Shown here piece by piece: positions 1-64,000 of a DNA stretch of 64,000 nucleotides. Source of the DNA: Micavibrio sp. (GTDB lineage: Bacteria > Pseudomonadota > Alphaproteobacteria > Micavibrionales > Micavibrionaceae). Positions within the stretch are counted from its first letter, which is position 1. Each line of letters starts with the position of its first letter. The stretch covers positions 124,001 to 188,000 of the forward strand of contig BQJE01000004.1 in NCBI GenBank assembly GCA_021604545.1, read 5' to 3'. The notes beneath the pieces are model-generated. The model saw only the letters and a program-made list of their open reading frames with translations, was not told the origin of the DNA and did not search any database. The position numbers and the translations under genes were made by a program.

Positions 1-572
1 ACAGTTTTAAAATCTTTTTTCATCTGCTTCAGCAATTTGTTCTCGGTTCCGCCCTGAAGAACTTTGGCGACAAAAACCCCATCTGGTTTTAAGACTTCGG
101 TGGCAAAATAATAAGCCGCTTCAACCACAGCCATAATGCGGATATGATCCGTTTGTTTGTGCCCTGTTGTGTTGGGTGCTAAATCACTCAAAACTATATC
201 TGCCAGCCCGCCCAGCATTTCCTTTAATTTGTCCGGCGCGTCATCGTCCATAAAGTCCATCTGGATAAAATCAACGCCCGGTATTTCATCGATCTCCAGT
301 AAATCTATGGCCACAATCTCGCAGCCTTTCTCTGCCGCTACCTGACACCAGCCACCGGGCGCTGCACCGAGATCCAAAACCTTCATACCCTTTTTGAGTA
401 GCTTTAGTTTTTCATCGATCTCCTTGATCTTGAATGCGGCGCGCGAACGATAGCCTTGCTTTTCAGCTTCGACAATATAAGGATCGTTTAGCTGCCGTTT
501 TAACCAGCGCGTTGAAGATATCTTCCGCCCTCTGGCTGTTTTGACTTTGGATTTTGGTTTGTTCCGCGACAT
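1..572 (-). CDS. rlmE: 23S rRNA (uridine-2'-O-)-methyltransferase RlmE, C-terminus cut by window edge
   Basis: RlmE (FtsJ/RrmJ) methylates the A-loop uridine of 23S rRNA in the 50S subunit, using SAM. About 190 codons are visible from the ATG at 570-572; the last part lies beyond base 1. The N-terminus is basic. The lysine in 'AAFKIKEID', the SAM loop 'VLDLGAAPGGW', the catalytic aspartate in 'LSDLAPNTTGHK' and the lysine in 'FVAKVLQGG' match three of the KDKE catalytic residues; the final glutamate would be off the edge. A one-base gap separates it from the upstream membrane-protein gene, so the two are probably co-transcribed. The family call is secure. Confidence 0.95.
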   Translation of the reverse strand, partial: MSRNKPKSKVKTARGRKISSTRWLKRQLNDPYIVEAEKQGYRSRAAFKIKEIDEKLKLLKKGMKVLDLGAAPGGWCQVAAEKGCEIVAIDLLEIDEIPGVDFIQMDFMDDDAPDKLKEMLGGLADIVLSDLAPNTTGHKQTDHIRIMAVVEAAYYFATEVLKPDGVFVAKVLQGGTENKLLKQMKKDFKT

Positions 573-573
573 T

Positions 574-918
574 TTATAACACCATGGCCAGCACTGATGT
601 GATCAGCGCAAAAAAGAAAAAAGAAATCGTTGCGGCCATAAATATGGCCCCGCGTGTATTTTGTGAATAATAAGACAGCACAAAAAAGATAATATAAATG
701 AAGCTATAGACGATCAGCAAACGATTGTGAATATGCGAATGCAGTAATGTCAAAATACCATGCTCTTTATCGATCTCTGTCATGAGCTCAATTTCCATGC
801 GCATCATAAACATGCAGGAAGCGATGAACCCTACCGTCCACCAGCGATGATCGCGGTGAACAACTAGAAAAGCTATCACAATCCAAAAAACGTCAATCCA
901 TTGATATATCAGAGTCAT
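574..918 (-). CDS. small four-helix membrane protein, unknown function
   Basis: This 114-residue protein consists almost wholly of hydrophobic segments, at about residues 1-20, 26-44, 66-86 and 90-113. A short charged stretch in the middle ('MRMEIELMTEIDKEHG') is followed by a His-rich turn ('HSHIHN'). No enzymatic motif is visible and I do not recognise the family. It ends one base before the rlmE start on the same strand, so it is probably translated from the same message. It diverges from the M48 protease gene, whose start lies about 35 bases away. The open reading frame is convincing because of its coherent membrane topology and tight spacing; the function is unknown. Confidence 0.7.
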   Translation of the reverse strand: MTLIYQWIDVFWIVIAFLVVHRDHRWWTVGFIASCMFMMRMEIELMTEIDKEHGILTLLHSHIHNRLLIVYSFIYIIFFVLSYYSQNTRGAIFMAATISFFFFALITSVLAMVL

Positions 919-952
919 AAGCTATATGTATTTTAGTGTAAAAAGGTTTATC

Positions 953-2320
953 ATGTATATTATGGACACGATGAAAAACAACCTCCGTTATCTTATCATA
1001 CTCGCAGTGGGTATTTCTCTGTTTATTGGAACTTTGCCGCGTGCAGAAGCCCAGACGATCATTCGTGATACTGAAATTGAAAATACGATGAACGAATGGG
1101 CCGCGCCCATATATAAGGCCGCAGAAATTGCACCGGATAATGTTCATATCATTTTGGTACAAAGTGACGATATCAATGCTTTTGTTGCCGGTGGTGCCAA
1201 TATCTTTTTTTATACCGGACTTCTAACCAAAACTGATAATCCCGACGAAATCATTGGCGTGTTGGCGCACGAGCTGGGTCATATTAGTGGTGGTCATCTT
1301 ATTGCGACAAGAGATGCACTGGAGCGCGCCACTTATGAAAGCATTATCGGAACCATAATTGGGATCGGGGCGGCCATTGCCACCGGCGATAGTGGTGCAG
1401 CCATTGCCGTTGGCGGTGGAGCGAGCGGTGTCGCGCAAAGACGTTTTCTGGCCCATAGTCGGGTGAACGAATCCAGCGCTGATCAGGCGGCGCTGTCCTA
1501 CTTTGAGACGGCAGAACTTAGCTCTGATGGCTTGGCAAGTTTTATGAGGAAACTTGAATCGGAAGAACTCCTGCCTGCCAGCCAGCAAAGTGAATATGTT
1601 CGTACCCACCCGATTACGCGTAACAGGATAGAGGCACTGGAATCGCGTGCGCAAAGTTCACCATTTAAAGACAGGCCGTACCCACCGGAATGGATTGAGC
1701 AGCATGCGAGGCTCAAGGCGAAGTTAACTGGCTTTATTAACCCGGGCCGCGTGCCCTGGGTTTATGATGATCGCGATGATTCTATTCCGGCTCGTTATGC
1801 GCGGGCTATTGCTGCTTACCGTGAAAATCGTGTTAATGAATCGTTGCACCAGATTGATGAATTGTTGGCTTTGGAGCCAAAAAATGCTTACTTCCTCGAA
1901 TTAAAGGGGCAAATGCTCGTTGATTTTGGCCGCATCGCTGAAGGCATTCCAGTTTACCGTCGCTCAGTTGAAATTCTTGGCAAGGCACCGTTAATCCGCA
2001 TTGCATTGGGTCATGCTCTTCTCGAAAATGGTGACAGTAGCGCAAATATGAAAGAGGCCATTACGCATCTTGATCGTGCGCTTCAGGATGAGCCGCGTTC
2101 GGCACGCGCGCACAGGTTAATAGCTACGGCCTATGGACGGCTGGGTCAGGAAGATCTGGCAAAAATTCATCTGGCAGAGGAAGCTGTTTTGCAGGGTAAT
2201 TTGCCTTACGCAAAGCATCAGGCAGAAGCAGCCCTTAAAAATATTAAAAAAGGTAGCCGCGAATGGCTGCAGGCCAGGGATATTCTGGCGCACATAGAAA
2301 ACGTTGAAAACAAAGGGTAG
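953..2320 (+). CDS. periplasmic M48 family metalloprotease with TPR repeats (BepA/YfgC-like)
   Basis: A secreted zinc metalloprotease of the BepA (YfgC) type, which in other bacteria degrades or chaperones stalled outer-membrane proteins such as LptD and BamA. I chose the ATG at 953 because AAAAGG lies six bases upstream; an in-frame ATG at 926 lacks this. The N-terminus has a signal peptide ending near 'PRAEAQ'. The zinc motif HELGH falls at about residues 106-110, and the third ligand is the glutamate in 'NESSADQAAL' near 173. The second half (about residues 270-450) is helical and TPR-like ('YGRLGQEDLAKIHLAEEA'), as in BepA. The next gene is a DsbA-like oxidoreductase, which fits a shared role in envelope folding. 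Confidence 0.9.
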   Translation: MYIMDTMKNNLRYLIILAVGISLFIGTLPRAEAQTIIRDTEIENTMNEWAAPIYKAAEIAPDNVHIILVQSDDINAFVAGGANIFFYTGLLTKTDNPDEIIGVLAHELGHISGGHLIATRDALERATYESIIGTIIGIGAAIATGDSGAAIAVGGGASGVAQRRFLAHSRVNESSADQAALSYFETAELSSDGLASFMRKLESEELLPASQQSEYVRTHPITRNRIEALESRAQSSPFKDRPYPPEWIEQHARLKAKLTGFINPGRVPWVYDDRDDSIPARYARAIAAYRENRVNESLHQIDELLALEPKNAYFLELKGQMLVDFGRIAEGIPVYRRSVEILGKAPLIRIALGHALLENGDSSANMKEAITHLDRALQDEPRSARAHRLIATAYGRLGQEDLAKIHLAEEAVLQGNLPYAKHQAEAALKNIKKGSREWLQARDILAHIENVENKG

Positions 2321-2337
2321 TGGTCAAAAAGTAACAA

Positions 2338-2350
2338 CGAGGTGACCTCG
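2338..2350. repeat. 13-base palindrome upstream of the DsbA-like gene
   Basis: CGAGGTGACCTCG is a perfect inverted repeat with six-base arms around a central G. It lies in the 122-base gap between the M48 protease and DsbA-like genes. It could be an operator or a weak hairpin; no T-run follows, so it is not a classic terminator. No second copy was seen in the window. Confidence 0.3.
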
Positions 2351-2442
2351 AACGAATACTGTTCAAGAGGTCCGTTTATGGGTTACACTTAATTATTAGA
2401 TTGGGTATATTGGCTTTAACGGCAGGCAAAGGAGCGTATTTC

Positions 2443-3213
2443 GTGAATCATTTGAATTTTAAAACTTTTTTTTCTTTCCTGGGGCTGGCAGTCCTGGGCA
2501 GTTTGTTTATTGCGTCTCATAGTGGGAGCGCATTGGCTGGTCAGGAATTAACAGATGGGCAAAAGCAGGAGGTAGAGCAGGTCATCAAAGATTATCTGTT
2601 GGAAAATCCTGAGGTGATCATGAAATCCGTGGAGCTGTATCAGGTTAATAAGGAAAAAGATAAAGATAAAAATGCGGCTGCCAAAGTGGATGAGCACAAT
2701 GCTTACCTGACGAGCAGTGATGCGCCTTCTGCCGGCAACCCGGATGGCGATGTGATCATTGTTGAGTTTTTTGATTATAATTGTGGTTATTGTAAGAAAG
2801 CATTGTCCGATATTCAAAAAGTCATGGATGCGGATAAAAACGTGCGTTTTGTTTTCAGGGAAATGCCAATCCTTGGGCCAACATCACTTACGGCGGCGCA
2901 ATGGGCACTGGCTGCTCATAAACAGGGAAAATATTTCGAATATCATGCGGCTCTGATGGAGCACAGGGGTTCTAAAAGCGAGTCCGAGCTTTCAAAATTG
3001 GCTGAAGGGCTAGGTTTGGATGCGGATAAGATGAAAACTGATGCCAATTCCGCAGAAGTGAAAACTATGCTCAAAAAGAGCATTGATGTCGCCCGTGAGA
3101 TTGGTATTCAGGGTACACCAGCGTTCATACTGAATGGTCAACTGGTGCGTGGTTATATGGGCCCCGATGGTTTGAAGCGCGCTATTGATGACGCCCGTAA
3201 AAAAGAAGGTTGA
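2443..3213 (+). CDS. DsbA-family thiol:disulfide oxidoreductase, periplasmic
   Basis: A thioredoxin-fold protein of the DsbA/Com1 type that introduces or reshuffles disulfides in the periplasm. The start is the GTG at 2443, preceded at eight bases by AAAGGAG; the upstream in-frame TTG has no such site. Residues 1-32 form a signal peptide ('GSALAGQ'). A helical N-terminal segment (about 35-95) precedes the redox motif CGYC (about residues 114-117, in 'FFDYNCGYCKKAL'). The cis-proline loop is in 'IQGTPAFILNG'. Length (256 aa) suits the family subgroup with an N-terminal helical extension. It follows a BepA-like protease and precedes aroQ by 18 bases. Confidence 0.92.
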   Translation: MNHLNFKTFFSFLGLAVLGSLFIASHSGSALAGQELTDGQKQEVEQVIKDYLLENPEVIMKSVELYQVNKEKDKDKNAAAKVDEHNAYLTSSDAPSAGNPDGDVIIVEFFDYNCGYCKKALSDIQKVMDADKNVRFVFREMPILGPTSLTAAQWALAAHKQGKYFEYHAALMEHRGSKSESELSKLAEGLGLDADKMKTDANSAEVKTMLKKSIDVAREIGIQGTPAFILNGQLVRGYMGPDGLKRAIDDARKKEG

Positions 3214-3231
3214 GGCTTCCTCGCCAGTTTA

Positions 3232-3669
3232 ATGGAAAAGATACTTATACTAAACGGACCTAATCTTAACATGCTCGGAATGCGCGAGCCGGAGATCTAT
3301 GGCCATGACACACTGGATGATGTCGAGGTGCTTTGCCGTGAAAAAGGTCGGGCGCTGGATTTTAAAATCGATTTTCGTCAGTCCAATCATGAAGGGGAGC
3401 TTGTGGAATGGATACAGGAGGCGCGAGGGCTTTTTAGGGGTATCGTTATCAATGCTGCTGCCTATACACATACATCTGTGGCCATTCATGATGCGCTTAA
3501 AATGCTTGATATGCCTATTATAGAGGTTCATATATCCAATCCGGCGACACGCGAGGAATTCCGGCATTTTTCCTATATTGGGCTTTTGGCTACTGCCGTT
3601 ATTGTCGGAGAAGGTGTGCAGGGATATGTCCAAGCCCTTGAAAAAATGGTAGAATTACTTCCTTCCTAG
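3232..3669 (+). CDS. aroQ: type II 3-dehydroquinate dehydratase AroQ
   Basis: Converts 3-dehydroquinate to 3-dehydroshikimate in the shikimate pathway; type II enzymes are small cytoplasmic dodecamers. The N-terminal '[21 protein letters not shown]' region carries the conserved asparagine and the catalytic tyrosine. '[15 protein letters not shown]', '[17 protein letters not shown]' and 'EVHISNP' are further family signatures. At 145 residues it has the usual length. In many alphaproteobacteria aroQ sits just upstream of accB-accC, exactly as here; a candidate accBC promoter in the 77-base gap suggests partly independent transcription. Confidence 0.97.
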
Positions 3670-3685
3670 GCGGTGTTTAAAAGTC

Positions 3686-3714
3686 TTGCGGATAAAGGCC
3701 CCGCCCCCTAAAAT
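3686..3714 (+). promoter_or_regulatory. candidate sigma-70 promoter for accBC
   Basis: TTGCGG (3686-3691) and TAAAAT (3709-3714) are separated by 17 bases, about 32 bases before the accB ATG. The spacer is C-rich. The match was judged by eye, with no transcript evidence. Confidence 0.4.
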
Positions 3715-3746
3715 CCACATCTGGACCAATAAATAAAAGCGAAATC

Positions 3747-4211
3747 ATGAAAATTGATGCGAATGCGATTAAAGAGCTAGCAGAATTGCTCGAGGAAACC
3801 GGCCTGAACGAAATTGAAGTGGCCGATGGTGAAAAAGCCATACGGGTTAGCAAGGGCGGCGGCGCTGTGGTTTCAGGGAACGGTAATGGTAACGGACATC
3901 ATGGGGCTATGTCTTCTGATCCGGAATTACCGCAGATGGCCAATACGGATGCGCCGAGTACGACAGCGCTTTCGCACCCCGGCGCTGTCACCTCACCAAT
4001 GGTTGGAACAACCTATTTGCGGCCCGACCCGGACTCGCCACCCTTTGTTAAAAAAGGGGATAAAGTTGCGGCCGGTGATACGTTGCTCATTATCGAAGCG
4101 ATGAAAGTGATGAATCCAATTAAAGCGGAAAAGGGCGGCACAGTCACACAAATTCTGGTAGAGGACAGCCAACCGATTGAGTTTGGCGACGTTCTTGTAG
4201 TCATTGAATAA
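3747..4211 (+). CDS. accB: biotin carboxyl carrier protein of acetyl-CoA carboxylase AccB
   Basis: Carries the biotin that AccC carboxylates and that delivers CO2 to acetyl-CoA, giving malonyl-CoA for fatty-acid synthesis. The biotinylation motif EAMKVMN places the modified lysine at about residue 120. The N-terminal helix (1-35) is followed by a flexible Gly/Asn/Pro-rich linker ('[10 protein letters not shown]') and the C-terminal biotinyl beta-barrel (about 78-154). At 154 residues the length is usual. accC starts 14 bases downstream, so the pair forms the standard accBC operon. Confidence 0.97.
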
Positions 4212-4225
4212 CCTGCTGAAAATTC

Positions 4226-5566
4226 ATGTTTAAAAAAGTTCTCATAGCCAATCGTGGAGAAATTGCCTTGCGGATCATTCGGGCCTGCAAGGAGATGGGC
4301 ATTGAAACGGTGGCTGTTCATTCCACGGCGGACGCCAATGCTATGCCGGTGCGTTTGGCGGATGAAAGCGTTTGTATTGGCCCGCCGCCGGGCAAGGACA
4401 GCTATCTGAATATTCCTGCCATCTTGAGCGCTGCAGCTGTGACAGGGGCCGATGCCATACACCCGGGCTATGGATTTTTATCTGAAAACGCGCAATTCGC
4501 GCGCATGGTTGGGGAGCATGATTTTAAGTTTATCGGTCCTTCGCCAGAGTTTATCGAGAAAATGGGTGACAAGGTCGTTGCCAAACAGACCGTACAGGAA
4601 CTTGGCTTGCCTGTGGTGCCGGGTTCTGATGGCGCTGTTGAATCAGCTGAAGACGGTTTACGTGATGCCAAAGAAATGGGTTTTCCTGTTCTTCTTAAGG
4701 CCGCTTCGGGTGGTGGCGGTAAGGGCATGCAGGTTGTACGTGAGGCAAGTGAGTTTGAGCAATGCTATAACACGGCGCGCGCCGAGGCGCAGGCCAATTT
4801 CGGTGATGATACCGTCTATCTTGAAAAATTCCTCGAAAACCCCCGCCATATTGAGATACAGGTTTTTGCCGATTCTCATGGCAAGGCCATTCATATGGGA
4901 GAACGCGATTGCTCTATCCAGCGGCGTCATCAAAAATTACTTGAAGAAGGTCCTTCGCCGGCGATTACCGATGAACAGCGGGAACAGATTGGATCTCTTG
5001 CCGCAGATACTGTGAAAAAGCTTGGCTATGAAGGCGCGGGCACGATTGAGTTTTTATACGAGAATGGTGAATTTTATTTCATGGAAATGAACACACGTAT
5101 ACAAGTCGAACACCCGGTGACTGAAATGATTACAGGTATTGACTTGATTGCCGAGCAAATCCGCGTTGCCGCTGGTTATCCGCTGACGGTTAAAAAGTCG
5201 CGTTTACGTTTTCGTGGCCATGCGATTGAAATCCGTATCAACGCCGAAGACCCTGATACGTTTGTTCCTTCACCTGGCACGATTACACAGTTTCATGCAC
5301 CCGGTGGGTTGGGCGTGCGTTTTGACAGCGCGATTTATGGTGGCTATACCATCCCGCCTTATTATGATTCCATGATTGGAAAGCTGATTGTTCATGGCCG
5401 CAACCGCGAAGAATGTATTCGGCGCTTACGCCGTGCTATTCACGAAACCGTGGTCGAAGGCGTCAAAACAACCTTGCCGCTGCATCAATGGATTTTGGAG
5501 CAACCGGAATTTTTAAGCGGTGAATACACGATCCACTGGTTGGAGAACAAGTTGGCTGAGCGCTAA
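4226..5566 (+). CDS. accC: biotin carboxylase subunit of acetyl-CoA carboxylase AccC
   Basis: ATP-dependent carboxylation of biotin on AccB. The sequence opens with the family signature '[18 protein letters not shown]'. The ATP-grasp glycine-rich loop is '[14 protein letters not shown]', and the active-site regions '[16 protein letters not shown]' and '[16 protein letters not shown]' are intact. At 446 residues it is full length. It is translated right after accB. The downstream gap of about 47 bases leads to aat on the same strand. Confidence 0.98.
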
Positions 5567-5613
5567 AATCCTCCAAATTTCCATTACTATTCACAAGCCT
5601 CTATAATAAAACT

Positions 5614-6270
5614 ATGCAGCTGGTCTTAACGACAGAATTGCTTTTGGAGGCTTATAAGCAGGGTTTGTTCCCGATGGCTTATAGCGCGGGCAGTCCATAT
5701 GTCCACTGGATATGCCCGGAAATGCGTGGGCAGCTTTCAATTGAAGACATCCATATCCCGCGCCGTCTCAAAAAAACACTACGCAGTGGTTTGTATGAAG
5801 TGCGCATCAACACAGCATTTGAAGAGGTGATCAAAGCCTGTGCAGTGTCTGCACCGGATCGCCCTGAAACATGGATTAACGACCCGATCATAGAGGCTTA
5901 TTGCAAACTGTATAAAGATGGTTACGGCCATAGCGTTGAATGCTGGAAAGATGGCGAGCTTATTGGTGGGCTTTACGGCTTGGCTATTGGCGGCGCATTT
6001 TTCGGTGAAAGTATGTTTTCAGAAAGTCGTGATGCCAGCAAGGTGGCGTTGATCCATCTGGTTGCACGTTTGTGGAAGGGTGGTTTCACACTACTGGACA
6101 CGCAATTCATTAATGACCATCTTAAACAATTCGGTGTTTATGAAGTGCCGCATAAGGACTATATCGAACAGCTTAAATCAGCTATATGCATAGAGGCAGA
6201 TTTTCAGCTACAGGGTATAAACGAAGATCAGATGATTGAATACTATTTGGAGATGCGTGAAGAGCGCTAG
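5614..6270 (+). CDS. aat: leucyl/phenylalanyl-tRNA-protein transferase Aat
   Basis: Transfers Leu or Phe from charged tRNA to proteins with N-terminal Arg or Lys, which marks them for ClpS/ClpAP degradation (N-end rule). Family signatures include 'AYKQGLFPMAY', 'WICPEMRGQLSIEDIHIPRR', 'TWINDPIIEAYCKLY', 'GHSVECW', 'GGLYGLAIGGAFFGESMFS' and 'LLDTQFINDHLKQFG'. At 218 residues the length is typical. It follows accC and converges on the DUF2155 gene, leaving three bases between them. This placement after accC is common in alphaproteobacteria. Confidence 0.97.
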   Translation: MQLVLTTELLLEAYKQGLFPMAYSAGSPYVHWICPEMRGQLSIEDIHIPRRLKKTLRSGLYEVRINTAFEEVIKACAVSAPDRPETWINDPIIEAYCKLYKDGYGHSVECWKDGELIGGLYGLAIGGAFFGESMFSESRDASKVALIHLVARLWKGGFTLLDTQFINDHLKQFGVYEVPHKDYIEQLKSAICIEADFQLQGINEDQMIEYYLEMREER

Positions 6271-6273
6271 AAT

Positions 6274-6786
6274 CTATTCCAGCTTTTCTTCAGGAACTTT
6301 GGTGGGTTCCTCAGACATCTCTTCTTGATCGCCCGCTGTCTCTTCTTTTTCAGTTTTGTCCTTCGCAGTTTTTTGCGAGTCCAAACAATCAATTACCCAA
6401 ACATCATAAATTGGGTGATCCATGGATGACAGGCCCGGTGAGGAGGCAAACATCCAGCCTGAAAATACCCACTCCGCCTTGTCTTCAAGAGTGATTTCCC
6501 AGATCTGCAGGAAAGCCGATGATTCAGGCAATTCAATTGGTGTGGCTTTGCGACAGGCTTGAACCTTAATAAAAAGTTGACCAAATTTTACGGTGCTGCC
6601 GACGCGTGCTTCAAAGGTCATGGTGCGGGCGGTGACTTTGTCGAGAGATCTTAATTTGACGATCGGGTAATCGTCCATTTCCCTGGCCTGAACGGAATGG
6701 AGACTTGCTGTACTAATAGTAAAAATTAGAAACCCGAAAAGGCAGGTAAGAAAAACCCTGAAAATTTTACTGCGTGCTTTCGGCAT
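6274..6786 (-). CDS. DUF2155 domain protein, exported
   Basis: An exported protein of a family (DUF2155) common in alphaproteobacteria and of unknown function. I place the start at the ATG at 6784-6786 ('MPKARSKIF'), because it gives a clean signal peptide ('VFLTCLFGFLIFTISTASLHSVQA') and overlaps the upstream mlaD-like gene by only 20 bases. The DUF2155 core ('RTMTFEARVGSTVKFGQLFIKVQAC' to 'WVFSGWMFASSPGLSSMDHPIYDVWVIDC') spans about residues 45-140. The C-terminal 30 residues are a Lys/Glu-rich tail. The pairing with an MlaD-like gene suggests an envelope role, which is an inference. Confidence 0.85.
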   Translation of the reverse strand: MPKARSKIFRVFLTCLFGFLIFTISTASLHSVQAREMDDYPIVKLRSLDKVTARTMTFEARVGSTVKFGQLFIKVQACRKATPIELPESSAFLQIWEITLEDKAEWVFSGWMFASSPGLSSMDHPIYDVWVIDCLDSQKTAKDKTEKEETAGDQEEMSEEPTKVPEEKLE

Positions 6787-7231
6787 CTTGCTGCATGCTG
6801 AAAATGAACTGACCAAGCAATTGCTCAAGATTTTGTGGGGCCTGCGTATATTGAATGCGTCCACCACTTGGTATTAAAGCTTCTTCTGCGCCGGGTTCCA
6901 AAGCCAAATAAAGACCGCCCAACAGGCTTTCGCTACTGATGAGGGCTGCCGTGTCGGTTGGTAGAGGAAAATTAGAATCAATGTTCATATGAACGCGGGC
7001 CAGATAGCTATCGGGCAGCAGATCCACAGATTTGACCGTGCCGACTTTGACACCACTGATTTGTACGGCATCGCCCGCTGCCAGACCGCCAATACTGGAA
7101 AAGTCAGCAGTAATTTCATAGCCACCGCTGCCAACACCCACATTGCCCTTGTCATAGCTAAAAACCAGGAAAATCCCGGCGACCAGCAGAACCACTGCCC
7201 CTAAAACTGTTTCAACTACACTGCGTTTCAT
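6767..7231 (-). CDS. mlaD: MlaD-like outer-membrane lipid asymmetry substrate-binding protein
   Basis: A membrane-anchored MCE-domain protein, the periplasmic lipid-binding part of the Mla phospholipid transporter. A single N-terminal membrane helix (about residues 8-25, 'VLGAVVLLVAGIFLVFSY') is followed by the MCE domain ('YEITADFSSIGGLAAGDAVQISGVKVGTV' to 'LLGGLYLALEPG'). The C-terminal tail ('LEQLLGQFIFSMQQ') resembles the hydrophobic helix of MlaD hexamers. At 154 residues it is normal. The mlaE and mlaF genes lie about 40 kb away at 47883-49501, so the transporter is encoded at two loci, as is common in this class. Confidence 0.93.
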   Translation of the reverse strand: MKRSVVETVLGAVVLLVAGIFLVFSYDKGNVGVGSGGYEITADFSSIGGLAAGDAVQISGVKVGTVKSVDLLPDSYLARVHMNIDSNFPLPTDTAALISSESLLGGLYLALEPGAEEALIPSGGRIQYTQAPQNLEQLLGQFIFSMQQDAESTQ

Positions 7232-7319
7232 ATTTAGCCTCTTGATCCTTGATAAGCTTTAGATATTTAGCGTAAAAGATGGTGGGGTGTAAACCATTAA
7301 CTCTAAGTCGCTGTCAGTC

Positions 7320-7721
7320 TCATTTCGGCGGGGACCAGGCTTCGTAATCGCCAGTGGCCTTGTCACGTTTTCCGCCTTCTAGTATATGCCCCGGCGGACG
7401 GTAGGCTGCCTTCGTGCCTGTCAGATTGGGTTGGTGGGGTTTTTGCCATTCCCGGCGAAAGGAGGCGCTATCGGTGTCCGGCACCTCATTTGTCTGGTGA
7501 TGTAGCCAGCCATGCCATTCCGGCGGCACATTGCTGGCTTCCGGCGTATCCTTATAGAGAACCCAGCGCCGCGGGTTTTTATAACCTTGTCGCGGCTTGC
7601 CTTCGAAATATCTGTTGCCCAGTGGGTCTGTCCCGATATTTTCTCCACGGTAAACCCATGTAAACCAGGAAATATGAGCTGGAGACAAAACACCCAGAAA
7701 GTTGGTAAGCGCTCTAAACAT
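7320..7721 (-). CDS. NADH:ubiquinone oxidoreductase accessory subunit NDUFA12 family
   Basis: A 133-residue homologue of the mitochondrial complex I accessory subunit NDUFA12 (B17.2), found in alphaproteobacteria. Signatures: 'VYRGENIGTDPLGNRYFEG', 'RRWVLYKDTPEASNVPPEWHGWLHH' and a proline-rich C-terminus ('AYRPPGHILEGGKRDKATGDYEAWSPP'). It binds the hydrophilic arm of complex I in species where it has been studied. It lies 88 bases upstream of the mlaD-like gene on the same strand, a neighbourhood seen in other alphaproteobacteria. It supports aerobic respiration through complex I. Confidence 0.93.
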   Translation of the reverse strand: MFRALTNFLGVLSPAHISWFTWVYRGENIGTDPLGNRYFEGKPRQGYKNPRRWVLYKDTPEASNVPPEWHGWLHHQTNEVPDTDSASFRREWQKPHQPNLTGTKAAYRPPGHILEGGKRDKATGDYEAWSPPK

Positions 7722-7806
7722 GAAGGCAATTATTGCAGATGATCCCCACTTTACAAAGCGCTTTCAACCCACCATTATGAGGCCCTCATAAAAAGGATGG
7801 TTGATT

Positions 7807-8709
7807 ATGTGTATTATTCGGTTTCTTTGCAGTTTTCTAGGTTGTCTTCTGATCTTGCTGATTCCTGCGCAGGTTTATGCGCAGGGAGACTGTAAGCCTC
7901 TGGCTAGTATTTACGGGCAGGATATATGTGCCGAGGACATCATGCCAAGCAAGAAGGTAGAGGAGAACATCCGTGAGTACGCCAAGCAGTCAAAACAAAG
8001 TCAGGCGCAGGCGGTTAAGGATTTTAAAATGTCGAGCCTTTTTGGCTTGCTTTGGGAAAAAGGGCTCATTCACAAATATGGTGAGGACGTTGTTGTGCCC
8101 AGGGAACGTGAGGTCAAATCTTACTTAAAAAGTTTCCGCAAGGCGATCGAAGACCAAAACGACATGAACGAAGACATGAGTGCGTTCATTACGGAGCTAC
8201 TGGAAGAAAATAACTATGCACCCGAGGATGAACAGAGTCTAAATGCCGTGGTGAAGCAAAAACAAAAATCTATCATGATGTTTAATATGCGTGATGCTCT
8301 TCCCGATGAGATGCGTGTACAAATGGAGGAGGGTGAATACAAGATGGCCGAAGCTATGGTGAAAAGCTGGAAAATAAAGAAGACCCTTTATGAGGATTAT
8401 GGTGGGCGCGTTATCATTCAAAAAGCCGGGCTGGAGCCGTTGGATGCATTCCAGGCTTTTGTAAAGGAGCTGGAGGATAGCGGTGAGGCAACTATTCACG
8501 ACCCGGCTTATAAGAATGTATTCAAAACCATAGACAAATATTCTGGTAAGGAACATAAGGTGCTTCCTGAAGACAGTGAAGAGATTGAGGACTATTTCGA
8601 CTCTCCGTCATGGGCGTATGATGATGATATTGCAGAGAAAGCTTTCGAGCAGCAAAAGGCCGAGATTCTAGCCATCCCCACGATAGAGCCGGCAGCGGGA
8701 GAAGAGTAG
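7807..8709 (+). CDS. exported protein of unknown function, helical and acidic
   Basis: A 300-residue protein with a clear signal peptide ('FLCSFLGCLLILLIPAQVYAQ'). The ATG at 7807 is preceded by AAGGATGG, which makes it a better start than the in-frame TTG at 7801. The mature part is largely helical and charged and ends in an acidic segment ('EDSEEIEDYF'). The N-terminal mature region ('IYGQDICAEDI', then two helices) faintly recalls the start of SurA/PpiC-type chaperones, but no parvulin domain follows. Two cysteines ('GDCKP', 'DICAED') could form a disulfide. It sits two bases before the RidA-like gene, so they are probably co-transcribed. Confidence 0.75.
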   Translation: MCIIRFLCSFLGCLLILLIPAQVYAQGDCKPLASIYGQDICAEDIMPSKKVEENIREYAKQSKQSQAQAVKDFKMSSLFGLLWEKGLIHKYGEDVVVPREREVKSYLKSFRKAIEDQNDMNEDMSAFITELLEENNYAPEDEQSLNAVVKQKQKSIMMFNMRDALPDEMRVQMEEGEYKMAEAMVKSWKIKKTLYEDYGGRVIIQKAGLEPLDAFQAFVKELEDSGEATIHDPAYKNVFKTIDKYSGKEHKVLPEDSEEIEDYFDSPSWAYDDDIAEKAFEQQKAEILAIPTIEPAAGEE

Positions 8710-8711
8710 TT

Positions 8712-9176
8712 ATGAGCATCAAAGAGAAACTCGAAGAGTTAGGATATGAATTGCCAAATTCACCAACTGCTTACGCAAGCTATGTGCCTTTCGTAACGGT
8801 TGGCAACACTGTTTTTATTGCGGGGCAAATTCCATTTCTAAATGGCGAGCAGATGCATTTGGGACGTTTGGGTGAAGATTTGACAATTGAACAAGGTGTT
8901 GAGGCAGCGCAAGCTTGCGCGCTGAACATAATGGCTCAGGCGAATGCGTCTGTGGATGGCGACTGGAGCAAGGTTAAACGTTGTGTGAAGCTTGGTGGCT
9001 TCGTTAATTGTATACCCGATTTTAATGACCATCCGAAAGTGATTAACGGCGCTTCGGACTTAATCGTTGCGGCGATGGGTGATGCTGGAAAGCATGCGCG
9101 TTTTGCAGTTGGTGCGCCGTCTTTGCCTTTGGGTGTTGCGGTCGAGATTGATGCTATATTCGAGATTGAGATTTAA
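8712..9176 (+). CDS. RidA/YjgF family protein
   Basis: A 154-residue member of the RidA (YjgF/YER057c/UK114) superfamily; canonical RidA hydrolyses reactive enamine/imine intermediates made by PLP enzymes. Signatures: 'YASYVPFVTVGNTVFIAGQIPF', 'QGVEAAQACALNIMA' and the C-terminal 'KHARFAVGAPSLPLGVAVEIDAIFEIE'. The canonical 'RxxV' arginine near the end is represented by 'ARFAVG', so it is more like the YjgH-like subgroup and its substrate is uncertain. It overlaps convergently by four bases with the response-regulator gene. Confidence 0.88.
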   Translation: MSIKEKLEELGYELPNSPTAYASYVPFVTVGNTVFIAGQIPFLNGEQMHLGRLGEDLTIEQGVEAAQACALNIMAQANASVDGDWSKVKRCVKLGGFVNCIPDFNDHPKVINGASDLIVAAMGDAGKHARFAVGAPSLPLGVAVEIDAIFEIEI

Positions 9177-10075
9177 TCACTCAGCTTTTCATCTTGTGCT
9201 TCCCAACGCGCAAACATTTTCATTGCCGCGTCATGGCCGAGCTGTTCGTAGCTGGTTTGTGTTTGTTGGCCAGTCAGTTCCTCACGTACTTTTTCTTCAC
9301 TTGCACGGATTGATTTTATATCACCATGTGAAAGACCGTAATACACTTTTGGAATGCCGACAGAAATAATCAAAGCCTGCCCCATCATTGTCGGCTGAGA
9401 TGAGCAATACAAAACGCAATCTTTTAGATCTGCGCTGTTCAGTTTTTCTGCCGCTTGCCTGATGGCCATGACTTCGGCATGGGCCGTGGGGTCAACGCGC
9501 GATGTAATACCGTTCCGGCCTTCACCAAGAATGTGGCCGTCACTATCGGCTACCACTGCACCAAAGGGTCCACCTTTTTTGCTTTTGGCATTGTGGTCAG
9601 CCAGATCAATGGCATGTTGCATCAATTGTTCGGGGGTGAATGTGGTTGTATGTTCATTGACGGCTATCGGGTTCGGGTTGAGGCCCTGCTGCCTGAGGAT
9701 GCGGTGCATGAGTTTGACCAATCTTTCGGGATCGATCGGTTTGTGAAGGATTTGTTTAACGCCGAGATTATTGGCCTCCATTAAAAGGTCACTGGAATCA
9801 TCCGCTGTCACAATAATAACCGGTAGATCAATGCTATTGACCATCAGATATTTCATGAACTCAAACCCACCTTTGGGTGACATATTGATATCAACCAGCG
9901 CAAGGTCAATTTCCTGATCTTCGATAACACGAATAGCGCTATTGCCGTCGACGGCACCAAAGGTTTTGTACCCTTGCGTTCTGACAATGCCTACCATTAA
10001 CTCACGGCTGACATCATTGTCTTCGGCAATCAGGATGTTAATAAAGGGACGATCTTTATTCATGACAATGTCCAT
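9173..10075 (-). CDS. response regulator receiver domain fused to a degenerate cytidine/guanine-deaminase-like domain
   Basis: A two-domain protein of 300 residues. Residues 12-130 are a CheY-like receiver with the acidic pair E18/D19, phosphorylation site D62 ('ALVDINMS'), T90 and K112 ('LHKPID'), so it should be phosphorylatable. Residues 147-295 align with the CMP/guanine/tRNA-adenosine deaminase fold ('GGPFGAVVADSDGHILGEGRN', 'PTAHAEVMAIR'). The usual PCxxC zinc pair, expected after 'VLYCSSQ', reads PTMMG, so both cysteine ligands are missing while the HAE motif (199-201) stays. The output domain may be a nucleobase-binding pseudoenzyme. No partner histidine kinase is adjacent. An inner ATG at 10063 is an alternative start. 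Confidence 0.85.
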   Translation of the reverse strand: MDIVMNKDRPFINILIAEDNDVSRELMVGIVRTQGYKTFGAVDGNSAIRVIEDQEIDLALVDINMSPKGGFEFMKYLMVNSIDLPVIIVTADDSSDLLMEANNLGVKQILHKPIDPERLVKLMHRILRQQGLNPNPIAVNEHTTTFTPEQLMQHAIDLADHNAKSKKGGPFGAVVADSDGHILGEGRNGITSRVDPTAHAEVMAIRQAAEKLNSADLKDCVLYCSSQPTMMGQALIISVGIPKVYYGLSHGDIKSIRASEEKVREELTGQQTQTSYEQLGHDAAMKMFARWEAQDEKLSD

Positions 10076-10146
10076 TAAACCATGAATCGGCGGTTAGAAC
10101 CACAGACTTCACAAAGGCTATCAGCTGGTTTCCGTAGATAAAAATC

Positions 10147-12456
10147 TTAAGCCGCGGCTGAATTTGCTTTCTCGCGCATGATTTTGGCGGCTTCGACCAT
10201 GTTCCTTAAGGCCGGTTCGACCTCCGCCCAGCCACGCGTTTTCAGCCCACAATCAGGATTAACCCAGAGAAGATCTGGATCAATCACTTTTGCAGCTGTT
10301 TCTAATAGCTCCACCATCTCTGCTGTATCCGGCACGCGCGGGCTATGAATATCATAAACGCCGGGGCCGATTTCATTCGGGTATTTATATTCAACGAAGG
10401 CTTCGAGCAGTTCCATATGAGAGCGTGAGGTTTCAATCGAAATCACATCGGCATCCATATCACCGATTGAGCTGATCATGTCGTTGAATTCCGAATAACA
10501 CATATGGGTGTGAATTTGCGTGGTGTCCTCGACGCAGCACGAGGTGATGCGGAAATCCTCAACCGCGTTTTTGAGGTAGGCATCCCAGTCCCCTTTGCGC
10601 AGTGGCAGGCCTTCGCGGATAGCAGCCTCGTCAATTTGAATGATTTTAATGCCGGCGGCTTCAAGGTCTTCGACTTCATCGCGGATGGCGAGGGAGATTT
10701 GGCGTGAGGTATCGGCGCGTGGTTGGTCGTCGCGTACAAAAGACCATTGGAGAATTGTTATGGGGCCGGTGAGCATGCCTTTCATAACCTTGTCGGTTTG
10801 TTCCTGCGCGTATTTTGACCATTCGACTGTCATTGGTTCGGGCCGCGAGACGTCGCCAAAAATGATTGGCGGCTTGACGCAGCGTGAGCCGTAAGATTGT
10901 ACCCAGCCGTTCTTTGAGAATGTAAAACCGTCGAGCTGTTCACCGAAATATTCGACCATGTCATTGCGTTCGGGTTCGCCATGGACAAACACGTCGATGC
11001 CGATCTCTTCCTGGTATTTCACCACGGCCTGGATTTCTTTTTCCATCGCGGCTTTATAGGCAGTTTCATCAAGCTCACCTTTTTTAAACGCGGCGCGAGC
11101 CTTGCGGATTTCCTGAGTTTGAGGAAAAGAACCGATAGAAGTGGTTGGGAAGGCTGGTAGGGCTAGGGCGGCGCGCTGTACTTTTTGGCGTTCAGCAAAG
11201 GGGGATTTACGCTTTTTCATGTCGTCGGTAATGGAAGTTACACGTTTTTTGACATCATCATTGTGGATGCGTTTGGATGTTTTGCGTTCACTTTGTATAG
11301 CATCACTGGCGGTGATTTCGGATGCAATGGCATTACGGCCTTCATTGGCACCTTTGGTTATGAGCGCAATTTCATCGAGTTTTTGTGTGGCGAAGGCCAG
11401 CCAGTTTTTAATTTCAGGATCGAGTGCGTCTTCATTGTTTAGGTCTACCGGTGTGTGCAGTAGAGAGCAGCTTGGCGCGATCATGATATTGTCCTTGCCG
11501 ACATGGGATTCAATAAATTCGGAAATTTCGACGGATTGATGGATGTTGTTCTTCCAGATATTGCGGCCATCGACGAGGCCAAGGGATAATGTCATGCCTT
11601 CAGGAACCATGGCAATCGCATCTTTATATTGATGCGGTGCACGGTTTGAAAGATCGAGATGAACCCCAGCCACCGGCAGGGAAAAGACCAGATCCATATT
11701 CTCGCGCAGGCCTTCGAAGTAACTGGTGAGAAGGATTTTGATGCCTGGCGCGGCTTTGCTCAAACGCTCATAGCATTGTTTGAAACCTTCGGCCGCGCCG
11801 CCTTCGCACATACTAACGGCCAACATTGGTTCGTCAATTTGTACCCACTCGGCACCGAGGCTTTCGAGTTTCTTCAGGATCTCTTCATAAACACCAATGA
11901 TGTCATCCCACAGTTTCATGTGATCAACATTTTCATCCTTGCTTTTGCCAAGAAAGGGAAGTGTGCACGGGCCAACAAGGACTGGGCGGGTGGTGATGCC
12001 TTGCTCTTTAGCCTCGGTGAATTGGTCGAAGATTTTTGTGCTGGAGAGTTTGGGACTCATACCCGCTTCCATCTCCGGCACGATGTAATGGTAATTGGTG
12101 TCAAACCATTTGGTCATTTCCATGGCAGTAACATCAACGCCGTCTTTCTGTGCACCACGGGCCATGGCGAAATAAGTGTCGAGATCGATATTGCCGCCAT
12201 CCCATTTATAGCGTTCCGGCACCAGGCCGAGCGTACAAATCATGTCGAGCACCTGGTCATAAAAGGAAAAATCATTCGAGGGTATGTGGTTGAGCCCGGC
12301 GTCTTTTTGGAGATTCCAGTGGCGGGCGCGGAGTTCCTTGCCTGTGGCAAGCAGCTTATCTTGTGTGGTTTTTCCTTTCCAGTAGCTCTCAGTAGCTTTT
12401 TTAAGCTCGCGGTTTGCGCCGATACGCGGAAAGCCAAGATTTGTCGCCAGAACCAT
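10147..12456 (-). CDS. metE: cobalamin-independent methionine synthase MetE
   Basis: Transfers the methyl group of 5-methyltetrahydropteroyltri-glutamate to homocysteine, giving methionine. The start is the ATG at 12454-12456 ('[13 protein letters not shown]'), with AGGAGA upstream; a longer frame from 12525 would overlap metF and adds a non-conserved stretch. Residues 1-360 form the N-terminal barrel. The catalytic C-terminal barrel starts near '[11 protein letters not shown]' and holds the zinc ligands: 'HTHMCYSEF' (His and Cys), an acidic ligand in '[10 protein letters not shown]', and the last Cys in '[12 protein letters not shown]'. At about 769 residues it is full length. It lies 41 bases after metF in the same direction. 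Confidence 0.97.
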
Positions 12457-12497
12457 TTTATGTCTCCTGTGGTTTTTATTGAGATTCGCCAGCGAAA

Positions 12498-13355
12498 TTA
12501 AACCGCAAGCCCCGCGGCGATGCAAGTGCTTTTGGTCAATGGGGCCTTGTTGAGCGTGTAGAAATGGATATGTTCGACGCCGTTCCCGATAAGCTCTTCG
12601 ACCTGTGTGCAGAGAAGCTCTTCGGCTAGCTTATAGGCATCATCTGGTTTGTCTTCCAGCCCGGCGAATTTTTCATGCAGCCAGTCCGGCACATGCGCTT
12701 GACAGTTTTTGGCAAAACGCAGTAACCCGGTAAAATCATAAATAGGGACCAGGCCGGGATAGATCGGTGTGGTGATTTGGGCAGCGTGGCATTTTTCAAC
12801 GAAATCAAAATAACAATCTGTGCCGAAAAAGAATTGCGTGATGGCGCGGTCGGCACCAGCCTCACATTTTAGCCGCAGCGCCTCTATGTCGGCATCGAGT
12901 GATGGTGCGTCTGGATGTTTTTCTGGATAGGCACCAACGGAGATGTCGAAGGGGTGACGGGACTTTAGCCAGCTTACAAAATTGCTGGTGTAATCGAAAT
13001 ATTCATCGCCTGTAAAATCGTCGTAGCTTTTACCCTTTGGCAAATCACCACGCAGAGCGACGATGTTGCGCACGTTATTGTCCCAGAGTTCGTCGATGTA
13101 AGTTTCAAGCTCGCTTTTAGTGGTGCTGAGGAATGTGAGATGCGAAGCGATCGGCATGTCGTTTTCCGCCGCCATGCGCGCTGTAATCTCCAGTGTCTTG
13201 TCGCGCGTCGAACCGCCGGCGCCATAGGTCACGGTCATGTATTTCGGCCCCAGTTTGCTAAGCTCTGCGGCGGTGTCCCACAGCTGTTTTTCCGATTCGC
13301 GGGTTTTCGGTGGAAAGAACTCAAAACTGATGCTGGGGGCGTTTTTTGTTGTCAT
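12498..13355 (-). CDS. metF: 5,10-methylenetetrahydrofolate reductase MetF
   Basis: FAD enzyme that reduces methylenetetrahydrofolate to methyltetrahydrofolate, the methyl donor for MetE, encoded next to it. The chosen start at 13355 ('MTTKNAPSISFEFFPP') fits the family N-terminus; the frame is open up to 13394. Signatures: 'SFEFFPPKT', 'YMTVTYGAGGSTRDKTLEI', 'RNIVALRGDLPKG', 'FVSWLKSRHPFDISVGAYPEKHPDA' and 'GADRAITQFFFGTDCYFDFV'. Length is about 285 residues, as expected. metF-metE form a methionine operon; no SAM riboswitch was recognised upstream. Confidence 0.97.
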   Translation of the reverse strand: MTTKNAPSISFEFFPPKTRESEKQLWDTAAELSKLGPKYMTVTYGAGGSTRDKTLEITARMAAENDMPIASHLTFLSTTKSELETYIDELWDNNVRNIVALRGDLPKGKSYDDFTGDEYFDYTSNFVSWLKSRHPFDISVGAYPEKHPDAPSLDADIEALRLKCEAGADRAITQFFFGTDCYFDFVEKCHAAQITTPIYPGLVPIYDFTGLLRFAKNCQAHVPDWLHEKFAGLEDKPDDAYKLAEELLCTQVEELIGNGVEHIHFYTLNKAPLTKSTCIAAGLAV

Positions 13356-13458
13356 TTGTCCATTTGTAGCGTTAGAAGGTAAAAAGGCAAGCATATTTAG
13401 GGGGTTAAAAGCGCTGAAAAATAAGGGTAAACATAATTATTGCAGCGCAATATACTTA

Positions 13459-13471
13459 TTAATTGCATTAA
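13459..13471. promoter_or_regulatory. AT-rich divergent control region between metF and the aminotransferase gene, with small inverted repeat
   Basis: The 163-base region 13356-13518 separates the divergent metF and aminotransferase genes and must hold both promoters. It contains TTAAT-TGC-ATTAA (13459-13471) and, just before it, TTGC-AGC-GCAA. Both are short and may be regulator sites for either gene. No riboswitch fold was recognised and no convincing -35/-10 pair could be assigned. Confidence 0.3.
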
Positions 13472-13518
13472 ACGCCCAAAATATAGTACTTTTCGTTTTT
13501 TAATTATGGTTAATAAAA

Positions 13519-14859
13519 ATGACATTAGTAACTCCAGAGGTTAAATATTCTCCGCTTAAGCGGCCGGGCACAACACCCAATGTCAGTGCCATGCACGCTT
13601 ATTCAGAAAATGAGATAAAGCGATTAGACATTCCGGATATGGGTCAGGGCAATCCGTTGCAGATGATGCCGGCTGCTCTTCTCAAACTGATTAAATGGTG
13701 GGGTAAAAGCGGGAATAAATATCATGATAAATACTCTTTAAAAGGTAATGAAGCTGCCGCCAGATTTTTAACAGCTTTTGGAGGCTTAAAAAACGCTGAT
13801 AAGAACAATACGCTTTTGCTCCAGCAACCCGGACGTTTTATGCTTGCGGCAGCTTTTAAGGCCAGCGCGGATCCGTATCGTGATTTTGATAAGAAGCCTA
13901 TCTTTATCGTGCCTGATAAAATGTGGGGTGTAATCAATATTATTTTCCGTGGATGCGGGATAAAGCTCGTCACATATGATGTCCTTGATCCCAATCCGGC
14001 CAAAGCCATTCAGAAAACTATAGAGGAAAAGGTTCCTGAAAAAGACAGGGACATGGTATGTGGTGTTTACATGTGCTCGCCTAACAATCCGACAGGGGCA
14101 CTATATACCGCTGATGATTTTGCAGCCAATTCAGAATATGTCATGCAGTTTAACGCAAAACGGAAAGCGGCAGGGTTGCCAGGGATTGTTACAGTTGTGG
14201 ATGCCCCCTATATCAATGCCTGTCCGCATAACGCAGCAGGCAGTTCGCATATACTTCAAACGGGATGGGATGGTGTTTTTGGTCCGGCAATGATCCTCAA
14301 CAGTTTTTCCAAGCAGTTTGAAATGTGTGCCGAAGGTGGTGGTGCAGCACATATTGCGGATCTTTCTTTGATGGATGCATTTAGAACACAGGCATCGGTT
14401 TTCGGCGGTTTAAGCTACGGCAATAATTTCATGGAGAAAATGGCGAATGCAATGCATCCGAAAAATGATGAAGCATGGCAGGAATTTTTCTTATCCATAC
14501 ATGATCTTTACCGCGACAATTTAGTTGAAACGCGCCAGCTTTTTGGAGATCGTGCGGCAAAATCTCTCGGTTCGAATATGACCGGCCTGGTACAAGTATC
14601 CGGGAAGGTTGTGGGTAAAGAAGGCGAATACTTTGATAGCTCTAAGCACCTTATAAAATGCGGCGACGATTTTATCGAATTCCTGCATAATCGTATAGAA
14701 GGCGTGACATGCGTATATGATGGTATGACACCGGACGGTGATTTTGATATCCGCATTGCCAATAAAAACCCGATTGAGATACATAGAACAGGGTTACTGC
14801 GTATTAAAGATGGTGAGCGTGAACTGATCGGGCCTGCTCCTGCCCTAGCGGCAGCCTAA
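13519..14859 (+). CDS. PLP-dependent aminotransferase, class I/II fold
   Basis: A fold-type I PLP enzyme of 446 residues. Visible hallmarks are 'CSPNNPTGALY' (about 186-196), the cofactor-binding D228 and Y231 in 'VVDAPYINAC', and the Schiff-base lysine K265 in 'NSFSKQFEMCAEGGG'. 'DMGQGNP' near residue 40 and 'KYSLKGNEAAARFL' near 71 match the substrate-binding N-terminal region. It is more divergent than the aspartate or aromatic enzymes and I cannot name its amino-acid substrate. It is transcribed divergently from metF-metE and may serve amino-acid metabolism, though that is only context. No signal peptide; cytoplasmic. Confidence 0.87.
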   Translation: MTLVTPEVKYSPLKRPGTTPNVSAMHAYSENEIKRLDIPDMGQGNPLQMMPAALLKLIKWWGKSGNKYHDKYSLKGNEAAARFLTAFGGLKNADKNNTLLLQQPGRFMLAAAFKASADPYRDFDKKPIFIVPDKMWGVINIIFRGCGIKLVTYDVLDPNPAKAIQKTIEEKVPEKDRDMVCGVYMCSPNNPTGALYTADDFAANSEYVMQFNAKRKAAGLPGIVTVVDAPYINACPHNAAGSSHILQTGWDGVFGPAMILNSFSKQFEMCAEGGGAAHIADLSLMDAFRTQASVFGGLSYGNNFMEKMANAMHPKNDEAWQEFFLSIHDLYRDNLVETRQLFGDRAAKSLGSNMTGLVQVSGKVVGKEGEYFDSSKHLIKCGDDFIEFLHNRIEGVTCVYDGMTPDGDFDIRIANKNPIEIHRTGLLRIKDGERELIGPAPALAAA

Positions 14860-14874
14860 ACCCCTTGCTCTTCC

Positions 14875-14898
14875 GCGCTTTCCTGTGTAAAAAAGCGC
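14875..14898 (+). other. hairpin abutting the guaA start codon
   Basis: GCGCTTT (14875-14881) and AAAGCGC (14892-14898) form a perfect seven-base-pair stem with a ten-base loop that ends directly before the guaA ATG at 14899. No purine-rich ribosome-binding site is seen in between. It could be the 3' hairpin of the preceding aminotransferase gene, although only A residues and no T-run follow, or it could limit guaA translation. Confidence 0.4.
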
Positions 14899-16491
14899 AT
14901 GGGACAGCCAGACAGCGCAGATATAACTCAATTTCATCAACATGATCATATATTGATCCTGGATTTCGGCTCGCAGGTGACGCAGCTGATCGCGCGGCGT
15001 TTGCGCGAGAGCGGCGTGTATTGCGAAATCTGGCCGTTTAATGCTGCGCCGGATGCGCGCATCAAAGCCTATAATCCCAAGGGGGTTATTTTGTCCGGTG
15101 GGCCGGCGAGCGTGCTGGCCAAAGAGTCCCCGCGCGCGCCGGATATTGTTTTTGAGCTCGGCGTGCCGGTCTTTGGTATTTGTTACGGCCAGCAGGTGAT
15201 GGTGCAGCAACTTGGCGGCCGCGTCGAAGGCGAGTCCGGCAGTGGCGAATTTGGCCGCGCCTATGTCGATATTGTGGATGAGAGCAAAGTGCTCGATGGT
15301 ATCTGGAACACCGGCGCGCATGAACAGGTATGGATGAGCCATGGCGATCATGTGGCGGAGCTTCCCGATGGGTTTCGTGTGGTGGGTAAATCCGAAGGCG
15401 CGCCGTTTGCGTTTATCGCCGATACCGACCGTCGTTTTTACGGCGTGCAGTTTCACCCCGAAGTCGTGCACACGCCGCACGGGGCGGAGCTGCTCAAGAA
15501 TTTCACGCATAATGTTTGTAAGTGTTCCGGCGACTGGACGATGGCGGCGTTCAAGGACGAAACGATTGCCAAAATCCGTAAACAAGTGGGCAAGGGCAAA
15601 GTGATTTGTGGTTTGTCGGGCGGGGTGGATAGCTCTGTCACCGCTGTGTTGCTGCATGAGGCGATTGGCGATCAGCTGAGCTGTATCTATGTTGATACGG
15701 GGCTTATGCGGAGTAATGAAAGCGCGCAGGTGGTTGAGCTGTTCCGCGAACATTATAACATTCCGCTGATCCACGAAGATGCCGGGGATTTATTCCTGAG
15801 CGGGCTTGAGGGGGTTTCCGACCCGGAAATGAAGCGCAAGATTATCGGCTCGCTGTTTATTGATGTGTTTGAACGGCTGGCCAAGAAAGATGATGATGCG
15901 AAGTTTCTGGCGCAGGGCACGCTGTACCCGGATGTGATTGAAAGCGTCAGCTTTGTTGGTGGGCCGAGTGTGACGATCAAGTCGCATCATAATGTCGGCG
16001 GCTTGCCGGATATTATGAATCTCGAACTGGTCGAGCCGCTGCGTGAGCTGTTCAAGGATGAGGTGCGCAGCTTAGGGGTTGAGCTGGGTATGCACCCGGA
16101 TTTCGTCAAGCGCCACCCGTTTCCGGGGCCGGGGCTGGCGATCCGCATTCCGGGGGAAATTACCGGCGAAAAGCTGGAGATTTTAAGGAAAGCCGATGCG
16201 GTCTATCTTGAGGAGATCAGGAATGCCGGGCTGTATGACGCGATCTGGCAGGCCTTTGCCGTGCTGCTGCCGGTGAAAACAGTGGGTGTGATGGGGGATT
16301 CACGGTCCTACGAATTTGTTTGCGCGCTGCGCGCCGTGACCTCGACTGATGGCATGACGGCCGATAGCTACCCGTTCGATCATGAATTTTTAAGCCGGGT
16401 GAGCACGCGCATTATTAATGAAGTGCGCGGCATTAACCGCGTGACCTATGATGTGACGAGCAAGCCGCCCGGGACGATCGAGTGGGAGTGA
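14899..16491 (+). CDS. guaA: GMP synthase (glutamine-hydrolysing) GuaA
   Basis: Converts XMP to GMP using ATP and glutamine. Residues 12-205 are the class I glutaminase: '[17 protein letters not shown]', the oxyanion region '[10 protein letters not shown]', nucleophile Cys in '[10 protein letters not shown]', and the His-Glu pair in 'GVQFHPEV'. The PP-loop ATP pyrophosphatase follows ('[16 protein letters not shown]'), then the dimerisation domain ending in the classic '[10 protein letters not shown]'. At 530 residues it is full length. Unlike its downstream neighbour it is GC-rich. The 3' end of guaA is a known integration hot spot. Confidence 0.98.
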
Positions 16492-16518
16492 TTTAGAATA
16501 ACTTAGAAAGAGTAAGTG

Positions 16519-17655
16519 ATGAATATTGAAAGTGTATTAAATAAAATTGAGCTGTTCGAAGATCTTGTAATTAACTCTGGTTTTAAAAGAGATGTAGCGG
16601 ATTTTTCTCAAGCAATACAACAGCAGCAAAATCAAAACCTTGTGTTTATGAAAGATCTTTCTGAAAAAATTCAGGAGTATTTTTTAACCTTCGAAAATAA
16701 TTCTTTGGACACAGAATTAAAGTGTGTTCTTCGTGACAACGAGCCGTTTACTCAAACAAATACAGTTGAAGCGTTAAAAGAGATTGATACAAATGAAGAG
16801 ATTGATGGGCCTGCATATTTTAATAAATTCAACAAAATACTTAATCAATTGACGGCAGCAATTGAATCAAATCGATCTGAGATAAATTCTGTTAAAAAAG
16901 TTTTTAAAAAGTACATTTCTGATCAATCAGAATTTAAGGAAGAAGAGGACCAAGCGTTAATTTCTCTCATTTTTAAAGATTTAAAATCTACGAGTGGACT
17001 AAAGGAATTCTCACGAGTTTTAAATAGATGGAACATGGCCCTGACATCATTTCATCAGTTAGTAAAGTCAGGGTCTCCAGAAGAAACTTCGCTTTTACAA
17101 ATTCAAAACGGTTCGATCGATGTAATCGTTAACATTGATATTAATGTAGCTATCGATCTGACAGAATTAATTAAAACGGGACTCGCAGCTTACGGTGCAT
17201 ACCTTCTGTATAAATCTGATAAAAAAGTTAAAGAGATAAGTGATTCATTTGCTGGAAATCCAGAACTAGTAGAAATAGAAGTACAGAAAGAAAGATTAAT
17301 GTTAGAGAACATTAAAATTTCTGTAAAAACGAAAGCAAGAGAACTGCATGACGAGCGCCTTGCTTCTGATCCAAAAATAGATAAAACAGCAATTGACGGA
17401 AGAATTGACTCTGTAAGTACAACAATTACCGATCATATAATTAAAGGAAATGAAGTAAAACGTTTAGATCCTCCAAAGGCAGATTCTGATAAATCTGAAG
17501 AAGATACAGATGAGGGAGATCCGTCAAAAGAACTACGAGAGAAAACAGCAATAGTAAGAGAACGATATAAAAAGCTAGCACCGGAAGAGAAAGCACTGCT
17601 TTTAGAAAAGTACTCTATTAAAGAAGAAGATGAGAATAAACAGTTTAAAAAGTAG
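16519..17655 (+). CDS. AT-rich orphan gene, unknown function, central hydrophobic segment
   Basis: A 378-residue protein I do not recognise. The start ATG at 16519 is preceded by GAAAGAGTAAG. The N-terminal half is helical and acidic/polar. A hydrophobic stretch at about residues 196-235 ('GSIDVIVNIDINVAIDL' then 'TGLAAYGAYLLYKSDK') may be a membrane or pore-like helix. The C-terminal third is a charged, Lys/Glu-rich coiled-coil-like tail ('PEEKALLLEKYSIKEEDENK'). Base composition is strikingly AT-rich compared with guaA just upstream and the His-rich gene downstream, which suggests lateral acquisition. No integrase or flanking repeat was found. Confidence 0.75.
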   Translation: MNIESVLNKIELFEDLVINSGFKRDVADFSQAIQQQQNQNLVFMKDLSEKIQEYFLTFENNSLDTELKCVLRDNEPFTQTNTVEALKEIDTNEEIDGPAYFNKFNKILNQLTAAIESNRSEINSVKKVFKKYISDQSEFKEEEDQALISLIFKDLKSTSGLKEFSRVLNRWNMALTSFHQLVKSGSPEETSLLQIQNGSIDVIVNIDINVAIDLTELIKTGLAAYGAYLLYKSDKKVKEISDSFAGNPELVEIEVQKERLMLENIKISVKTKARELHDERLASDPKIDKTAIDGRIDSVSTTITDHIIKGNEVKRLDPPKADSDKSEEDTDEGDPSKELREKTAIVRERYKKLAPEEKALLLEKYSIKEEDENKQFKK

Positions 17656-17665
17656 GAGTTAGCCA

Positions 17666-17896
17666 ATGACTGACATCATGAAACGCATTAAGAATTCTTT
17701 GAAGGGTTCGACCACCATGCCGGCGGGGAGTGGGGGCGGTCCTATTCCGCACGGCCAGCCGGGGCATGTCCACGGGCCGCACTGCAATCACGGCCATGAT
17801 CATGACGAAGAAGAAGGCCATGTTCACGGCCCGGATTGTAACCACGATCATGATGACGAGGACGACACCACCAACCCCAAGGGCGGGTGTTGCTGA
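17666..17896 (+). CDS. small histidine-rich putative metal-binding protein
   Basis: A 76-residue protein with a basic N-terminus ('MTDIMKRIKNSLKG'), a Gly/Pro linker, and two copies of a His/Cys module: GHVHGPHCNHGHDHDEEE and GHVHGPDCNHDHDDED (about residues 33-50 and 51-66). It ends in 'KGGCC'. Eleven histidines and four cysteines point to binding of Ni, Zn, Co or Cu; the specific metal is unknown. A GGAGTTAGCC stretch precedes the ATG. It begins ten bases after the AT-rich orphan but has normal GC content. The stop abuts the convergent DUF6868 gene. Confidence 0.75.
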   Translation: MTDIMKRIKNSLKGSTTMPAGSGGGPIPHGQPGHVHGPHCNHGHDHDEEEGHVHGPDCNHDHDDEDDTTNPKGGCC

Positions 17897-18139
17897 TTAC
17901 ACCATCAGTTTCAGCGCAATATAGGGTGCCAGGTTAAACACAATCACCAATATTTTAAACTGGCCGAGATAGTCAAAATAGGCTCGTAACACCTCGTCTT
18001 CGCTTAAAGCAAACATTTTGGCATGAAGCCGGGCAACTGTGCCTTTCAGCGCCATAATCATCAGCACGCTAAAGAGTAAAATCCCGACATTGATTACCGA
18101 TACCCACCCCAGGAATGTTGTCAGTTCACTTATTCCCAT
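17897..18139 (-). CDS. DUF6868-like small membrane protein
   Basis: An 80-residue protein with two membrane helices, about residues 12-33 ('VSVINVGILLFSVLMIMAL') and 62-79 ('ILVIVFNLAPYIALKLM'), separated by an amphipathic stretch ('HAKMFALSEDEVLRAYFDYLGQFK'). This pattern matches my recollection of the DUF6868 family, which has no known function. AAAGGAGA precedes the ATG. It is transcribed alone, convergent with the His-rich gene. The coding call is firm; no function can be assigned. Confidence 0.8.
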   Translation of the reverse strand: MGISELTTFLGWVSVINVGILLFSVLMIMALKGTVARLHAKMFALSEDEVLRAYFDYLGQFKILVIVFNLAPYIALKLMV

Positions 18140-18330
18140 AGCTTATTTCTCCTTTATTTTTCTGGTCTTACTATAAAATATAGGGTTCATCCGCCATAAG
18201 ACCACAATTTAAATCAAACACCGTTTAAATCCCGCCCATAATTCACCGGGTTTTAAGGGCTTGCGCGCTATCCTGATCATTGAAGAGAGGCGGTTCACGG
18301 CCGCTGCAACGATGTCAGGGAGATAAAAAA

Positions 18331-19194
18331 ATGTCGGGCGATCCGCTTAAAAAAATGCTTACAGACGCTTTCAATCGCGAGGCGTTTTATTCCAATTACA
18401 ACCGTACGTTTTCGATTATTGAGGCGAATACGGATGAACTGCGCGAGGAATGCTTTAAGCTGCGCTATGATGTTTATTGCATCGAAAATGATTTTGAGGA
18501 TCCGACGCGCAATCCCGGCCAGATGGAGCGCGACACGTTTGATATCGACGCCGTGCATTATTTGCTCATCCATAGTGAAAGCGGCAAGCCGGCCGGTACG
18601 GTTCGCGTAATCTTGCCGAAAGAAGACATGCAGATGGACAGCTTTCCGATGCAGGATTTATGCGATCATCCGCTGTTGCATACCGAAGGTCGTCCGATGC
18701 AGCTGTGTCAGATTTCACGGCTGTGCATGAGCGCCTTTTTCCGCAAGCGTGATAATGACGGCAGTGTTTTGCCAGCCTATTACGAACAGGAAAATATCAA
18801 AGGTAAGCAGGACGGCAACATGGTTTATATCCGCAGACGGATTCCGTATGCGCCACTTGGTTTGATGCGCGCGGCGTTTGAAATTGCGCTGAAGAACCGC
18901 ATTACCGATTGCTTGTTGTTTATTGAATCGGACCAGCTCAAGAATTTTGAAAAGATGGGCATTGCCTATACGATTTTGGGGCCGAAGGTCCAGCATCATG
19001 GCGAGCAGCAGCCGGTGATCTTTAATATCAAGAACGTGCTCGATACGATGCTGATTGATAATTTGGCGTGCTGGGAGATTTTGTCCGATATGGGCCGCCT
19101 GCATAAGATGGTCAACGGGCTGTATCAAAACAGCTGGCAGGATGAAGTCATGGACAACCTGGCCTGGAACGATCTCCACGAAAAATTATCGTAG
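18331..19194 (+). CDS. PEP-CTERM/exosortase-associated-type acyltransferase (autoinducer-synthase-like GNAT fold)
   Basis: A 287-residue protein of the family related to acyl-homoserine-lactone synthases and FeeM-type N-acyl amino acid synthases. The ATG at 18331 has AGGGAG eight bases upstream; the frame is open from 18280. Diagnostic parts: 'CFKLRYDVYCIENDFEDP', 'ERDTFDIDAVHYLL', 'PAGTVRVILPKED' and 'QLCQISRLCMSAFFRKR', followed by the GNAT-like C-terminal part ('RITDCLLFIESDQLKNFEKMG'). It should transfer an acyl chain, probably from acyl-ACP, to an amino compound; substrate unknown. No exosortase or PEP-CTERM protein is in the window. It converges on the next gene, overlapping by nine bases. 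Confidence 0.85.
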   Translation: MSGDPLKKMLTDAFNREAFYSNYNRTFSIIEANTDELREECFKLRYDVYCIENDFEDPTRNPGQMERDTFDIDAVHYLLIHSESGKPAGTVRVILPKEDMQMDSFPMQDLCDHPLLHTEGRPMQLCQISRLCMSAFFRKRDNDGSVLPAYYEQENIKGKQDGNMVYIRRRIPYAPLGLMRAAFEIALKNRITDCLLFIESDQLKNFEKMGIAYTILGPKVQHHGEQQPVIFNIKNVLDTMLIDNLACWEILSDMGRLHKMVNGLYQNSWQDEVMDNLAWNDLHEKLS

Positions 19195-20055
19195 AGACGG
19201 CTCGACCGGAGCCTTTGCGGCGACAAAGGCGCTTGCCTTCTGGCATCCTTCTATATCTGTGTCGGGTTTTGACTTGTGCCAGGGATTAAGTGCTTTTGTT
19301 ATTTGTTCCAATTTTGTATGCGGCGGCTTGATCCCTAAAGGCTTGTAGTCAAGATTTTCGTCCGCCACCCCGAATCCTGCTTCCATCAAAACCCTTTCAT
19401 ATAATTTTTTATTCTCACTAAAAGACAAGCAGTCAGTCAAAACAAGATTTTTTGAAAGTTTCATGGCGGCGTGAAGAATTTTCTCCTTAGCAGGTGGAGA
19501 GATCTGATCATGATAAATGACATGCGTTAAAACAACGGCATCGTAAAGTTGTTCAGGATCGTGATTGCGAATATCGCCGTGATGTTCAAATTTTACGGAC
19601 TGAATTATATGTTCCAGTAACTGTACATTATCATGTACGCGCGACCCATTGGCGACGGGTGTAAAATGTTGATGAAGTCTGTCTTCAAGGTATCTTATGA
19701 CTCCTTTTGGGTATTCACCGACTTTAGCATATTTAATAAATTCCTGTTGCAGGTCCGAAGCATGGACTGTAAGAAAACCATCTTTCAAAAGTCCTTTTTC
19801 TTCAGCAAGCATAGCAAAATAAAAGGGTTCACATCCTACCGATGATGCCGGAAAAAATATGTGATAGCCGGGTTCCGGCACAGCTATAGATTTTTTTCGA
19901 TCGAAATAATCAATTAACGCTTTATGCATATCAGGATCGCGGCCAAAATAGGTCTGACCAGTGACAACGGCTTCATTATGGCCGGGCAAAAACTTGATTA
20001 TAGCCGAAGAGGTAGAATCTTGAATTGCGGTTACAGATGGCTTTTCTTTATTCAT
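19186..20055 (-). CDS. CheR-like SAM-dependent methyltransferase, substrate unknown
   Basis: A 289-residue protein whose central part resembles CheR-type methyltransferases: 'FFPASSVGCEPFYFAMLAEE' corresponds to the SAM-binding GxGxE loop of CheR, and 'TVHASDLQQEFIKYAKVGEYPK' to the following strand and helix. 'YDAVVLTHVIYHDQISPPAKEKILHAAMKL' fits the later strand ('D...C.NVLIYF' in CheR). It lacks the CheR N-terminal helical domain and chemotaxis genes are absent nearby, so the substrate is probably not a chemoreceptor. Overlap with the convergent acyltransferase gene suggests a conserved pair, but that is unproven. Confidence 0.65.
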   Translation of the reverse strand: MNKEKPSVTAIQDSTSSAIIKFLPGHNEAVVTGQTYFGRDPDMHKALIDYFDRKKSIAVPEPGYHIFFPASSVGCEPFYFAMLAEEKGLLKDGFLTVHASDLQQEFIKYAKVGEYPKGVIRYLEDRLHQHFTPVANGSRVHDNVQLLEHIIQSVKFEHHGDIRNHDPEQLYDAVVLTHVIYHDQISPPAKEKILHAAMKLSKNLVLTDCLSFSENKKLYERVLMEAGFGVADENLDYKPLGIKPPHTKLEQITKALNPWHKSKPDTDIEGCQKASAFVAAKAPVEPSLR

Positions 20056-20164
20056 GCGCGTAATATGACAAAAAATGAACGAAAAGTAAATAAAATTATG
20101 TAAATATTATAGGTGGGTGGTCTTTAAACACGCTGCTAGCCCTTATTTTGCCTGTATTCAGACT

Positions 20165-20194
20165 TTGCTTTTCGCCGGTAAATATGCATAAATA
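20165..20194 (+). promoter_or_regulatory. candidate sigma-70 promoter for the pdxS operon
   Basis: TTGCTT (20165-20170) and TAAATA (20189-20194) are separated by 18 bases, about 40 bases before the pdxS ATG at 20235. The assignment was made by eye only. Confidence 0.35.
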
Positions 20195-20234
20195 GCGCTC
20201 CTCAAAACGAAAATTGACCAAAAGGACCAGGAAA

Positions 20235-21122
20235 ATGGCAGCGACAGGAAACGTCATCAATCTTAAGACCGGTTTGGCAGAAATGCTGAAAGGTGGCGTC
20301 ATTATGGACGTTGTGACGGCGGATCAGGCCAAAGTGGCCGAAGATGCCGGGGCGGTGGCCGTGATGGCGCTGGAGCGTGTGCCGAGCGATATTCGTGCCG
20401 CCGGGGGTGTCGCCCGGATGAGCCCGCCGGAGTTGGTTGAGGAGATCATGGAGGCCGTGTCCATTCCAGTGATGGCCAAATGCCGCATCGGTCATTTCGC
20501 CGAGGCGCAGATTTTGGAAGCCATCGGTGTTGATTATATCGATGAGAGCGAGGTTCTGACCCCGGCCGATGAAGATTACCACATCGACAAGCAAGAATTT
20601 AAGGTTCCGTTTGTCTGCGGTGCGACCTGTCTGGCCGAAGCGCTGCGGCGCATTGGTGAAGGTGCGGCGCTGATCCGTACCAAGGGCGAGCCGGGCACGG
20701 GCAATATTGTCGAGGCGGTTCGTCATTTGCGCGAGATCAATCAGGACCTCAAAAGAGTGTTGCAGCTGGACGATGCCGAGCTGATGACCGAGGCGAAAGA
20801 TCTAGGTGCGCCGTTTGAATTGCTCAGGATTGTGCGCGCAGAAGGCGGGTTGCCGGTGCCGAATTTTGCCGCCGGCGGCATTGCCACCCCTGCCGATGCG
20901 GCTTTGTGTATGCAGCTTGGGGCGCAGAGCGTTTTTGTCGGCTCGGGAATTTTTAAATCCGACAACCCTGCCAATTTTGCCAAGGCGATTGTCAAGGCGA
21001 CAGCGCATTTCGATGATCCTAAAGCGGTTCTGGAAGCGTCCAAAGGTCTGGGCGAGGCGATGAGCGGGATTGAGATTAGCGAGATTGAAGAGCCGATGCG
21101 CATGGCCAAACGGGGCTGGTAA
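20235..21122 (+). CDS. pdxS: pyridoxal 5'-phosphate synthase lyase subunit PdxS
   Basis: Makes PLP from ribose 5-phosphate, glyceraldehyde 3-phosphate and ammonia delivered by PdxT (DXP-independent pathway). The ATG at 20235 has AGGACCAGG upstream; an in-frame TTG at 20214 is less likely. Signatures: '[37 protein letters not shown]', the active-site lysine in '[16 protein letters not shown]', '[12 protein letters not shown]' and '[31 protein letters not shown]'. At 295 residues it is full length. It is followed by an ATG directly after its stop, starting an extra small gene before pdxT. Confidence 0.97.
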
Positions 21123-21404
21123 ATGGCTAAATTACCGCATGACCTGGACCTCTTTTTTGCAAGAACCGAAGGAGCCATAGAAGTTTCTCTTAGTGATTTA
21201 TTTCCAATGCCTCCGTTGCCGGACAAAATTTCAAAAGCAAGACAAAATATGAACTTGGCTTATGAAGGTTTGAAAAATAAAAGAGGACCTCTTACAGTCA
21301 AAAGCAGAGGTGATGGAAAAACCTATGACATTATGAAAGGCAGTAGCACTTATGAAGTGGCGAAAGAGAACAGTTGGCCGAGTATTCTTGTTGAACCAGA
21401 ATAA
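21123..21404 (+). CDS. small gene coupled between pdxS and pdxT, possibly ParB/Srx-like fold
   Basis: A 93-residue protein whose ATG directly follows the pdxS stop and whose TAA overlaps the pdxT ATG, so translation of all three should be coupled. The layout 'EVSLSDLFPMPPLPDK', 'GPLTVKSRGDGKTYDI', 'KGSSTYEVAKENSWPSILVE' follows the ParB/sulfiredoxin pattern (L.P, P..V, dGk.y.i..G...Y..A...gW..I.V), but the usual GxxR motif is replaced by GSST. That fold call is weak. Its base composition is more AT-rich than pdxS. PdxS and PdxT normally act as a complex, so a regulatory or assembly role can be guessed, not shown. Confidence 0.75.
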   Translation: MAKLPHDLDLFFARTEGAIEVSLSDLFPMPPLPDKISKARQNMNLAYEGLKNKRGPLTVKSRGDGKTYDIMKGSSTYEVAKENSWPSILVEPE

Positions 21405-21976
21405 TGACTAAAGAGAAATTAAATATAGGAGTCCTTGCCCTGCAAGGTTGCGTCGACAGACACCGCCCGCACATCATCGCAGCGGGCGCTTCTTTTTGTG
21501 CAGTAAAAACGCCCGAAAAATTTCAAGAAATTGATGCGCTGATTATTCCCGGCGGCGAAAGTACGACGATGTTAAAGCTTATCGATACGTTCGGACTGGA
21601 AGAAGATTTGAAAAAAGTTTTTGCTGAAAAGCCGGTCTGGGGGATTTGCGCCGGGTCGATTTTAATGGCGGATAAGGTGATCAATCCCATCCAGAAAAGC
21701 TTTCACATGATGCCGGTGACGATGGAGCGCAACGGTTACGGGCGGCAGCTTGAAAGCCACAACGCGGTTGTCGATGGTTTTGAAGTGTCGTTTATCCGCG
21801 CGCCGGTGGTCAAGGCGGTCAATGACAATGTTGAAATTCTAGCCAGCCATGACGGTGCGCCGGTGTGGTTGCGCTCCGGGCGTTATATGGTGACGACCTT
21901 TCATCCGGAGCTGACCCTGGAGTATCCCTCTCCGATGCATCAGGCATTTGTCCATCTTACACAAGAATTTTCCTAA
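21404..21976 (+). CDS. pdxT: pyridoxal 5'-phosphate synthase glutaminase subunit PdxT
   Basis: Class I glutaminase that releases ammonia from glutamine and channels it to PdxS. Signatures: 'IGVLALQGCVDRH', 'ALIIPGGESTTMLKLI', the nucleophile cysteine in 'VWGICAGSILMAD' (about C82), 'SFIRAPVV' and the His-Glu pair in 'TTFHPELT'. At 190 residues it is normal. Its ATG overlaps the stop of the preceding 93-aa gene (TAATG), so it depends on translation of the small gene. Confidence 0.96.
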   Translation: MTKEKLNIGVLALQGCVDRHRPHIIAAGASFCAVKTPEKFQEIDALIIPGGESTTMLKLIDTFGLEEDLKKVFAEKPVWGICAGSILMADKVINPIQKSFHMMPVTMERNGYGRQLESHNAVVDGFEVSFIRAPVVKAVNDNVEILASHDGAPVWLRSGRYMVTTFHPELTLEYPSPMHQAFVHLTQEFS

Positions 21977-22016
21977 AAAACTTGTCGTCACTTTGTTTTT
22001 CATATAAAAAATTCAG

Positions 22017-23294
22017 ATGATGAATTTGAATTTGCGTATGAGTAGCTTCTTTTTGGTGGCTTTACTGAGTGTTAACGGTGGTGTGGCGATTCAGGATGGC
22101 TTCGCCCAGGCGGTAACATCTGAAAACGGTCAGGAAGGCCAGAGCAATCCCGCGCCCGATTGGGATGCTTTGGGGCCTTATTTTAAGAAAGTATTTCCCC
22201 TTTATAAGAAAGCTGGTGCACCCGCGTATCTAACGTCCCCTGAACGTCATGCCGATTTAACGGCGCAGTATAAATCTTTCTCCAATCAGTCTCAGGAAAA
22301 CTCCCGACAGGTTTGTATGCCTGTTTCCGAAGCTTTCAGTATTTCTCGTGAATTTAATCAAAATCCTGATTCTCTCAAGAGTGTGGGATTATCACCTGAA
22401 CAGATGGTTCATGTCCGAATCGTAGGTGACATGACTACAGACCCTGTGGGAGATATCGTAATTTCTGCTGCGATAAAAAATAATACACTCCTCTGTGTTG
22501 ATAATGAAATCAATGTGGCAGGCCGCTATCGTAGCAGTCTTAATGTCGCAATGTATGAACTCAAAAATATCTGCGATAATTTTGACTGGACTGAAAGTGT
22601 CCTAGAAGACCCAGCACATTATACTCGCATTTATCATACAGTGAATGAAGAGTTGATCCATGCAGCACAATATACGGAGTGGGGATTATTTACATCTCCA
22701 GGTGGGACCGATTATACACGTCCTGACGAAAAAATATGGCAGCTTTCTGTAGAGGCGCATGCAAAATTAATTGCTGCGGGTATTTTGGTTCGCCAGGCGC
22801 ATCAAAGCAAGCCAGAGTTTTTAGAATATTTTTTACAGTCAGATTATCGTAGAAAACCAATGGTTAAACTGGCTTCAAAAATTTATACAGAAGATAAAAG
22901 TAGTTTTTATATACAAAACTTAAACTCTATGGCAGACGTTTTTGAAATTTTTTTTCGTACAGTAAAATCTATGGATGCTTATCAAGCTCAAGACAGGACT
23001 TCTATTAATAAAACACATTCAACACAAGAAATTCCGATAAAATCTTATACAAAATCCTTTGGCACTTTACCCGGTGTAAAGGGAAATATGTTGGAAGGGC
23101 GGTATAAACGATTGAGTGATGTGGCAACTCTTATTCCTAAGGAATCTGATTTAGCAATATGGTTTAAAGAAAGTTTTGAGGCGCTTGCGCAAGGAAAGCC
23201 TCAACCTGACCTTCCAGAAAACAAAAACTCTTATTCGAGAGAAAAAGCCTGTGCTAAAAATGGCATTGTGTTGGAAGCCTCTCTCACACAATAA
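22017..23294 (+). CDS. exported protein of unknown function with a possible degenerate metallopeptidase-like centre
   Basis: A 425-residue protein with a signal peptide (residues about 1-31, 'FFLVALLSVNGGVAIQDGFAQA'). I do not recognise the family with confidence. Two points recall putative metallopeptidases of the DUF6782 kind: a helix 'TVNEELIHAAQYTEW' near residues 209-223, where HExxH would be expected but EExxHAxQ is found, and 'WQLSVEAHAKLIAAG' shortly after, which could supply another ligand. A start at the adjacent ATG 22020 is equally possible. The second half is AT-rich relative to pdxT and thrC. It lies 40 bases after pdxT on the same strand. Confidence 0.7.
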   Translation: MMNLNLRMSSFFLVALLSVNGGVAIQDGFAQAVTSENGQEGQSNPAPDWDALGPYFKKVFPLYKKAGAPAYLTSPERHADLTAQYKSFSNQSQENSRQVCMPVSEAFSISREFNQNPDSLKSVGLSPEQMVHVRIVGDMTTDPVGDIVISAAIKNNTLLCVDNEINVAGRYRSSLNVAMYELKNICDNFDWTESVLEDPAHYTRIYHTVNEELIHAAQYTEWGLFTSPGGTDYTRPDEKIWQLSVEAHAKLIAAGILVRQAHQSKPEFLEYFLQSDYRRKPMVKLASKIYTEDKSSFYIQNLNSMADVFEIFFRTVKSMDAYQAQDRTSINKTHSTQEIPIKSYTKSFGTLPGVKGNMLEGRYKRLSDVATLIPKESDLAIWFKESFEALAQGKPQPDLPENKNSYSREKACAKNGIVLEASLTQ

Positions 23295-23347
23295 GTTATC
23301 ATATCCTTCACATTGACACCCCCCCTGAAAGCCCGTAAGACATTGGC

Positions 23348-24727
23348 ATGATTAACTATATTTCCACGCGTGGCGGCGGCCCAAAAAGCTTTGAAGAGGT
23401 TCTTCTTGAAGGGCTGGCGCCTGATGGCGGGTTGTATGTGCCAAAGAGCTGGCCGCAGATTGATTTGGCGGCGCTCAAGGGAAAATCCTATGTCGAGGTG
23501 GCTGAAGCCGTGATGTTTCCTTTTGTTGAGGGCAGCATAGAGCGCGCGGATTTTCGTGGAATTCTTGAAGAAACTTATAGCGCCGAAATCTTCCGTCATC
23601 CGGATGTGGTGCCGTTGCATAAATTAAATGATGATCTTTATGTGCTCGAGCTTTTTTATGGGCCGACGATTGCGTTCAAGGATGTGGCGCTGCAATTGTT
23701 GGGGCGGTTGTTCGATTATGTGCTGAGTAAGCGTGGCGAGCGCGTGACAATCGTTGGTGCGACATCGGGTGATACCGGTTCGGCAGCGATTGAAGGTTGT
23801 CGGCATTCTGATCATGTCGATATTTTTATTCTCCATCCCAAAGGCCGTGTTTCTGATGTGCAGCGCAAGCAGATGACCAGCGTGAATGCGCCGAACGTGC
23901 ATAACATCGCGCTGGACGGGACATTTGATGATTGCCAGAGCATGGTGAAGGCGATGTTTAATGACCCGGCGTTTCGTTCGGAAATGAATCTCTCGGCGGT
24001 GAATTCAATCAATTGGGCGCGGATTATGGCGCAGATTGTTTATTACGTGAGCGTGACGTTGGCGCTGGACGATGAAGTTTCCTTTGTGGTTCCGACCGGG
24101 AATTTTGGCAATGTCTTTGCGGCTTATGCGGCGCTGCAGATGGGGTTGCCTATAAAGTCGCTTACGGTGGCGACCAATGCAAATGATATCCTGACGCGGT
24201 TTTTTGAAAGCGGTGAAATGGTTGCCAAAGACGTGCATCCGACGTTGAGCCCGTCAATGGATATTCAGATCTCGAGTAATTTTGAGCGGTATTTATTTGA
24301 TGCGCTGGGTCGGGATGCAGAAAAGCTGAACGCGTTTATGAATGAATTTAGGGATAGTGGTAAATTTTCTCTTTCTGACTCTTTGATTGACGGGGGCGGC
24401 GATCTCACAGCGTATCGCCTTGATGATGAAGGGACGTTAGAGGTTATTAAAAAAATCCATGATGAAACAGGATATGTTCTTGATCCACATTCGGCGGTCG
24501 GGATGGCAGCGGCTCTTAAGATTGTTGGGGAGGTTGAAAGGGATGGCCCTGTTGTTACTTTGGCAACGGCACACCCGGCTAAATTTCCTGATGCGGTGGA
24601 AAAGGCCATTGGCGAGCGTCCCAAGTTGCCCGATCATCTATCCGATCTCATGGATCGGGAAGAATTCGTCACCGATCAGCCCAATGATCTCAAGGCCGTA
24701 CAGGATTTCGTAAGGTCTAACGTCTAA
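23348..24727 (+). CDS. thrC: threonine synthase ThrC
   Basis: PLP enzyme converting O-phosphohomoserine to threonine. The family start 'MINYISTRGG' is present, with 'GPTIAFKDVALQLLGRLFDYVL' holding the PLP lysine, 'VGATSGDTGSAAIEG' and 'VPTGNFGNVFAAYAALQMGLPI' binding the phosphate. 'TLATAHPAKFPDAVEKAI' is the C-terminal signature. At 459 residues it matches the longer (class 2) bacterial type. thrC followed by an M16 peptidase and a RimJ-like GNAT is a standard alphaproteobacterial order, which is kept here. Confidence 0.97.
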   Translation: MINYISTRGGGPKSFEEVLLEGLAPDGGLYVPKSWPQIDLAALKGKSYVEVAEAVMFPFVEGSIERADFRGILEETYSAEIFRHPDVVPLHKLNDDLYVLELFYGPTIAFKDVALQLLGRLFDYVLSKRGERVTIVGATSGDTGSAAIEGCRHSDHVDIFILHPKGRVSDVQRKQMTSVNAPNVHNIALDGTFDDCQSMVKAMFNDPAFRSEMNLSAVNSINWARIMAQIVYYVSVTLALDDEVSFVVPTGNFGNVFAAYAALQMGLPIKSLTVATNANDILTRFFESGEMVAKDVHPTLSPSMDIQISSNFERYLFDALGRDAEKLNAFMNEFRDSGKFSLSDSLIDGGGDLTAYRLDDEGTLEVIKKIHDETGYVLDPHSAVGMAAALKIVGEVERDGPVVTLATAHPAKFPDAVEKAIGERPKLPDHLSDLMDREEFVTDQPNDLKAVQDFVRSNV

Positions 24728-24767
24728 ATTCATTGCCTTCCCTGTCTACCTATATTATCACTTTCCA

Positions 24768-26030
24768 ATGAGTGAAATTCGCATGACAAAATTGCCGGGA
24801 GGCCTTCGCGTTGTAACCGACAGTGTGCCTGGGGTTCATACCGTAGCGCTGGGCGTTTGGGTCGGGGTTGGCACGCGCCATGAGGACATGATCAATAACG
24901 GCGTTGCCCATTTAACGGAACATATGATTTTCAAAGGTACAGAAAAGCGTAATGCCCAGGAAATCGTCGAAGTGATCGAAAATGTCGGCGGTAATGTAAA
25001 CGCCTATACCAGCCGCGAGGTTACCAGTTATCACATACATTTGCTGAAAGATGATCTTGGCCTGGCACTGGAGGTGTTGGCAGATATTGTTCAGAACTCG
25101 ACCATGCCCGAAGAAGAGCTGGAAAAAGAAAGACATGTTGTGCTGCAGGAAATTGGTATGTGCAACGACACGCCTGACGATGTGATTTTCGACAATTATT
25201 ATGAGACGGCTTACCCGGATCAAGCGATTGGTGCGCCGATATTGGGCAAGGCCGATATCGTTGGTTCAATGAGCCGTGAAGTGTTGATGGATTATGTGCG
25301 GCGTTTTTATACGCCGGGGCGGATGGTGGTGTCGGCTGCTGGCGCGGTTGATCATGATGCATTCGTGGCGCAGGTGGGAGAGCTTTTTTCTTCTCTGCCA
25401 CCGGATATCCGTCAGGGCAAAGTGGCGGCTTATTACGAAGGTGGCGAAGATCGCAAAGAAAAAGAGCTGGAGCAAAGCCATGTCATTCTTGGCTTTAAGG
25501 GGATTGGCCGGCTTGATGATGATTACACTGCCGTGCAGACTCTTTCGACATTGCTGGGTGGTGGTATGTCGTCGCGGCTGTTTCAGGAAATCCGTGAAAA
25601 GCGTGGGCTGGTTTATTCGATCTTTAGTTTTCATTCGGCCTGGCTGGATGATGGGCAGTTCGGTATTTATGCGGGCACTGGTCCGAATGATCTGAAGGAA
25701 ATGATGCCGGTGATGTGTGATGAGATTAAAGGCGTGATGGATGGCGTTAGTACGGAAGAGTTGGAGCGTGCCAAAGCACAGTTGCGCGCTGGAATTTTGA
25801 TGGGGCGGGAATCGATGATGAGCCGTGCCGATCACCAGGCGAAATATCTTTTGTACAGGGACAAAGTTTTGGATGTTGAAGAGATCATCAGCAGGATTGA
25901 TGCTGTAGGTGAAAAAGACATATCACGCGTGGCCAAAACAATTTTTGCAGGTAAACCAACACTTGCCGGGTTGGGGCCAATGGCTAAACTAGAAGCTTAT
26001 GAAAAAATTTCTGAGCGTCTTGCAGCTTAA
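24768..26030 (+). CDS. M16 family zinc peptidase (mitochondrial processing peptidase-like)
   Basis: A 420-residue M16B peptidase, related to the beta subunit of the mitochondrial processing peptidase. The inverted zinc motif HLTEH (HxxEH) occurs near residue 48 in 'NNGVAHLTEHMIFKGTEKR', and the distal glutamate lies in 'EEELEKERHVVLQEI'. The C-terminal half contains the glycine-rich 'LLGGGMSSRLFQEIREKRGLVYSI'. No signal peptide is visible, so it is probably cytoplasmic or acts on short peptides. An ATG at 24783 is an alternative start. It follows thrC by 40 bases. Confidence 0.95.
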   Translation: MSEIRMTKLPGGLRVVTDSVPGVHTVALGVWVGVGTRHEDMINNGVAHLTEHMIFKGTEKRNAQEIVEVIENVGGNVNAYTSREVTSYHIHLLKDDLGLALEVLADIVQNSTMPEEELEKERHVVLQEIGMCNDTPDDVIFDNYYETAYPDQAIGAPILGKADIVGSMSREVLMDYVRRFYTPGRMVVSAAGAVDHDAFVAQVGELFSSLPPDIRQGKVAAYYEGGEDRKEKELEQSHVILGFKGIGRLDDDYTAVQTLSTLLGGGMSSRLFQEIREKRGLVYSIFSFHSAWLDDGQFGIYAGTGPNDLKEMMPVMCDEIKGVMDGVSTEELERAKAQLRAGILMGRESMMSRADHQAKYLLYRDKVLDVEEIISRIDAVGEKDISRVAKTIFAGKPTLAGLGPMAKLEAYEKISERLAA

Positions 26031-26147
26031 CAAACTTCGATAAATGGCCTGCAAATGACGCGTTTCTGCGCTTCCGGTTCTCGTAACGCATCATTTTCGG
26101 CACATTTCCCTTTGTTTGTAGATGATAGCCTGTGATAGCCTCTCTTT

Positions 26148-26744
26148 ATGCTCTTTGCGCAGAAGAAACATGAAATTCAATTGCCGGATATCTCTCTGGA
26201 TGGTTTTCGTGTGAATTTAAGGCCACCGCGGCTTGAGGACTGGCCGTACTGGGTTGAGGTGCGACTGCGCAATCATAAACATCTTAAGCCTTTTGAACCG
26301 GCGTGGCCGAAGCGTTGCCTTAGCGAGGATTTTTTCAAGCGCCGTTTGTTGCGCCAGTTTTATGAATGGGAATCTGATCGCGGGCGTTTTTTTCTTATTT
26401 TCAAAGAGGGAGAGGAAAGCTTAATCGGCGGGATGAACGTCAATAATATTTTTCGTGGTGCCGCACAATATGCTTCGCTCGGTTACTGGATTGACGAGCG
26501 TTACGAAGGACAGGGTTATATGGCTGAAGCCCTTCGGTTGATGATCAAATATTGTTTTGAAGAGATAGGCTTAGAGCGTATCAATGCTGCCTGTCTGGAC
26601 TACAACAAACGCAGCCGGTCTTTGTTGCAGCGTGCAGGTTTTGAAGAAGAGGGTCTTGCTAAAAAATACATGCAGATCGATGGGCGACGGCAGGATCATG
26701 TGCTGTACGGCCTAACAATTGAGGGCTGGAAAAAAAATAATTAG
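26148..26744 (+). CDS. RimJ/RimL-type GNAT N-acetyltransferase
   Basis: A 198-residue acetyltransferase of the RimJ/RimL group, which acetylates protein N-termini, notably of ribosomal proteins in E. coli. Signatures: 'VNLRPPRLEDWPYWVEVR', the acetyl-CoA binding region 'YASLGYWIDERYEGQGYMAEALRLMIKYCFEEIGLERI', and 'NAACLDYNKRSRSLLQRAGFEEEGLAKKY'. The position after thrC and the M16 gene is typical. It converges on yqgE, overlapping by four bases. The exact target cannot be read from the sequence. Confidence 0.9.
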   Translation: MLFAQKKHEIQLPDISLDGFRVNLRPPRLEDWPYWVEVRLRNHKHLKPFEPAWPKRCLSEDFFKRRLLRQFYEWESDRGRFFLIFKEGEESLIGGMNVNNIFRGAAQYASLGYWIDERYEGQGYMAEALRLMIKYCFEEIGLERINAACLDYNKRSRSLLQRAGFEEEGLAKKYMQIDGRRQDHVLYGLTIEGWKKNN

Positions 26745-27343
26745 GCGCGTCCTGCTTCGCCAGAGAGCATAGCTGGGTCGACGCCGAGCTTTTTAACGGC
26801 CATCTGCCATTTTTCATCCGGGCTGTCATGGAAAATGATCGACGGGTCGGGATCAACCACCAGCCAGGCATTCTGCTGTATCTCGCTGTCAAGCTGCCCT
26901 GCGCTCCAGCCAGCATAGCCAAGGATGAACAGCATCTTATCCGGGCCGTTCCCGGTGGCGACTTCCTTGAGGGCGTCGACTGTTCCAGTGATGCTATACA
27001 GATCATCAATTTTAATGGTGTCGTTTTGGTTAAAGTCACCGGAATGCAGTAAAAATCCACGCGCTGCTTCGACAGGGCCGCCGCTCATGATTGGTACGGC
27101 CAATTCCTTAAGGTCTACTTCTATATCGGATGTGATGTTTAGTTGTGTTAAAAGCTGATCGAAATCTAGACCAGGAAGGGTGTGGTTAATGACAAGTCCC
27201 ATTGCACCGTTCTCATCATGCGCGCAGACAAATATGACAGCGCGGTGAAAACGCGGATCACCCATCGCGGGCATAGCCAAAAGCAATTTACCAGTGAGGT
27301 AAGCGCTGTTGTCATTCTTGGGTGTTGGATCTTTTGTTGCCAT
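26741..27343 (-). CDS. yqgE: YqgE/AlgH family protein
   Basis: A 200-residue cytoplasmic protein of the UPF0301 (YqgE/AlgH) family, of poorly defined function. Signatures: 'YLTGKLLLAMPAMGDPRFHRAVIFVCAHDENGAMGLVINH', 'PIMSGGPVEAARGFLLHS' and 'MLFILGYAGWSAGQLDSEIQQNAWLVVDPD'. Length is usual. It is the last gene of a minus-strand run of four (asnB, TauE-like, GT4, yqgE), separated by nine bases from the glycosyltransferase gene. Confidence 0.93.
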   Translation of the reverse strand: MATKDPTPKNDNSAYLTGKLLLAMPAMGDPRFHRAVIFVCAHDENGAMGLVINHTLPGLDFDQLLTQLNITSDIEVDLKELAVPIMSGGPVEAARGFLLHSGDFNQNDTIKIDDLYSITGTVDALKEVATGNGPDKMLFILGYAGWSAGQLDSEIQQNAWLVVDPDPSIIFHDSPDEKWQMAVKKLGVDPAMLSGEAGRA

Positions 27344-27352
27344 TTGTTTAGC

Positions 27353-28447
27353 TTAGCGACATGAATTGTAAACTGCCAATGTTTTTTTAACAATAAGGTT
27401 TATATCAAACTCGCTTTCCGCGCGCGCGCGGCTGTTTTTACCCATGGAATGGCGTTTATTTTCATCGTTTAACAGTATTTGAATTGCATCGGCAGTGGCC
27501 TGTGGATTTTTAATGGGAACAAGAATTCCGTTTTCATTATGCGCAACGGCTTCACGGCAGCCAGGGTGGTCGGTGGTGATGATCGCGCGGCCAGCAGCGC
27601 AGGATTCGAGCAACACGCGGGGGATGCCTTCGCCGTAATGTGAAGGGTAGACGATGAGATTGGCGCTTACGAGTAGCGCTGGCATATCTTCAACCCGGCC
27701 CAGCCATTGTACAGGACTGTCTTTGATCATCGTTTTCATTTGTGCCGCTGATATGGCTTTGGGGTTGTGGGTGGTTTCACCACCGGCGATTTGGAATTTT
27801 GCATTGATGCCTTTGTTTTTTAATATCTTTGCGGCTTCGATAAAAATGTCGATGCCTTTCTCATGAACCAGACGTGTTGGCATCAGGACCAGTGGTGTTT
27901 CATTTTGTGGCTCGGGGGTGGTGTTGAACTTTTCAAGATCAACGCCAGAGCCGCGCACTAGAAATGCATGGTCTTTTCTGACATAGCCCTGCGTCTTCAT
28001 TAGCTCCATGTCATCAGGGTTTTGAAAGATGAGGTTGGTGTTTCGTGAGCGTAAAACTAAAATAAGCAACGGGCTGAGTAGCATTTGTAACAATGCCGCC
28101 TTGATTCCGGTTCCATAAAACAAATAACCAAGTCCGGCCATGGTGTAGATTTTTTTATGCTTTAGGAACAGTGAAGACAGTCCGCAGATAAACGCATATT
28201 TTAAAGTGACGGCATGCAGGATGTTTGGCTTTTCGTGTTTGGTGGCTTTGCGCACGGCGCTAATCAGAGAAAGCGAATTGAGTGCGCCAGACGGTTTGGG
28301 CAGGTTGATGGTTTTAAAATCGCCTAAACTTTTATCACCACCAATCAATCCGATGGTGACATTATAGCCTTTTTTCTTGGCACCATAGGCGATCGGCAGG
28401 CGGCTTTGCAGGTCGGCGGCGTCAAAGATGTAGAGGATTTTGCTCAT
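27353..28447 (-). CDS. family 4 glycosyltransferase
   Basis: A 364-residue GT-B fold enzyme. The C-terminal domain has 'LVLMPTRLVHEKGIDIFIEAAKIL', 'QWLGRVEDMPALLVSANLIVYPSHYGEGIPRVLLESCAAGRAIITTD' with the EGxxxxxxE-like motif, and 'VAHNENGILVPIKNPQATADAI'. A hydrophobic patch near residues 108-130 ('ALLQMLLSPLLILVL') suggests membrane association. The donor and acceptor are unknown. It lies four bases after the TauE-like gene and shares direction with asnB, so it may act in surface polysaccharide synthesis; that role is inferred from context. Confidence 0.93.
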   Translation of the reverse strand: MSKILYIFDAADLQSRLPIAYGAKKKGYNVTIGLIGGDKSLGDFKTINLPKPSGALNSLSLISAVRKATKHEKPNILHAVTLKYAFICGLSSLFLKHKKIYTMAGLGYLFYGTGIKAALLQMLLSPLLILVLRSRNTNLIFQNPDDMELMKTQGYVRKDHAFLVRGSGVDLEKFNTTPEPQNETPLVLMPTRLVHEKGIDIFIEAAKILKNKGINAKFQIAGGETTHNPKAISAAQMKTMIKDSPVQWLGRVEDMPALLVSANLIVYPSHYGEGIPRVLLESCAAGRAIITTDHPGCREAVAHNENGILVPIKNPQATADAIQILLNDENKRHSMGKNSRARAESEFDINLIVKKTLAVYNSCR

Positions 28448-28451
28448 GGTT

Positions 28452-29183
28452 TTACAATATGAGTTTCACAGAGGCAATCAACAGGAAAACACCTAAAATT
28501 CGCCGGAACCACGTTTCTGAGATTTTATGAAAGGATTTATTGCCAAAATAAATGCCAAGCGCCATGCCGGGAACCATAGCCAGGCCGTATAGAAAAATTT
28601 GTTTTGTGAACATGCCATTCACGATAAAGGTGCCGGTTTCGGCCAGTGCCGCCGGAATAAAAATGAGAACCAGAAAACGGCGCAGATGGTTTTTATTAAA
28701 ATAACGGCTGAAATAAGGAATAAGAATTGGTGCATTAACGCCGACAAACCCACCTAAAAATCCGGATATTCCTCCCACCGCACAATCAAGAGCATTTGAT
28801 TGATCCGGCATCTTGGAATTTTCACTTGTCTTGCGGGGCTGAAAAGCCAGAAACCAAACCGACACAATCAGGAAGGTGCAGCCCAAAATAATTTCAAAAA
28901 TATTTTTATCAATGATTTTGAGGAGTGAAGCGCCGATGATACTGCCAATGATCATCAGCCCGGCCACAGGCACCCAGAAGCGCGTTTTTACGGAGACGGG
29001 ATCGATCCTGACCATGGCCAAACCGCCAAGCACGGCGACAAAGGCTTTCAGGACAATAACAGTTTTGGGTTCAATGATAAGAGAGCATAGCGCAACCAGG
29101 GTTATTCCAACTCCGGTGCCGGTAATGCCTTTGATGTAGAAAGCAAGAAAGGCGATAGCGGCGATGACGAGGTATTCCCACAC
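28452..29183 (-). CDS. TauE/SafE family membrane transporter
   Basis: A 243-residue integral membrane protein with about eight hydrophobic segments. 'FYIKGITGTGVGITLVALCSLII' and 'GGISGFLGGFVGVNAPILIPYFSR' are the two repeated TauE/SafE half-signatures. Family members export organosulfonates, sulfite or related anions; the substrate here is unknown. The start is the GTG at 29181-29183, one base after the asnB stop, so it is translated with asnB. Its place between asnB and a glycosyltransferase gene is unusual for the family. Confidence 0.9.
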   Translation of the reverse strand: MWEYLVIAAIAFLAFYIKGITGTGVGITLVALCSLIIEPKTVIVLKAFVAVLGGLAMVRIDPVSVKTRFWVPVAGLMIIGSIIGASLLKIIDKNIFEIILGCTFLIVSVWFLAFQPRKTSENSKMPDQSNALDCAVGGISGFLGGFVGVNAPILIPYFSRYFNKNHLRRFLVLIFIPAALAETGTFIVNGMFTKQIFLYGLAMVPGMALGIYFGNKSFHKISETWFRRILGVFLLIASVKLIL

Positions 29184-29184
29184 T

Positions 29185-31122
29185 TTAGAGCCAACGCTCC
29201 TTCCAGGCCTGGAACATCAGAACGGTCCAGAGCTGTCCCGCGTGGTTGCCGTGGCCATCCAGGTAATGTTCCCAGATATCGCGGATGATTTTGGTGTTCA
29301 AATAGCCTTCTTCATCGAGGCGTTTTTCATCCAGCAGGTTTTCGGCCCAGTCACGCAGCTCACCGCGCAGCCAGGAATCAATCGGCACCGAAAAACCCTG
29401 TTTTGGTCGTTCAAAAAGTTCTTTCGGGACGTGGCGGTGCAGGACTTGTTTGAGGAGCCATTTGCCCTGCCCGTTTCTAATCTTCATGTTTTCAGGCAGG
29501 GTCCAGACGTAATCATAGATGCGCCGGTCCAGAAGCGGTGCCCGAATTTCCAGTGATGTGGCCATGCTTGCGCGGTCGACCTTGACCAATATATCGTTGG
29601 ATAAATAAGACAGCGCATCCCAATACATCATGCGCGCGGCAAAGCTCATATCTTCGGGTTGCCATTCGGGGTCGGTTAACGGTGTGAGAGGTTCGCTGCC
29701 GCCAATGACCAGATCGGCCGGCGCGTCCCATTGGCTGATGAGCTTTTGGTAAATATCTTCCTGCGTATTCATGCCGAGAATGCTGCCGACTTTGTGCATA
29801 CGCTCGCCGAATTGTGGTTTTGACGGTGCAAGCGAATTCCATTTTTCTATGGATGTTCCTCCGATAATGCTGGCCAACATGCGGCGCACGGGCTGCGGCA
29901 TGAAACGCATGGAGTGCCAGAGCTTCGGGCCGATAAAGTGGCGGTTATAGCCGCCAAGCATCTCATCACCGCCATCGCCCGATAATGCCACGGTGACATT
30001 TTCACGGGCGTATTTGGAAATCAGATAAGTTGGGATTTGCGAAATATCAGCAAAAGGCTCGTCGTAAATATCTGGCAATTTTGGAATGACATCCAGCGCA
30101 TCTTTGGCGCTCAGATAGTGTTCATGATGATCTGTTCCCAGATGGGCCGCAATTTTTTTTGCGTGACCGGCTTCGTCATAGCCCTGTTCTTCAAAGCCGA
30201 TGGAATAGGTTTTGACCGGATTGCTCGATATTTTTTGCATGAGCGCAACGACAGAGGAACTGTCGACACCGCCGGATAAAAACGCACCGAGCGGAACGTC
30301 TGAAATCATCCGGTCTTTGGTACAGGTTGTCAAAAGTTTTTCAAACTCATTAATCGTCTCTTCGTCAGATTTTTTGACGTATTTTTGTTGTTGCTCTTCC
30401 AGGGCGCGTAAATGATGCCAATAGCTTTCCATGAAGTTCTCAAGATCAGAGCCAGGAGAGATGAGATCGGCGCAAATACTCATTCTAAAACCGGCCGGTA
30501 GGCTCCAGACACCCTCATAAATACATAAGGGGGCAGGCGTGTATCCATAGCGCATAAAGGCGGTCAGGGCTTTGCGGTTGACGACAGGTTTGAAATCGGG
30601 GTGCGTGTGCAAGGCTTTGAGCTCTGATGTAAAAACCAGCGATTGTCCTGCCCAACCAACATAAAGTGGTTTTTTACCCAAACGGTCGCGCACGAGATGA
30701 AGTTGCTTGTCCTTACGATCCCAGAGAGCGAAAGCGAACATGCCTTCGATTTTTTGTAGTGCAAGGTTCAGTCCCCAATGATCTATGGCAGCAAGGATAA
30801 CCTCGGTGTCGCTGCGTCCACGAAATGTAACATGGGATTTTTCAAGTTCTTTTCTGATTTCAAGATAACGAAAAACTTCGCCGTTATAGCAGATGACATA
30901 GCGCCCAGATTCTGATTCCATCGGTTGGTGCCCGAGCTCGGAAAGATCAAGAACAGCCAAACGGTGATGACCGAAGACAAGCGGCAAATCGGGGTCTTGC
31001 CATGTGCCGGTGCCGTCAGGACCCCGGTGGGATAATGTGGCCGTCATAGCGCTAGAAAGTCTGTCCAGAGCCTGCCGGTCCTGGCTATCTTTTGCGCTGT
31101 AAATGCCTGTTATTCCGCACAT
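29185..31122 (-). CDS. asnB: asparagine synthase (glutamine-hydrolysing), AsnB type
   Basis: A 645-residue amidotransferase. The N-terminal Cys2 nucleophile ('MCGITGIYS') and 'LSHRGPDGTGTW', 'FGHHRLAVLDLSELGHQPM' and 'ICYNGEVFRYLEIRKEL' mark the class II glutaminase. The synthetase domain has the PP-loop '[17 protein letters not shown]', followed by 'ALSGDGGDEMLGGYNRH' and 'LSNDILVKVDRASMATSLEIRAPLLD'. Housekeeping AsnB and polysaccharide-cluster paralogues look alike; the neighbouring GT4 gene favours the latter. It diverges from the hypothetical gene at 31221. Confidence 0.95.
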   Translation of the reverse strand: MCGITGIYSAKDSQDRQALDRLSSAMTATLSHRGPDGTGTWQDPDLPLVFGHHRLAVLDLSELGHQPMESESGRYVICYNGEVFRYLEIRKELEKSHVTFRGRSDTEVILAAIDHWGLNLALQKIEGMFAFALWDRKDKQLHLVRDRLGKKPLYVGWAGQSLVFTSELKALHTHPDFKPVVNRKALTAFMRYGYTPAPLCIYEGVWSLPAGFRMSICADLISPGSDLENFMESYWHHLRALEEQQQKYVKKSDEETINEFEKLLTTCTKDRMISDVPLGAFLSGGVDSSSVVALMQKISSNPVKTYSIGFEEQGYDEAGHAKKIAAHLGTDHHEHYLSAKDALDVIPKLPDIYDEPFADISQIPTYLISKYARENVTVALSGDGGDEMLGGYNRHFIGPKLWHSMRFMPQPVRRMLASIIGGTSIEKWNSLAPSKPQFGERMHKVGSILGMNTQEDIYQKLISQWDAPADLVIGGSEPLTPLTDPEWQPEDMSFAARMMYWDALSYLSNDILVKVDRASMATSLEIRAPLLDRRIYDYVWTLPENMKIRNGQGKWLLKQVLHRHVPKELFERPKQGFSVPIDSWLRGELRDWAENLLDEKRLDEEGYLNTKIIRDIWEHYLDGHGNHAGQLWTVLMFQAWKERWL

Positions 31123-31220
31123 GTTATCCTGCTATAGTCTTAAATAGTTTTCTTTATTTATCACCGTTCTGGTAGAATAAGGGTTATACCGGAAAACGGT
31201 AGGTATGAGGAAATAATTTA

Positions 31221-31814
31221 ATGGATATTGATCTTCTTTTTACGCCAGAAGGCGAAAGTGGCCTGATCTCGGGGGGTAATCTCGTCCAGAAGGTGGCGGG
31301 CGTTATTTTTAGCCTAGAGACGGGTATATTATCGCTGGAATTTCTTGATATGGATTATCTTGACCTGAACATCCCGGTCGAAAAGGATTTTCACAGCGCG
31401 CTGGATTTTAGCAATTTGATTCATGTTGGTGCCTATAGCAAGGACCATATCGCCCAGGCCTATCAGGTGCCGTTTATGATTGCCGACGATCCCTATCGCG
31501 CGGAGGCTGGATCGGCAGGTGCGGATGCCGGTAATCCGTTATTGGCGTTTGAGGCATTTATCAAACGCTGTAAGTTTGGCCAGCCCGTTCACCGCGAGGA
31601 TTTGGGCGATGAAGACAAGATGGGTTGCCTTCTCGGCGATGCCGTGCCGTCCTCACTGGAATTTGCACCGCATCTGGCGCGGCGGCGGAGCTTTGAGGCC
31701 GCCCCGAAACTGGCGCCGGGCAATGTGCCGGGGCTGGGTCTGGGGACGTCCGGTGGGGGCGGTGGTGCTGTTTCCCGCGGTACGTCTAAAAAAGATCCGA
31801 AGGATTCGGAGTAG
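31221..31814 (+). CDS. conserved-looking protein of unknown function with Gly-rich tail
   Basis: A 197-residue protein preceded by GAGGAAATAATTTA at a suitable distance. Residues 1-125 look folded ('VQKVAGVIFSLETGILSLEFLDMDYLDLNIPVE', 'FSNLIHVGAYSKDHIAQAYQVPFMIADDPYR'). The C-terminal 45 residues are low-complexity ('PGNVPGLGLGTSGGGGGAV') and end in Lys/Asp. I do not recognise the family and see no signal peptide. It is a single gene between the divergent asnB and convergent mltG, three bases from the mltG stop. Confidence 0.7.
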   Translation: MDIDLLFTPEGESGLISGGNLVQKVAGVIFSLETGILSLEFLDMDYLDLNIPVEKDFHSALDFSNLIHVGAYSKDHIAQAYQVPFMIADDPYRAEAGSAGADAGNPLLAFEAFIKRCKFGQPVHREDLGDEDKMGCLLGDAVPSSLEFAPHLARRRSFEAAPKLAPGNVPGLGLGTSGGGGGAVSRGTSKKDPKDSE

Positions 31815-31817
31815 ATC

Positions 31818-32888
31818 CTATTTCTTTTGACTACGCCGAATTTTCCGCCATTCAGCGACATTGCGGTTATGCTCTGCTAGCGTTTTGGCAAAAATATGTC
31901 CGCCGCTGCCATCAGCCACAAAAAAGATATATTCATGTTCTTCAGCTTCTAGAACAGCTTCGATGGAGGCGCGGCCCGGGTTCGCAATAGGGCCAGGCGG
32001 CAGGCCGGGATATTTATAGGTGTTATAGGGGTTGTCGATTTGGAGGTCCTTTGTAAGGAGCCGTCTTCCCAGTGGTCCACGCCCGTCGCTTTTGTGCCTC
32101 CCTTTGGTAATGGCGTAAATCACGGTCGGGTCGGTTTGCAGCGCAATGCTTTGCCTCAGGCGGTTGATGAATACCCCGGCCACGCGTTTGCGTTCTCCGG
32201 CCACGCCAGTTTCTTTTTCAACGATAGAGGCCAGCGTTAAAACATCGCGGATGGTTTTGAGCGGCGCGGGTGCAGGAGAGCATTCTTTATCCAGCATGTC
32301 TTTTAAAGTGCTCCCGCCTACTCTTTCCAGCAAAATACGGCACGCAGTCAGGACGGTGTTTTCCATCTCCCGCTCCAGCCGCGTCAGGATTTCGCTGCGG
32401 TCTTCGCTGCGGCGGTAATCATAAGTGTTGGGCAGGAGCGTTCCTTCTACAGGAATTTTTGTGATATCGCCGCTGAGCTCTTCAATACCGTTTAAGATTT
32501 GTACAATTTCATAGCTGGTTAGGCCCTCGCGGATGGTAAAGCGCCGGCCAAAGGTGGTGCCTTTGCGCATCAGGCTCAGGATATCGCGCGCGCTCATGCC
32601 GGGTTGCAGTTGGTATTCTCCGGCTTTGAGATCGCTCTGTGCGCCGGTGATGCGGGCGGCGTATTTAAAAATATACATGTCGCGAATAGCGCCTTCATAG
32701 AGAAGCAATTCAGCGATACCACCCGAGGACGCGCCCAGTTGAACTTCGAACAGCTTGGCTTCCGTCAGCGGGCCTGGTTTGCGGAACTCATGGTCCAGCC
32801 ACCATAAGCTCGCCACTGCCACAACAATAACAATCGTAAAGGAGTAAACAAGGAAGCCAAGGACCAGCTTGCCGGGTTTCGAAGACAT
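31818..32888 (-). CDS. mltG: endolytic murein transglycosylase MltG
   Basis: A 356-residue inner-membrane protein that cleaves nascent glycan strands and ends their elongation. One N-terminal helix (about residues 8-28, 'LVLGFLVYSFTIVIVVAVASLWW') anchors it. The LysM-like part ('AGEYQLQPGMSARDILSLM') precedes the YceG domain with the catalytic glutamate in 'LASIVEKETGVAGERKRVAGVFINRL' and 'LQTDPTVIYAI', 'NTYKYPGLPPGPIANPG'. It lies four bases after fabF, the usual alphaproteobacterial linkage, and completes a fatty-acid/cell-wall cluster. Confidence 0.97.
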   Translation of the reverse strand: MSSKPGKLVLGFLVYSFTIVIVVAVASLWWLDHEFRKPGPLTEAKLFEVQLGASSGGIAELLLYEGAIRDMYIFKYAARITGAQSDLKAGEYQLQPGMSARDILSLMRKGTTFGRRFTIREGLTSYEIVQILNGIEELSGDITKIPVEGTLLPNTYDYRRSEDRSEILTRLEREMENTVLTACRILLERVGGSTLKDMLDKECSPAPAPLKTIRDVLTLASIVEKETGVAGERKRVAGVFINRLRQSIALQTDPTVIYAITKGRHKSDGRGPLGRRLLTKDLQIDNPYNTYKYPGLPPGPIANPGRASIEAVLEAEEHEYIFFVADGSGGHIFAKTLAEHNRNVAEWRKIRRSQKK

Positions 32889-32891
32889 GTT

Positions 32892-34163
32892 TTAAACAGC
32901 TTTCATAATCAGCGACGCATTGGTACCGCCAAAACCAAAAGAATTGGTGAGCACGGTTTTGACTTTTTTCTCGCGTGCCTCACCGGGGATAAGGTCGATA
33001 CCGGCGCATTGCTCTGACGGATTTTCAAGGTTTAGAGTGGGCGGCAACATGCCGGTTTCCAAAGATTTCATCACGAAGATGGCTTCGACAGCGCCGGCTG
33101 CCCCGAGTAAATGGCCTATCGCCGATTTGGTGGACGACATGCAGATTTTATCTAGCGCATTGCCAAAGAGTTTTTTCACGGCAATACATTCAATGCCGTC
33201 ACCGACGGGTGTCGAGGTGCCGTGGGCGTTGATGTAATCAATATCTTCGGGGTTAAGCTTCGCACGTTTCAAAGCGGCCTCAACCGCGCGACGACCGCCG
33301 GAACCGTCTTGTGCCGGCGCGGTGATATGGTTGGCATCGCCCGACATTCCGTAGCCGATAATTTCTCCATATATTTTAGCGCCGCGTTTTTTCGCGTGTT
33401 CGTATTCTTCCAAAATAACAACGCCAGCGCCTTCGGCAATCACAAAACCATCACGGTCCATATCGAAGGGGCGGGAGGCTTCAGTAGGCCGATCGTTAAA
33501 ACCGGTCGATAATGCACGCACAGCTGCAAAGCTGGCCACACCCAAACGGTTAACGCCTGCTTCTGCGCCGCCGGCGACCATGACATCAGCATCATCCAGT
33601 GCGATCATCCGCGAAGCATCACCAATCGCATGCGTACCTGTGGCGCATGCGGTAACAACGGCGTGATTGGGCCCACGAAAACCGTATTTAATAGACACAT
33701 GACCCGAAGCAATATTGATTAGCATGGCTGGGTTGGCAAAGGGTGAAATGCGGCGCGGGCCTTGTTCATGCAGTGTGAGTGCGGTTTCGTACATGGTTTG
33801 CAAGCCGCCAATACCACTGCCGATCATAACGCCGGTGCGTTCGAGATCTTCGTCCTCCGTGGGTTTCCAGCCGCTGTCTTCGACGGCTTCATGGGCCGCG
33901 GCGAGAGCAAAAATTGTGAAGTCATCAATTTTGCGCTGTTCTTTGGGGTGGACATACAAGTCGGCGTTGAATGCACCGTCTTTTGGGTTTTCATCTTTAC
34001 TGCGCGGAATGACACCGGCAATTTTGGATGTAATGTCAGAGACGTCAAAATGTTCGATTTTTTGAATACCGCTTTTACCGGCAATCAGCTTTTCCCAACT
34101 GCTCGAGACCCCTGCACCCAGAGGCGAAACCATTCCCATGCCTGTGATAACAACGCGTCTCAT
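32892..34163 (-). CDS. fabF: 3-oxoacyl-ACP synthase II FabF
   Basis: Elongating beta-ketoacyl-ACP synthase of fatty-acid synthesis. I place the start at the ATG at 34161-34163 ('MRRVVITGMGMVSPLG'), as AAAGGAAG lies upstream of it; a GTG at 34172 is in frame. The active-site cysteine is in 'VVTACATGTHAIGDASRMI', and the two histidines are in 'INAHGTSTPVGD' and 'TKSAIGHLLGAAGAVEAI'. 'TNSFGFGGTNASLIM' closes the protein. Length is about 423 residues. It is followed by mltG and preceded by acpP, with 177 bases between acpP and fabF that hold two hairpins. Confidence 0.97.
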   Translation of the reverse strand: MRRVVITGMGMVSPLGAGVSSSWEKLIAGKSGIQKIEHFDVSDITSKIAGVIPRSKDENPKDGAFNADLYVHPKEQRKIDDFTIFALAAAHEAVEDSGWKPTEDEDLERTGVMIGSGIGGLQTMYETALTLHEQGPRRISPFANPAMLINIASGHVSIKYGFRGPNHAVVTACATGTHAIGDASRMIALDDADVMVAGGAEAGVNRLGVASFAAVRALSTGFNDRPTEASRPFDMDRDGFVIAEGAGVVILEEYEHAKKRGAKIYGEIIGYGMSGDANHITAPAQDGSGGRRAVEAALKRAKLNPEDIDYINAHGTSTPVGDGIECIAVKKLFGNALDKICMSSTKSAIGHLLGAAGAVEAIFVMKSLETGMLPPTLNLENPSEQCAGIDLIPGEAREKKVKTVLTNSFGFGGTNASLIMKAV

Positions 34164-34176
34164 TCTAGTCACTTCC

Positions 34177-34258
34177 TTTTACTTTTGCAGTGCGTTGCTG
34201 CGCTCCTAAAGTAGGTATTGTCTACTCGTCGTCGCTTGCGTCTGCTGCAAAAGTAAAA
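34177..34258. repeat. perfect 14-base inverted repeat between acpP and fabF
   Basis: TTTTACTTTTGCAG (34177-34190) and CTGCAAAAGTAAAA (34245-34258) are exact reverse complements, 54 bases apart. The left arm includes the CCTTTT complement of the fabF ribosome-binding site, so on the minus-strand transcript the pairing would sequester the fabF site. The region between is GC-richer. It could also be the remnant of a small mobile repeat; no other copy was found in the window. Confidence 0.6.
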
Positions 34259-34290
34259 TCAAGCGACTATATCCCGACCCTGAATGCAAG

Positions 34291-34310
34291 TTCCCCGCTT
34301 GCGCGGGGAA
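34291..34310. other. GC-rich hairpin downstream of acpP
   Basis: TTCCCCGC-TTGC-GCGGGGAA is a perfect eight-base-pair stem with a four-base loop, starting about 30 bases after the acpP stop on the minus strand. No T-run follows in the acpP direction ('CTTGCATTC'), so it is not a standard intrinsic terminator; it may instead stabilise the acpP message or reduce read-through to fabF. Confidence 0.5.
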
Positions 34311-34340
34311 AGCAAAATAATTAAGAGACCAAGGGCTTGG

Positions 34341-34580
34341 CTATTCGCCAGCGTTTTCCTTGATGAAGTTGATGGCGTCGCCAACATTCTGAATTTTTTC
34401 GGCGGCATCGTCAGGGATTTCAACGCTGAATTCCTCTTCGAAAGCCATGACCAGCTCGACTGTATCAAGCGAGTCTGCACCCAGATCATCGATAAAGCTG
34501 GCTTTCTCGGAGACTTTGTCGGCCTCAACACCAAGATGTTCAACAACGATCTTCTTTACACGTTCGGCAACGTCACTCAT
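34341..34580 (-). CDS. acpP: acyl carrier protein AcpP
   Basis: The 79-residue carrier of growing fatty acids, modified with 4'-phosphopantetheine by AcpS (encoded here at 60645). The modified serine is in '[18 protein letters not shown]' (about S37). The protein is strongly acidic, with the expected four-helix layout. The ATG at 34578-34580 has AAAGGAAG upstream; a GTG one codon earlier also reads in frame. It lies between fabG (with a HAD gene inserted) and fabF. Confidence 0.97.
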
Positions 34581-34639
34581 CACACTTCCTTTATCTTTGT
34601 TTTCGTCAAAATTATTGGTTTAAACCTTAATGGATCAGG

Positions 34640-34667
34640 ACTTTATCAGCCCTAAATCTTATTGCAA
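34640..34667 (-). promoter_or_regulatory. candidate sigma-70 promoter for acpP
   Basis: On the minus strand TTGCAA (34662-34667) and TAAAGT (34640-34645) are separated by 16 bases, about 60 bases upstream of the acpP ATG. This suggests acpP can be transcribed independently of fabD-fabG. Judged by eye. Confidence 0.4.
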
Positions 34668-34706
34668 GTCATTTAACCCCAACTCAGAACAGGTAGCATA
34701 GCATTA

Positions 34707-35393
34707 CTACTTTTTCCAGCCTTTTCCGTGCTTTAGAATGGCCGGAATGTGGATAAGGGAATCAATGATTCCGTGGGCTCCAGCCTCATTTAGCCTCGTT
34801 TCATGGCTTTCAGGATGATGGGCCGTGCCGGTAAAACCAACCACATCCATCCCTGCGGCTGTGGCGGCGGTAATACCGACATGGCTATCTTCAATCACTA
34901 GGGTGTTTTCGGGCGTGGCTTCCATGATTTCAGCAGCATGCAGGAACAGATCCGGCGCCGGTTTCGGGTTTTCGACCTGGATCCGGGTAAAAATATGAGG
35001 CTCATGGAAAAAATCGAGAATCTTTGTGATCTTAAGGCTTTTCAGGACATTGCTGCGCTCACCATTCGAAGCCACGCAGGTTTTGATGCTGCCCTGAATG
35101 TCGGTCAGGATTTCATGCGCCCCATGGACCACTTTTAATTCGGCATCCATGCGCTCTCTGGCGATATCGGTATAGCGATGGACGATATCCTCGGGCATCG
35201 GCCCGCCGTGCTTTTCCTCCAGCCATACCCGCATTTCGGTCCAGCTCAGCCCGGCAAAAAGAGAATTACACAGCGCCGGGGTGTATTCGGCAAAACCGGC
35301 TTCGTTGAGGAGCTCGGAAGTGATGACGCTATAGACGCTCTCGCTGTCGACCAGCGTGCCGTCGCAATCGAAGATGATGAGGTCGTAGGTCAT
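34707..35393 (-). CDS. HAD-superfamily hydrolase, beta-phosphoglucomutase-like
   Basis: A 228-residue HAD hydrolase with the nucleophile motif 'IIFDCDGTLVDSESVY', a helical cap domain, motif II 'TCVASNGERSNV', the motif III lysine in 'VENPKPAPDLFLHAAE' and the acidic motif IV 'LVIEDSHVGITAATAAGM'. It probably acts on a sugar phosphate or similar small phosphoester; the substrate is unknown. Its ATG overlaps the fabG stop by one base (TAATG), so it is coupled to fabG, an odd insertion in the usual fabD-fabG-acpP-fabF order. Confidence 0.92.
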   Translation of the reverse strand: MTYDLIIFDCDGTLVDSESVYSVITSELLNEAGFAEYTPALCNSLFAGLSWTEMRVWLEEKHGGPMPEDIVHRYTDIARERMDAELKVVHGAHEILTDIQGSIKTCVASNGERSNVLKSLKITKILDFFHEPHIFTRIQVENPKPAPDLFLHAAEIMEATPENTLVIEDSHVGITAATAAGMDVVGFTGTAHHPESHETRLNEAGAHGIIDSLIHIPAILKHGKGWKK

Positions 35394-36130
35394 TAAATCA
35401 TTGCCATGCCGCCATTCACATGAATGGTTTGGCCGGTGATGTAAGCGGACTCGTCGCTGGCGAGGTAAACGGCTGCCGCGGCAATATCTTCTGAGCTGCC
35501 CATTTTCCCGGCCGGGATTGTGGCGTTGATTTTATCTTTTTGATCATCGTTGAGCGCATCCGTCATCGCGGTGGCGATAAAGCCCGGCGCGATGCAATTA
35601 ATTGTAATGCCGCGACTGGCGACTTCCTGCGCCATCGCTTTGGACCAGCCGATCATACCGGCTTTGGAGGCGACGTAATTGCACTGGCCGGGATTGCCGG
35701 TAACGCCAACTATGGATGAGATGTTGAGGATGCGGCCCTGACGGCGTTTCATCATGCCGCGCTGCACGGCCTTGGCGAGTTTAAACGGTGCGGTGAGGTT
35801 CACATCAAGCACGTCCTGCCATTCGTCATCCTTCATCCGCATCGAAAGGTTGTCGCGGGTAAGCCCTGCATTATTGACCAGAATATCAATCTGGCCCATC
35901 GCATCTTCGGCGCGTTTCACCAGATCGGCAATCGCATCGTCGCCAGATAAATCAGCCGCTAGAACGTGGACATTATCGCCCAGCTCACCAGCCAGTGCGT
36001 TTAACTTTTCCTCATTGCGGCCTGAAATGCCGATCGTTGCGCCTTGCGTATGCAGCGCTGTTGCAATCGCACCGCCAATACCGCCTGTCGCGCCGGTGAC
36101 CAGAGCCGTTTTACCGCTTAAATCGAACAT
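35393..36130 (-). CDS. fabG: 3-oxoacyl-ACP reductase FabG
   Basis: NADPH-dependent reduction of 3-oxoacyl-ACP in fatty-acid synthesis. It is an SDR enzyme with the cofactor motif 'ALVTGATGGIGGAIA', 'ILVNNAGLTRDNLSMRMKDDEW', the catalytic serine in 'NISSIVGVTGNPGQCNYVASKAG' with Tyr and Lys, and the C-terminal 'YITGQTIHVNGGMAMI'. At 245 residues it is full length. fabD lies upstream on the same strand, but a small plus-strand gene sits between them, so fabG may have its own promoter in the 188-base gap. Confidence 0.97.
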   Translation of the reverse strand: MFDLSGKTALVTGATGGIGGAIATALHTQGATIGISGRNEEKLNALAGELGDNVHVLAADLSGDDAIADLVKRAEDAMGQIDILVNNAGLTRDNLSMRMKDDEWQDVLDVNLTAPFKLAKAVQRGMMKRRQGRILNISSIVGVTGNPGQCNYVASKAGMIGWSKAMAQEVASRGITINCIAPGFIATAMTDALNDDQKDKINATIPAGKMGSSEDIAAAAVYLASDESAYITGQTIHVNGGMAMI

Positions 36131-36210
36131 ATTTTTATTCCTTTTTGATTGTCAAAGCGCCTGATTTTCGGCGCATTTGTGCCTGAATGTCAACAAGGCT
36201 GAAAAAGTTA

Positions 36211-36240
36211 TTGACATATTGCGCACAGAAACGCTAGGGT
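36211..36240 (+). promoter_or_regulatory. candidate promoter for the small plus-strand gene between fabG and fabD
   Basis: A consensus TTGACA (36211-36216) and TAGGGT (36235-36240) are 18 bases apart, about 80 bases before the ATG at 36319. The leader holds a short GGGATTT/AAACCC hairpin-like stretch near 36274-36292. Confidence 0.4.
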
Positions 36241-36318
36241 GCCGCCAAATTATAAAAAAGTAACGTGTGACTTGGGATTTGTAGAAACCCTAAACGAAGT
36301 AAAAAGGTGGTAAAAGAT

Positions 36319-36495
36319 ATGGATATACCCTCATCAATTCCAAACTGTAGCGAAGTATTTGGGCCAGCTGCCCATGAAAATATGCACTATGTGCGACTGT
36401 ATAGAGAAGAAAAAGTTATCCAAGATAATCAGCAGAACGTATCTGCAGAGGATAATACTTCTAGTGCTCCTGCATCAGAGCCAACGGGCAGCTGA
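36319..36495 (+). CDS. small orphan protein gene, antisense to the fab cluster
   Basis: A 58-residue reading frame ('MDIPSSIPNCSEVFGPAAHE') with an AAGGTGG ribosome-binding site about nine bases upstream of the ATG and a promoter-like TTGACA further up. The sequence is polar, with a Ser/Glu/Pro-rich C-terminus ('SAEDNTSSAPASEPTGS') that looks disordered. No family is recognised. It sits between the minus-strand fabD and fabG and ends three bases before the fabD stop. The ribosome-binding site and promoter support it; the lack of any recognised homology keeps confidence modest. Confidence 0.5.
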   Translation: MDIPSSIPNCSEVFGPAAHENMHYVRLYREEKVIQDNQQNVSAEDNTSSAPASEPTGS

Positions 36496-36498
36496 TAC

Positions 36499-37449
36499 TT
36501 ACCCATTATTCAGCTTTTCAATCAGGCTTTCGACCCCTTCCGGCGTGGAAACATTTTCGCAGGTGATCTCTTTATCAATGCGCCGCGCGAGGCCGCTGAG
36601 GACTTTGCCGGCGCCGATTTCCACCATATCGGTTACGCCCTGATCGCGCATCCACAGCACGGACTCGCGCCAGCGCACGCGATTGGTCATCTGATCAACC
36701 AGTAGTCTACGTATACGGTCCGTATCGTTTTCATCTTGGGCGGTGACATTGCAAACAACCGGGATGGGCGGCGCGATCATATCCGCTTCTGCTAACGCGG
36801 CTTGCATAATTTCAGCGGCGGGTTGCATTAATGAGGAATGTGACGGCACCGATACGGGCAAAATTAAAGCGCGCTTGGCTCCTTTTTCACTGGCCAGGGC
36901 TACGGCGCGTTCAACGGCGCTCTTGTGACCGCTCACCACAATTTGACCGGGCGAGTTGTCGTTGGCGCATTCGCAAATCTCGTCTCCTGCCGCTTCTTTG
37001 GCGATGCTTTCAACATCTTCCATCTCAAGACCCAAAATGGCCGCCATGGCTCCGGTGCCGATTGGCACAGCTTTTTGCATCGCCTGGCCACGCAGTTTTA
37101 AAAGCCTCGCCGTATCGGAAAGTTTTAAGGCTCCAATGGCTGTTAACGCAGTATATTCACCCAAAGAATGCCCGGCTACGAAAGAGCAGGTGCTGGCGAT
37201 ATCAATACCGCCTTGTTTTTGTAGAACCGCAACCACTGCCATCGATACTGCCATAAGGGCTGGCTGAGTGTTTTCCGTGAGGTTCAGGTCCTTCTCCGGC
37301 CCTTCAAAGATAATTTTCGACAGATTTTGCGAGAGCGATTCGTCAATTTCCTCAAAAACCGCGCGGGCTTCAGCAAAAGTCTCAAATAAATCTTTTCCCA
37401 TATCCACAGCCTGGGATCCTTGGCCGGGAAACACAAAAGCGATGCTCAT
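36499..37449 (-). CDS. fabD: malonyl-CoA:ACP transacylase FabD
   Basis: Transfers malonyl from CoA to ACP to feed chain elongation. 'AFVFPGQGSQAVDMGKDLF' starts the protein, the nucleophile serine is in 'FVAGHSLGEYTALTAIG', and the later histidine is in 'VSVPSHSSLMQPAAE'. 'NRVRWRESVLWMRDQGV' and 'EIGAGKVLSGLARRI' complete the signature. At 316 residues the length is normal. It is divergent from the block that leads to rpsF, as in many alphaproteobacteria. Confidence 0.97.
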   Translation of the reverse strand: MSIAFVFPGQGSQAVDMGKDLFETFAEARAVFEEIDESLSQNLSKIIFEGPEKDLNLTENTQPALMAVSMAVVAVLQKQGGIDIASTCSFVAGHSLGEYTALTAIGALKLSDTARLLKLRGQAMQKAVPIGTGAMAAILGLEMEDVESIAKEAAGDEICECANDNSPGQIVVSGHKSAVERAVALASEKGAKRALILPVSVPSHSSLMQPAAEIMQAALAEADMIAPPIPVVCNVTAQDENDTDRIRRLLVDQMTNRVRWRESVLWMRDQGVTDMVEIGAGKVLSGLARRIDKEITCENVSTPEGVESLIEKLNNG

Positions 37450-37709
37450 TTCATATCCAATACGTTGTTATTCCAAAAACATTAGTGAAATATTGTTTTA
37501 ATTTAAAGGCCTGTAAAGACCGTTTATGTCGCGGCGCATCACAAAAACTTCACCTAAAAGTTGCACGGTGTTTCGAATTTGTGGCACGCTGTATCTACTA
37601 CTAAATAAAGAGTTCCTGAGTGGCAAGAGTAGAAAAATATTCTGCTCATGCAAGGGGGCAATATATAAAAATGATGCCTGATAAGGGCACTTTATGGGGA
37701 GAAGACCAG

Positions 37710-38036
37710 ATGAGTGTTTCAATACACTATAGAATCAAGGAATTGATTGAAGAGACCAATGAGGCCTTCGATATCTGCGCTTCGAGCGGTCATATGAACA
37801 CCGATTACGCTGAATTTGCCGCGATGTCGATATCAGACTTCAAACGGGCGCTTGGCAAGCCGGACTTAACGGATCGTCAATTAACCCGGATGCTCCGCAA
37901 AGGTGGTACCAAATACAGGAAAAACACACCCAAAGACCATTGGGCTATGTTTCTGGCCGGTTATGTGACCAATCAATCGAATGGCAATGACAAGGCGCTG
38001 AAAGTGCGTGATTCCTGGCAGCAGCGAAATAAATAG
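37710..38036 (+). CDS. small cytoplasmic protein of unknown function
   Basis: A 108-residue basic protein. I prefer the ATG at 37710, which has GGGGAGAAG about six bases upstream; a longer frame opens with a GTG at 37620 but without a ribosome-binding site. 'IHYRIKELIEETNEAFDICASS' and 'DYAEFAAMSISDFKRALGKPDLTDRQLTRMLRKGG' are helical and could hold a helix-turn-helix, followed by a basic tail. No known family was recognised. It lies between fabD (divergent) and the rpsF leader. Confidence 0.55.
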   Translation: MSVSIHYRIKELIEETNEAFDICASSGHMNTDYAEFAAMSISDFKRALGKPDLTDRQLTRMLRKGGTKYRKNTPKDHWAMFLAGYVTNQSNGNDKALKVRDSWQQRNK

Positions 38037-38132
38037 CCTGCGCGTATAAAACCCTTGCTTTTATTGCTGTATTTCGTTAATAGTCCTCCCAACTTTGAAA
38101 ACCCTCGCTGGCAGGCTTTATCTGTCGGCTTA

Positions 38133-38156
38133 CACCGGGCCTAAAGGGCTTTGGTG
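38133..38156 (+). promoter_or_regulatory. candidate S6:S18 autoregulatory leader hairpin
   Basis: In the rpsF leader, CACC (38133-38136) pairs with GGTG (38153-38156) around an inner GCC-TAAA-GGC hairpin, and the 'ACACCG' sequence recalls the conserved mRNA motif bound by the S6:S18 complex in many bacteria. It ends 21 bases before the rpsF ATG. The folding was judged by eye and the exact CCG bulge is not certain. Confidence 0.4.
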
Positions 38157-38177
38157 GAATAATCAGGAGGAGCTTAA

Positions 38178-38588
38178 ATGCCTTTTTACGAAACCGTGTT
38201 TATTGCGCGGCAGGATCTGACCGAAAAACAGGTTAAGGAACTGACCGATCAATTCAGCAAGATCATCACCGATCAGGGCGGAAAAATTCAGAAAACAGAA
38301 CAATGGGGTCTACGTACCCTGGCTTACCGGATCAAAAAGAACCGGAAGGGTCATTATACGTTGATTGAAACCGACACGCCGGCACCAGCAGTGATCGAGA
38401 TGGAACGCCAGATGCGCCTGCATGAAGATGTGCTGCGCTACCTCACAATCCGCGAGAAAGAATTGTCTAAAGGCCCGTCGATTATGATGGAGAAAAGTGG
38501 CGGCCGCGATTCTGATGAGCGCGATTCCAAGCCACGTGATACAGAAGACAAAGATACCAAAAAAGATGATAAAGAGGAGGCTGCATAA
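38178..38588 (+). CDS. rpsF: 30S ribosomal protein S6
   Basis: Binds 16S rRNA next to S18 in the small subunit platform. '[22 protein letters not shown]', '[22 protein letters not shown]' and '[16 protein letters not shown]' are typical. The C-terminal 35 residues are a highly charged Lys/Asp/Glu tail, common in alphaproteobacterial S6; total 136 residues. An AGGAGG site precedes the ATG. Its stop overlaps the rpsR start (TAATG), so S6 and S18 are translationally coupled. Confidence 0.98.
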
Positions 38589-38869
38589 TGAGCACCGAAG
38601 CAACAACAAAACGTCCGTTTTTTCGCCGCAAGAAAACCTGTCCGTTTACAGGGCCTAATGCACCGGCGATTGACTGGAAAGATGCTCGTACACTGGGCCG
38701 TTATATTTCCGAGCGCGGCAAGATGGTTCCCAGCCGCATCACATCGGTTTCACAAAGCAAACAGCGTGAGCTGGCGCGCGCGATTAAGCGCGCCCGTTTT
38801 ATGGGCTTGCTTCATTATGTACGCCATGACAACGACAATGGTGGACATAGCGGACATGGCGGACGCTAA
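38588..38869 (+). CDS. rpsR: 30S ribosomal protein S18
   Basis: Partner of S6 on the 30S platform. '[44 protein letters not shown]' and '[21 protein letters not shown]' match the family. At 93 residues it has a short His/Gly-rich tail ('GGHSGHGGR'). The ATG overlaps the rpsF stop and rplI follows after 21 bases. Confidence 0.98.
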
Positions 38870-38890
38870 TATATAAAGAGGATTAAGATT

Positions 38891-39688
38891 ATGGCACAAA
38901 CACAGGTTATTTTACTCGAGCGTATCGAGAAGCTAGGCAAGATGGGGGACACTGTCACCGTCAAGCCGGGCTATGCACGCAATTATCTTTTGCCGGAGAA
39001 AAAAGCTCTGCGCGCAACCAAAGATAATATCGCTTATTTTGAGGGTCAGCGCAAAAATCTGGAAGCAGAAAATGATAAGCTTAAGAAAGAAGCTGAAAAA
39101 CTGGCGAAGAAACTGGAAGGGTTAAAAATTCCATTGATCCGTCAGGCATCAGAAGCCGGGCAGCTTTTTGGCTCAGTCACATCACGTGATATTGCTGCTG
39201 GCGCTGCAGAACTTTCCAAAGAAAAAATTACCCGTGAAATGGTTCATATGAACCGCAATTTCAAATTAATCGGGTTGTTTCCTGTTGATGTCATTCTTCA
39301 TCCGGAAGTGAAGGTTGAGGTGACGATCAATATTGCCCGCACAGAAGAAGAAGCACAAACCCAGGCCAAAACCGGTAAGGCTCTTATTGCTGATCGCGGC
39401 GCGGATGAGCGGGAAGAAGCGAAAGACGAGCGCGATGCCGAAAAAGAAGCCGCGTTAGAAGAAGTTCTGGAAGAAGGCGCGTTGGAAGCTGAAAAAGAAA
39501 AGCAGGCAGACGCTGAAGAAGCCGCAAAAGCTAAAGAGCAGGCAGATAAGGAAAAGGCTGAAGCCAAAGCGGCTGAAAAGGCTGCCAAGGCCGCCGCGGC
39601 TGAGGAAGCTGGCGAATCTGCTGAAGAGCCTACCGAGGAAGCCGCCAAAGAAGAGGCTGATAAAGACGCCAATAGCTATAAAGAGTAG
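38891..39688 (+). CDS. rplI: 50S ribosomal protein L9 with long charged C-terminal extension
   Basis: L9 binds 23S rRNA and helps maintain reading frame. The N-domain ('VILLERIEKLGKMGDTVTVKPGYARNYLLP'), the long connecting helix and the C-domain ('GQLFGSVTSRDIAAGAAE' to 'DVILHPEVKVEVTINIA') fill about the first 155 residues. A further 110 residues rich in Ala, Glu and Lys follow and probably form a long charged helix. The total of 265 is well over the common length of about 150 and over the 190-200 of many alphaproteobacteria. A strong terminator follows the gene. Confidence 0.96.
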   Translation: MAQTQVILLERIEKLGKMGDTVTVKPGYARNYLLPEKKALRATKDNIAYFEGQRKNLEAENDKLKKEAEKLAKKLEGLKIPLIRQASEAGQLFGSVTSRDIAAGAAELSKEKITREMVHMNRNFKLIGLFPVDVILHPEVKVEVTINIARTEEEAQTQAKTGKALIADRGADEREEAKDERDAEKEAALEEVLEEGALEAEKEKQADAEEAAKAKEQADKEKAEAKAAEKAAKAAAAEEAGESAEEPTEEAAKEEADKDANSYKE

Positions 39689-39718
39689 TCCCCGTTATTC
39701 ACAGGGGCCAGAGACCAG

Positions 39719-39758
39719 AAACCTAGCGGAGAGCTTATAAGCTCTGCTAGGTTTTTTT
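39719..39758 (+). terminator. intrinsic terminator of the rpsF-rpsR-rplI operon
   Basis: AAACCTAGC (39719-39727) pairs with GCTAGGTTT (39746-39754). Inside the loop is a second palindrome, AGAGCTTATAAGCTCT, which extends the stem. A run of seven T residues (39752-39758) follows. It is a textbook intrinsic terminator, and its T-run ends directly at the first ATG of the dnaB frame. Confidence 0.93.
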
Positions 39759-41258
39759 ATGGTCCAATACACCGCGTTAAAAGAAAAGTCTGAAACAGGG
39801 CAGGAACAAGCGACCTCTGAAGGATCGGATAAGGTGGAATCGTCTTACCGGATGATGCCGCATAACCTTGAAGCTGAGCAGGGTTTGCTGGGCGCGTTGC
39901 TGGTTGATAACCGGGCGTTCGAAAAAGTCGGCGATTTTCTGCGGGCTGAGCATTTCTTTATGCCGGCGCATCAACGTATTTACGAGGCTGTTTTAACCCA
40001 TATTGATCGCGGACAAAATGCCTCACCTGTGACGCTTAAAAATTTCTTCGAAAAGGATGAAGATTTATCCGATGTTGGTGGCGCCGAATATTTGGCTGAT
40101 CTGGCGGGCTCTGTGGTTAGTGTTATCAATGCCGCAGATTACGGCCGTACGATTTACGATCTGCATTTGCGACGTGAACTTATTACGCTGGGTGAGGAAA
40201 TCGTCAATGAATCTTTTGATCACAAGTTAGAGGTCGATGCCAAGGATACGATTGAGTTGGCTGAGTCGCGCTTGTTTACACTGGCTGAAAGCGGCGAGGT
40301 TAAAGGTAGCTTTATAACCTTGCGTGATTCCGTTCTGACGGCGATTGAATTGGCAGAAAAGGCTTATAAGACCGATGGTCATGTGACCGGTGTGACGACG
40401 GGTCTGACTGATATAGACAAAAAGCTTGGCGGTCTCCAAAAATCAGATCTTCTTATTCTCGCCGGTCGGCCTTCGATGGGGAAGACAGCGTTGGCGACGA
40501 ATATCGCTTTTAACGCTGCGAATAAATATGCCGAAAGCGGTGGCGAAGAAGGCGCGATTGTCGGGTTCTTTTCGCTGGAGATGTCAGCGGATCAGCTGGC
40601 AACACGGATACTGTCTGACGTGTCGGGCGTGTCGGGCGATGATATTCGCAAGGGCAATATCAAACAGGATGATTTCCGCCGCTTTGTTGAGGCCAGCCAG
40701 AAACTTTCGCAAATACCGCTTTATATTGATGACACCCCGGCGCTGACGATCAGTGCGGTGCGTACGCGGGCACGGCGGTTGAAGCGCCAATACGGATTAA
40801 GTTTGCTGGTGGTTGATTACTTGCAGTTGTTGCGCGGGACTGGTTCAAAGCGCGGGATGGAAAACCGTGTGCAGGAAGTGTCTGAAATTACGATGGGACT
40901 AAAAGCGATTGCCAAGGAACTTCAGATTCCGGTGCTGGCGCTGTCTCAGCTTTCGCGGCAGGTGGAACAGCGTGAGGATAAAAAGCCGATGCTCTCTGAT
41001 TTGCGTGAATCAGGTTCGATTGAGCAGGATTCGGATGTCGTGATGTTTGTGTACCGCGAAGAATATTATCTTTCGCGTACTGAACCGGAAGCCGGGACAG
41101 AGAAACATCTCCAATGGCAGGAAAGTATGGAAAAATCGCATAATGTCGGTGAGTGTATTATTGCCAAGCAACGCCACGGTCCGATCGGTAATATTCGGAT
41201 GCACTTTAACCCCAACCTCACGCGCTTTTCAGATCTCGATCAGCTGCACGAGGGGTAG
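39759..41258 (+). CDS. dnaB: replicative DNA helicase DnaB
   Basis: Hexameric helicase that unwinds DNA at the replication fork. The N-terminal domain starts at 'MMPHNLEAEQGLLGALLVDNRAF'. The RecA-like domain carries Walker A 'LAGRPSMGKTALATNIA', 'FFSLEMSADQLATRIL', 'VVDYLQLL' and 'ALSQLSRQVEQREDKKPMLSDLRESGSIEQDSD'. At 499 residues from the ATG at 39759 it is full length. That ATG sits at the end of the rplI terminator T-run without a ribosome-binding site; a GTG at 39834 (GAAGGA upstream) would remove 25 non-conserved residues and may be the true start. Confidence 0.97.
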   Translation: MVQYTALKEKSETGQEQATSEGSDKVESSYRMMPHNLEAEQGLLGALLVDNRAFEKVGDFLRAEHFFMPAHQRIYEAVLTHIDRGQNASPVTLKNFFEKDEDLSDVGGAEYLADLAGSVVSVINAADYGRTIYDLHLRRELITLGEEIVNESFDHKLEVDAKDTIELAESRLFTLAESGEVKGSFITLRDSVLTAIELAEKAYKTDGHVTGVTTGLTDIDKKLGGLQKSDLLILAGRPSMGKTALATNIAFNAANKYAESGGEEGAIVGFFSLEMSADQLATRILSDVSGVSGDDIRKGNIKQDDFRRFVEASQKLSQIPLYIDDTPALTISAVRTRARRLKRQYGLSLLVVDYLQLLRGTGSKRGMENRVQEVSEITMGLKAIAKELQIPVLALSQLSRQVEQREDKKPMLSDLRESGSIEQDSDVVMFVYREEYYLSRTEPEAGTEKHLQWQESMEKSHNVGECIIAKQRHGPIGNIRMHFNPNLTRFSDLDQLHEG

Positions 41259-41259
41259 G

Positions 41260-44200
41260 CTAAGCCATAGGGTCCGACTTGAACGTACCTGCCATCATTG
41301 GCCCTGGTTTTTCTTCAGGCGCTTCATCTTGGTTCGGAACATTCAGAGCCATCTTGGTCATTCTTGCCTGCTCTTCAAGTGACATGCCAGCCTGACTAAA
41401 TGCCAGTGACAACCCTTTTTCACCGACCATACCCAGTTCGACCAGTTTGGTTTTCACGTCCGGATGTTTTTTTGAAATATCATCATAGTAAGCCCTGATA
41501 ATTTTATCGTCATATTCTTTCTTAAGTTTTTTATCATCAGGATCTTTATCCCATACATATTCTGCGTTTTTCCCGCTGGAATATCTTTCTTGCCAGTCAC
41601 CGGAGCGGACACTTTCTTCGATCGCCATCCAGTTTTTGACAAAAACAACAGGATCGGCGTTGTTACCTTTTTTCAGTTCTGCTGCCATTTCCTTTATAAG
41701 ATTATCTTCCATTGGTATATTATAAACGTCATGCTTTAGATCTTCGTCTCCAAGAAGGACGCCTTCATGTTCAATTTCATGATGAATAAGTGCACGTGCA
41801 ATAGAATCTTCACGAAGGCGCATGGCGGTTTCGTCTCTGGTTTCTCCCGGGAATTCATAACCTGGCAGTGCAAAAATCGGAACATTTTGCCTCGTATCTC
41901 CCGTAAACATCTCCTTTAAATACTGCAAAGTATTGCCATCTGGATAATGTTCTAACTCGTAATCAAAGCCCAGCTCACGTAGATCAACATCGGATTTCAT
42001 CGCCGCGTAAACGGTTCCTAAAAGTTCTGTATTGCCAAGCTTTCGAAGGAAATCATCGTCTGAACCTTTTATATCCTCATTCATATAAGGTTCGTCCTTT
42101 ATGTCCTCGATTTTACGAGCAATCGTTTCGGTAGGTGTTTCTTCTTCATGTTTTTTACCAACCTTGACATCATTTAACATTCTTTGCTTGGCGTCTTCGA
42201 TGACTGCCGCTCTGAATTCAGGTTTTTGAAGCAACGCAAGTCCCTTATTGGCAAGTTCTTCTTTGTTGCCATAGTCGCCCTTGATTTGGTCGCGTATAGC
42301 ATGCAATTGCTGCAGCGGCGTGAGCACAGGCTCTTTGGGACTAAAGTCTGTCGGCGTTATTGTAAGCCCCTTGTTTAAGGCAGCGCTATTAATCCCGGCA
42401 AGTACGATTTTGCTATAGTCGTGAATAAACTGATCTGTTGGGTGTGATCCCTGGTGTTCTTGCATGAGTTTTTCTTGCTCATATGCAGCTTTCTGAAGAA
42501 GATCGATGCCTTCCTGGCGATGGCCATTCTTTTCATCAACTTCTTTCATCATGGTATCTCTCATATATGTCTCTAATCTTTCGACAACATGAGGATCTTT
42601 CAGTAGCTCCACCCCTTGCTTTGCTCGGGCAGTCGGGTTGCCAGGAAGCAGTATTCCAGCATAAACATACGCAAAATGATCGTTCAGCTCCTGTAATTTG
42701 TTGGTGGGTTGGACAATAGCGGTGTCGTTCACCTCTTGTGCGTCGTCGATAAGTCCGAACTCATTAAGATCTGGCTCACCACTCCCCTCATGACTTTCCT
42801 TCGAAGTTTCTTCTTCCAAGTTAATACTGTCTTGCAATAAACCTTCTTTAGCGGCTTGTACAAAATCTTTGCTGGCATTTGGAGAAGGATTGCCCTCTTG
42901 ATTTTGAAGCAAGCTTCCCTCCATGAGCGGTTGCTCTAGCTTTATATCTCTCATGCGCTGTACCAACAGAGGTTTTGCACTGGCATAGAGTGCTAGTTCC
43001 ACGTGTGACACATCGTCTTGTTTTATTGATCTCGTGGCTTTTTCATTCAAAGACTCTATCGCCTGGATTTGCGTGAGGTCACCAAATTTATCATCGAAGC
43101 TGCCTATAGCGAAATTGTCTTCAAGAGCAGCCTGTATTTTTTCTTCCTTGTTGTCATCCTTCAGGAAGGAGTCTACTGACCCGCTAATGCCAAGCTCTAT
43201 CTGGCTGCCATTGATTATCACAAAAATGTCATAGTCATCCGTATTGACTGGAGTTACTTTTTTGGATGCGGCAGGCTTCTCGCCTATTGTGTATCCACCG
43301 TTCTTAATGGCTGTTTTTAATTCATCTAAGAGAGCCCCTCTGGCCTGTACATTGGCGTATTGAGAGTTCGTAAGGCTTTCCAGTGGTGTTTTTGTTGAAT
43401 TATATTCAAAAGAGTTGATGCCATGTTCCAAAGCTTCCATCTTTTTGGGATCGATATATTTATCACCATTCTGATCGAGATACTTCAGAGCCGACTTCAC
43501 CATAGAGTCCGTCAGTTTTTTATCTTCGGCATCAGTCATGAGATTGTGTGTGCCTGTAGCTGCGTCTTTTTCTGGCGTGACAATAAAACGAGCGCTGCTT
43601 CCATCCGTATTTTCATGGATAGAGATTTGAAATGCGCCATACTCCGCTTTTGAGTGTGGCATTTTGAGCGTATATGCCGTCAGGTCAGAGATTTCCGGAG
43701 CGGCCGTTTGAAGGTCATCTGCTTTTTGATCCTTATTGTCACCAGTTATTACCGTAGCTGCTTCTTTATCGTCGGGATTTTCTTCCTTTGCTTTCGGGGC
43801 ACCGATTTCAGAACCTCGCGGCATACGTATGATTGGAATTTCCCGTGCAGGAACCTGTTTTTCCTCTGGAGTGCCTAAATATTCTTTCATTACTTCTTCA
43901 GCACGACCAAGTGTGTTGTCATAGAGGCTACCGGTTTTTTCATCGATCCAGTTGGCAATACCTGCTGCGCTCCAGGTAAAATCGCCGGAAGATGTTCCTT
44001 GTGATTTGTTTTTTTTGTCAGCCATGGTACTTACTCCCTCTGGTGGTGGTGTTATCGTTGTCGTTTCTAGTGTTGTCGTCGTTTCTGTTTTTGGATTCAA
44101 ACGGGAGTCGTCATCCTCAGCGTAGACCGTAGCGTCGATTGAAATATTCGAGGCTGCATCTGCCAAGCCTGCGAAAAATTGTGCGGGGACTTCTGCTTTT

Positions 44201-45738
44201 TCTGCTAACCCTTTTGCAAAATTATCCAGGTGAGTCATGATATGAAGGCCGCCCGATGGCTCTGTTTCTAAGCTTAGGGCTGGGTTGTATCCGGCCCGTG
44301 TCAGTGTTGCGGTTGTCACTGCACTAGGCTGTGTTTCGGTGGTTGGCAATTTCGGCGGCAGCCCCTTCAGAATCTCTTTCGCTTCTTCCAGAGCTGAGTC
44401 TTTTCTAACGTTTTCGTCCATAGGAAGTAAGTTTTCATCGTCTGGTTCCGTAATTTGTGCCGTTGGCTCGGGGTGTTCTTTTTTAAATTTTGTCCATTCT
44501 TTACTCATTATTGTGTGTTGCTTTGTATAGCTCTTCTCATAGCTGTCTGTGGTATCGATAAAGTCGGCCCCTCCGCGCAAATTTGCTTTGCCGTCAATAA
44601 TGTATTCCAGGCCATGCAAAAGTCTTAAGGTATCGCGGCCGTGATCTTTTGTAATTTCCTTTGCTGTTTTATCGCCGACAATCTTTCTTAATTCTGTTAA
44701 TTTAGATTTGACGGCTTCATTGTCTTGAAGAGCTTTCATTATTTTCTGGCGATTTTTGGGAGACTGTATATCTTTTGGCTTAAAGCCGAATTTTGTAATG
44801 GCTGTGTTTGTTTTACTTTTTGCGTTGACGCCGCCTGTCTGGCCATCAACACCGCCGACGTCAGTACCTGGAAGGGCCGCCGTTAGGCCGGCCTGTATAA
44901 TTTTAACGTCACGGATTCTTTCCCAGGCAGGGCCGCCGTTAAAGGCGCGGGCGTACCAGCCATCCGTATGCCCCTTATAGTGTTCGCGCATCCAGTTTTT
45001 ATAAGACAACGCGAAATAATGATTAGCCTGCGGATTTTGAAGTATATCGTTGGTTGGCTTACCGAATGATGTATAGCCTTTATCATACATATCTTTGGCC
45101 GTTGGAAGCTGGACCTGATCAATACCTTCAGAGATGATTCTATCGCCTCTTTTTTGTTCGGGAATTGAATAGGCACTTGGATCGAAGTAGCTTTCAATAC
45201 GGGAGGTGGTTAAAGCAGCGACGGGCGTAATATTGCCGAATTCTTTGCCGTAGGTATTCCAAACTTGATCTACGCTGAGAAAATTTTGCTCTTTTGCAAA
45301 ATTGAAAGCGGCATCTCTTGTTTCGGAACGCTTATTAAGACTTATTACGCCATCCATAGCGATGGGATGATTGAACAGATTCATAGCACCCTGAAACAGT
45401 TTGACCTGTTCCGGATGTTTGCGCATTTCTCTACGCTCCGGGGTTTTCTCATTGATGCCACGCACAATTGAGGACTGGTTCCAGATTTGAAGAGTTATTT
45501 CCGGGTCGCTTGTGACAGCCGTGCGGATATGTTCTAAAACGGCTTTGTGATCAGAAGAATCAATGTCTGTAATATTTTTGTCGGTTAGGAATTTTTTGAT
45601 GTCGTTGTCGGTGTCAGAGCCTGGATCGGCATTGCCGTTTATGGCATGAGCTTCGTCATCGCCCTGATAATATCCGAGCAATTTCAGTCCAGCCTGAATC
45701 TGTTGTTTAATATGATTTTCGTCGTCGATGTCCGCCAT
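41260..45738 (-). CDS. 1492-residue multi-domain protein: lytic-transglycosylase-like N-terminus, HExxH metallopeptidase-like C-terminus
   Basis: No family covers its whole length that I know of. Residues about 15-55 ('LKLLGYY' with 'DTDNDIKKF') and 292-325 ('GGVDGQTGG' with 'TNTAITKFGF') resemble peptidoglycan-binding motifs. Residues 165-290 look like a soluble lytic transglycosylase/lysozyme fold: catalytic-type glutamate E182 in 'TSRIESYFDPSAYS', 'DQVQLPTAKDMYDKGY' and 'ARAFNGGPAW'. A Thr/Pro-rich linker (about 550-570) leads to an acidic middle part with an EF-hand/dockerin-like 'LDQNGDKYID' (754-763). The end holds HEIEH (1320-1324) in 'ALIHHEIEHEGVLLG'. No signal peptide or membrane helix is visible. 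It interrupts the usual dnaB-alr adjacency in reverse orientation. A secreted cell-wall-targeting effector is plausible but unproven. Confidence 0.8.
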   Translation of the reverse strand: MADIDDENHIKQQIQAGLKLLGYYQGDDEAHAINGNADPGSDTDNDIKKFLTDKNITDIDSSDHKAVLEHIRTAVTSDPEITLQIWNQSSIVRGINEKTPERREMRKHPEQVKLFQGAMNLFNHPIAMDGVISLNKRSETRDAAFNFAKEQNFLSVDQVWNTYGKEFGNITPVAALTTSRIESYFDPSAYSIPEQKRGDRIISEGIDQVQLPTAKDMYDKGYTSFGKPTNDILQNPQANHYFALSYKNWMREHYKGHTDGWYARAFNGGPAWERIRDVKIIQAGLTAALPGTDVGGVDGQTGGVNAKSKTNTAITKFGFKPKDIQSPKNRQKIMKALQDNEAVKSKLTELRKIVGDKTAKEITKDHGRDTLRLLHGLEYIIDGKANLRGGADFIDTTDSYEKSYTKQHTIMSKEWTKFKKEHPEPTAQITEPDDENLLPMDENVRKDSALEEAKEILKGLPPKLPTTETQPSAVTTATLTRAGYNPALSLETEPSGGLHIMTHLDNFAKGLAEKAEVPAQFFAGLADAASNISIDATVYAEDDDSRLNPKTETTTTLETTTITPPPEGVSTMADKKNKSQGTSSGDFTWSAAGIANWIDEKTGSLYDNTLGRAEEVMKEYLGTPEEKQVPAREIPIIRMPRGSEIGAPKAKEENPDDKEAATVITGDNKDQKADDLQTAAPEISDLTAYTLKMPHSKAEYGAFQISIHENTDGSSARFIVTPEKDAATGTHNLMTDAEDKKLTDSMVKSALKYLDQNGDKYIDPKKMEALEHGINSFEYNSTKTPLESLTNSQYANVQARGALLDELKTAIKNGGYTIGEKPAASKKVTPVNTDDYDIFVIINGSQIELGISGSVDSFLKDDNKEEKIQAALEDNFAIGSFDDKFGDLTQIQAIESLNEKATRSIKQDDVSHVELALYASAKPLLVQRMRDIKLEQPLMEGSLLQNQEGNPSPNASKDFVQAAKEGLLQDSINLEEETSKESHEGSGEPDLNEFGLIDDAQEVNDTAIVQPTNKLQELNDHFAYVYAGILLPGNPTARAKQGVELLKDPHVVERLETYMRDTMMKEVDEKNGHRQEGIDLLQKAAYEQEKLMQEHQGSHPTDQFIHDYSKIVLAGINSAALNKGLTITPTDFSPKEPVLTPLQQLHAIRDQIKGDYGNKEELANKGLALLQKPEFRAAVIEDAKQRMLNDVKVGKKHEEETPTETIARKIEDIKDEPYMNEDIKGSDDDFLRKLGNTELLGTVYAAMKSDVDLRELGFDYELEHYPDGNTLQYLKEMFTGDTRQNVPIFALPGYEFPGETRDETAMRLREDSIARALIHHEIEHEGVLLGDEDLKHDVYNIPMEDNLIKEMAAELKKGNNADPVVFVKNWMAIEESVRSGDWQERYSSGKNAEYVWDKDPDDKKLKKEYDDKIIRAYYDDISKKHPDVKTKLVELGMVGEKGLSLAFSQAGMSLEEQARMTKMALNVPNQDEAPEEKPGPMMAGTFKSDPMA

Positions 45739-45831
45739 CGATTACACCCTTTTCTCTATTCTTAAGCTCCCTTATTATTTTGCTCTATGGCTGGGAGGCT
45801 CACACTACCGTTTAAAAATACTACTTTTTTA

Positions 45832-45859
45832 TTTACAATTCGTTACTTTGGATTATACA
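45832..45859 (+). promoter_or_regulatory. candidate sigma-70 promoter for alr
   Basis: TTTACA (45832-45837) and TATACA (45854-45859) are separated by 16 bases, about 60 bases before the alr ATG, giving a leader of roughly 53 bases that contains the inverted repeat at 45876-45894. Confidence 0.5.
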
Positions 45860-45875
45860 GGAAAGCGGTTTCCGA

Positions 45876-45894
45876 TTGCAAAATTAATATGCAA
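45876..45894. promoter_or_regulatory. short inverted repeat in the alr leader
   Basis: TTGCA (45876-45880) and TGCAA (45890-45894) flank an AT-only nine-base spacer just downstream of the predicted alr transcription start. It is a possible operator; the arms are short and the call is weak. Confidence 0.25.
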
Positions 45895-45918
45895 ACACAT
45901 CTTAATAGATTGATTTAA

Positions 45919-47034
45919 ATGAATAAATTACCTACGACCCTCGTGATTGACCTGGATGAAATCAGGCAAAATTACCGTATTTTTGTCGATCTGGTGGGGG
46001 CGGATTGTACCGTTTCTGCGGTGGTCAAAGCCGATAGTTACGGTCTTGGTATGGCGCCGGTGGCGGCGATTTTACACGAGGAAGGTTGCCGTGAGTTTTT
46101 TGTCGCAACACCGGAGGAAGGGGCGGAGTTAAGGGAGGTCGTAACCGATTCCCAAATTTTCATTTTGAATGGTTATTACAAAGGTTATGAGGCTGATTAC
46201 GCTCACTATGACCTCATTCCTGTTCTGAATTCTCTTGAAGAAATTGAGCGTTACAAAACTGGGTCATGCATCCTGCATTTCAATACAGGCATGAACCGCC
46301 TCGGGCTTAGCGTTGATGAAACGCAAAAATTGTTAGAAGACAAGACGCTTTTGGATGGCCGTAACGTTGAATATGTGATGAGTCATTTTGCTTGCGCCGA
46401 TGAAGCGGATAATCCCATGAACCGGCAGCAGTTTGCAAAGTTCACCGAGATTGCAAAGCATTTCCCAGATGTAAAAAAATCCATGGCAAATTCATCCGGT
46501 GCATATCGTAGTTCTGATTACCATCTCGACATGATCCGCCCTGGTATGGGGCTTTATGGTTTGAATCCAACACCGGAGGCAACCAACCCGATGTGTGAGA
46601 CCGTTAGTTTAGAAGGAAAAATTTTGCAGATCCGTGAGGCAAAAAAAGGTGAAACAGTTGGTTACGGTGCCACATATACATTCGAAAAGGACACGATGTT
46701 GGCGACGGTGGCGCTGGGTTATGCCGATGGTATGTTATGGAGCCTTGGCAATAAAGGACAATTATTCTGGAAGGGCAGCGCACTTCCTGTGAGGGGCCGG
46801 GTATCGATGGATTTACTGACCGTTGATTTAGGTAATATTGTGCAAAATGATTTGCCGCGTGTGGGTGATAGGCTGGAAGTGATTGGCCCCCACCAAAACG
46901 CCGATGATCTGGCAAAGGCTGCTGGGACGATTGGCTATGAAATCCTCACCGCTTTGGGTTTGCGTTATGAGCGGATCTATCGTTATCAAGCTGAGGTTAA
47001 AACGTTGGATAGCGCGTCATCAATTTCTTCGTAG
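45919..47034 (+). CDS. alr: alanine racemase Alr
   Basis: PLP enzyme interconverting L- and D-alanine, supplying D-Ala for peptidoglycan. The PLP lysine is in 'VSAVVKADSYGLGMAPVA' (K37), 'CILHFNTGMNRLGLS' and 'MIRPGMGLYGLNP' follow, and the second catalytic tyrosine is in 'ETVGYGATYTF'. 'LPVRGRVSMDLLTVDLG' closes the active site. At 371 residues it is full length. In related genomes alr directly follows dnaB; here the 1492-aa gene intervenes. Its 3' end overlaps that of the VanX-like gene by 49 bases. Confidence 0.97.
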   Translation: MNKLPTTLVIDLDEIRQNYRIFVDLVGADCTVSAVVKADSYGLGMAPVAAILHEEGCREFFVATPEEGAELREVVTDSQIFILNGYYKGYEADYAHYDLIPVLNSLEEIERYKTGSCILHFNTGMNRLGLSVDETQKLLEDKTLLDGRNVEYVMSHFACADEADNPMNRQQFAKFTEIAKHFPDVKKSMANSSGAYRSSDYHLDMIRPGMGLYGLNPTPEATNPMCETVSLEGKILQIREAKKGETVGYGATYTFEKDTMLATVALGYADGMLWSLGNKGQLFWKGSALPVRGRVSMDLLTVDLGNIVQNDLPRVGDRLEVIGPHQNADDLAKAAGTIGYEILTALGLRYERIYRYQAEVKTLDSASSISS

Positions 47035-47765
47035 ATTTTATTCTTTAAAGATTCGAAATGTGCGTCCGGGAAATCTTTCGGGTCCGCAATGTTCATATAG
47101 TCGTCGGTCATGCGCATCTGAACAGGAAGGGCTTTGTCTGAAAGTGGCGCGTAGCCCTGATAGATTTTTTGTGGAAGACGAAAATCCCACCATTCCTGTG
47201 GTAGGGGTAGAAGTGGTGTTTTAAGGTTGTTTGCAGCGATCTTCATCGCCGTATTTAGCTTTTGTCTGTTGTCTTTGATCTCATCGCTCAAATCTTGATA
47301 TTCACGATGGGCGGCATTGAATGTGGCATCTGGCTTTGCTGCCAGATAATCAAACTCCGTGCCCATTTCAATCAACTGGCTTTCCATAGTTTCCAATGAG
47401 AGGTCAATGGCCATGCCGCGCGGATGCGCGCCGGCGCCAGGCGGAGAAAGCAGCCGATCCGGCCCTTCCAGCCATCCCGGGTTTTTTTTGACAATCAACG
47501 ATTTTTCCATCCGTTTTTGGGCCTCTACCGTGCGAAGGCCATCATAAAGTACGAATTGCAGCTTGTGGTCTTTGAAGCAGGCGGCTGAGGCGATGAGAAC
47601 AACCTTAGCAAGGTGCTTATGTAACCATAGCTTTGCGCCCTTGCGATAAATAACGCCAAATATGTTGTCAGGTGCAGGTTTGCAGTAGGTTAGATCAATC
47701 CGCAGCGGGAAATCTTCTGTAAAAATATCCATCGGGACGAGGTTTTCGGGTGTTATTTTCTTCAT
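46986..47765 (-). CDS. D-alanyl-D-alanine dipeptidase, VanX/DdpX-like (M15D), with H-to-D change at a zinc ligand
   Basis: Family members hydrolyse D-Ala-D-Ala. The preferred start is the ATG at 47763-47765 ('MKKITPENL'); an upstream in-frame ATG lies at 47777. Numbered from that upstream ATG, the M15 zinc residues H118 and D125 are in 'GAGAHPRGMAIDLS', and the conserved arginine is in 'LYDGLRTVEAQ'. The catalytic Glu is in 'PQEWWDFRLP', where family members have EWWH, so the third ligand His is replaced by Asp (D198). The codon is GAT in clean frame. It overlaps alr by 49 bases tail to tail. It may recycle or trim cell-wall dipeptides; no resistance operon (vanH/vanA) is nearby. Confidence 0.88.
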   Translation of the reverse strand: MKKITPENLVPMDIFTEDFPLRIDLTYCKPAPDNIFGVIYRKGAKLWLHKHLAKVVLIASAACFKDHKLQFVLYDGLRTVEAQKRMEKSLIVKKNPGWLEGPDRLLSPPGAGAHPRGMAIDLSLETMESQLIEMGTEFDYLAAKPDATFNAAHREYQDLSDEIKDNRQKLNTAMKIAANNLKTPLLPLPQEWWDFRLPQKIYQGYAPLSDKALPVQMRMTDDYMNIADPKDFPDAHFESLKNKIYEEIDDALSNVLTSA

Positions 47766-47882
47766 GACATAATACACATAACATGTACTGAAACTTGGGT
47801 CTACGCTCTAGACGAAGGCACTGATTTACTTTACTGTTCACCGGAAATCCTGACTCCAAAACAGCAATGAACAAGACATAAT

Positions 47883-48737
47883 ATGAGCGCACAATCTGAA
47901 GACGCGGTGGTAGAAGAATTAGCTGGAAGCATATCTGCTCGCAAGAAATTACCACTCGATTATATTCTGGATGTTTTTGAAGCTGTCGGGGGTACCTTGC
48001 TGCGGTTTTTCAGTGCCGTTGGTAGGCTTTCGACTTTTATAGGCAAGTCGGTGGCCCATTGCTTTTTGCCACCTTTCTTTCCGGCGCAGCTTGGACGTCA
48101 AATAATTGATATTGGTTATTATTCCCTGCCGGTCGTCGGCATGACGGCTTTGTTTACCGGGATGGTGCTGGCGCTGCAAAGCTATACTGGTTTTTCCCGC
48201 TTTAACGCGGAAGGGGCAGTTGCCGGGGTTGTTGTTCTGTCGGTCACGCGGGAGCTGGCACCTGTGCTGGCCGGTCTCATGGTGGCCGGGCGGGTTGGCG
48301 CATCAATTGCTGCTGAGATTGGTACGATGCGGGTGACTGAGCAGATTGATGCGCTTGCGACCTTGTCTGTAAACGCATTCAAATATCTGATTGCGCCACG
48401 TGTCATTGCCGGGACGATCATGCTGCCTTTGCTGGTGTTTGTTGGTGATATTATCGGGGTGTTTGGCGGTTATATCGTGGGGATTTATAATCTTGGCTTT
48501 TCACCGGGCAGTTATCTGTCGCAGACCTGGGATACGCTCGAATCCATGGATGTCATTTCCGGTCTTGTGAAGGCTGGCGTGTTCGGCTTTATCGTTGCGG
48601 TTATGGGTTGTTATCATGGCTTTAACTCACAGCGTGGCGCGCAGGGTGTTGGTGCAGCAACAACAAACGCGGTGGTGTCTGCTTCGATCCTGATCTTGAT
48701 CTTCAACTACATTCTAACGCAGGTCTTTTTCTCATGA
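47883..48737 (+). CDS. mlaE: MlaE-family ABC transporter permease
   Basis: Inner-membrane permease of the Mla phospholipid transport system, 284 residues. The signatures 'QLGRQIIDIGYYSLPVVGMTALFTGMVLALQSYTGFSRF', 'VVLSVTRELAPVLAGLMVAGRVGASIAAEIGTMRVTEQIDAL' and 'GFIVAVMGCYHGFNSQRGAQGVGAATTNAVV' are classic for the family. An N-terminal 40-residue segment is hydrophilic. It overlaps the mlaF start by four bases (ATGA). The partner MlaD-like gene is at 6767-7231. Confidence 0.96.
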   Translation: MSAQSEDAVVEELAGSISARKKLPLDYILDVFEAVGGTLLRFFSAVGRLSTFIGKSVAHCFLPPFFPAQLGRQIIDIGYYSLPVVGMTALFTGMVLALQSYTGFSRFNAEGAVAGVVVLSVTRELAPVLAGLMVAGRVGASIAAEIGTMRVTEQIDALATLSVNAFKYLIAPRVIAGTIMLPLLVFVGDIIGVFGGYIVGIYNLGFSPGSYLSQTWDTLESMDVISGLVKAGVFGFIVAVMGCYHGFNSQRGAQGVGAATTNAVVSASILILIFNYILTQVFFS

Positions 48738-49501
48738 GTGATGCCAAACTTCAGTTGATCGGTGTAAAAAAAGCTTTTGGTTCGAAGAAGGTTTTGCAAG
48801 GCGTTGATCTTGAAGTGCCAACAGGAAAATCGCTGGTGGTGATTGGCGGTTCGGGCACGGGTAAGTCAGTTATGCTGAAATGTGTGCTGGGGCTTATGTA
48901 TCCTGATGAAGGCACCATCATGGTGGATAATCAAGATATTCGTGGGCTGGATACCAAGGGGCGCGAGCGACTGATGCAAAAATTTGGCATGTTGTTCCAG
49001 GGTGGTGCTCTTTTTGATTCCATGAAAGTCTGGGAGAATGTGGCTTTTGGTCTGGTGCAGGGACGCGGTATGGACCGCAAAAAAGCCCAAGATATTGCCA
49101 TTGAAAAAATCGTATCAGTTGGGTTGAAAGCCGAAACTGGAGATCTTTACCCTGCGGAATTGTCAGGTGGCATGCAAAAACGTGTTGGTCTGGCCCGCGC
49201 CGTCGCGGCCAGTCCGGAAATTATTTTCTTTGACGAGCCAACAACTGGTCTGGATCCGATTATGGCCGATGTCATCAACAAATTGATTGTCGAGCAGGTG
49301 AAAGATCTGGGCGCAACGGCTTTATCAATCACCCATGACATGGCAAGCGTGCGGACAATTGCCGATTATGTGGCCATGATCCACGAAGGCACGATTATCT
49401 GGACGGGTCCGGTTGAGGATCTTGATGATTCCGGTAGTGAGTATGTTGAACAATTTATCCATGGCCGCGCCGACGGACCGATAACGCGGCGTGTGGCCTA
49501 G
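48734..49501 (+). CDS. mlaF: MlaF-family ABC transporter ATP-binding protein
   Basis: ATPase of the Mla transporter, 255 residues. Walker A is 'VVIGGSGTGKSVMLKCVLGL', the signature motif is 'LSGGMQKRVGLARAVA', Walker B is 'IIFFDEPTTGLDPI', and the switch histidine is in 'LSITHDMASVRTIAD'. Translationally coupled to mlaE. PBP1A follows 15 bases later on the same strand, suggesting one envelope operon of mlaE, mlaF and mrcA. Confidence 0.97.
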   Translation: MSDAKLQLIGVKKAFGSKKVLQGVDLEVPTGKSLVVIGGSGTGKSVMLKCVLGLMYPDEGTIMVDNQDIRGLDTKGRERLMQKFGMLFQGGALFDSMKVWENVAFGLVQGRGMDRKKAQDIAIEKIVSVGLKAETGDLYPAELSGGMQKRVGLARAVAASPEIIFFDEPTTGLDPIMADVINKLIVEQVKDLGATALSITHDMASVRTIADYVAMIHEGTIIWTGPVEDLDDSGSEYVEQFIHGRADGPITRRVA

Positions 49502-49516
49502 AGTAAGACTGGCACC

Positions 49517-51982
49517 ATGAAATATCTCTGGTATGCATTTTTGGGACTATTTTCGCTGGGCTGTCTTGGCCTGATAGCCGGGATCGTCGGTTTTGTTTAC
49601 ATCATAAGCTATTACGGTCAGGACCTTCCTGATTACAAACAGCTAAAGGACTATCAACCGTCAATTGTAACCCGTCTCTATGCCGGAGATGGACGTCTCA
49701 TGGCCGAATTTGCGCAGGAGAAGCGGGTTTTTATGCCGATCGAAACGATTCCGGATCTGGTGAAGAACGCCTTTATCGCTGCTGAAGATAAGAATTTTTA
49801 TGAACATGAAGGCGTTGACCCAACGGCAGTTTTGCGCGCTGTATCTGTTTATGTTCAACATCTATTAGGCCAGGATGTAAATGTTATAGGTGGCTCAACA
49901 ATTACTCAACAAGTCGTAAAAAACTTTTTGTTAAGCAATGAACGTAAATTTGAACGTAAAATCAGGGAAGCTATCTTGGCACATAGAATTGAACGTGCCA
50001 TGACCAAAAATCAAATTTTGGAATTATATTTAAATGAAATTTTTATGGGCGCAAGGGCTTATGGTATTGCTGCCGCGGCTCAGCATTATTTTAATAAGTC
50101 CTTGGATGAATTGGATGTAGCAGAAGCAGCTTACCTTGCAGCACTACCAAAGGCGCCGAACAATTATCACCCTGTACGCAATCGGGATGAAGCTACGAAA
50201 CGTCGGAATGATATTATCGTGCTGATGCAAAAGAACGATTTTATTACAAAAGCAGAAGCTGATCTTGCCAAACTTAAGCCACTAAAAATAACGCCGCATG
50301 ATGAAACAAAAATTGTCGATGCCCCTTATTTTGCAGAGAAAGTACGTAGGGAATTAAAAGATCGCTACGGCGAAGACGCACTTTATGGTGGCGGTCTGGT
50401 GGCGCGGACCAGCATTGATCCAAAAATGCAGGATATTGCCATTCGTGTTTTGCGTGAGGGTCTCATGGCATATGATCGCCGTCACGGCTGGCGCGGCCCT
50501 GTGACTCATATCAAGGATGCTGAGGACTGGCAGGTGAAATTGCGCAATTATGGCCGCCCGGAATCATTATTGGAAGAATGGGAAATGGCGGTTGTCCTTA
50601 AAACGGAAAACGTCAAAGCCGAGATTGGATTTGTTGGCGGTGGCCGCGCGAGTTTGCCGCTAAAAGGCGTGGCCTGGGCACGTAAATGTCTGAGCGAGTG
50701 CTATGCGCTTGGCCCGGAGATCATCAGGATGGATCAGGTGATAAAAACCGGCGATGTCATTATGGTTGAAAAAGTTCCGGCCAAAGATGCAGAAGGCAAC
50801 GAGACAAAAGAAAGTACATATGAGCTGCAGCAAGTGCCAAAAATCCAGGGCTCTATTATCGCTCTTGATCCACATACGGGCCGCGTGCTGGCGATGCAGG
50901 GTGGCTGGAAACATGATACCAGCGAGTTCAACCGCGCCACGCAGGCTCAGCGTCAGCCCGGCTCGGCCTTTAAGCCCTTTGTTTATCTAGCAGCGCTGGA
51001 AAGCGGCTTTACCCCTGCCACGCTTGTCCTTGATGCCCCTTTTGTCATTGAAGATCGTCCCGGCAATATCTGGAAGCCAACCAATTATTCTAACGATTTT
51101 TATGGGCCGACGCCCATTCGGGTTGGCGTCGAAAAATCACGGAACCTGATGACGGTACGTTTGGCCGATTATATCGGCATGGAAAAAATATCGGATTACG
51201 CCGAGCGTTTTGGTATTACAGATGACATGCCACCTTTGCTTGCCAATGCGTTGGGCTCTGGTGAAACAACTTTGCTAAAACTAACATCTGCCTACGCGAT
51301 GCTTGTTAATGGCGGTAAGAAAATCACGCCGACTTTTATTGACCGTATTCAGGACCGTCGGGGTCTGACAGTATTTAAACACGATAAGCGGCCTTGTGAG
51401 GGTTGTGGTCATCTGGTGCGCTGGGAAGATCAGAACGTGCCCGATGTTCCCGATATTCGTGAGCAGCTGTCTGACCCAAAAACATCCTATCAGATTGTTT
51501 CCATTCTTGAGGGTGTGGTGCAACGTGGTACAGGCATTCGTATTAAATCACTGGGACGGCCGTTGGCGGGAAAAACGGGGACAACCAATGAATCCAAGGA
51601 TACCTGGTTTATCGGTTTTTCGCCCGATTTGGTCGTAGGCGTTTTTGCTGGTTTTGATGAGCCAAAATCTTTGGGCAAGCGTGAGACGGGATCATCGGTT
51701 TCCGTGCCGATTTTTAAAGCCTTCATGGAAGCAGCGCTGGAGGGTGAGCCGCCCTCACCATTTCGGATTCCACCCGGTATTCGCCAGGTGCAGATTAATG
51801 GTGCGACTGGCGTGCGCGCCAGACCGGGCGATCAGCGCGTCATCTGGGAGGCTTTTGTGGCCGGCACCGAACCGACGGATGAAATGTTTATTCTCGACGG
51901 GCGCGGTATTAATTTAATGCCCGAGTCCACTGGCGACAACATTGGTGAGTCGGCGACGACTGGCACCGGCGGCATTTACTAG
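49517..51982 (+). CDS. mrcA: class A penicillin-binding protein 1A (bifunctional glycosyltransferase/transpeptidase)
   Basis: Builds peptidoglycan by polymerising lipid II and cross-linking peptides. An N-terminal membrane helix (about 8-33) precedes the GT51 domain with 'FIAAEDKNFYEHEGVDPTAVLRA', 'GGSTITQQVVKNFLLSNERKFERK' and 'KNQILELYLNEIFMGARAYGI'. The transpeptidase has the active serine in 'GSAFKPFVYLAAL', the SxN motif in 'GVEKSRNLMTVRLA' and 'AGKTGTTNESKDTWF'. At 821 residues the length fits PBP1A, including the OB-like insertion. Base composition is AT-richer around 49850-50350 than elsewhere in the gene. Confidence 0.97.
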   Translation: MKYLWYAFLGLFSLGCLGLIAGIVGFVYIISYYGQDLPDYKQLKDYQPSIVTRLYAGDGRLMAEFAQEKRVFMPIETIPDLVKNAFIAAEDKNFYEHEGVDPTAVLRAVSVYVQHLLGQDVNVIGGSTITQQVVKNFLLSNERKFERKIREAILAHRIERAMTKNQILELYLNEIFMGARAYGIAAAAQHYFNKSLDELDVAEAAYLAALPKAPNNYHPVRNRDEATKRRNDIIVLMQKNDFITKAEADLAKLKPLKITPHDETKIVDAPYFAEKVRRELKDRYGEDALYGGGLVARTSIDPKMQDIAIRVLREGLMAYDRRHGWRGPVTHIKDAEDWQVKLRNYGRPESLLEEWEMAVVLKTENVKAEIGFVGGGRASLPLKGVAWARKCLSECYALGPEIIRMDQVIKTGDVIMVEKVPAKDAEGNETKESTYELQQVPKIQGSIIALDPHTGRVLAMQGGWKHDTSEFNRATQAQRQPGSAFKPFVYLAALESGFTPATLVLDAPFVIEDRPGNIWKPTNYSNDFYGPTPIRVGVEKSRNLMTVRLADYIGMEKISDYAERFGITDDMPPLLANALGSGETTLLKLTSAYAMLVNGGKKITPTFIDRIQDRRGLTVFKHDKRPCEGCGHLVRWEDQNVPDVPDIREQLSDPKTSYQIVSILEGVVQRGTGIRIKSLGRPLAGKTGTTNESKDTWFIGFSPDLVVGVFAGFDEPKSLGKRETGSSVSVPIFKAFMEAALEGEPPSPFRIPPGIRQVQINGATGVRARPGDQRVIWEAFVAGTEPTDEMFILDGRGINLMPESTGDNIGESATTGTGGIY

Positions 51983-52006
51983 TCTCAAATTTATCAGGAA
52001 AATTAA

Positions 52007-52081
52007 TGGAGCGAGTGAAGAGATTCGAACTCTCGACATTTTCGTTGGCAACGAAATGCTCTACCCCTGAGCTACACTCGC
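52007..52081 (-). tRNA. trnG: tRNA-Gly (anticodon GCC), CCA encoded
   Basis: Read on the minus strand, acceptor arms GCGAGTG and CACTCGC pair, followed by T and an encoded CCA. The D-arm (GCTC...GAGC), the anticodon stem TTTCG/CGAAA with loop TTGCCAA and the T-arm (GAGAG-TTCGAAT-CTCTT) all fold well. The anticodon GCC reads GGC/GGT glycine codons. It stands alone, 24 bases downstream of the convergent PBP1A stop, with its own promoter-like sequence upstream. Confidence 0.97.
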
Positions 52082-52102
52082 GTTTCCGTTAAGAATGGTG
52101 AG

Positions 52103-52130
52103 AATATAGAGAAAAATCAGCTGTGGTCAA
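52103..52130 (-). promoter_or_regulatory. promoter of tRNA-Gly
   Basis: On the minus strand TTGACC (52125-52130) and TATATT (52103-52108) are separated by 16 bases and lie about 22 bases from the mature tRNA 5' end. It is one of the better promoter matches in the window. Confidence 0.65.
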
Positions 52131-52133
52131 GCG

Positions 52134-52418
52134 CTAAAAGAATTCACCGACTTGTATCAGGGGTACCTCATAGCCGATAGGCTCATGATCAGGAAAAAGA
52201 GAAATAATCATTATGTTTGGTGTTTTTTCGACGCAGTGAGCCATATTAGGCGTAATTTCATAATGCATCAATTCATCTTCGAGTTCTGAATCAAAAAAGA
52301 TCAGCATGAAAAGGCGTTGTTCACGGTAATATTCTACGCGTTTGACAATATCGGGGAGTGGCTGATCGCTGACCAGCATGACACCGCCATCTCCTATTGC
52401 TGTAAGCTCTATATTCAT
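52134..52418 (-). CDS. small acidic protein of unknown function
   Basis: A 94-residue soluble protein ('MNIELTAIGDGGVMLVSDQP', 'LFMLIFFDSELEDELMHYEI') with an alternating strand/helix pattern suggesting a small alpha/beta fold. I do not recognise a family. Its ATG overlaps the stop of the upstream 102-aa gene by four bases (ATGA), so the two are translationally coupled, and it ends just upstream of the tRNA-Gly promoter. Coupling and a coherent sequence support that it is coding. Confidence 0.65.
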   Translation of the reverse strand: MNIELTAIGDGGVMLVSDQPLPDIVKRVEYYREQRLFMLIFFDSELEDELMHYEITPNMAHCVEKTPNIMIISLFPDHEPIGYEVPLIQVGEFF

Positions 52419-52723
52419 GCGCCCATTATTGGTGAAGGTTTTGCTAGATCGTTTGTTGCATCGACTGCAGGGGCAGCATCATTACTAAGATTGGCATCCG
52501 ATTTTAATGGTTCTGGATCAACATTCAATGCTGTAAATGTATTGTGTCCTGATGGAAGTTCACCCTTCAAAGCCTCATGTAGTGTAGTCCCCTTCGATAC
52601 ACATTCCTCCAGGCGCCCTGCAACATTCGGGATGTCCAATAACTTCTCATGCATACATACTTGCGTGAGACGACCCATAAGTCTATCCGCTAAAGTTGAT
52701 GATGGTGTTGTGTCGGTACTCAT
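52415..52723 (-). CDS. small protein of unknown function, coupled to the 52134 gene
   Basis: A 102-residue polar protein. The first 50 residues ('TLADRLMGRLTQVCMHEKLLDI') are probably helical; the C-terminal half is low-complexity and rich in Asn, Asp, Ala and Pro. No family is recognised. It overlaps the next gene by four bases. A divergent 114-base region separates it from the proX-like gene. Confidence 0.6.
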   Translation of the reverse strand: MSTDTTPSSTLADRLMGRLTQVCMHEKLLDIPNVAGRLEECVSKGTTLHEALKGELPSGHNTFTALNVDPEPLKSDANLSNDAAPAVDATNDLAKPSPIMGA

Positions 52724-52837
52724 GTGCCCTTATCCCGCTTATTATTACTAAAATTATGAAGCAAAAAAGTTAACAAACACTTAGCTGCAGCCGCCGAAAA
52801 GCTTGATTTTACTGGCACAATTGGGGATAAAGGCACT

Positions 52838-53368
52838 ATGAGCGAACAAGCCAAAACCCTAGAAAATCAGCCTTTACCGACCACGTCGGGTATGTTGTTT
52901 GAAAATCTACAATCCCTTGATATTGCTTATAATTTACATAATCATAAGCCGATTTTCACGGTTGAGGAGGGTGAGCCACTTAAAAAGGATATTCCGGGCC
53001 TTCATTGCCGCAATTTGTTCCTGCGCGATAAGAAGAAGAAAATGTTTTTGGTGGTGGCGGCCAATGAGACAGAAATTGACCTCAAAAGCCTTCAAAATCT
53101 GCTCGGTTGTGGTCGTTTATCCTTCGGCTCGGCGGACCGCCTTTGGCAATATCTGGGTATCCGCCCTGGCTCTGTTTGCCCGTTTTGTATCATGAATGAC
53201 AAGGATCGCGAGGTCAGTATCATTCTCGATCATTCTATGATGGAAGCGGAACGTGTGAATTACCATCCGTTGGACAATGCTATGACCATTGGTTTGCCAC
53301 CTTCTGATCTTTTGAAATTCATTAAAAACGTAGGGCACGAGCCCCACATTATTGACTTATCGACATAG
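52838..53368 (+). CDS. prolyl-tRNA editing protein (ProX/YbaK family)
   Basis: A 176-residue trans-editing protein that deacylates mischarged tRNAPro (Ala- or Cys-tRNAPro in characterised members). Signatures: 'LFENLQSLDIAYNLHNHKPIFTVEEGE', the CoA-like pocket lysine in 'CRNLFLRDKKKKMFLVV', 'GCGRLSFGSADRLWQYLGIRPGSVCPFCIMND' and 'YHPLDNAMTIGLPPSDLLKFI'. Cytoplasmic. It opens a short plus-strand run with the LON-domain and Trm112-like genes. Confidence 0.93.
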   Translation: MSEQAKTLENQPLPTTSGMLFENLQSLDIAYNLHNHKPIFTVEEGEPLKKDIPGLHCRNLFLRDKKKKMFLVVAANETEIDLKSLQNLLGCGRLSFGSADRLWQYLGIRPGSVCPFCIMNDKDREVSIILDHSMMEAERVNYHPLDNAMTIGLPPSDLLKFIKNVGHEPHIIDLST

Positions 53369-53426
53369 CCCCCTAATTATTAGGCTTAGAGCTGTTTTCA
53401 CGGGATTTATGAGCTAGATTAATAAG

Positions 53427-54092
53427 ATGGAACCAAACCCCTTCGCACCTGAATTTGATGACCTGCCGGAAACCATCGCGATTTTCCCGCTGGCGGGGGT
53501 TTTGCTTTTGCCGTGCGGGCAATTGCCTCTAAACATTTTTGAGCCGCGATATCTGTCCATGGTCGAGGATGCTATGGCGGCGGACCGTTATATTGGCATG
53601 GTGCAGCCGCGTGATAAAACAATTCGGGAGATTGTAGATAATACACCGGTTTTTGAAACCGGGTGCGCTGGCAAGATCACAGCGTTTAATGAAACCGAAG
53701 AGGGAAAATATCTCATCACCTTAACCGGTATCTGCCGTTTTAATATTACCGAAGAAGTTTCGGGTAATAGAAATTATCGCAGAGTGCGTACGCAATGGAC
53801 ATCTTATCGTGAAGATTTGCAGGAGAAAAAATGTCTGGATCTCAACCGCACGCAACTCAAAACCTTGCTAAAGAAATATTTTGAGCTGCAGGACATGGAC
53901 TGTGATTGGGAAGCCATAGACGGCGCGCCCGATGGCCGGTTGATTACCTGTCTGTCGATGATCTGTCCGTTTGATGCGGGTGAGAAACAAGCCTTGCTCG
54001 AAGCCAAATGTTGTCATACACGGGCGGAATTATTTATGACGATGTTGGAAATAGCCGCTTGTGAGAAAGAGGATTGCTGTTCGCATCATTAA
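53427..54092 (+). CDS. LON N-terminal (substrate-binding) domain protein
   Basis: A 221-residue protein consisting of the Lon substrate-binding domain without the ATPase or protease parts. 'IAIFPLAGVLLLPCGQLPLNIFEPRYLSMVEDAMAADRYIGMVQP', 'GCAGKITAFNETEEGKYLITLTGICRFNI' and a helical C-terminus are typical. It ends with a Cys/His cluster ('CEKEDCCSHH'), which might bind metal. The function is unknown. A following Trm112-like gene is the standard alphaproteobacterial neighbour. Confidence 0.92.
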   Translation: MEPNPFAPEFDDLPETIAIFPLAGVLLLPCGQLPLNIFEPRYLSMVEDAMAADRYIGMVQPRDKTIREIVDNTPVFETGCAGKITAFNETEEGKYLITLTGICRFNITEEVSGNRNYRRVRTQWTSYREDLQEKKCLDLNRTQLKTLLKKYFELQDMDCDWEAIDGAPDGRLITCLSMICPFDAGEKQALLEAKCCHTRAELFMTMLEIAACEKEDCCSHH

Positions 54093-54110
54093 TGTCTACG
54101 ATGAGCCATC

Positions 54111-54287
54111 ATGAATAAAGTTGATCCAAAATTGCTGGAAATTCTGGTTTGTCCGCTGACCAAATCACCTTTGCGCTATGACTCTGAGGCGCAGGAATTG
54201 ATTTCCGAGCAAGCCAAGCTCGCCTATCCTATCCGCGATGGTATTCCTATTATGCTGGTCGATGAGGCGCGTAGCTTAGAGGATTAA
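54111..54287 (+). CDS. Trm112/YcaR-family small protein (UPF0434)
   Basis: A 58-residue protein, '[20 protein letters not shown]' through '[20 protein letters not shown]'. The family is related to the eukaryotic Trm112 activator of methyltransferases; only one of the usual cysteines (in '[10 protein letters not shown]') is present, as in many bacterial members. It starts 18 bases after the LON-domain gene. It is too short for most gene-length cut-offs but unmistakable. Confidence 0.93.
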
Positions 54288-54331
54288 AAATTTTATTGCG
54301 TAAAACACGCAAATCTGGTTTTAATACTCCT

Positions 54332-54385
54332 ATGAACGCACAGGCAGAAAATCTGAACCTATTGCTGCTCCTACTCTGCCCCTGA
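54332..54385 (+). CDS. leuL: leucine-rich leader peptide of leuA (attenuator peptide)
   Basis: A 17-codon frame reads MNAQAENLNLLLLLLCP then TGA, with seven Leu codons, six of them consecutive (CTA TTG CTG CTC CTA CTC), directly upstream of leuA. This is the hallmark of translation-coupled attenuation: ribosome stalling when charged tRNA-Leu is scarce would report leucine status. A TAATAC at 54322-54327 could be the -10 element, which would put the transcription start at or within a few bases of the ATG. No ribosome-binding site is visible, consistent with a leaderless leader peptide as described for trpL in Sinorhizobium. Confidence 0.75.
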   Translation: MNAQAENLNLLLLLLCP

Positions 54386-54424
54386 GCGGGTATGAGGCGC
54401 CTAGCCGCGCCTGCGCTCCAGGGG
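54379..54424 (+). promoter_or_regulatory. attenuator-like RNA structure overlapping the leuL stop
   Basis: CCCCTGAGCG (54379-54388) pairs with CGCTCCAGGGG (54414-54424) with one bulge, enclosing a six-base-pair inner hairpin (AGGCGC/GCGCCT at about 54395-54412). An alternative pairing, GGCAG (about 54342-54346... 54347) with CTGCC (54376-54380), is possible inside leuL. No T-run follows, so the downstream effect may not be classic intrinsic termination. Confidence 0.55.
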
Positions 54425-54483
54425 ATTTCACAAAACTTCCGAAACATTGATAAAAAAGTAAAAGCGCTTTAAAAGGAGCAGCT

Positions 54484-56043
54484 ATGAGCAGTAAAGACCA
54501 GATCGTCATATTCGACACAACACTAAGAGACGGCGAACAATCGCCGGGCTGTTCTATGAATCTTGAGGAGAAGCTGAAAATGGCGCGGCTTCTTGATGAG
54601 ATGGGTGTTGATATTATTGAGGCTGGCTTTCCTGTGGCTTCGCCGGGTGACTTTGAAGCGGTTAATGAAATTGCCAAGACGGTAAAAAATTCTGTGGTTT
54701 GTGGTTTGTCACGGGCCAAAAAGGCTGACATCGAAGCCTCTGGGGATGCGATCAAGCCGGCCAAACGAAAACGCATTCACACTTTTATTTCAACTTCGCC
54801 GTTACATATGAAACATAAGCTGCAAATGCCGCCGGAACAGGTTCTAGAGGCGGTGGCCGAAAGTGTGACCTTTGCGCGTAACTTTACCGATGATGTTGAG
54901 TGGAGCGCGGAAGATGCGTCGCGCACTGAAGATGATTTTCTTTGTCATGCGGTAGAAATTGCGATCAACTCAGGTGCGACAACGGTCAATATTCCCGATA
55001 CGGTTGGTTATACTATTCCCGAGGAATACGGTGCCAAGATCGCGATGCTGATGGAGCGCGTGCCGAATATCGATAAAGCGATTATTTCCACCCACTGTCA
55101 CAATGATTTGGGACTGGCCGTGGCTAATTCTCTTGCAGGTGTTGCGAACGGTGCGCGGCAGATTGAATGTACCATCAACGGTATTGGTGAACGTGCCGGC
55201 AATGCGGCGCTCGAAGAAATTGTTATGGCGCTGCGCACACGTCACGACATGATGCCCTACACCACCAATATCGAGACCGAAAAAATTACCAAAATTTCGC
55301 GTACACTTTCGGCGATTACCGGCTTTGCTGTGCAGCCTAACAAGGCGATTGTCGGCGCCAATGCTTTCGCCCATGAAAGTGGCATTCATCAGGATGGCAT
55401 GCTCAAACACGCCAACACCTATGAGATCATGACGCCGGAATCCGTGGGGCTTACGGAGAGCAAACTGGTGATGGGTAAGCATTCTGGCCGTCATGCGTTT
55501 AAAACTAAACTGGCGGAGCTGGGATTTGAGCTTGGTGATAATGCGTTGCAGGAAGCGTTTGCACGGTTTAAAAACCTTGCCGATAAAAAGAAGGAAATTT
55601 TCGAAGACGATTTGATTGCGCTGGTCGAGGATGAAGTGGTGCGCGAAAATGAACGGATAAAATTTGTCTCTTTGCAGATTGTGGCCGGCACGAAAGGCCC
55701 GCAGACTGCTGAGCTTACTTTGAGCATTGATGGCGCTGAAAAAATCACGAAGGTCGAAGGCAATGGCCCTGTTGATGCGATCTTCAAAGCTATTCGTGAG
55801 ATTGAGCCGCATGCGGATGCTCATTTGAAGCTTTATCAGGTGCATGCTGTCACTGGTGGTACGGACGCCCAAGCCGAAGTGACGGTACGGCTGGAGGAAA
55901 ATGGCCGGACAGTGAACGGGCAGGGCGCGGATGCCGATACGCTGGTGGCTTCGGCGCGGGCCTATATTAACGCGCTGAACAAGCTTATGATGAAACGAGA
56001 AGGCTTTAATCCGCAAACCGCGAGTGACGCGCTAGCGCCTTAA
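54484..56043 (+). CDS. leuA: 2-isopropylmalate synthase LeuA
   Basis: First committed step of leucine synthesis, condensing acetyl-CoA with 2-oxoisovalerate. The N-terminal catalytic signature is '[17 protein letters not shown]', with the metal-binding '[41 protein letters not shown]'. The C-terminal allosteric domain ('[23 protein letters not shown]' to the end) should bind leucine. At 519 residues it is full length. AAGGAG precedes the ATG, and a leucine-rich leader peptide lies 98 bases upstream, so control by both attenuation and feedback is expected. Confidence 0.97.
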
Positions 56044-56675
56044 AGCTGCTTTTTTATTTTCTCAAAAACATCTTCAAACATTTCTGTCGTCAGACGCTTC
56101 GTATTGGTGTTGTAGCGTGAGCAGTGATAGCTATCGATGAGGGTAATGCCGCCACTCATGTCATGCGTAGCGTTATGCGCAAATTTATGCGCGCTGATTT
56201 TTTGTCCAAAGGTTTTTACAACGGCGTTGTGCGATATAAGGCCAAGGCTCAAGATCACTTTCAAATTCTTCATCTCCTCAATCTCATGCACCAAAAAAGA
56301 ACGGCAGGTATTCATCTCTTCCGTGATTGGCTTATTCTCCGGCGGCACGCAGCGCACGGCATTGGTGATGCGGCAGTTCTTGAGCGCCAACCCGTCATCC
56401 GCATGTGCCTCGTAATCCCCTTCGGCAAACCCAAATTTCAGCAGCGTCGCATAGAGCAAATCACCAGCATAATCACCGGTAAAGGGCCGTCCGGTGAAAT
56501 TGGCGCCTTTGAGTCCTGGTGCCAGCCCAACAACCAATAATTCCGCGTCCTGAGAGCCAAAAGAGGGCACCGGCGCATTGAATTTATCCGGGAATTTGCC
56601 CCGGTTTTCCTCCCGAAAAGCCTGAAGGCGCGGGCATAAATTGCAGTCTTTGTCTGGTGCTTTCTCGGGGATCAT
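56040..56675 (-). CDS. uracil-DNA glycosylase, family 5 (UdgB-like)
   Basis: A 211-residue iron-sulfur glycosylase that removes uracil and deaminated bases. The start at 56675 ('MIPEKAPDKDC') has TAGGA upstream; the frame is open to 56750. The cluster cysteines are in 'DKDCNLCPRL', 'VRCVPPENKP' and 'MNTCRSF'. The active-site motif 'VVGLAPGLKGANFTGRPFTGDYAGD' and 'LIDSYHCSRYNTNTKRLT' mark family 5 rather than family 4. It converges on leuA with a four-base overlap. Confidence 0.93.
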   Translation of the reverse strand: MIPEKAPDKDCNLCPRLQAFREENRGKFPDKFNAPVPSFGSQDAELLVVGLAPGLKGANFTGRPFTGDYAGDLLYATLLKFGFAEGDYEAHADDGLALKNCRITNAVRCVPPENKPITEEMNTCRSFLVHEIEEMKNLKVILSLGLISHNAVVKTFGQKISAHKFAHNATHDMSGGITLIDSYHCSRYNTNTKRLTTEMFEDVFEKIKKQL

Positions 56676-56755
56676 GATTTTCCTACCCAATGCTTGCTTT
56701 TTAAGGGAAAACTGACTATAAAGCCTTCTCTGGCAAAAGGAAAAGGACATTATTT

Positions 56756-57142
56756 ATGGCACGCGTTACCGTAGAAGATTGCATTGAAAAAGTCACAAAT
56801 CGCTTTGAGTTGGTAATGGTTGCGGCACAAAGAGCCCGCAAAATCGGCTCTGGTGCCCCGTTGACGATTGAGCGTGACGATGACAAAAACTGTGTGGTTT
56901 CGTTGCGCGAAATTGCCGGTGAAAACGTCGGTGTTGAAGATCTGAAAGAGGAGCTTACCCGTTCTCACCAGCGCATTATTGCGCAGGAGGAAGAGGAAGA
57001 GCCGGTTGACTTTATGGACGGTGAAGAGGAATGGAACGCGATGGCTGCGCGCAAAGTTGATCCTGACCTCGATATTAATGACGACGATGATGCCAGCGAG
57101 CCGTCACTGGAAGATTTGGCAGGTAAACCAGCCGAAGAGTAA
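56756..57142 (+). CDS. rpoZ: RNA polymerase omega subunit RpoZ
   Basis: Small subunit that helps assemble RNA polymerase and contributes to the ppGpp binding site. '[30 protein letters not shown]' and '[14 protein letters not shown]' are typical. The C-terminal half is long, acidic and probably disordered, usual in alphaproteobacteria; total 128 residues. A terminator follows, then rsh, an order kept across the class and functionally apt, since ppGpp made by Rsh acts on RNA polymerase. Confidence 0.96.
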
Positions 57143-57166
57143 TTTTTACGTTATAATCCAAGCAAT

Positions 57167-57193
57167 AAAGCCGGGACATATAGCCCGGCTTTT
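57167..57193 (+). terminator. intrinsic terminator after rpoZ
   Basis: AAAGCCGGG (57167-57175) pairs with CCCGGCTTT (57184-57192) around an eight-base loop; a four-T stretch follows. It lies between rpoZ and rsh and suggests that rsh has its own promoter within 57194-57292. Confidence 0.85.
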
Positions 57194-57292
57194 CTATGTC
57201 CGGAATTCATTCATGATTTTTACAGCTTTTCATGCTACTTTAACGCTATGGAATATATTGAAAACTGTAGCTTAGAGCATGATTGAGCGCGC

Positions 57293-59455
57293 ATGATTGA
57301 ACAAAGTGATCTTGTTGACCAGATAAAGGCCTATAAACCCGATCTCGATTCCGAGGCCGTTGGCAAAGCCTATGATTACGCAAAAAAAATGCATGATGGC
57401 CAGACCCGTGCGTCTGGTGAGCCTTATTACACCCACCCGGTCGAGGTCGCCAGCATTCTGGCTGGTATGAAAATGGATATCGGCACGATTATTACGGCGA
57501 TTTTACACGACACGCTGGAAGATACCGACGCCACCTATGAGGACTTAAAAAAAATATTTGGTGAAGAGGTTGCCGATCTGGTGAACGGGGTTAGCAAACT
57601 GACACGGATCGAAAGTCAAACCGTGGAAGGCAAGCAGGCCGAGAATTTTAGAAAATTATTATTGGCGATGTCGGAAGATATTCGTGTTCTGTTGGTGAAA
57701 CTGGCCGATCGCCTTCACAATATGCGTACGCTGGATAGTTTTAAAGACACAGAAAAGCGCCGCCGCATCGCACTCGAGACACTAGAGATATATGCGCCTT
57801 TGGCCGAGCGTATTGGTGTTCACCAAATGAAGGAAGAGCTGGAAGATCTGTGCTTTACTTATTTGAACTCTGAGGCTCGGGAAAGCCTTGCCAATCGTCT
57901 TTCTTTTTTGCGCAGTGAAGGCACGGGAATTGTCGACAAGATTATCAGCGAGCTGACGAAGAAATTTAAGGACGCCGGTATTGATGCCGAGATAACCGGA
58001 CGTGAAAAAACGCGCTATTCGATCTGGAAGAAAATGCAGCGTAAAAATGTGACATTCGAGCAGCTTTCCGATGTTATGGCGTTCCGCATTGTCGTGGACA
58101 AGGTCGAGGAATGTTATAACGTCCTAGGTTTGCTGCACAGCCATTACCCTAGCGTTCCGGGGCGGTTTAAGGACTATATCTCAACACCCAAACCCAATGG
58201 CTACCGCTCGATTCATACAACTGTGATGGGGCCGGAACAACAACGGATTGAAATTCAAATCCGTACAAGAGAAATGCATTATGAGGCCGATCTCGGTGTG
58301 GCGGCGCATTGGGCGTATAAAGAAGGCGAGATGCCGAGCCTCAAGGATGTCAAAAAATATCGTTGGCTGCGTGAACTTCTTGAGATTTTGGAACAAGAAC
58401 AGCGCCCTGAAGATTTCTGGGAAAATACAAAACTCGAATTGTTTCAGGAGCAAGTCTATGTATTCTCACCCAAGGGTGATTTGATTGAGCTTCCCAATGG
58501 CGCGACGCCGATTGATTTTGCCTATGCTATTCACTCTGATGTTGGTGATAAATGTGTTGGCGCCAAAATAAACGGTCGCATTGCACCGCTGAACACCGCT
58601 CTCAGCAATGGTGACCAGGTTGATATCATCACTGCCAAGACCCAGAATCCTTCCCCGACATGGGAGCGTTTTGTGGTTACCGGTAAGGCGCGCTCACATA
58701 TCCGTAAATTTATCCGCAACCAGCAACGCGGCGAATATGTGACGCTTGGCAAGGCAATGCTGCAAAAGATTTTTCGTCAGGAAGGCTATGACTTCACCGA
58801 AAAGGCTGTCAATAACGTACTCAAAAAATTCAAAGCAGATGAGAGCGATGACATCTATGCCAATATCGGGTCAGGCTTACTGGTCGCTCGTGATGTTTTT
58901 AAAGCCATTTTTCCTGCGCATAAAACAGAAATTGCCAAACGCCCGGCTTCTGATATGGATCACGCTGCTATGTTCCGCCCGCATGAGGATGGCAAAGACG
59001 CACCGATGCCGATCAAGGGGCTTATCCCTGGCATGGCTATGCATTTTGCGCGCTGTTGCCACCCGCTTCCAGGTGATCGCATTGTTGGGATTGTTACGAC
59101 CGGTAAGGGTGTGACAATTCATACGATTGATTGTGAAACGCTGGAGACTTTTGCTGATACGCCTGAACGTTGGCTCGACGTGTCATGGGGTGAGGGACCG
59201 GATACGCCGGAATCACATGTCGGGCGGCTTAATCTGACCTTTATTAACGAGGCTGGCGCGCTTGGCACCATTACAACCGTAATCGGTATCAATGGAGGTA
59301 ACATTACCAATTTGAAAATCACGAGTCGCTCGATTGATTTCTGGGATATCGTTATTGATATCTACGTTAAGGATACCAAACATCTCAGTAATATTATCGC
59401 CGCGCTACGGGCCACACCGATTGTCGCGAGCGTTGAGCGTGCCAGAGGAAGATAA
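57293..59455 (+). CDS. rsh: bifunctional (p)ppGpp synthetase/hydrolase Rsh (RelA/SpoT family)
   Basis: A 720-residue stringent-response enzyme that makes and degrades (p)ppGpp. The HD hydrolase centre is intact ('YYTHPVEVASIL', 'ILHDTLEDTDATYEDL', H72/D73). The synthetase has 'GREKTRYSIWKKMQRK', 'DVMAFRIVVDKVEECYNVLG' and 'PNGYRSIHTTVMGP'. A TGS domain ('YVFSPKGDLIELPNGATPIDFAYAIHSDVGD', about 385-445), a zinc-finger-like 'FARCCHPLPGDRI' and a C-terminal ACT domain follow. Both activities appear competent, as expected for the single Rsh of alphaproteobacteria. Confidence 0.97.
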   Translation: MIEQSDLVDQIKAYKPDLDSEAVGKAYDYAKKMHDGQTRASGEPYYTHPVEVASILAGMKMDIGTIITAILHDTLEDTDATYEDLKKIFGEEVADLVNGVSKLTRIESQTVEGKQAENFRKLLLAMSEDIRVLLVKLADRLHNMRTLDSFKDTEKRRRIALETLEIYAPLAERIGVHQMKEELEDLCFTYLNSEARESLANRLSFLRSEGTGIVDKIISELTKKFKDAGIDAEITGREKTRYSIWKKMQRKNVTFEQLSDVMAFRIVVDKVEECYNVLGLLHSHYPSVPGRFKDYISTPKPNGYRSIHTTVMGPEQQRIEIQIRTREMHYEADLGVAAHWAYKEGEMPSLKDVKKYRWLRELLEILEQEQRPEDFWENTKLELFQEQVYVFSPKGDLIELPNGATPIDFAYAIHSDVGDKCVGAKINGRIAPLNTALSNGDQVDIITAKTQNPSPTWERFVVTGKARSHIRKFIRNQQRGEYVTLGKAMLQKIFRQEGYDFTEKAVNNVLKKFKADESDDIYANIGSGLLVARDVFKAIFPAHKTEIAKRPASDMDHAAMFRPHEDGKDAPMPIKGLIPGMAMHFARCCHPLPGDRIVGIVTTGKGVTIHTIDCETLETFADTPERWLDVSWGEGPDTPESHVGRLNLTFINEAGALGTITTVIGINGGNITNLKITSRSIDFWDIVIDIYVKDTKHLSNIIAALRATPIVASVERARGR

Positions 59456-59464
59456 AGTAGGGCG

Positions 59465-59980
59465 TTAAGCCGGGCAGCTCAGCAAGGCTTCAAACGGGCA
59501 GGGGACTTTATCGCGGCCGCCGAGGCCTTCCAGCTCGATAATACAAATACCGGCAGACACTTTTGATCCGGCTTGTTCAATCAAATTCACGGCGGCGCCC
59601 ATCGTGCCACCAGTGGCAAGAAGATCATCCACCAGTACAATATTGGAATCCTTTTCGATCAAATCTGTCTGCAACTCAATCACATCTGAGCCGTATTCAA
59701 GATCATACTCATAAGACAAAACCTCACCCGGCAACTTGCCTTTCTTGCGGATCATACCAAAGCCAATACCCATTTCCATTGCCAGTGGCGCGGCGACCAG
59801 AAACCCGCGCGATTCAATGCCCATCAGCATGTCGGGTTGATAGGATTCAATTTTCTCCCGCATCTGCCCGATGGTTTCACGCCAGGCCGCCGGATCGGCC
59901 AGCAATGTGGCGATGTCATAAAAATTTATGCCCGGTTTTGGGAAATCGGGAACGATACGGATGGAGTCGAGAATATTCAT
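59465..59980 (-). CDS. apt: adenine phosphoribosyltransferase Apt
   Basis: Salvages adenine to AMP using PRPP. 'IRIVPDFPKPGINFYDIATLL' starts the protein, 'GIESRGFLVAAPLAMEMG' and the PRPP loop 'NIVLVDDLLATGGTMGAAVNLIEQAG' are diagnostic. The start is ambiguous: ATG 59978-59980 and ATG 59993-59995 each have AAGGA four bases upstream, because a 15-base segment carrying ribosome-binding site and start is tandemly duplicated. The shorter start gives about 171 residues. Convergent with rsh, ten bases apart. Confidence 0.95.
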   Translation of the reverse strand: MNILDSIRIVPDFPKPGINFYDIATLLADPAAWRETIGQMREKIESYQPDMLMGIESRGFLVAAPLAMEMGIGFGMIRKKGKLPGEVLSYEYDLEYGSDVIELQTDLIEKDSNIVLVDDLLATGGTMGAAVNLIEQAGSKVSAGICIIELEGLGGRDKVPCPFEALLSCPA

Positions 59981-60004
59981 AGCGTCCTTATTCATAGCTT
60001 CCTT
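59975..60004. repeat. 15-base tandem duplication of the apt ribosome-binding site and start codon
   Basis: On the plus strand ATTCATAGCGTCCTT (59975-59989) is followed directly by ATTCATAGCTTCCTT (59990-60004), differing at one base. In the apt direction each unit carries AAGGA, a start ATG and AAT, so the in-frame copy adds the residues MNKDA before MNILD. Confidence 0.9.
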
Positions 60005-60060
60005 GTCCTTATGACTTGAGTTTTATTGCTTTTAGCACGGACCGTCCTTATGTTCCAATA

Positions 60061-60645
60061 ATGTTTAAGCGTCGTAAACCGCGTAGCCCTTTGGGTCATG
60101 CAAGAGAGATTTTCTGGCCATCCATGGGATGGGTGCGGGCGATTAAATACGCCAGGCACCGTGTCGTACGCTTGTCCGATAGCACGCATAAGATTGCTGC
60201 CGGGCTCGCGGTTGGTGCGGCGATGTCATTTTCGCCGCTGGTTGGGCTGCATTTTCTTCAGACAGCAATCGTTTGTTACATCCTGAGATTTAATATCCTG
60301 GCCTCTTTTATTGGCACCGCGGTAGGCAATCCCTGGACATTTCCCTTTATCTGGTGGGCTAGCTACACGCTGGGCAGTTATATTTTCGGCTTGTTTGGCT
60401 GGAGCGGTGCGGCGGATCTGCCTGATGAAATGACTTTAGGGATTTTATGGGAGATCATTAAAACCCAGCCCATGCAGATATTCCTGCCCTGGATGTTGGG
60501 TGGTTATTTGATTGGTTTTGCTGTATGGTTCCCGGCATATTTTGCGTTTTATCCGATGGTAAAAGCAGGGCGTGCGGCGCGGCGGCGCGTACGTTTGAAA
60601 CGGATGCATGCAGCCGCAAAAGAATTAACGGGACAGCAAGAATAA
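60061..60645 (+). CDS. DUF2062 domain membrane protein
   Basis: A 194-residue inner-membrane protein. The ATG at 60061 ('[30 protein letters not shown]') fits the family; an open frame extends to 60016. The DUF2062 core has '[55 protein letters not shown]', followed by two more hydrophobic segments. The C-terminus is basic ('[18 protein letters not shown]'). The function is unknown. Its stop overlaps the acpS start (TAATG), so both are coupled. It diverges from apt. Confidence 0.93.
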
Positions 60646-61046
60646 TGATTGTTGGTATTGGCAGTGATTTAATCGATATTCGTCGCGTTGAAAAAGTGAT
60701 GGGGCGTTTTGAAGCGCGTTTTATCGCTCGCTGTTTTACGGATATTGAGCAGAAAAAAGCCGAGCGCCGTCGCGGTGCCGGTACCCATATTGATACCTAT
60801 GCCAAGCGCTTTGCCGCGAAAGAGGCATGTTCAAAGGCGCTGGGCACTGGCTTTAACCACGGCGTCTATATGAAAGATATCGGTGTGGTCAATGATGCTT
60901 CCGGGCGGCCAACGCTTGAGCTCACTGGTGGTGCCCGCAGTCGTCTGGCGGATATGGTGCCGGCGGGCATGAAACCTTCTGTTCATTTAACCATTACCGA
61001 TGAGCCGCCTCTGGCCAAGGCCGTTGTCATTATAGAGGTCCTTTAG
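60645..61046 (+). CDS. acpS: holo-acyl carrier protein synthase AcpS
   Basis: Attaches 4'-phosphopantetheine from CoA to the serine of AcpP. '[22 protein letters not shown]' supplies the metal-binding aspartate, and '[19 protein letters not shown]' the conserved F-x-x-KEA motif. At 133 residues the size is normal; the true start is the ATG at 60645, although an open frame begins earlier inside the DUF2062 gene. It opens the classic acpS-lepB-rnc-era cluster; pdxJ, often just before acpS in this class, is not present here. Confidence 0.96.
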
Positions 61047-61103
61047 GGCCGGCCGCTTAATTCGGGGCTGGTTTTCGTTAGAACTTTGCTATAGAAAACA
61101 ATC

Positions 61104-61934
61104 ATGATGGAAGAACAAATACAAGAAACTGAAGAAAAGCCGCATGAGCCACCGATGACGGCCAAGGAAGAGCTATCTGAATTTTTCAGAACAGCCCTGA
61201 TTGCTGTTGTGCTCGCGTTGCTGATCCGCACCTTTATGTATGAGCCGTTTAATATCCCCTCCGGTTCGATGAAACCGACACTAGAGATCGGGGATTATTT
61301 GTTTGTACACAAACCGGCTTATGGCTACAGCAAACATTCCTTCCCGTTCAGCTTTGCTCCGATTGAAGGGCGTATTTGGTCGAAGGAACCGCAGCGTGGT
61401 GACGTCATCGTTTTCAAATTGCCGAGCAATCCGCGTATTGATTATATCAAACGTGTCGTGGCTTTTTCCGGTGAAACGGTTCAAGTAAGAGAAGGGCGCC
61501 TCTATATTAATGGCCAGATTGTTCCGCGCGAACCTGTCGGTCTGCAACGCATTGATGATCAGTATCGCGGTGAAGTCACCCCTATGGAGTATATCGAAAC
61601 GCTACCGGGCGGGGTATTGCACCGGATCTACGAGGAAAACGATGATCGTCCCTATGACAACACCGAACTTTTTACGGTGCCGAAAGGACATTACTTCGTT
61701 ATGGGCGATAACCGTGACAATTCGCAGGACAGCCGTGCTGGGGATAGGGGTGTTGGCTATGTGCCGTATGAAAATATTGTTGGTAAGGCGGACTTCATAT
61801 TCTTTTCAACCAATGGCCATGCGCGCCTCATGGAAGTTTGGAAATGGCCATGGAGCATTCGTTACGACCGGTTTTTTGTACAGCTTGATCCGGTGCGTGA
61901 TGATATAGATGCAGAAGAGCCTCAAAGTGAATAA
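61104..61934 (+). CDS. lepB: signal peptidase I LepB
   Basis: Cleaves signal peptides of exported proteins at the inner membrane. After a hydrophilic N-terminus, one membrane helix (about 28-47, 'TALIAVVLALLIRTFMY') precedes the catalytic Ser55 in 'NIPSGSMKPTLEIGDYL' and Lys116 in 'IDYIKRVVAFSGETV'. 'GHYFVMGDNRDNSQDSR' is the conserved box E. At 276 residues it is normal. Its end overlaps the rnc start by 26 bases. Confidence 0.97.
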   Translation: MMEEQIQETEEKPHEPPMTAKEELSEFFRTALIAVVLALLIRTFMYEPFNIPSGSMKPTLEIGDYLFVHKPAYGYSKHSFPFSFAPIEGRIWSKEPQRGDVIVFKLPSNPRIDYIKRVVAFSGETVQVREGRLYINGQIVPREPVGLQRIDDQYRGEVTPMEYIETLPGGVLHRIYEENDDRPYDNTELFTVPKGHYFVMGDNRDNSQDSRAGDRGVGYVPYENIVGKADFIFFSTNGHARLMEVWKWPWSIRYDRFFVQLDPVRDDIDAEEPQSE

Positions 61935-62598
61935 GTCTCTTAAAGCCCTCGAAGAAAAAATCGGCCATCATTTCGGCGATAAAGATTTGCTTCACACCGC
62001 CCTTACCCATTCAAGCACAGGTCATGAAACCAACTACGAGCGGCTTGAGTTTCTCGGCGACCGGGTTTTGGGGCTGGTTGTAGCACAGCTTTTATACGAA
62101 AAATTCCCAGAGGAAAACGAAGGTGATCTGGCCAAGCGGCTGGCATCGTTGGTGCAGGGCTCAATGCTGGCGCAAATGGCTACCCAAATCGAGCTTGGCG
62201 ATTATATCCATTTTTCCGAGGCCGAGCGCAGCGCTGGCGGTAATGAGAATGATAATATTCTGGCCGATGTCTTTGAATCCCTGATCGGGGCGCTTTATCT
62301 GGAAAGCGGGTTAAGAGCCCCTGAAAAGCTAATCCACGAGCTTTGGAGCGATGTTTTGGACACCATGATAGCTCCGCCGCAACATCCCAAGACCGGTTTA
62401 CAGGAATGGGCGCAAGGGCAGAGCTTGCCGCTTCCTGTCTATGAGATTGTTTCACAAAGCGGTCCCGACCATGCACCGGTTTTTGATATAAAACTTGAGG
62501 TCAGGGGATTTGATCCCATCGTCGCGCAGGGGCGCACACGTCAGGAAGCCGAAAAGGAAGTGGCGCGTGAATTTCTTAAAAAAATAAAAAAGGATTAG
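61909..62598 (+). CDS. rnc: ribonuclease III Rnc
   Basis: Double-strand-specific RNase that processes rRNA precursors and many mRNAs. The catalytic domain has the signature 'NYERLEFLGDRVLGLVVAQLLYEKFP' and 'NILADVFESLIGALYLESG', with the acidic metal ligands intact. The C-terminal dsRNA-binding domain spans about residues 160-228 ('PKTGLQEWAQGQSLPLPVYEI'). At 229 residues it is normal. The ATG at 61909 lies inside lepB; a GTG at 61927 is an alternative start. Translation is likely coupled to lepB. Confidence 0.96.
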   Translation: MQKSLKVNKSLKALEEKIGHHFGDKDLLHTALTHSSTGHETNYERLEFLGDRVLGLVVAQLLYEKFPEENEGDLAKRLASLVQGSMLAQMATQIELGDYIHFSEAERSAGGNENDNILADVFESLIGALYLESGLRAPEKLIHELWSDVLDTMIAPPQHPKTGLQEWAQGQSLPLPVYEIVSQSGPDHAPVFDIKLEVRGFDPIVAQGRTRQEAEKEVAREFLKKIKKD

Positions 62599-62604
62599 TA
62601 GGTA

Positions 62605-63504
62605 TTGTCTGAAGAAACGTCTTGTGGATTTGTAAGTGTTCTCGGTTTACCAAATGCCGGAAAATCAACTTTGATTAATGCGCTGGTTGGCGCCAAGGTT
62701 TCCATCGTTTCCAGAAAAGTTCAAACCACACGCAGCCGCGTTTTGGGGATTCTTATTCATGATAAAGCACAAATTGTTTTGATCGATACGCCCGGAATTT
62801 TTGAGCCAAAAAAGACATTGGAAAAGGCGATGGTTACAGCCGCCTGGGGAAGTGTGCAGGACGCTGATGTTATTGTTCACCTTGTTGATGTCAGCGATAA
62901 AAAAGCCGTGGCCGAAAACGAAATCATCAGTGATCGTTTGCAGGAATGTAAAAACTGCATCCTTGTTTTGAACAAAACAGACAGGGTTGCCAAGCCTGAT
63001 CTACTGGCGCTTTCGCAGGATTTAAACGAAAAGCTCCCGTATAAAGCAACGTTTATGATTTCAGCACTGAAAGGTGATGGTCTGCCGGATCTGTTGCAGG
63101 ATATAGCTTTGCGTTTGCCCAAGGGGCCGTGGATGTTCCCCGAAGATCAGATAACGGATATACCGATGCGGATGCTTGCGGCCGAAATTACGAGAGAAAA
63201 ACTTTTTGATCAACTGCATCAGGAACTGCCTTATGCCGTGATGGTTGAAACAGAAAATTGGGAAAAGTTCGATAACGGCAGTGTTAAAATTGATCAGGTC
63301 GTCTATGTTCAAAAAGATAATCAAAAAGGCATTGTGCTGGGCAAGGGTGGAACACGCATCAAAAAAATTGGAATGGATGCGCGGCTCGAACTTGAAGATA
63401 TGATGGGTGGTCGCGTTCATCTTAAACTCTTTGTAAAGGTAAAAGAAAACTGGACAGAGAATGCGGAGAGCTACCAGCTGATGGGACTTGATTTACCAAA
63501 ATAA
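62605..63504 (+). CDS. era: GTPase Era
   Basis: Ras-like GTPase needed for 16S rRNA maturation and 30S assembly. G1 'GLPNAGKSTLINALVG', G2 in 'SRKVQTTRSRVLGI', G3 'IDTPGIF', G4 'NKTD' and G5 'ISALKGDG' are all present, followed by the KH domain ('GIVLGKGGTRIKKIGMDARLELEDMMGG'). At 299 residues it is full length. The start is a TTG at 62605, with AGGATTAGTAGG upstream. It follows rnc by six bases; recO, usual next in the class, is replaced by gcrA here. Confidence 0.97.
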   Translation: MSEETSCGFVSVLGLPNAGKSTLINALVGAKVSIVSRKVQTTRSRVLGILIHDKAQIVLIDTPGIFEPKKTLEKAMVTAAWGSVQDADVIVHLVDVSDKKAVAENEIISDRLQECKNCILVLNKTDRVAKPDLLALSQDLNEKLPYKATFMISALKGDGLPDLLQDIALRLPKGPWMFPEDQITDIPMRMLAAEITREKLFDQLHQELPYAVMVETENWEKFDNGSVKIDQVVYVQKDNQKGIVLGKGGTRIKKIGMDARLELEDMMGGRVHLKLFVKVKENWTENAESYQLMGLDLPK

Positions 63505-63692
63505 TAATTGAGGTTGGGGGTGATATGCTCTTCTTCTTTTTGTGGCCCTTTTGTGGATAAAGAATTTTTTTTTACACGAGGGCTTGGCATCTTCATCATC
63601 ATGCTGCTAGAGTACAATCTTCTACACCACAGCGGTTATTTAGTGTTCAAAATCGGGCTTTAAGCCTGAGGGGATTTTGAGAGGATTTACAG

Positions 63693-64000
63693 ATGAGTTG
63701 GACTGACGAGCGGGTAGCACTACTGACGAAATTATGGAGCGAGGGCAAAACGGCTGCGGAAATTGCATCGGCTCTTGGCGGGGTTACACGCAACGCAGTT
63801 ATTGGAAAGGCACACCGCCTTAAACTGTCCAATCGGGTTTCACCTATCCAGCAAAATAAAAAGCCTACTTCGCCGCCGCCTAGTGCGCCTGGCAAAGTTG
63901 AGCGTAAGTCGGCTCCTGTTCCTATCGCCATAAATAACGACGGCAAAGGGATTAAGCTGACTGAGCTGGAGGCACAGATGTGCCGCTGGCCTTATGGTGA
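63693..64000 (+). CDS. gcrA: GcrA cell-cycle regulator, C-terminus cut by window edge
   Basis: GcrA binds sigma-70 RNA polymerase and activates genes with methylated GANTC sites in alphaproteobacteria. 'SWTDERVALLTKLWSEGKTAAEIASALGG' with 'TRNAVIGKAHRLKLSNR' is the DNA-binding N-terminal domain, followed by a basic, Pro-rich linker. The C-terminal part begins with 'LEAQMCRWPYG' and runs off at base 64000. GAGAGGATTTACAG precedes the ATG. No GANTC site was seen in the 188 bases upstream. It is the best single marker that the host is an alphaproteobacterium. Confidence 0.96.
   Translation, partial: MSWTDERVALLTKLWSEGKTAAEIASALGGVTRNAVIGKAHRLKLSNRVSPIQQNKKPTSPPPSAPGKVERKSAPVPIAINNDGKGIKLTELEAQMCRWPYG

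Follow-up and report, generated by a model that had tools for sequence, protein, structure and literature searches.

Upstream of leuA, a short leader reading frame with a run of Leu codons was found which, at a probability of about three in four, belongs to a leucine-responsive translational attenuator, the response to leucine itself being predicted. Comparison with related genomes supports the reading frame, its conservation, the hairpin P1/P2, the pairing of the Leu codons with the Shine-Dalgarno (SD) region of leuA and the absence of an intrinsic terminator. This pairing suggests a control at the level of translation and not by transcription termination. What we infer in the model is that ribosomes stall, in which direction leuA responds and in what order the RNA folds. 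All coordinates refer to the window, i.e. the whole stretch of 64,000 nucleotides that was analysed, and are compiled in Table 1.

Table 1. Positions of the leuA leader elements in the window.
Feature	Position	Strand	Remarks
-35 hexamer TTGCGT, leader promoter	54296..54301	+	TTG[AC] kept in relatives
-10 hexamer TTTAAT, leader promoter	54320..54325	+	gap of 6 nt, leading to a predicted +1 at the leader ATG
Leader-peptide ORF MNAQAENLNLLLLLLCP	54332..54385	+	17 codons, predicted leaderless, stop TGA 54383-54385
Putative sensing run, six consecutive Leu codons CTA TTG CTG CTC CTA CTC	54359..54376	+	two are CTA
Leader arm GCTGCTCCT of the long-range helix	54364..54372	+	inside the Leu run; minimum-energy fold, coevolution
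P1 5' arm CCCCTGAGCG	54379..54388	+	includes the leader stop codon
P2 apical stem AGGCGC...GCGCCT	54395..54412	+	inside P1; compensatory changes, swap test z = 9.0
P1 3' arm CGCTCCAGGGG	54414..54424	+	followed by ATTTCAC, no T-run
SD arm AGGAGCAGC of the long-range helix	54474..54482	+	leuA Shine-Dalgarno region, 9 bp with the leader arm
leuA, 2-isopropylmalate synthase, 519 aa	54484..56043	+	Pfam HMGL-like, HCS_D2, LeuA_dimer (allosteric)

Leader reading frame and its promoter

The leader reading frame is located between a Trm112-like gene and leuA. The six Leu codons that a first-pass annotation of the window had recognised before leuA, including the two CTA, were confirmed, and a run of six Leu was unique to this reading frame when all six frames of the 64-kb window were considered. 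With regard to leuA itself, a minus-strand ORF of 236 aa (56040-56750) overlaps the last 4 bases of the gene tail to tail, and leuA therefore seems to be transcribed as a single gene.

Among leuA upstream regions gathered from the family and the order, 54 sequences, representing 24 genera, were found to carry an equivalent leader. The leaders of the relatives mostly comprise 16-19 codons, are rich in Leu and usually carry Pro just before the stop codon, and the stretch around the leader end is conserved as CTCCTTATnCGCCCCTGAGCGGGCATGAGGCG...CGCCTGCGCTTCAGGGGA. Accordingly, the Leu run, on whose conservation the first-pass annotation had made its reading depend, is kept among the relatives. The leaders of the own genus showed an enrichment of CTA (0.26 compared to 0.07). 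Family-wide, the excess of Leu codons falls on CTT and CTC, which are the codons able to pair with an SD, and the idea that the Leu codons were picked merely for their rarity was rejected on this basis.

The two promoter hexamers are separated by a spacer of 18 nt and predict a transcription start at position 54332, the A of the leader ATG. TAATAC (54322-54327), on which an earlier proposal of a leaderless mRNA had been founded, overlaps with the -10 hexamer TTTAAT, which begins two bases further left. Among the relatives, 50/54 sequences had TTG[AC] between -43 and -31 relative to the leader ATG, compared to 11/54 in an upstream control stretch. The family score for the combined -35 and -10 elements amounted to 7.3 at the leader ATG, while positions nearby scored 5.8 and the leuA ATG 5.9, and the score profile of the family with the gap between -10 and ATG fixed at 6 nt peaked at offset 0. 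Within the family, the leaderless start of the leader predicted from this conserved promoter position is well supported. As a class-wide feature it is unsupported, since in other alphaproteobacteria, for which the start codon of the leader was guessed, the promoter signal scored 6.24 compared to 6.17 for the control. The earlier proposal is thus supported for the family and not for the class. It had also been noted that the leader has no ribosome-binding site (RBS), and this agrees with a family mean SD score of 6.8 at the leader ATG, compared to 12.5 at leuA and 5.3 in a control region.

A second promoter-like site, TTGATA-N17-TAAAAG (54447-54475), is located between P1 and leuA, and transcription from it would start at about 54482, two bases ahead of the leuA ATG. 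Similar sites were observed in 21/54 relatives compared to 4.8 expected from shuffles, mostly with a spacing of exactly 17 nt and often with AAGCGC ahead of the -10 element. From this site, a leuA mRNA without leader could be produced.

Hairpin P1/P2 and the lack of a terminator

The strong stem that had been described at the end of the leader is present as P1, which encloses the apical stem P2. Together, both stems comprise 15 pairs, of which 9 showed two-sided compensatory changes. The swap test for the arms of P1 resulted in z = 9.1, and the folding energy of the leader region in z = -2.55 against shuffles. At least five T within the 8 nt following P1 were found in only 2/54 relatives, 2/50 other alphaproteobacteria and 1/26 fresh genera. 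Due to this absence of a T-run in the window and in nearly all relatives, an intrinsic terminator after P1 was rejected; that the T-run is missing in the window had already been noted at first inspection.

These data make a classical leu attenuator of the enteric type, with an intrinsic terminator, very improbable. The element does share with the enteric attenuator (leuL; Rfam Leu_leader) a leader peptide with a run of Leu codons upstream of leuA. In contrast to leuL, however, the T-run is missing, the Leu codons pair with the SD instead, and an Rfam search with the window and seven relatives gave no family match even at E<=1. Model R2 gave no match to the upstream region of E. coli leuA, which served as a control and in which seven T follow a G+C-rich hairpin. 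With a T-run after P1 lacking in almost all sequences, the alphaproteobacterial element is not considered an attenuator of the enteric type, which bears out the earlier suspicion that the mechanism may differ from the enteric one.

Transcription attenuation could also take place in another form, with P1 acting as a U-less pause or as a Rho-linked terminator, so that a stalled ribosome would block P1 and transcription would go on. A stalled ribosome would cover the 5' arm of P1, in which the leader stop codon lies, and P1 is both strong and covarying. Furthermore, an alternative local hairpin of the last leader codons with AUGAGG showed moderate covariation (z = 5.8 for all sequences, 2.3-2.8 with one sequence per genus), as expected of competing attenuator hairpins. 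This hairpin may compete with P1, and its copy in the window seems weak. Silenced translation of leuA could, in addition, bring about a secondary Rho termination. Against these points stand the rarity of T-runs after P1 and the coevolution between Leu run and leuA SD described below, which a purely transcriptional switch leaves unexplained. Altogether, transcription attenuation is regarded as unlikely.

Pairing of the Leu codons with the leuA Shine-Dalgarno region

In the window, the minimum-energy fold contains a perfect helix of 9 bp between the Leu run and the leuA SD region, which encloses P1/P2. Leu codons such as CTCCTT are complementary to any SD, and for this reason a swap test was used that retains such trivial complementarity: native pairs of leader and RBS were compared with leaders and RBSs swapped between genomes. 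For the 54 sequences, the native helix score was 17.57 compared to 14.86 for the swapped pairs, corresponding to z = 7.7 and 0/20000 permutations, and with one sequence per genus z ranged from 5.3 to 7.2. Five controls with other segments, calculated for the 54 sequences, showed z values from -1.9 to 0.6. When 55 pairs of UTR segments were scanned, the combination of Leu run and RBS was the strongest one outside the local hairpin (z = 5.5). The signal was replicated in 26 fresh genera obtained by a covariance-model search, with z = 4.2-7.4 and 0/20000 permutations, compared to -0.7 to 2.0 for the controls. An earlier set of 50 other alphaproteobacteria also showed high values for the pairing (z = 5.5-9.3), but as two of its controls were positive as well (2.2 and 3.6), this set is considered to be partly confounded by composition or relatedness.

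Covarying pairs are TCCTTCCC:GGGAAGGA (locus L017), GATCTCCTC:GAGGAGATC (L145), GCTCCTAAA:TTTAGGAGC (L113), TGCTCCTTA:TAAGGAGCA (L127) and TCCTTCGA:TCGAAGGA (L030). At locus L076, CCTTCGACTTAGGTG pairs with CACCTGAGTCGAAGG over 15 bp including one G-U. Some relatives (L012, L123 and L136) have kept the leader and showed a weak pairing of the Leu run with the SD. The defined compensatory base pairs, some of which belong to named species in culture, make the helix testable.

By constrained folding of the 54 sequences, the modelled mean unpaired probability of the SD was 0.25 in the free RNA and 0.22 when a ribosome occupied the first codons. A ribosome placed on the Leu run resulted in a value of 0.50, with an increase in 38/54 sequences and a decrease in none. 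The change modelled for the window's own SD was smaller (from 0.27 to 0.38). The putative stall region overlaps the strand that would sequester the leuA RBS. The same arrangement is known from the translational attenuators of erm and cat genes, in which the stall site lies within the RNA arm hiding the downstream ribosome-binding site. Unlike in these systems, the signal here would be uncharged Leu-tRNA and not an antibiotic.

For the leucine-responsive translational attenuator, the following course is proposed. Transcription would begin at the leader ATG, as suggested by the promoter position. With plentiful charged Leu-tRNA, ribosomes would complete the 17-codon leader and exit at the stop codon inside P1, after which P1/P2 would close, the Leu codons would pair with the leuA SD and the translation of leuA would be low. 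When leucine is scarce, a ribosome would stall on the Leu codons and cover the leader arm, so that the SD would be free and leuA would be translated. A point against this model is that any ribosome on the leader, stalled or not, would expose the SD. Further points against it are the weak pairing in some relatives, the small change modelled for the window's own SD and the Leu-codon mutations in the actinobacterial counterpart, which reportedly departed from the predictions of classical attenuation (PMC1262725). The term attenuator used in the first-pass annotation is thus kept for a Leu leader peptide before leuA, but not in its transcriptional sense, as there is no intrinsic terminator and the SD is paired instead.

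The helix could also be a static or protein-bound element controlling translation, with no sensing of leucine by translation of the leader. Leader mutations in Streptomyces coelicolor, which reportedly behaved unlike classical attenuation (PMC1262725), could be explained in this way. However, the Leu-rich codons lie in frame directly before the stop codon and the promoter is conserved at the ATG, across 24 genera, and non-Leu codons could pair with the SD equally well, which renders a static or protein-bound helix quite improbable. If the translational attenuator is the true explanation, sensing and switching share the same nucleotides.

Distribution and comparison with known leaders

In the own genome (2.15 Mb), the covariance model found exactly one copy of the element, at the leuA leader locus (E=1.2e-14). 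A class-wide covariance model matched 95/289 alphaproteobacterial genomes at E<=0.01, and all of the best 30 genome-wide matches were located directly upstream of leuA. By inspection independent of the model, the same element was recognised in 50/73 non-Micavibrio alphaproteobacterial loci. Cultured carriers of the element are Methylobacterium bullatum (E=6.4e-15), Elioraea tepidiphila, Terasakiella brassicae and Phaeobacter inhibens (E=2.2e-6), and Paracoccus denitrificans showed a weak match (E=0.029). In the latter (locus L199, about 502-600), the leader ends in LLLLTLR and TCCTTCTTC is perfectly complementary to GAAGAAGGA before leuA, and the CCCC:GGGG part of P1 is missing. A comparison with NCBIfam models gave no match for five longer leader peptides, of which the Paracoccus query was approximate (two extra residues after the first Met).

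In seven genomes of the family from two genera (L156-L162), LeuA has a length of about 380-397 aa and seems to lack the allosteric domain at its C-terminus, and the leader element is absent in all seven, as if feedback inhibition and attenuation had been lost together. The element is also absent in about 18 genomes with a full-length leuA.

For proteobacteria, attenuation by amino acids has commonly been reported as a termination of transcription. In the present case, the RBS appears to be masked by the very codons that would sense leucine, in a form that occurs across many families of Alphaproteobacteria and is not represented in Rfam. We consider it reasonably likely that these elements represent an undescribed, class-wide group of alphaproteobacterial leucine riboregulators, in which the Leu codons of the leader act as an anti-Shine-Dalgarno of leuA, and which are, by convergence or descent, the counterpart of the actinobacterial LEU element. 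No description of an alphaproteobacterial leuA leader was found in an open paper library. The attenuator surveys Vitreschak 2004 and Lopatovskaya 2010 might include such leaders, which makes the priority uncertain.

The LEU element was described as a Leu-run leader before leuA whose Leu codons pair with the leuA SD, with no terminator (PMC1262725). On account of mutational data, its authors, Seliverstov et al., were sceptical of attenuation and proposed a bound protein (PMC1262725), and the description of 2005 left the element without an agreed mechanism. On the evidence of sequence, the alphaproteobacterial element would work like the LEU element, without a claim of membership. According to the description, both share the Leu-run leader ORF directly upstream of leuA, the lack of a terminator and a base stem of Leu codons with the leuA SD. 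In contrast to the LEU element, the hosts are Alphaproteobacteria, the leader usually ends in Pro, and the hairpin P1/P2 with the stop codon in its 5' arm (CCCCTGA...CAGGGG) is found between the arms instead of the described pseudoknot. The scan of 55 segment pairs showed only P1/P2 between the arms, although it might miss a pseudoknot made up of just a few pairs.

With regard to the start of the leader, leuL1 of S. lividans, with the leader MRFGLLLLSCRGEGL, is leaderless (PMC8079986), as is predicted here. The same holds true for trpL of Sinorhizobium meliloti, a leaderless transcription attenuator that releases an sRNA (PMC10117765), and thus for another alphaproteobacterial leader ORF beginning, in our case by prediction, at the first base of the mRNA. 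Unlike trpL, the leuA leader has no terminator, and the earlier hint at a comparable trans-acting product was not substantiated, since a terminator by which a small RNA could be released was not found. The ilv leader of Caulobacter likewise encodes a branched-chain amino acid leader peptide in an alphaproteobacterium, but it comprises Ile/Val codons and a Rho-independent terminator hairpin (PMC4117421), compared to Leu codons and no such terminator in the leuA leader. Finally, the leaders of L078, L083 and L103 end in LLLLSCP or LLLSCP and resemble the LLLLSC in the leuA leader of S. lividans, which could originate from chance, convergence or descent.
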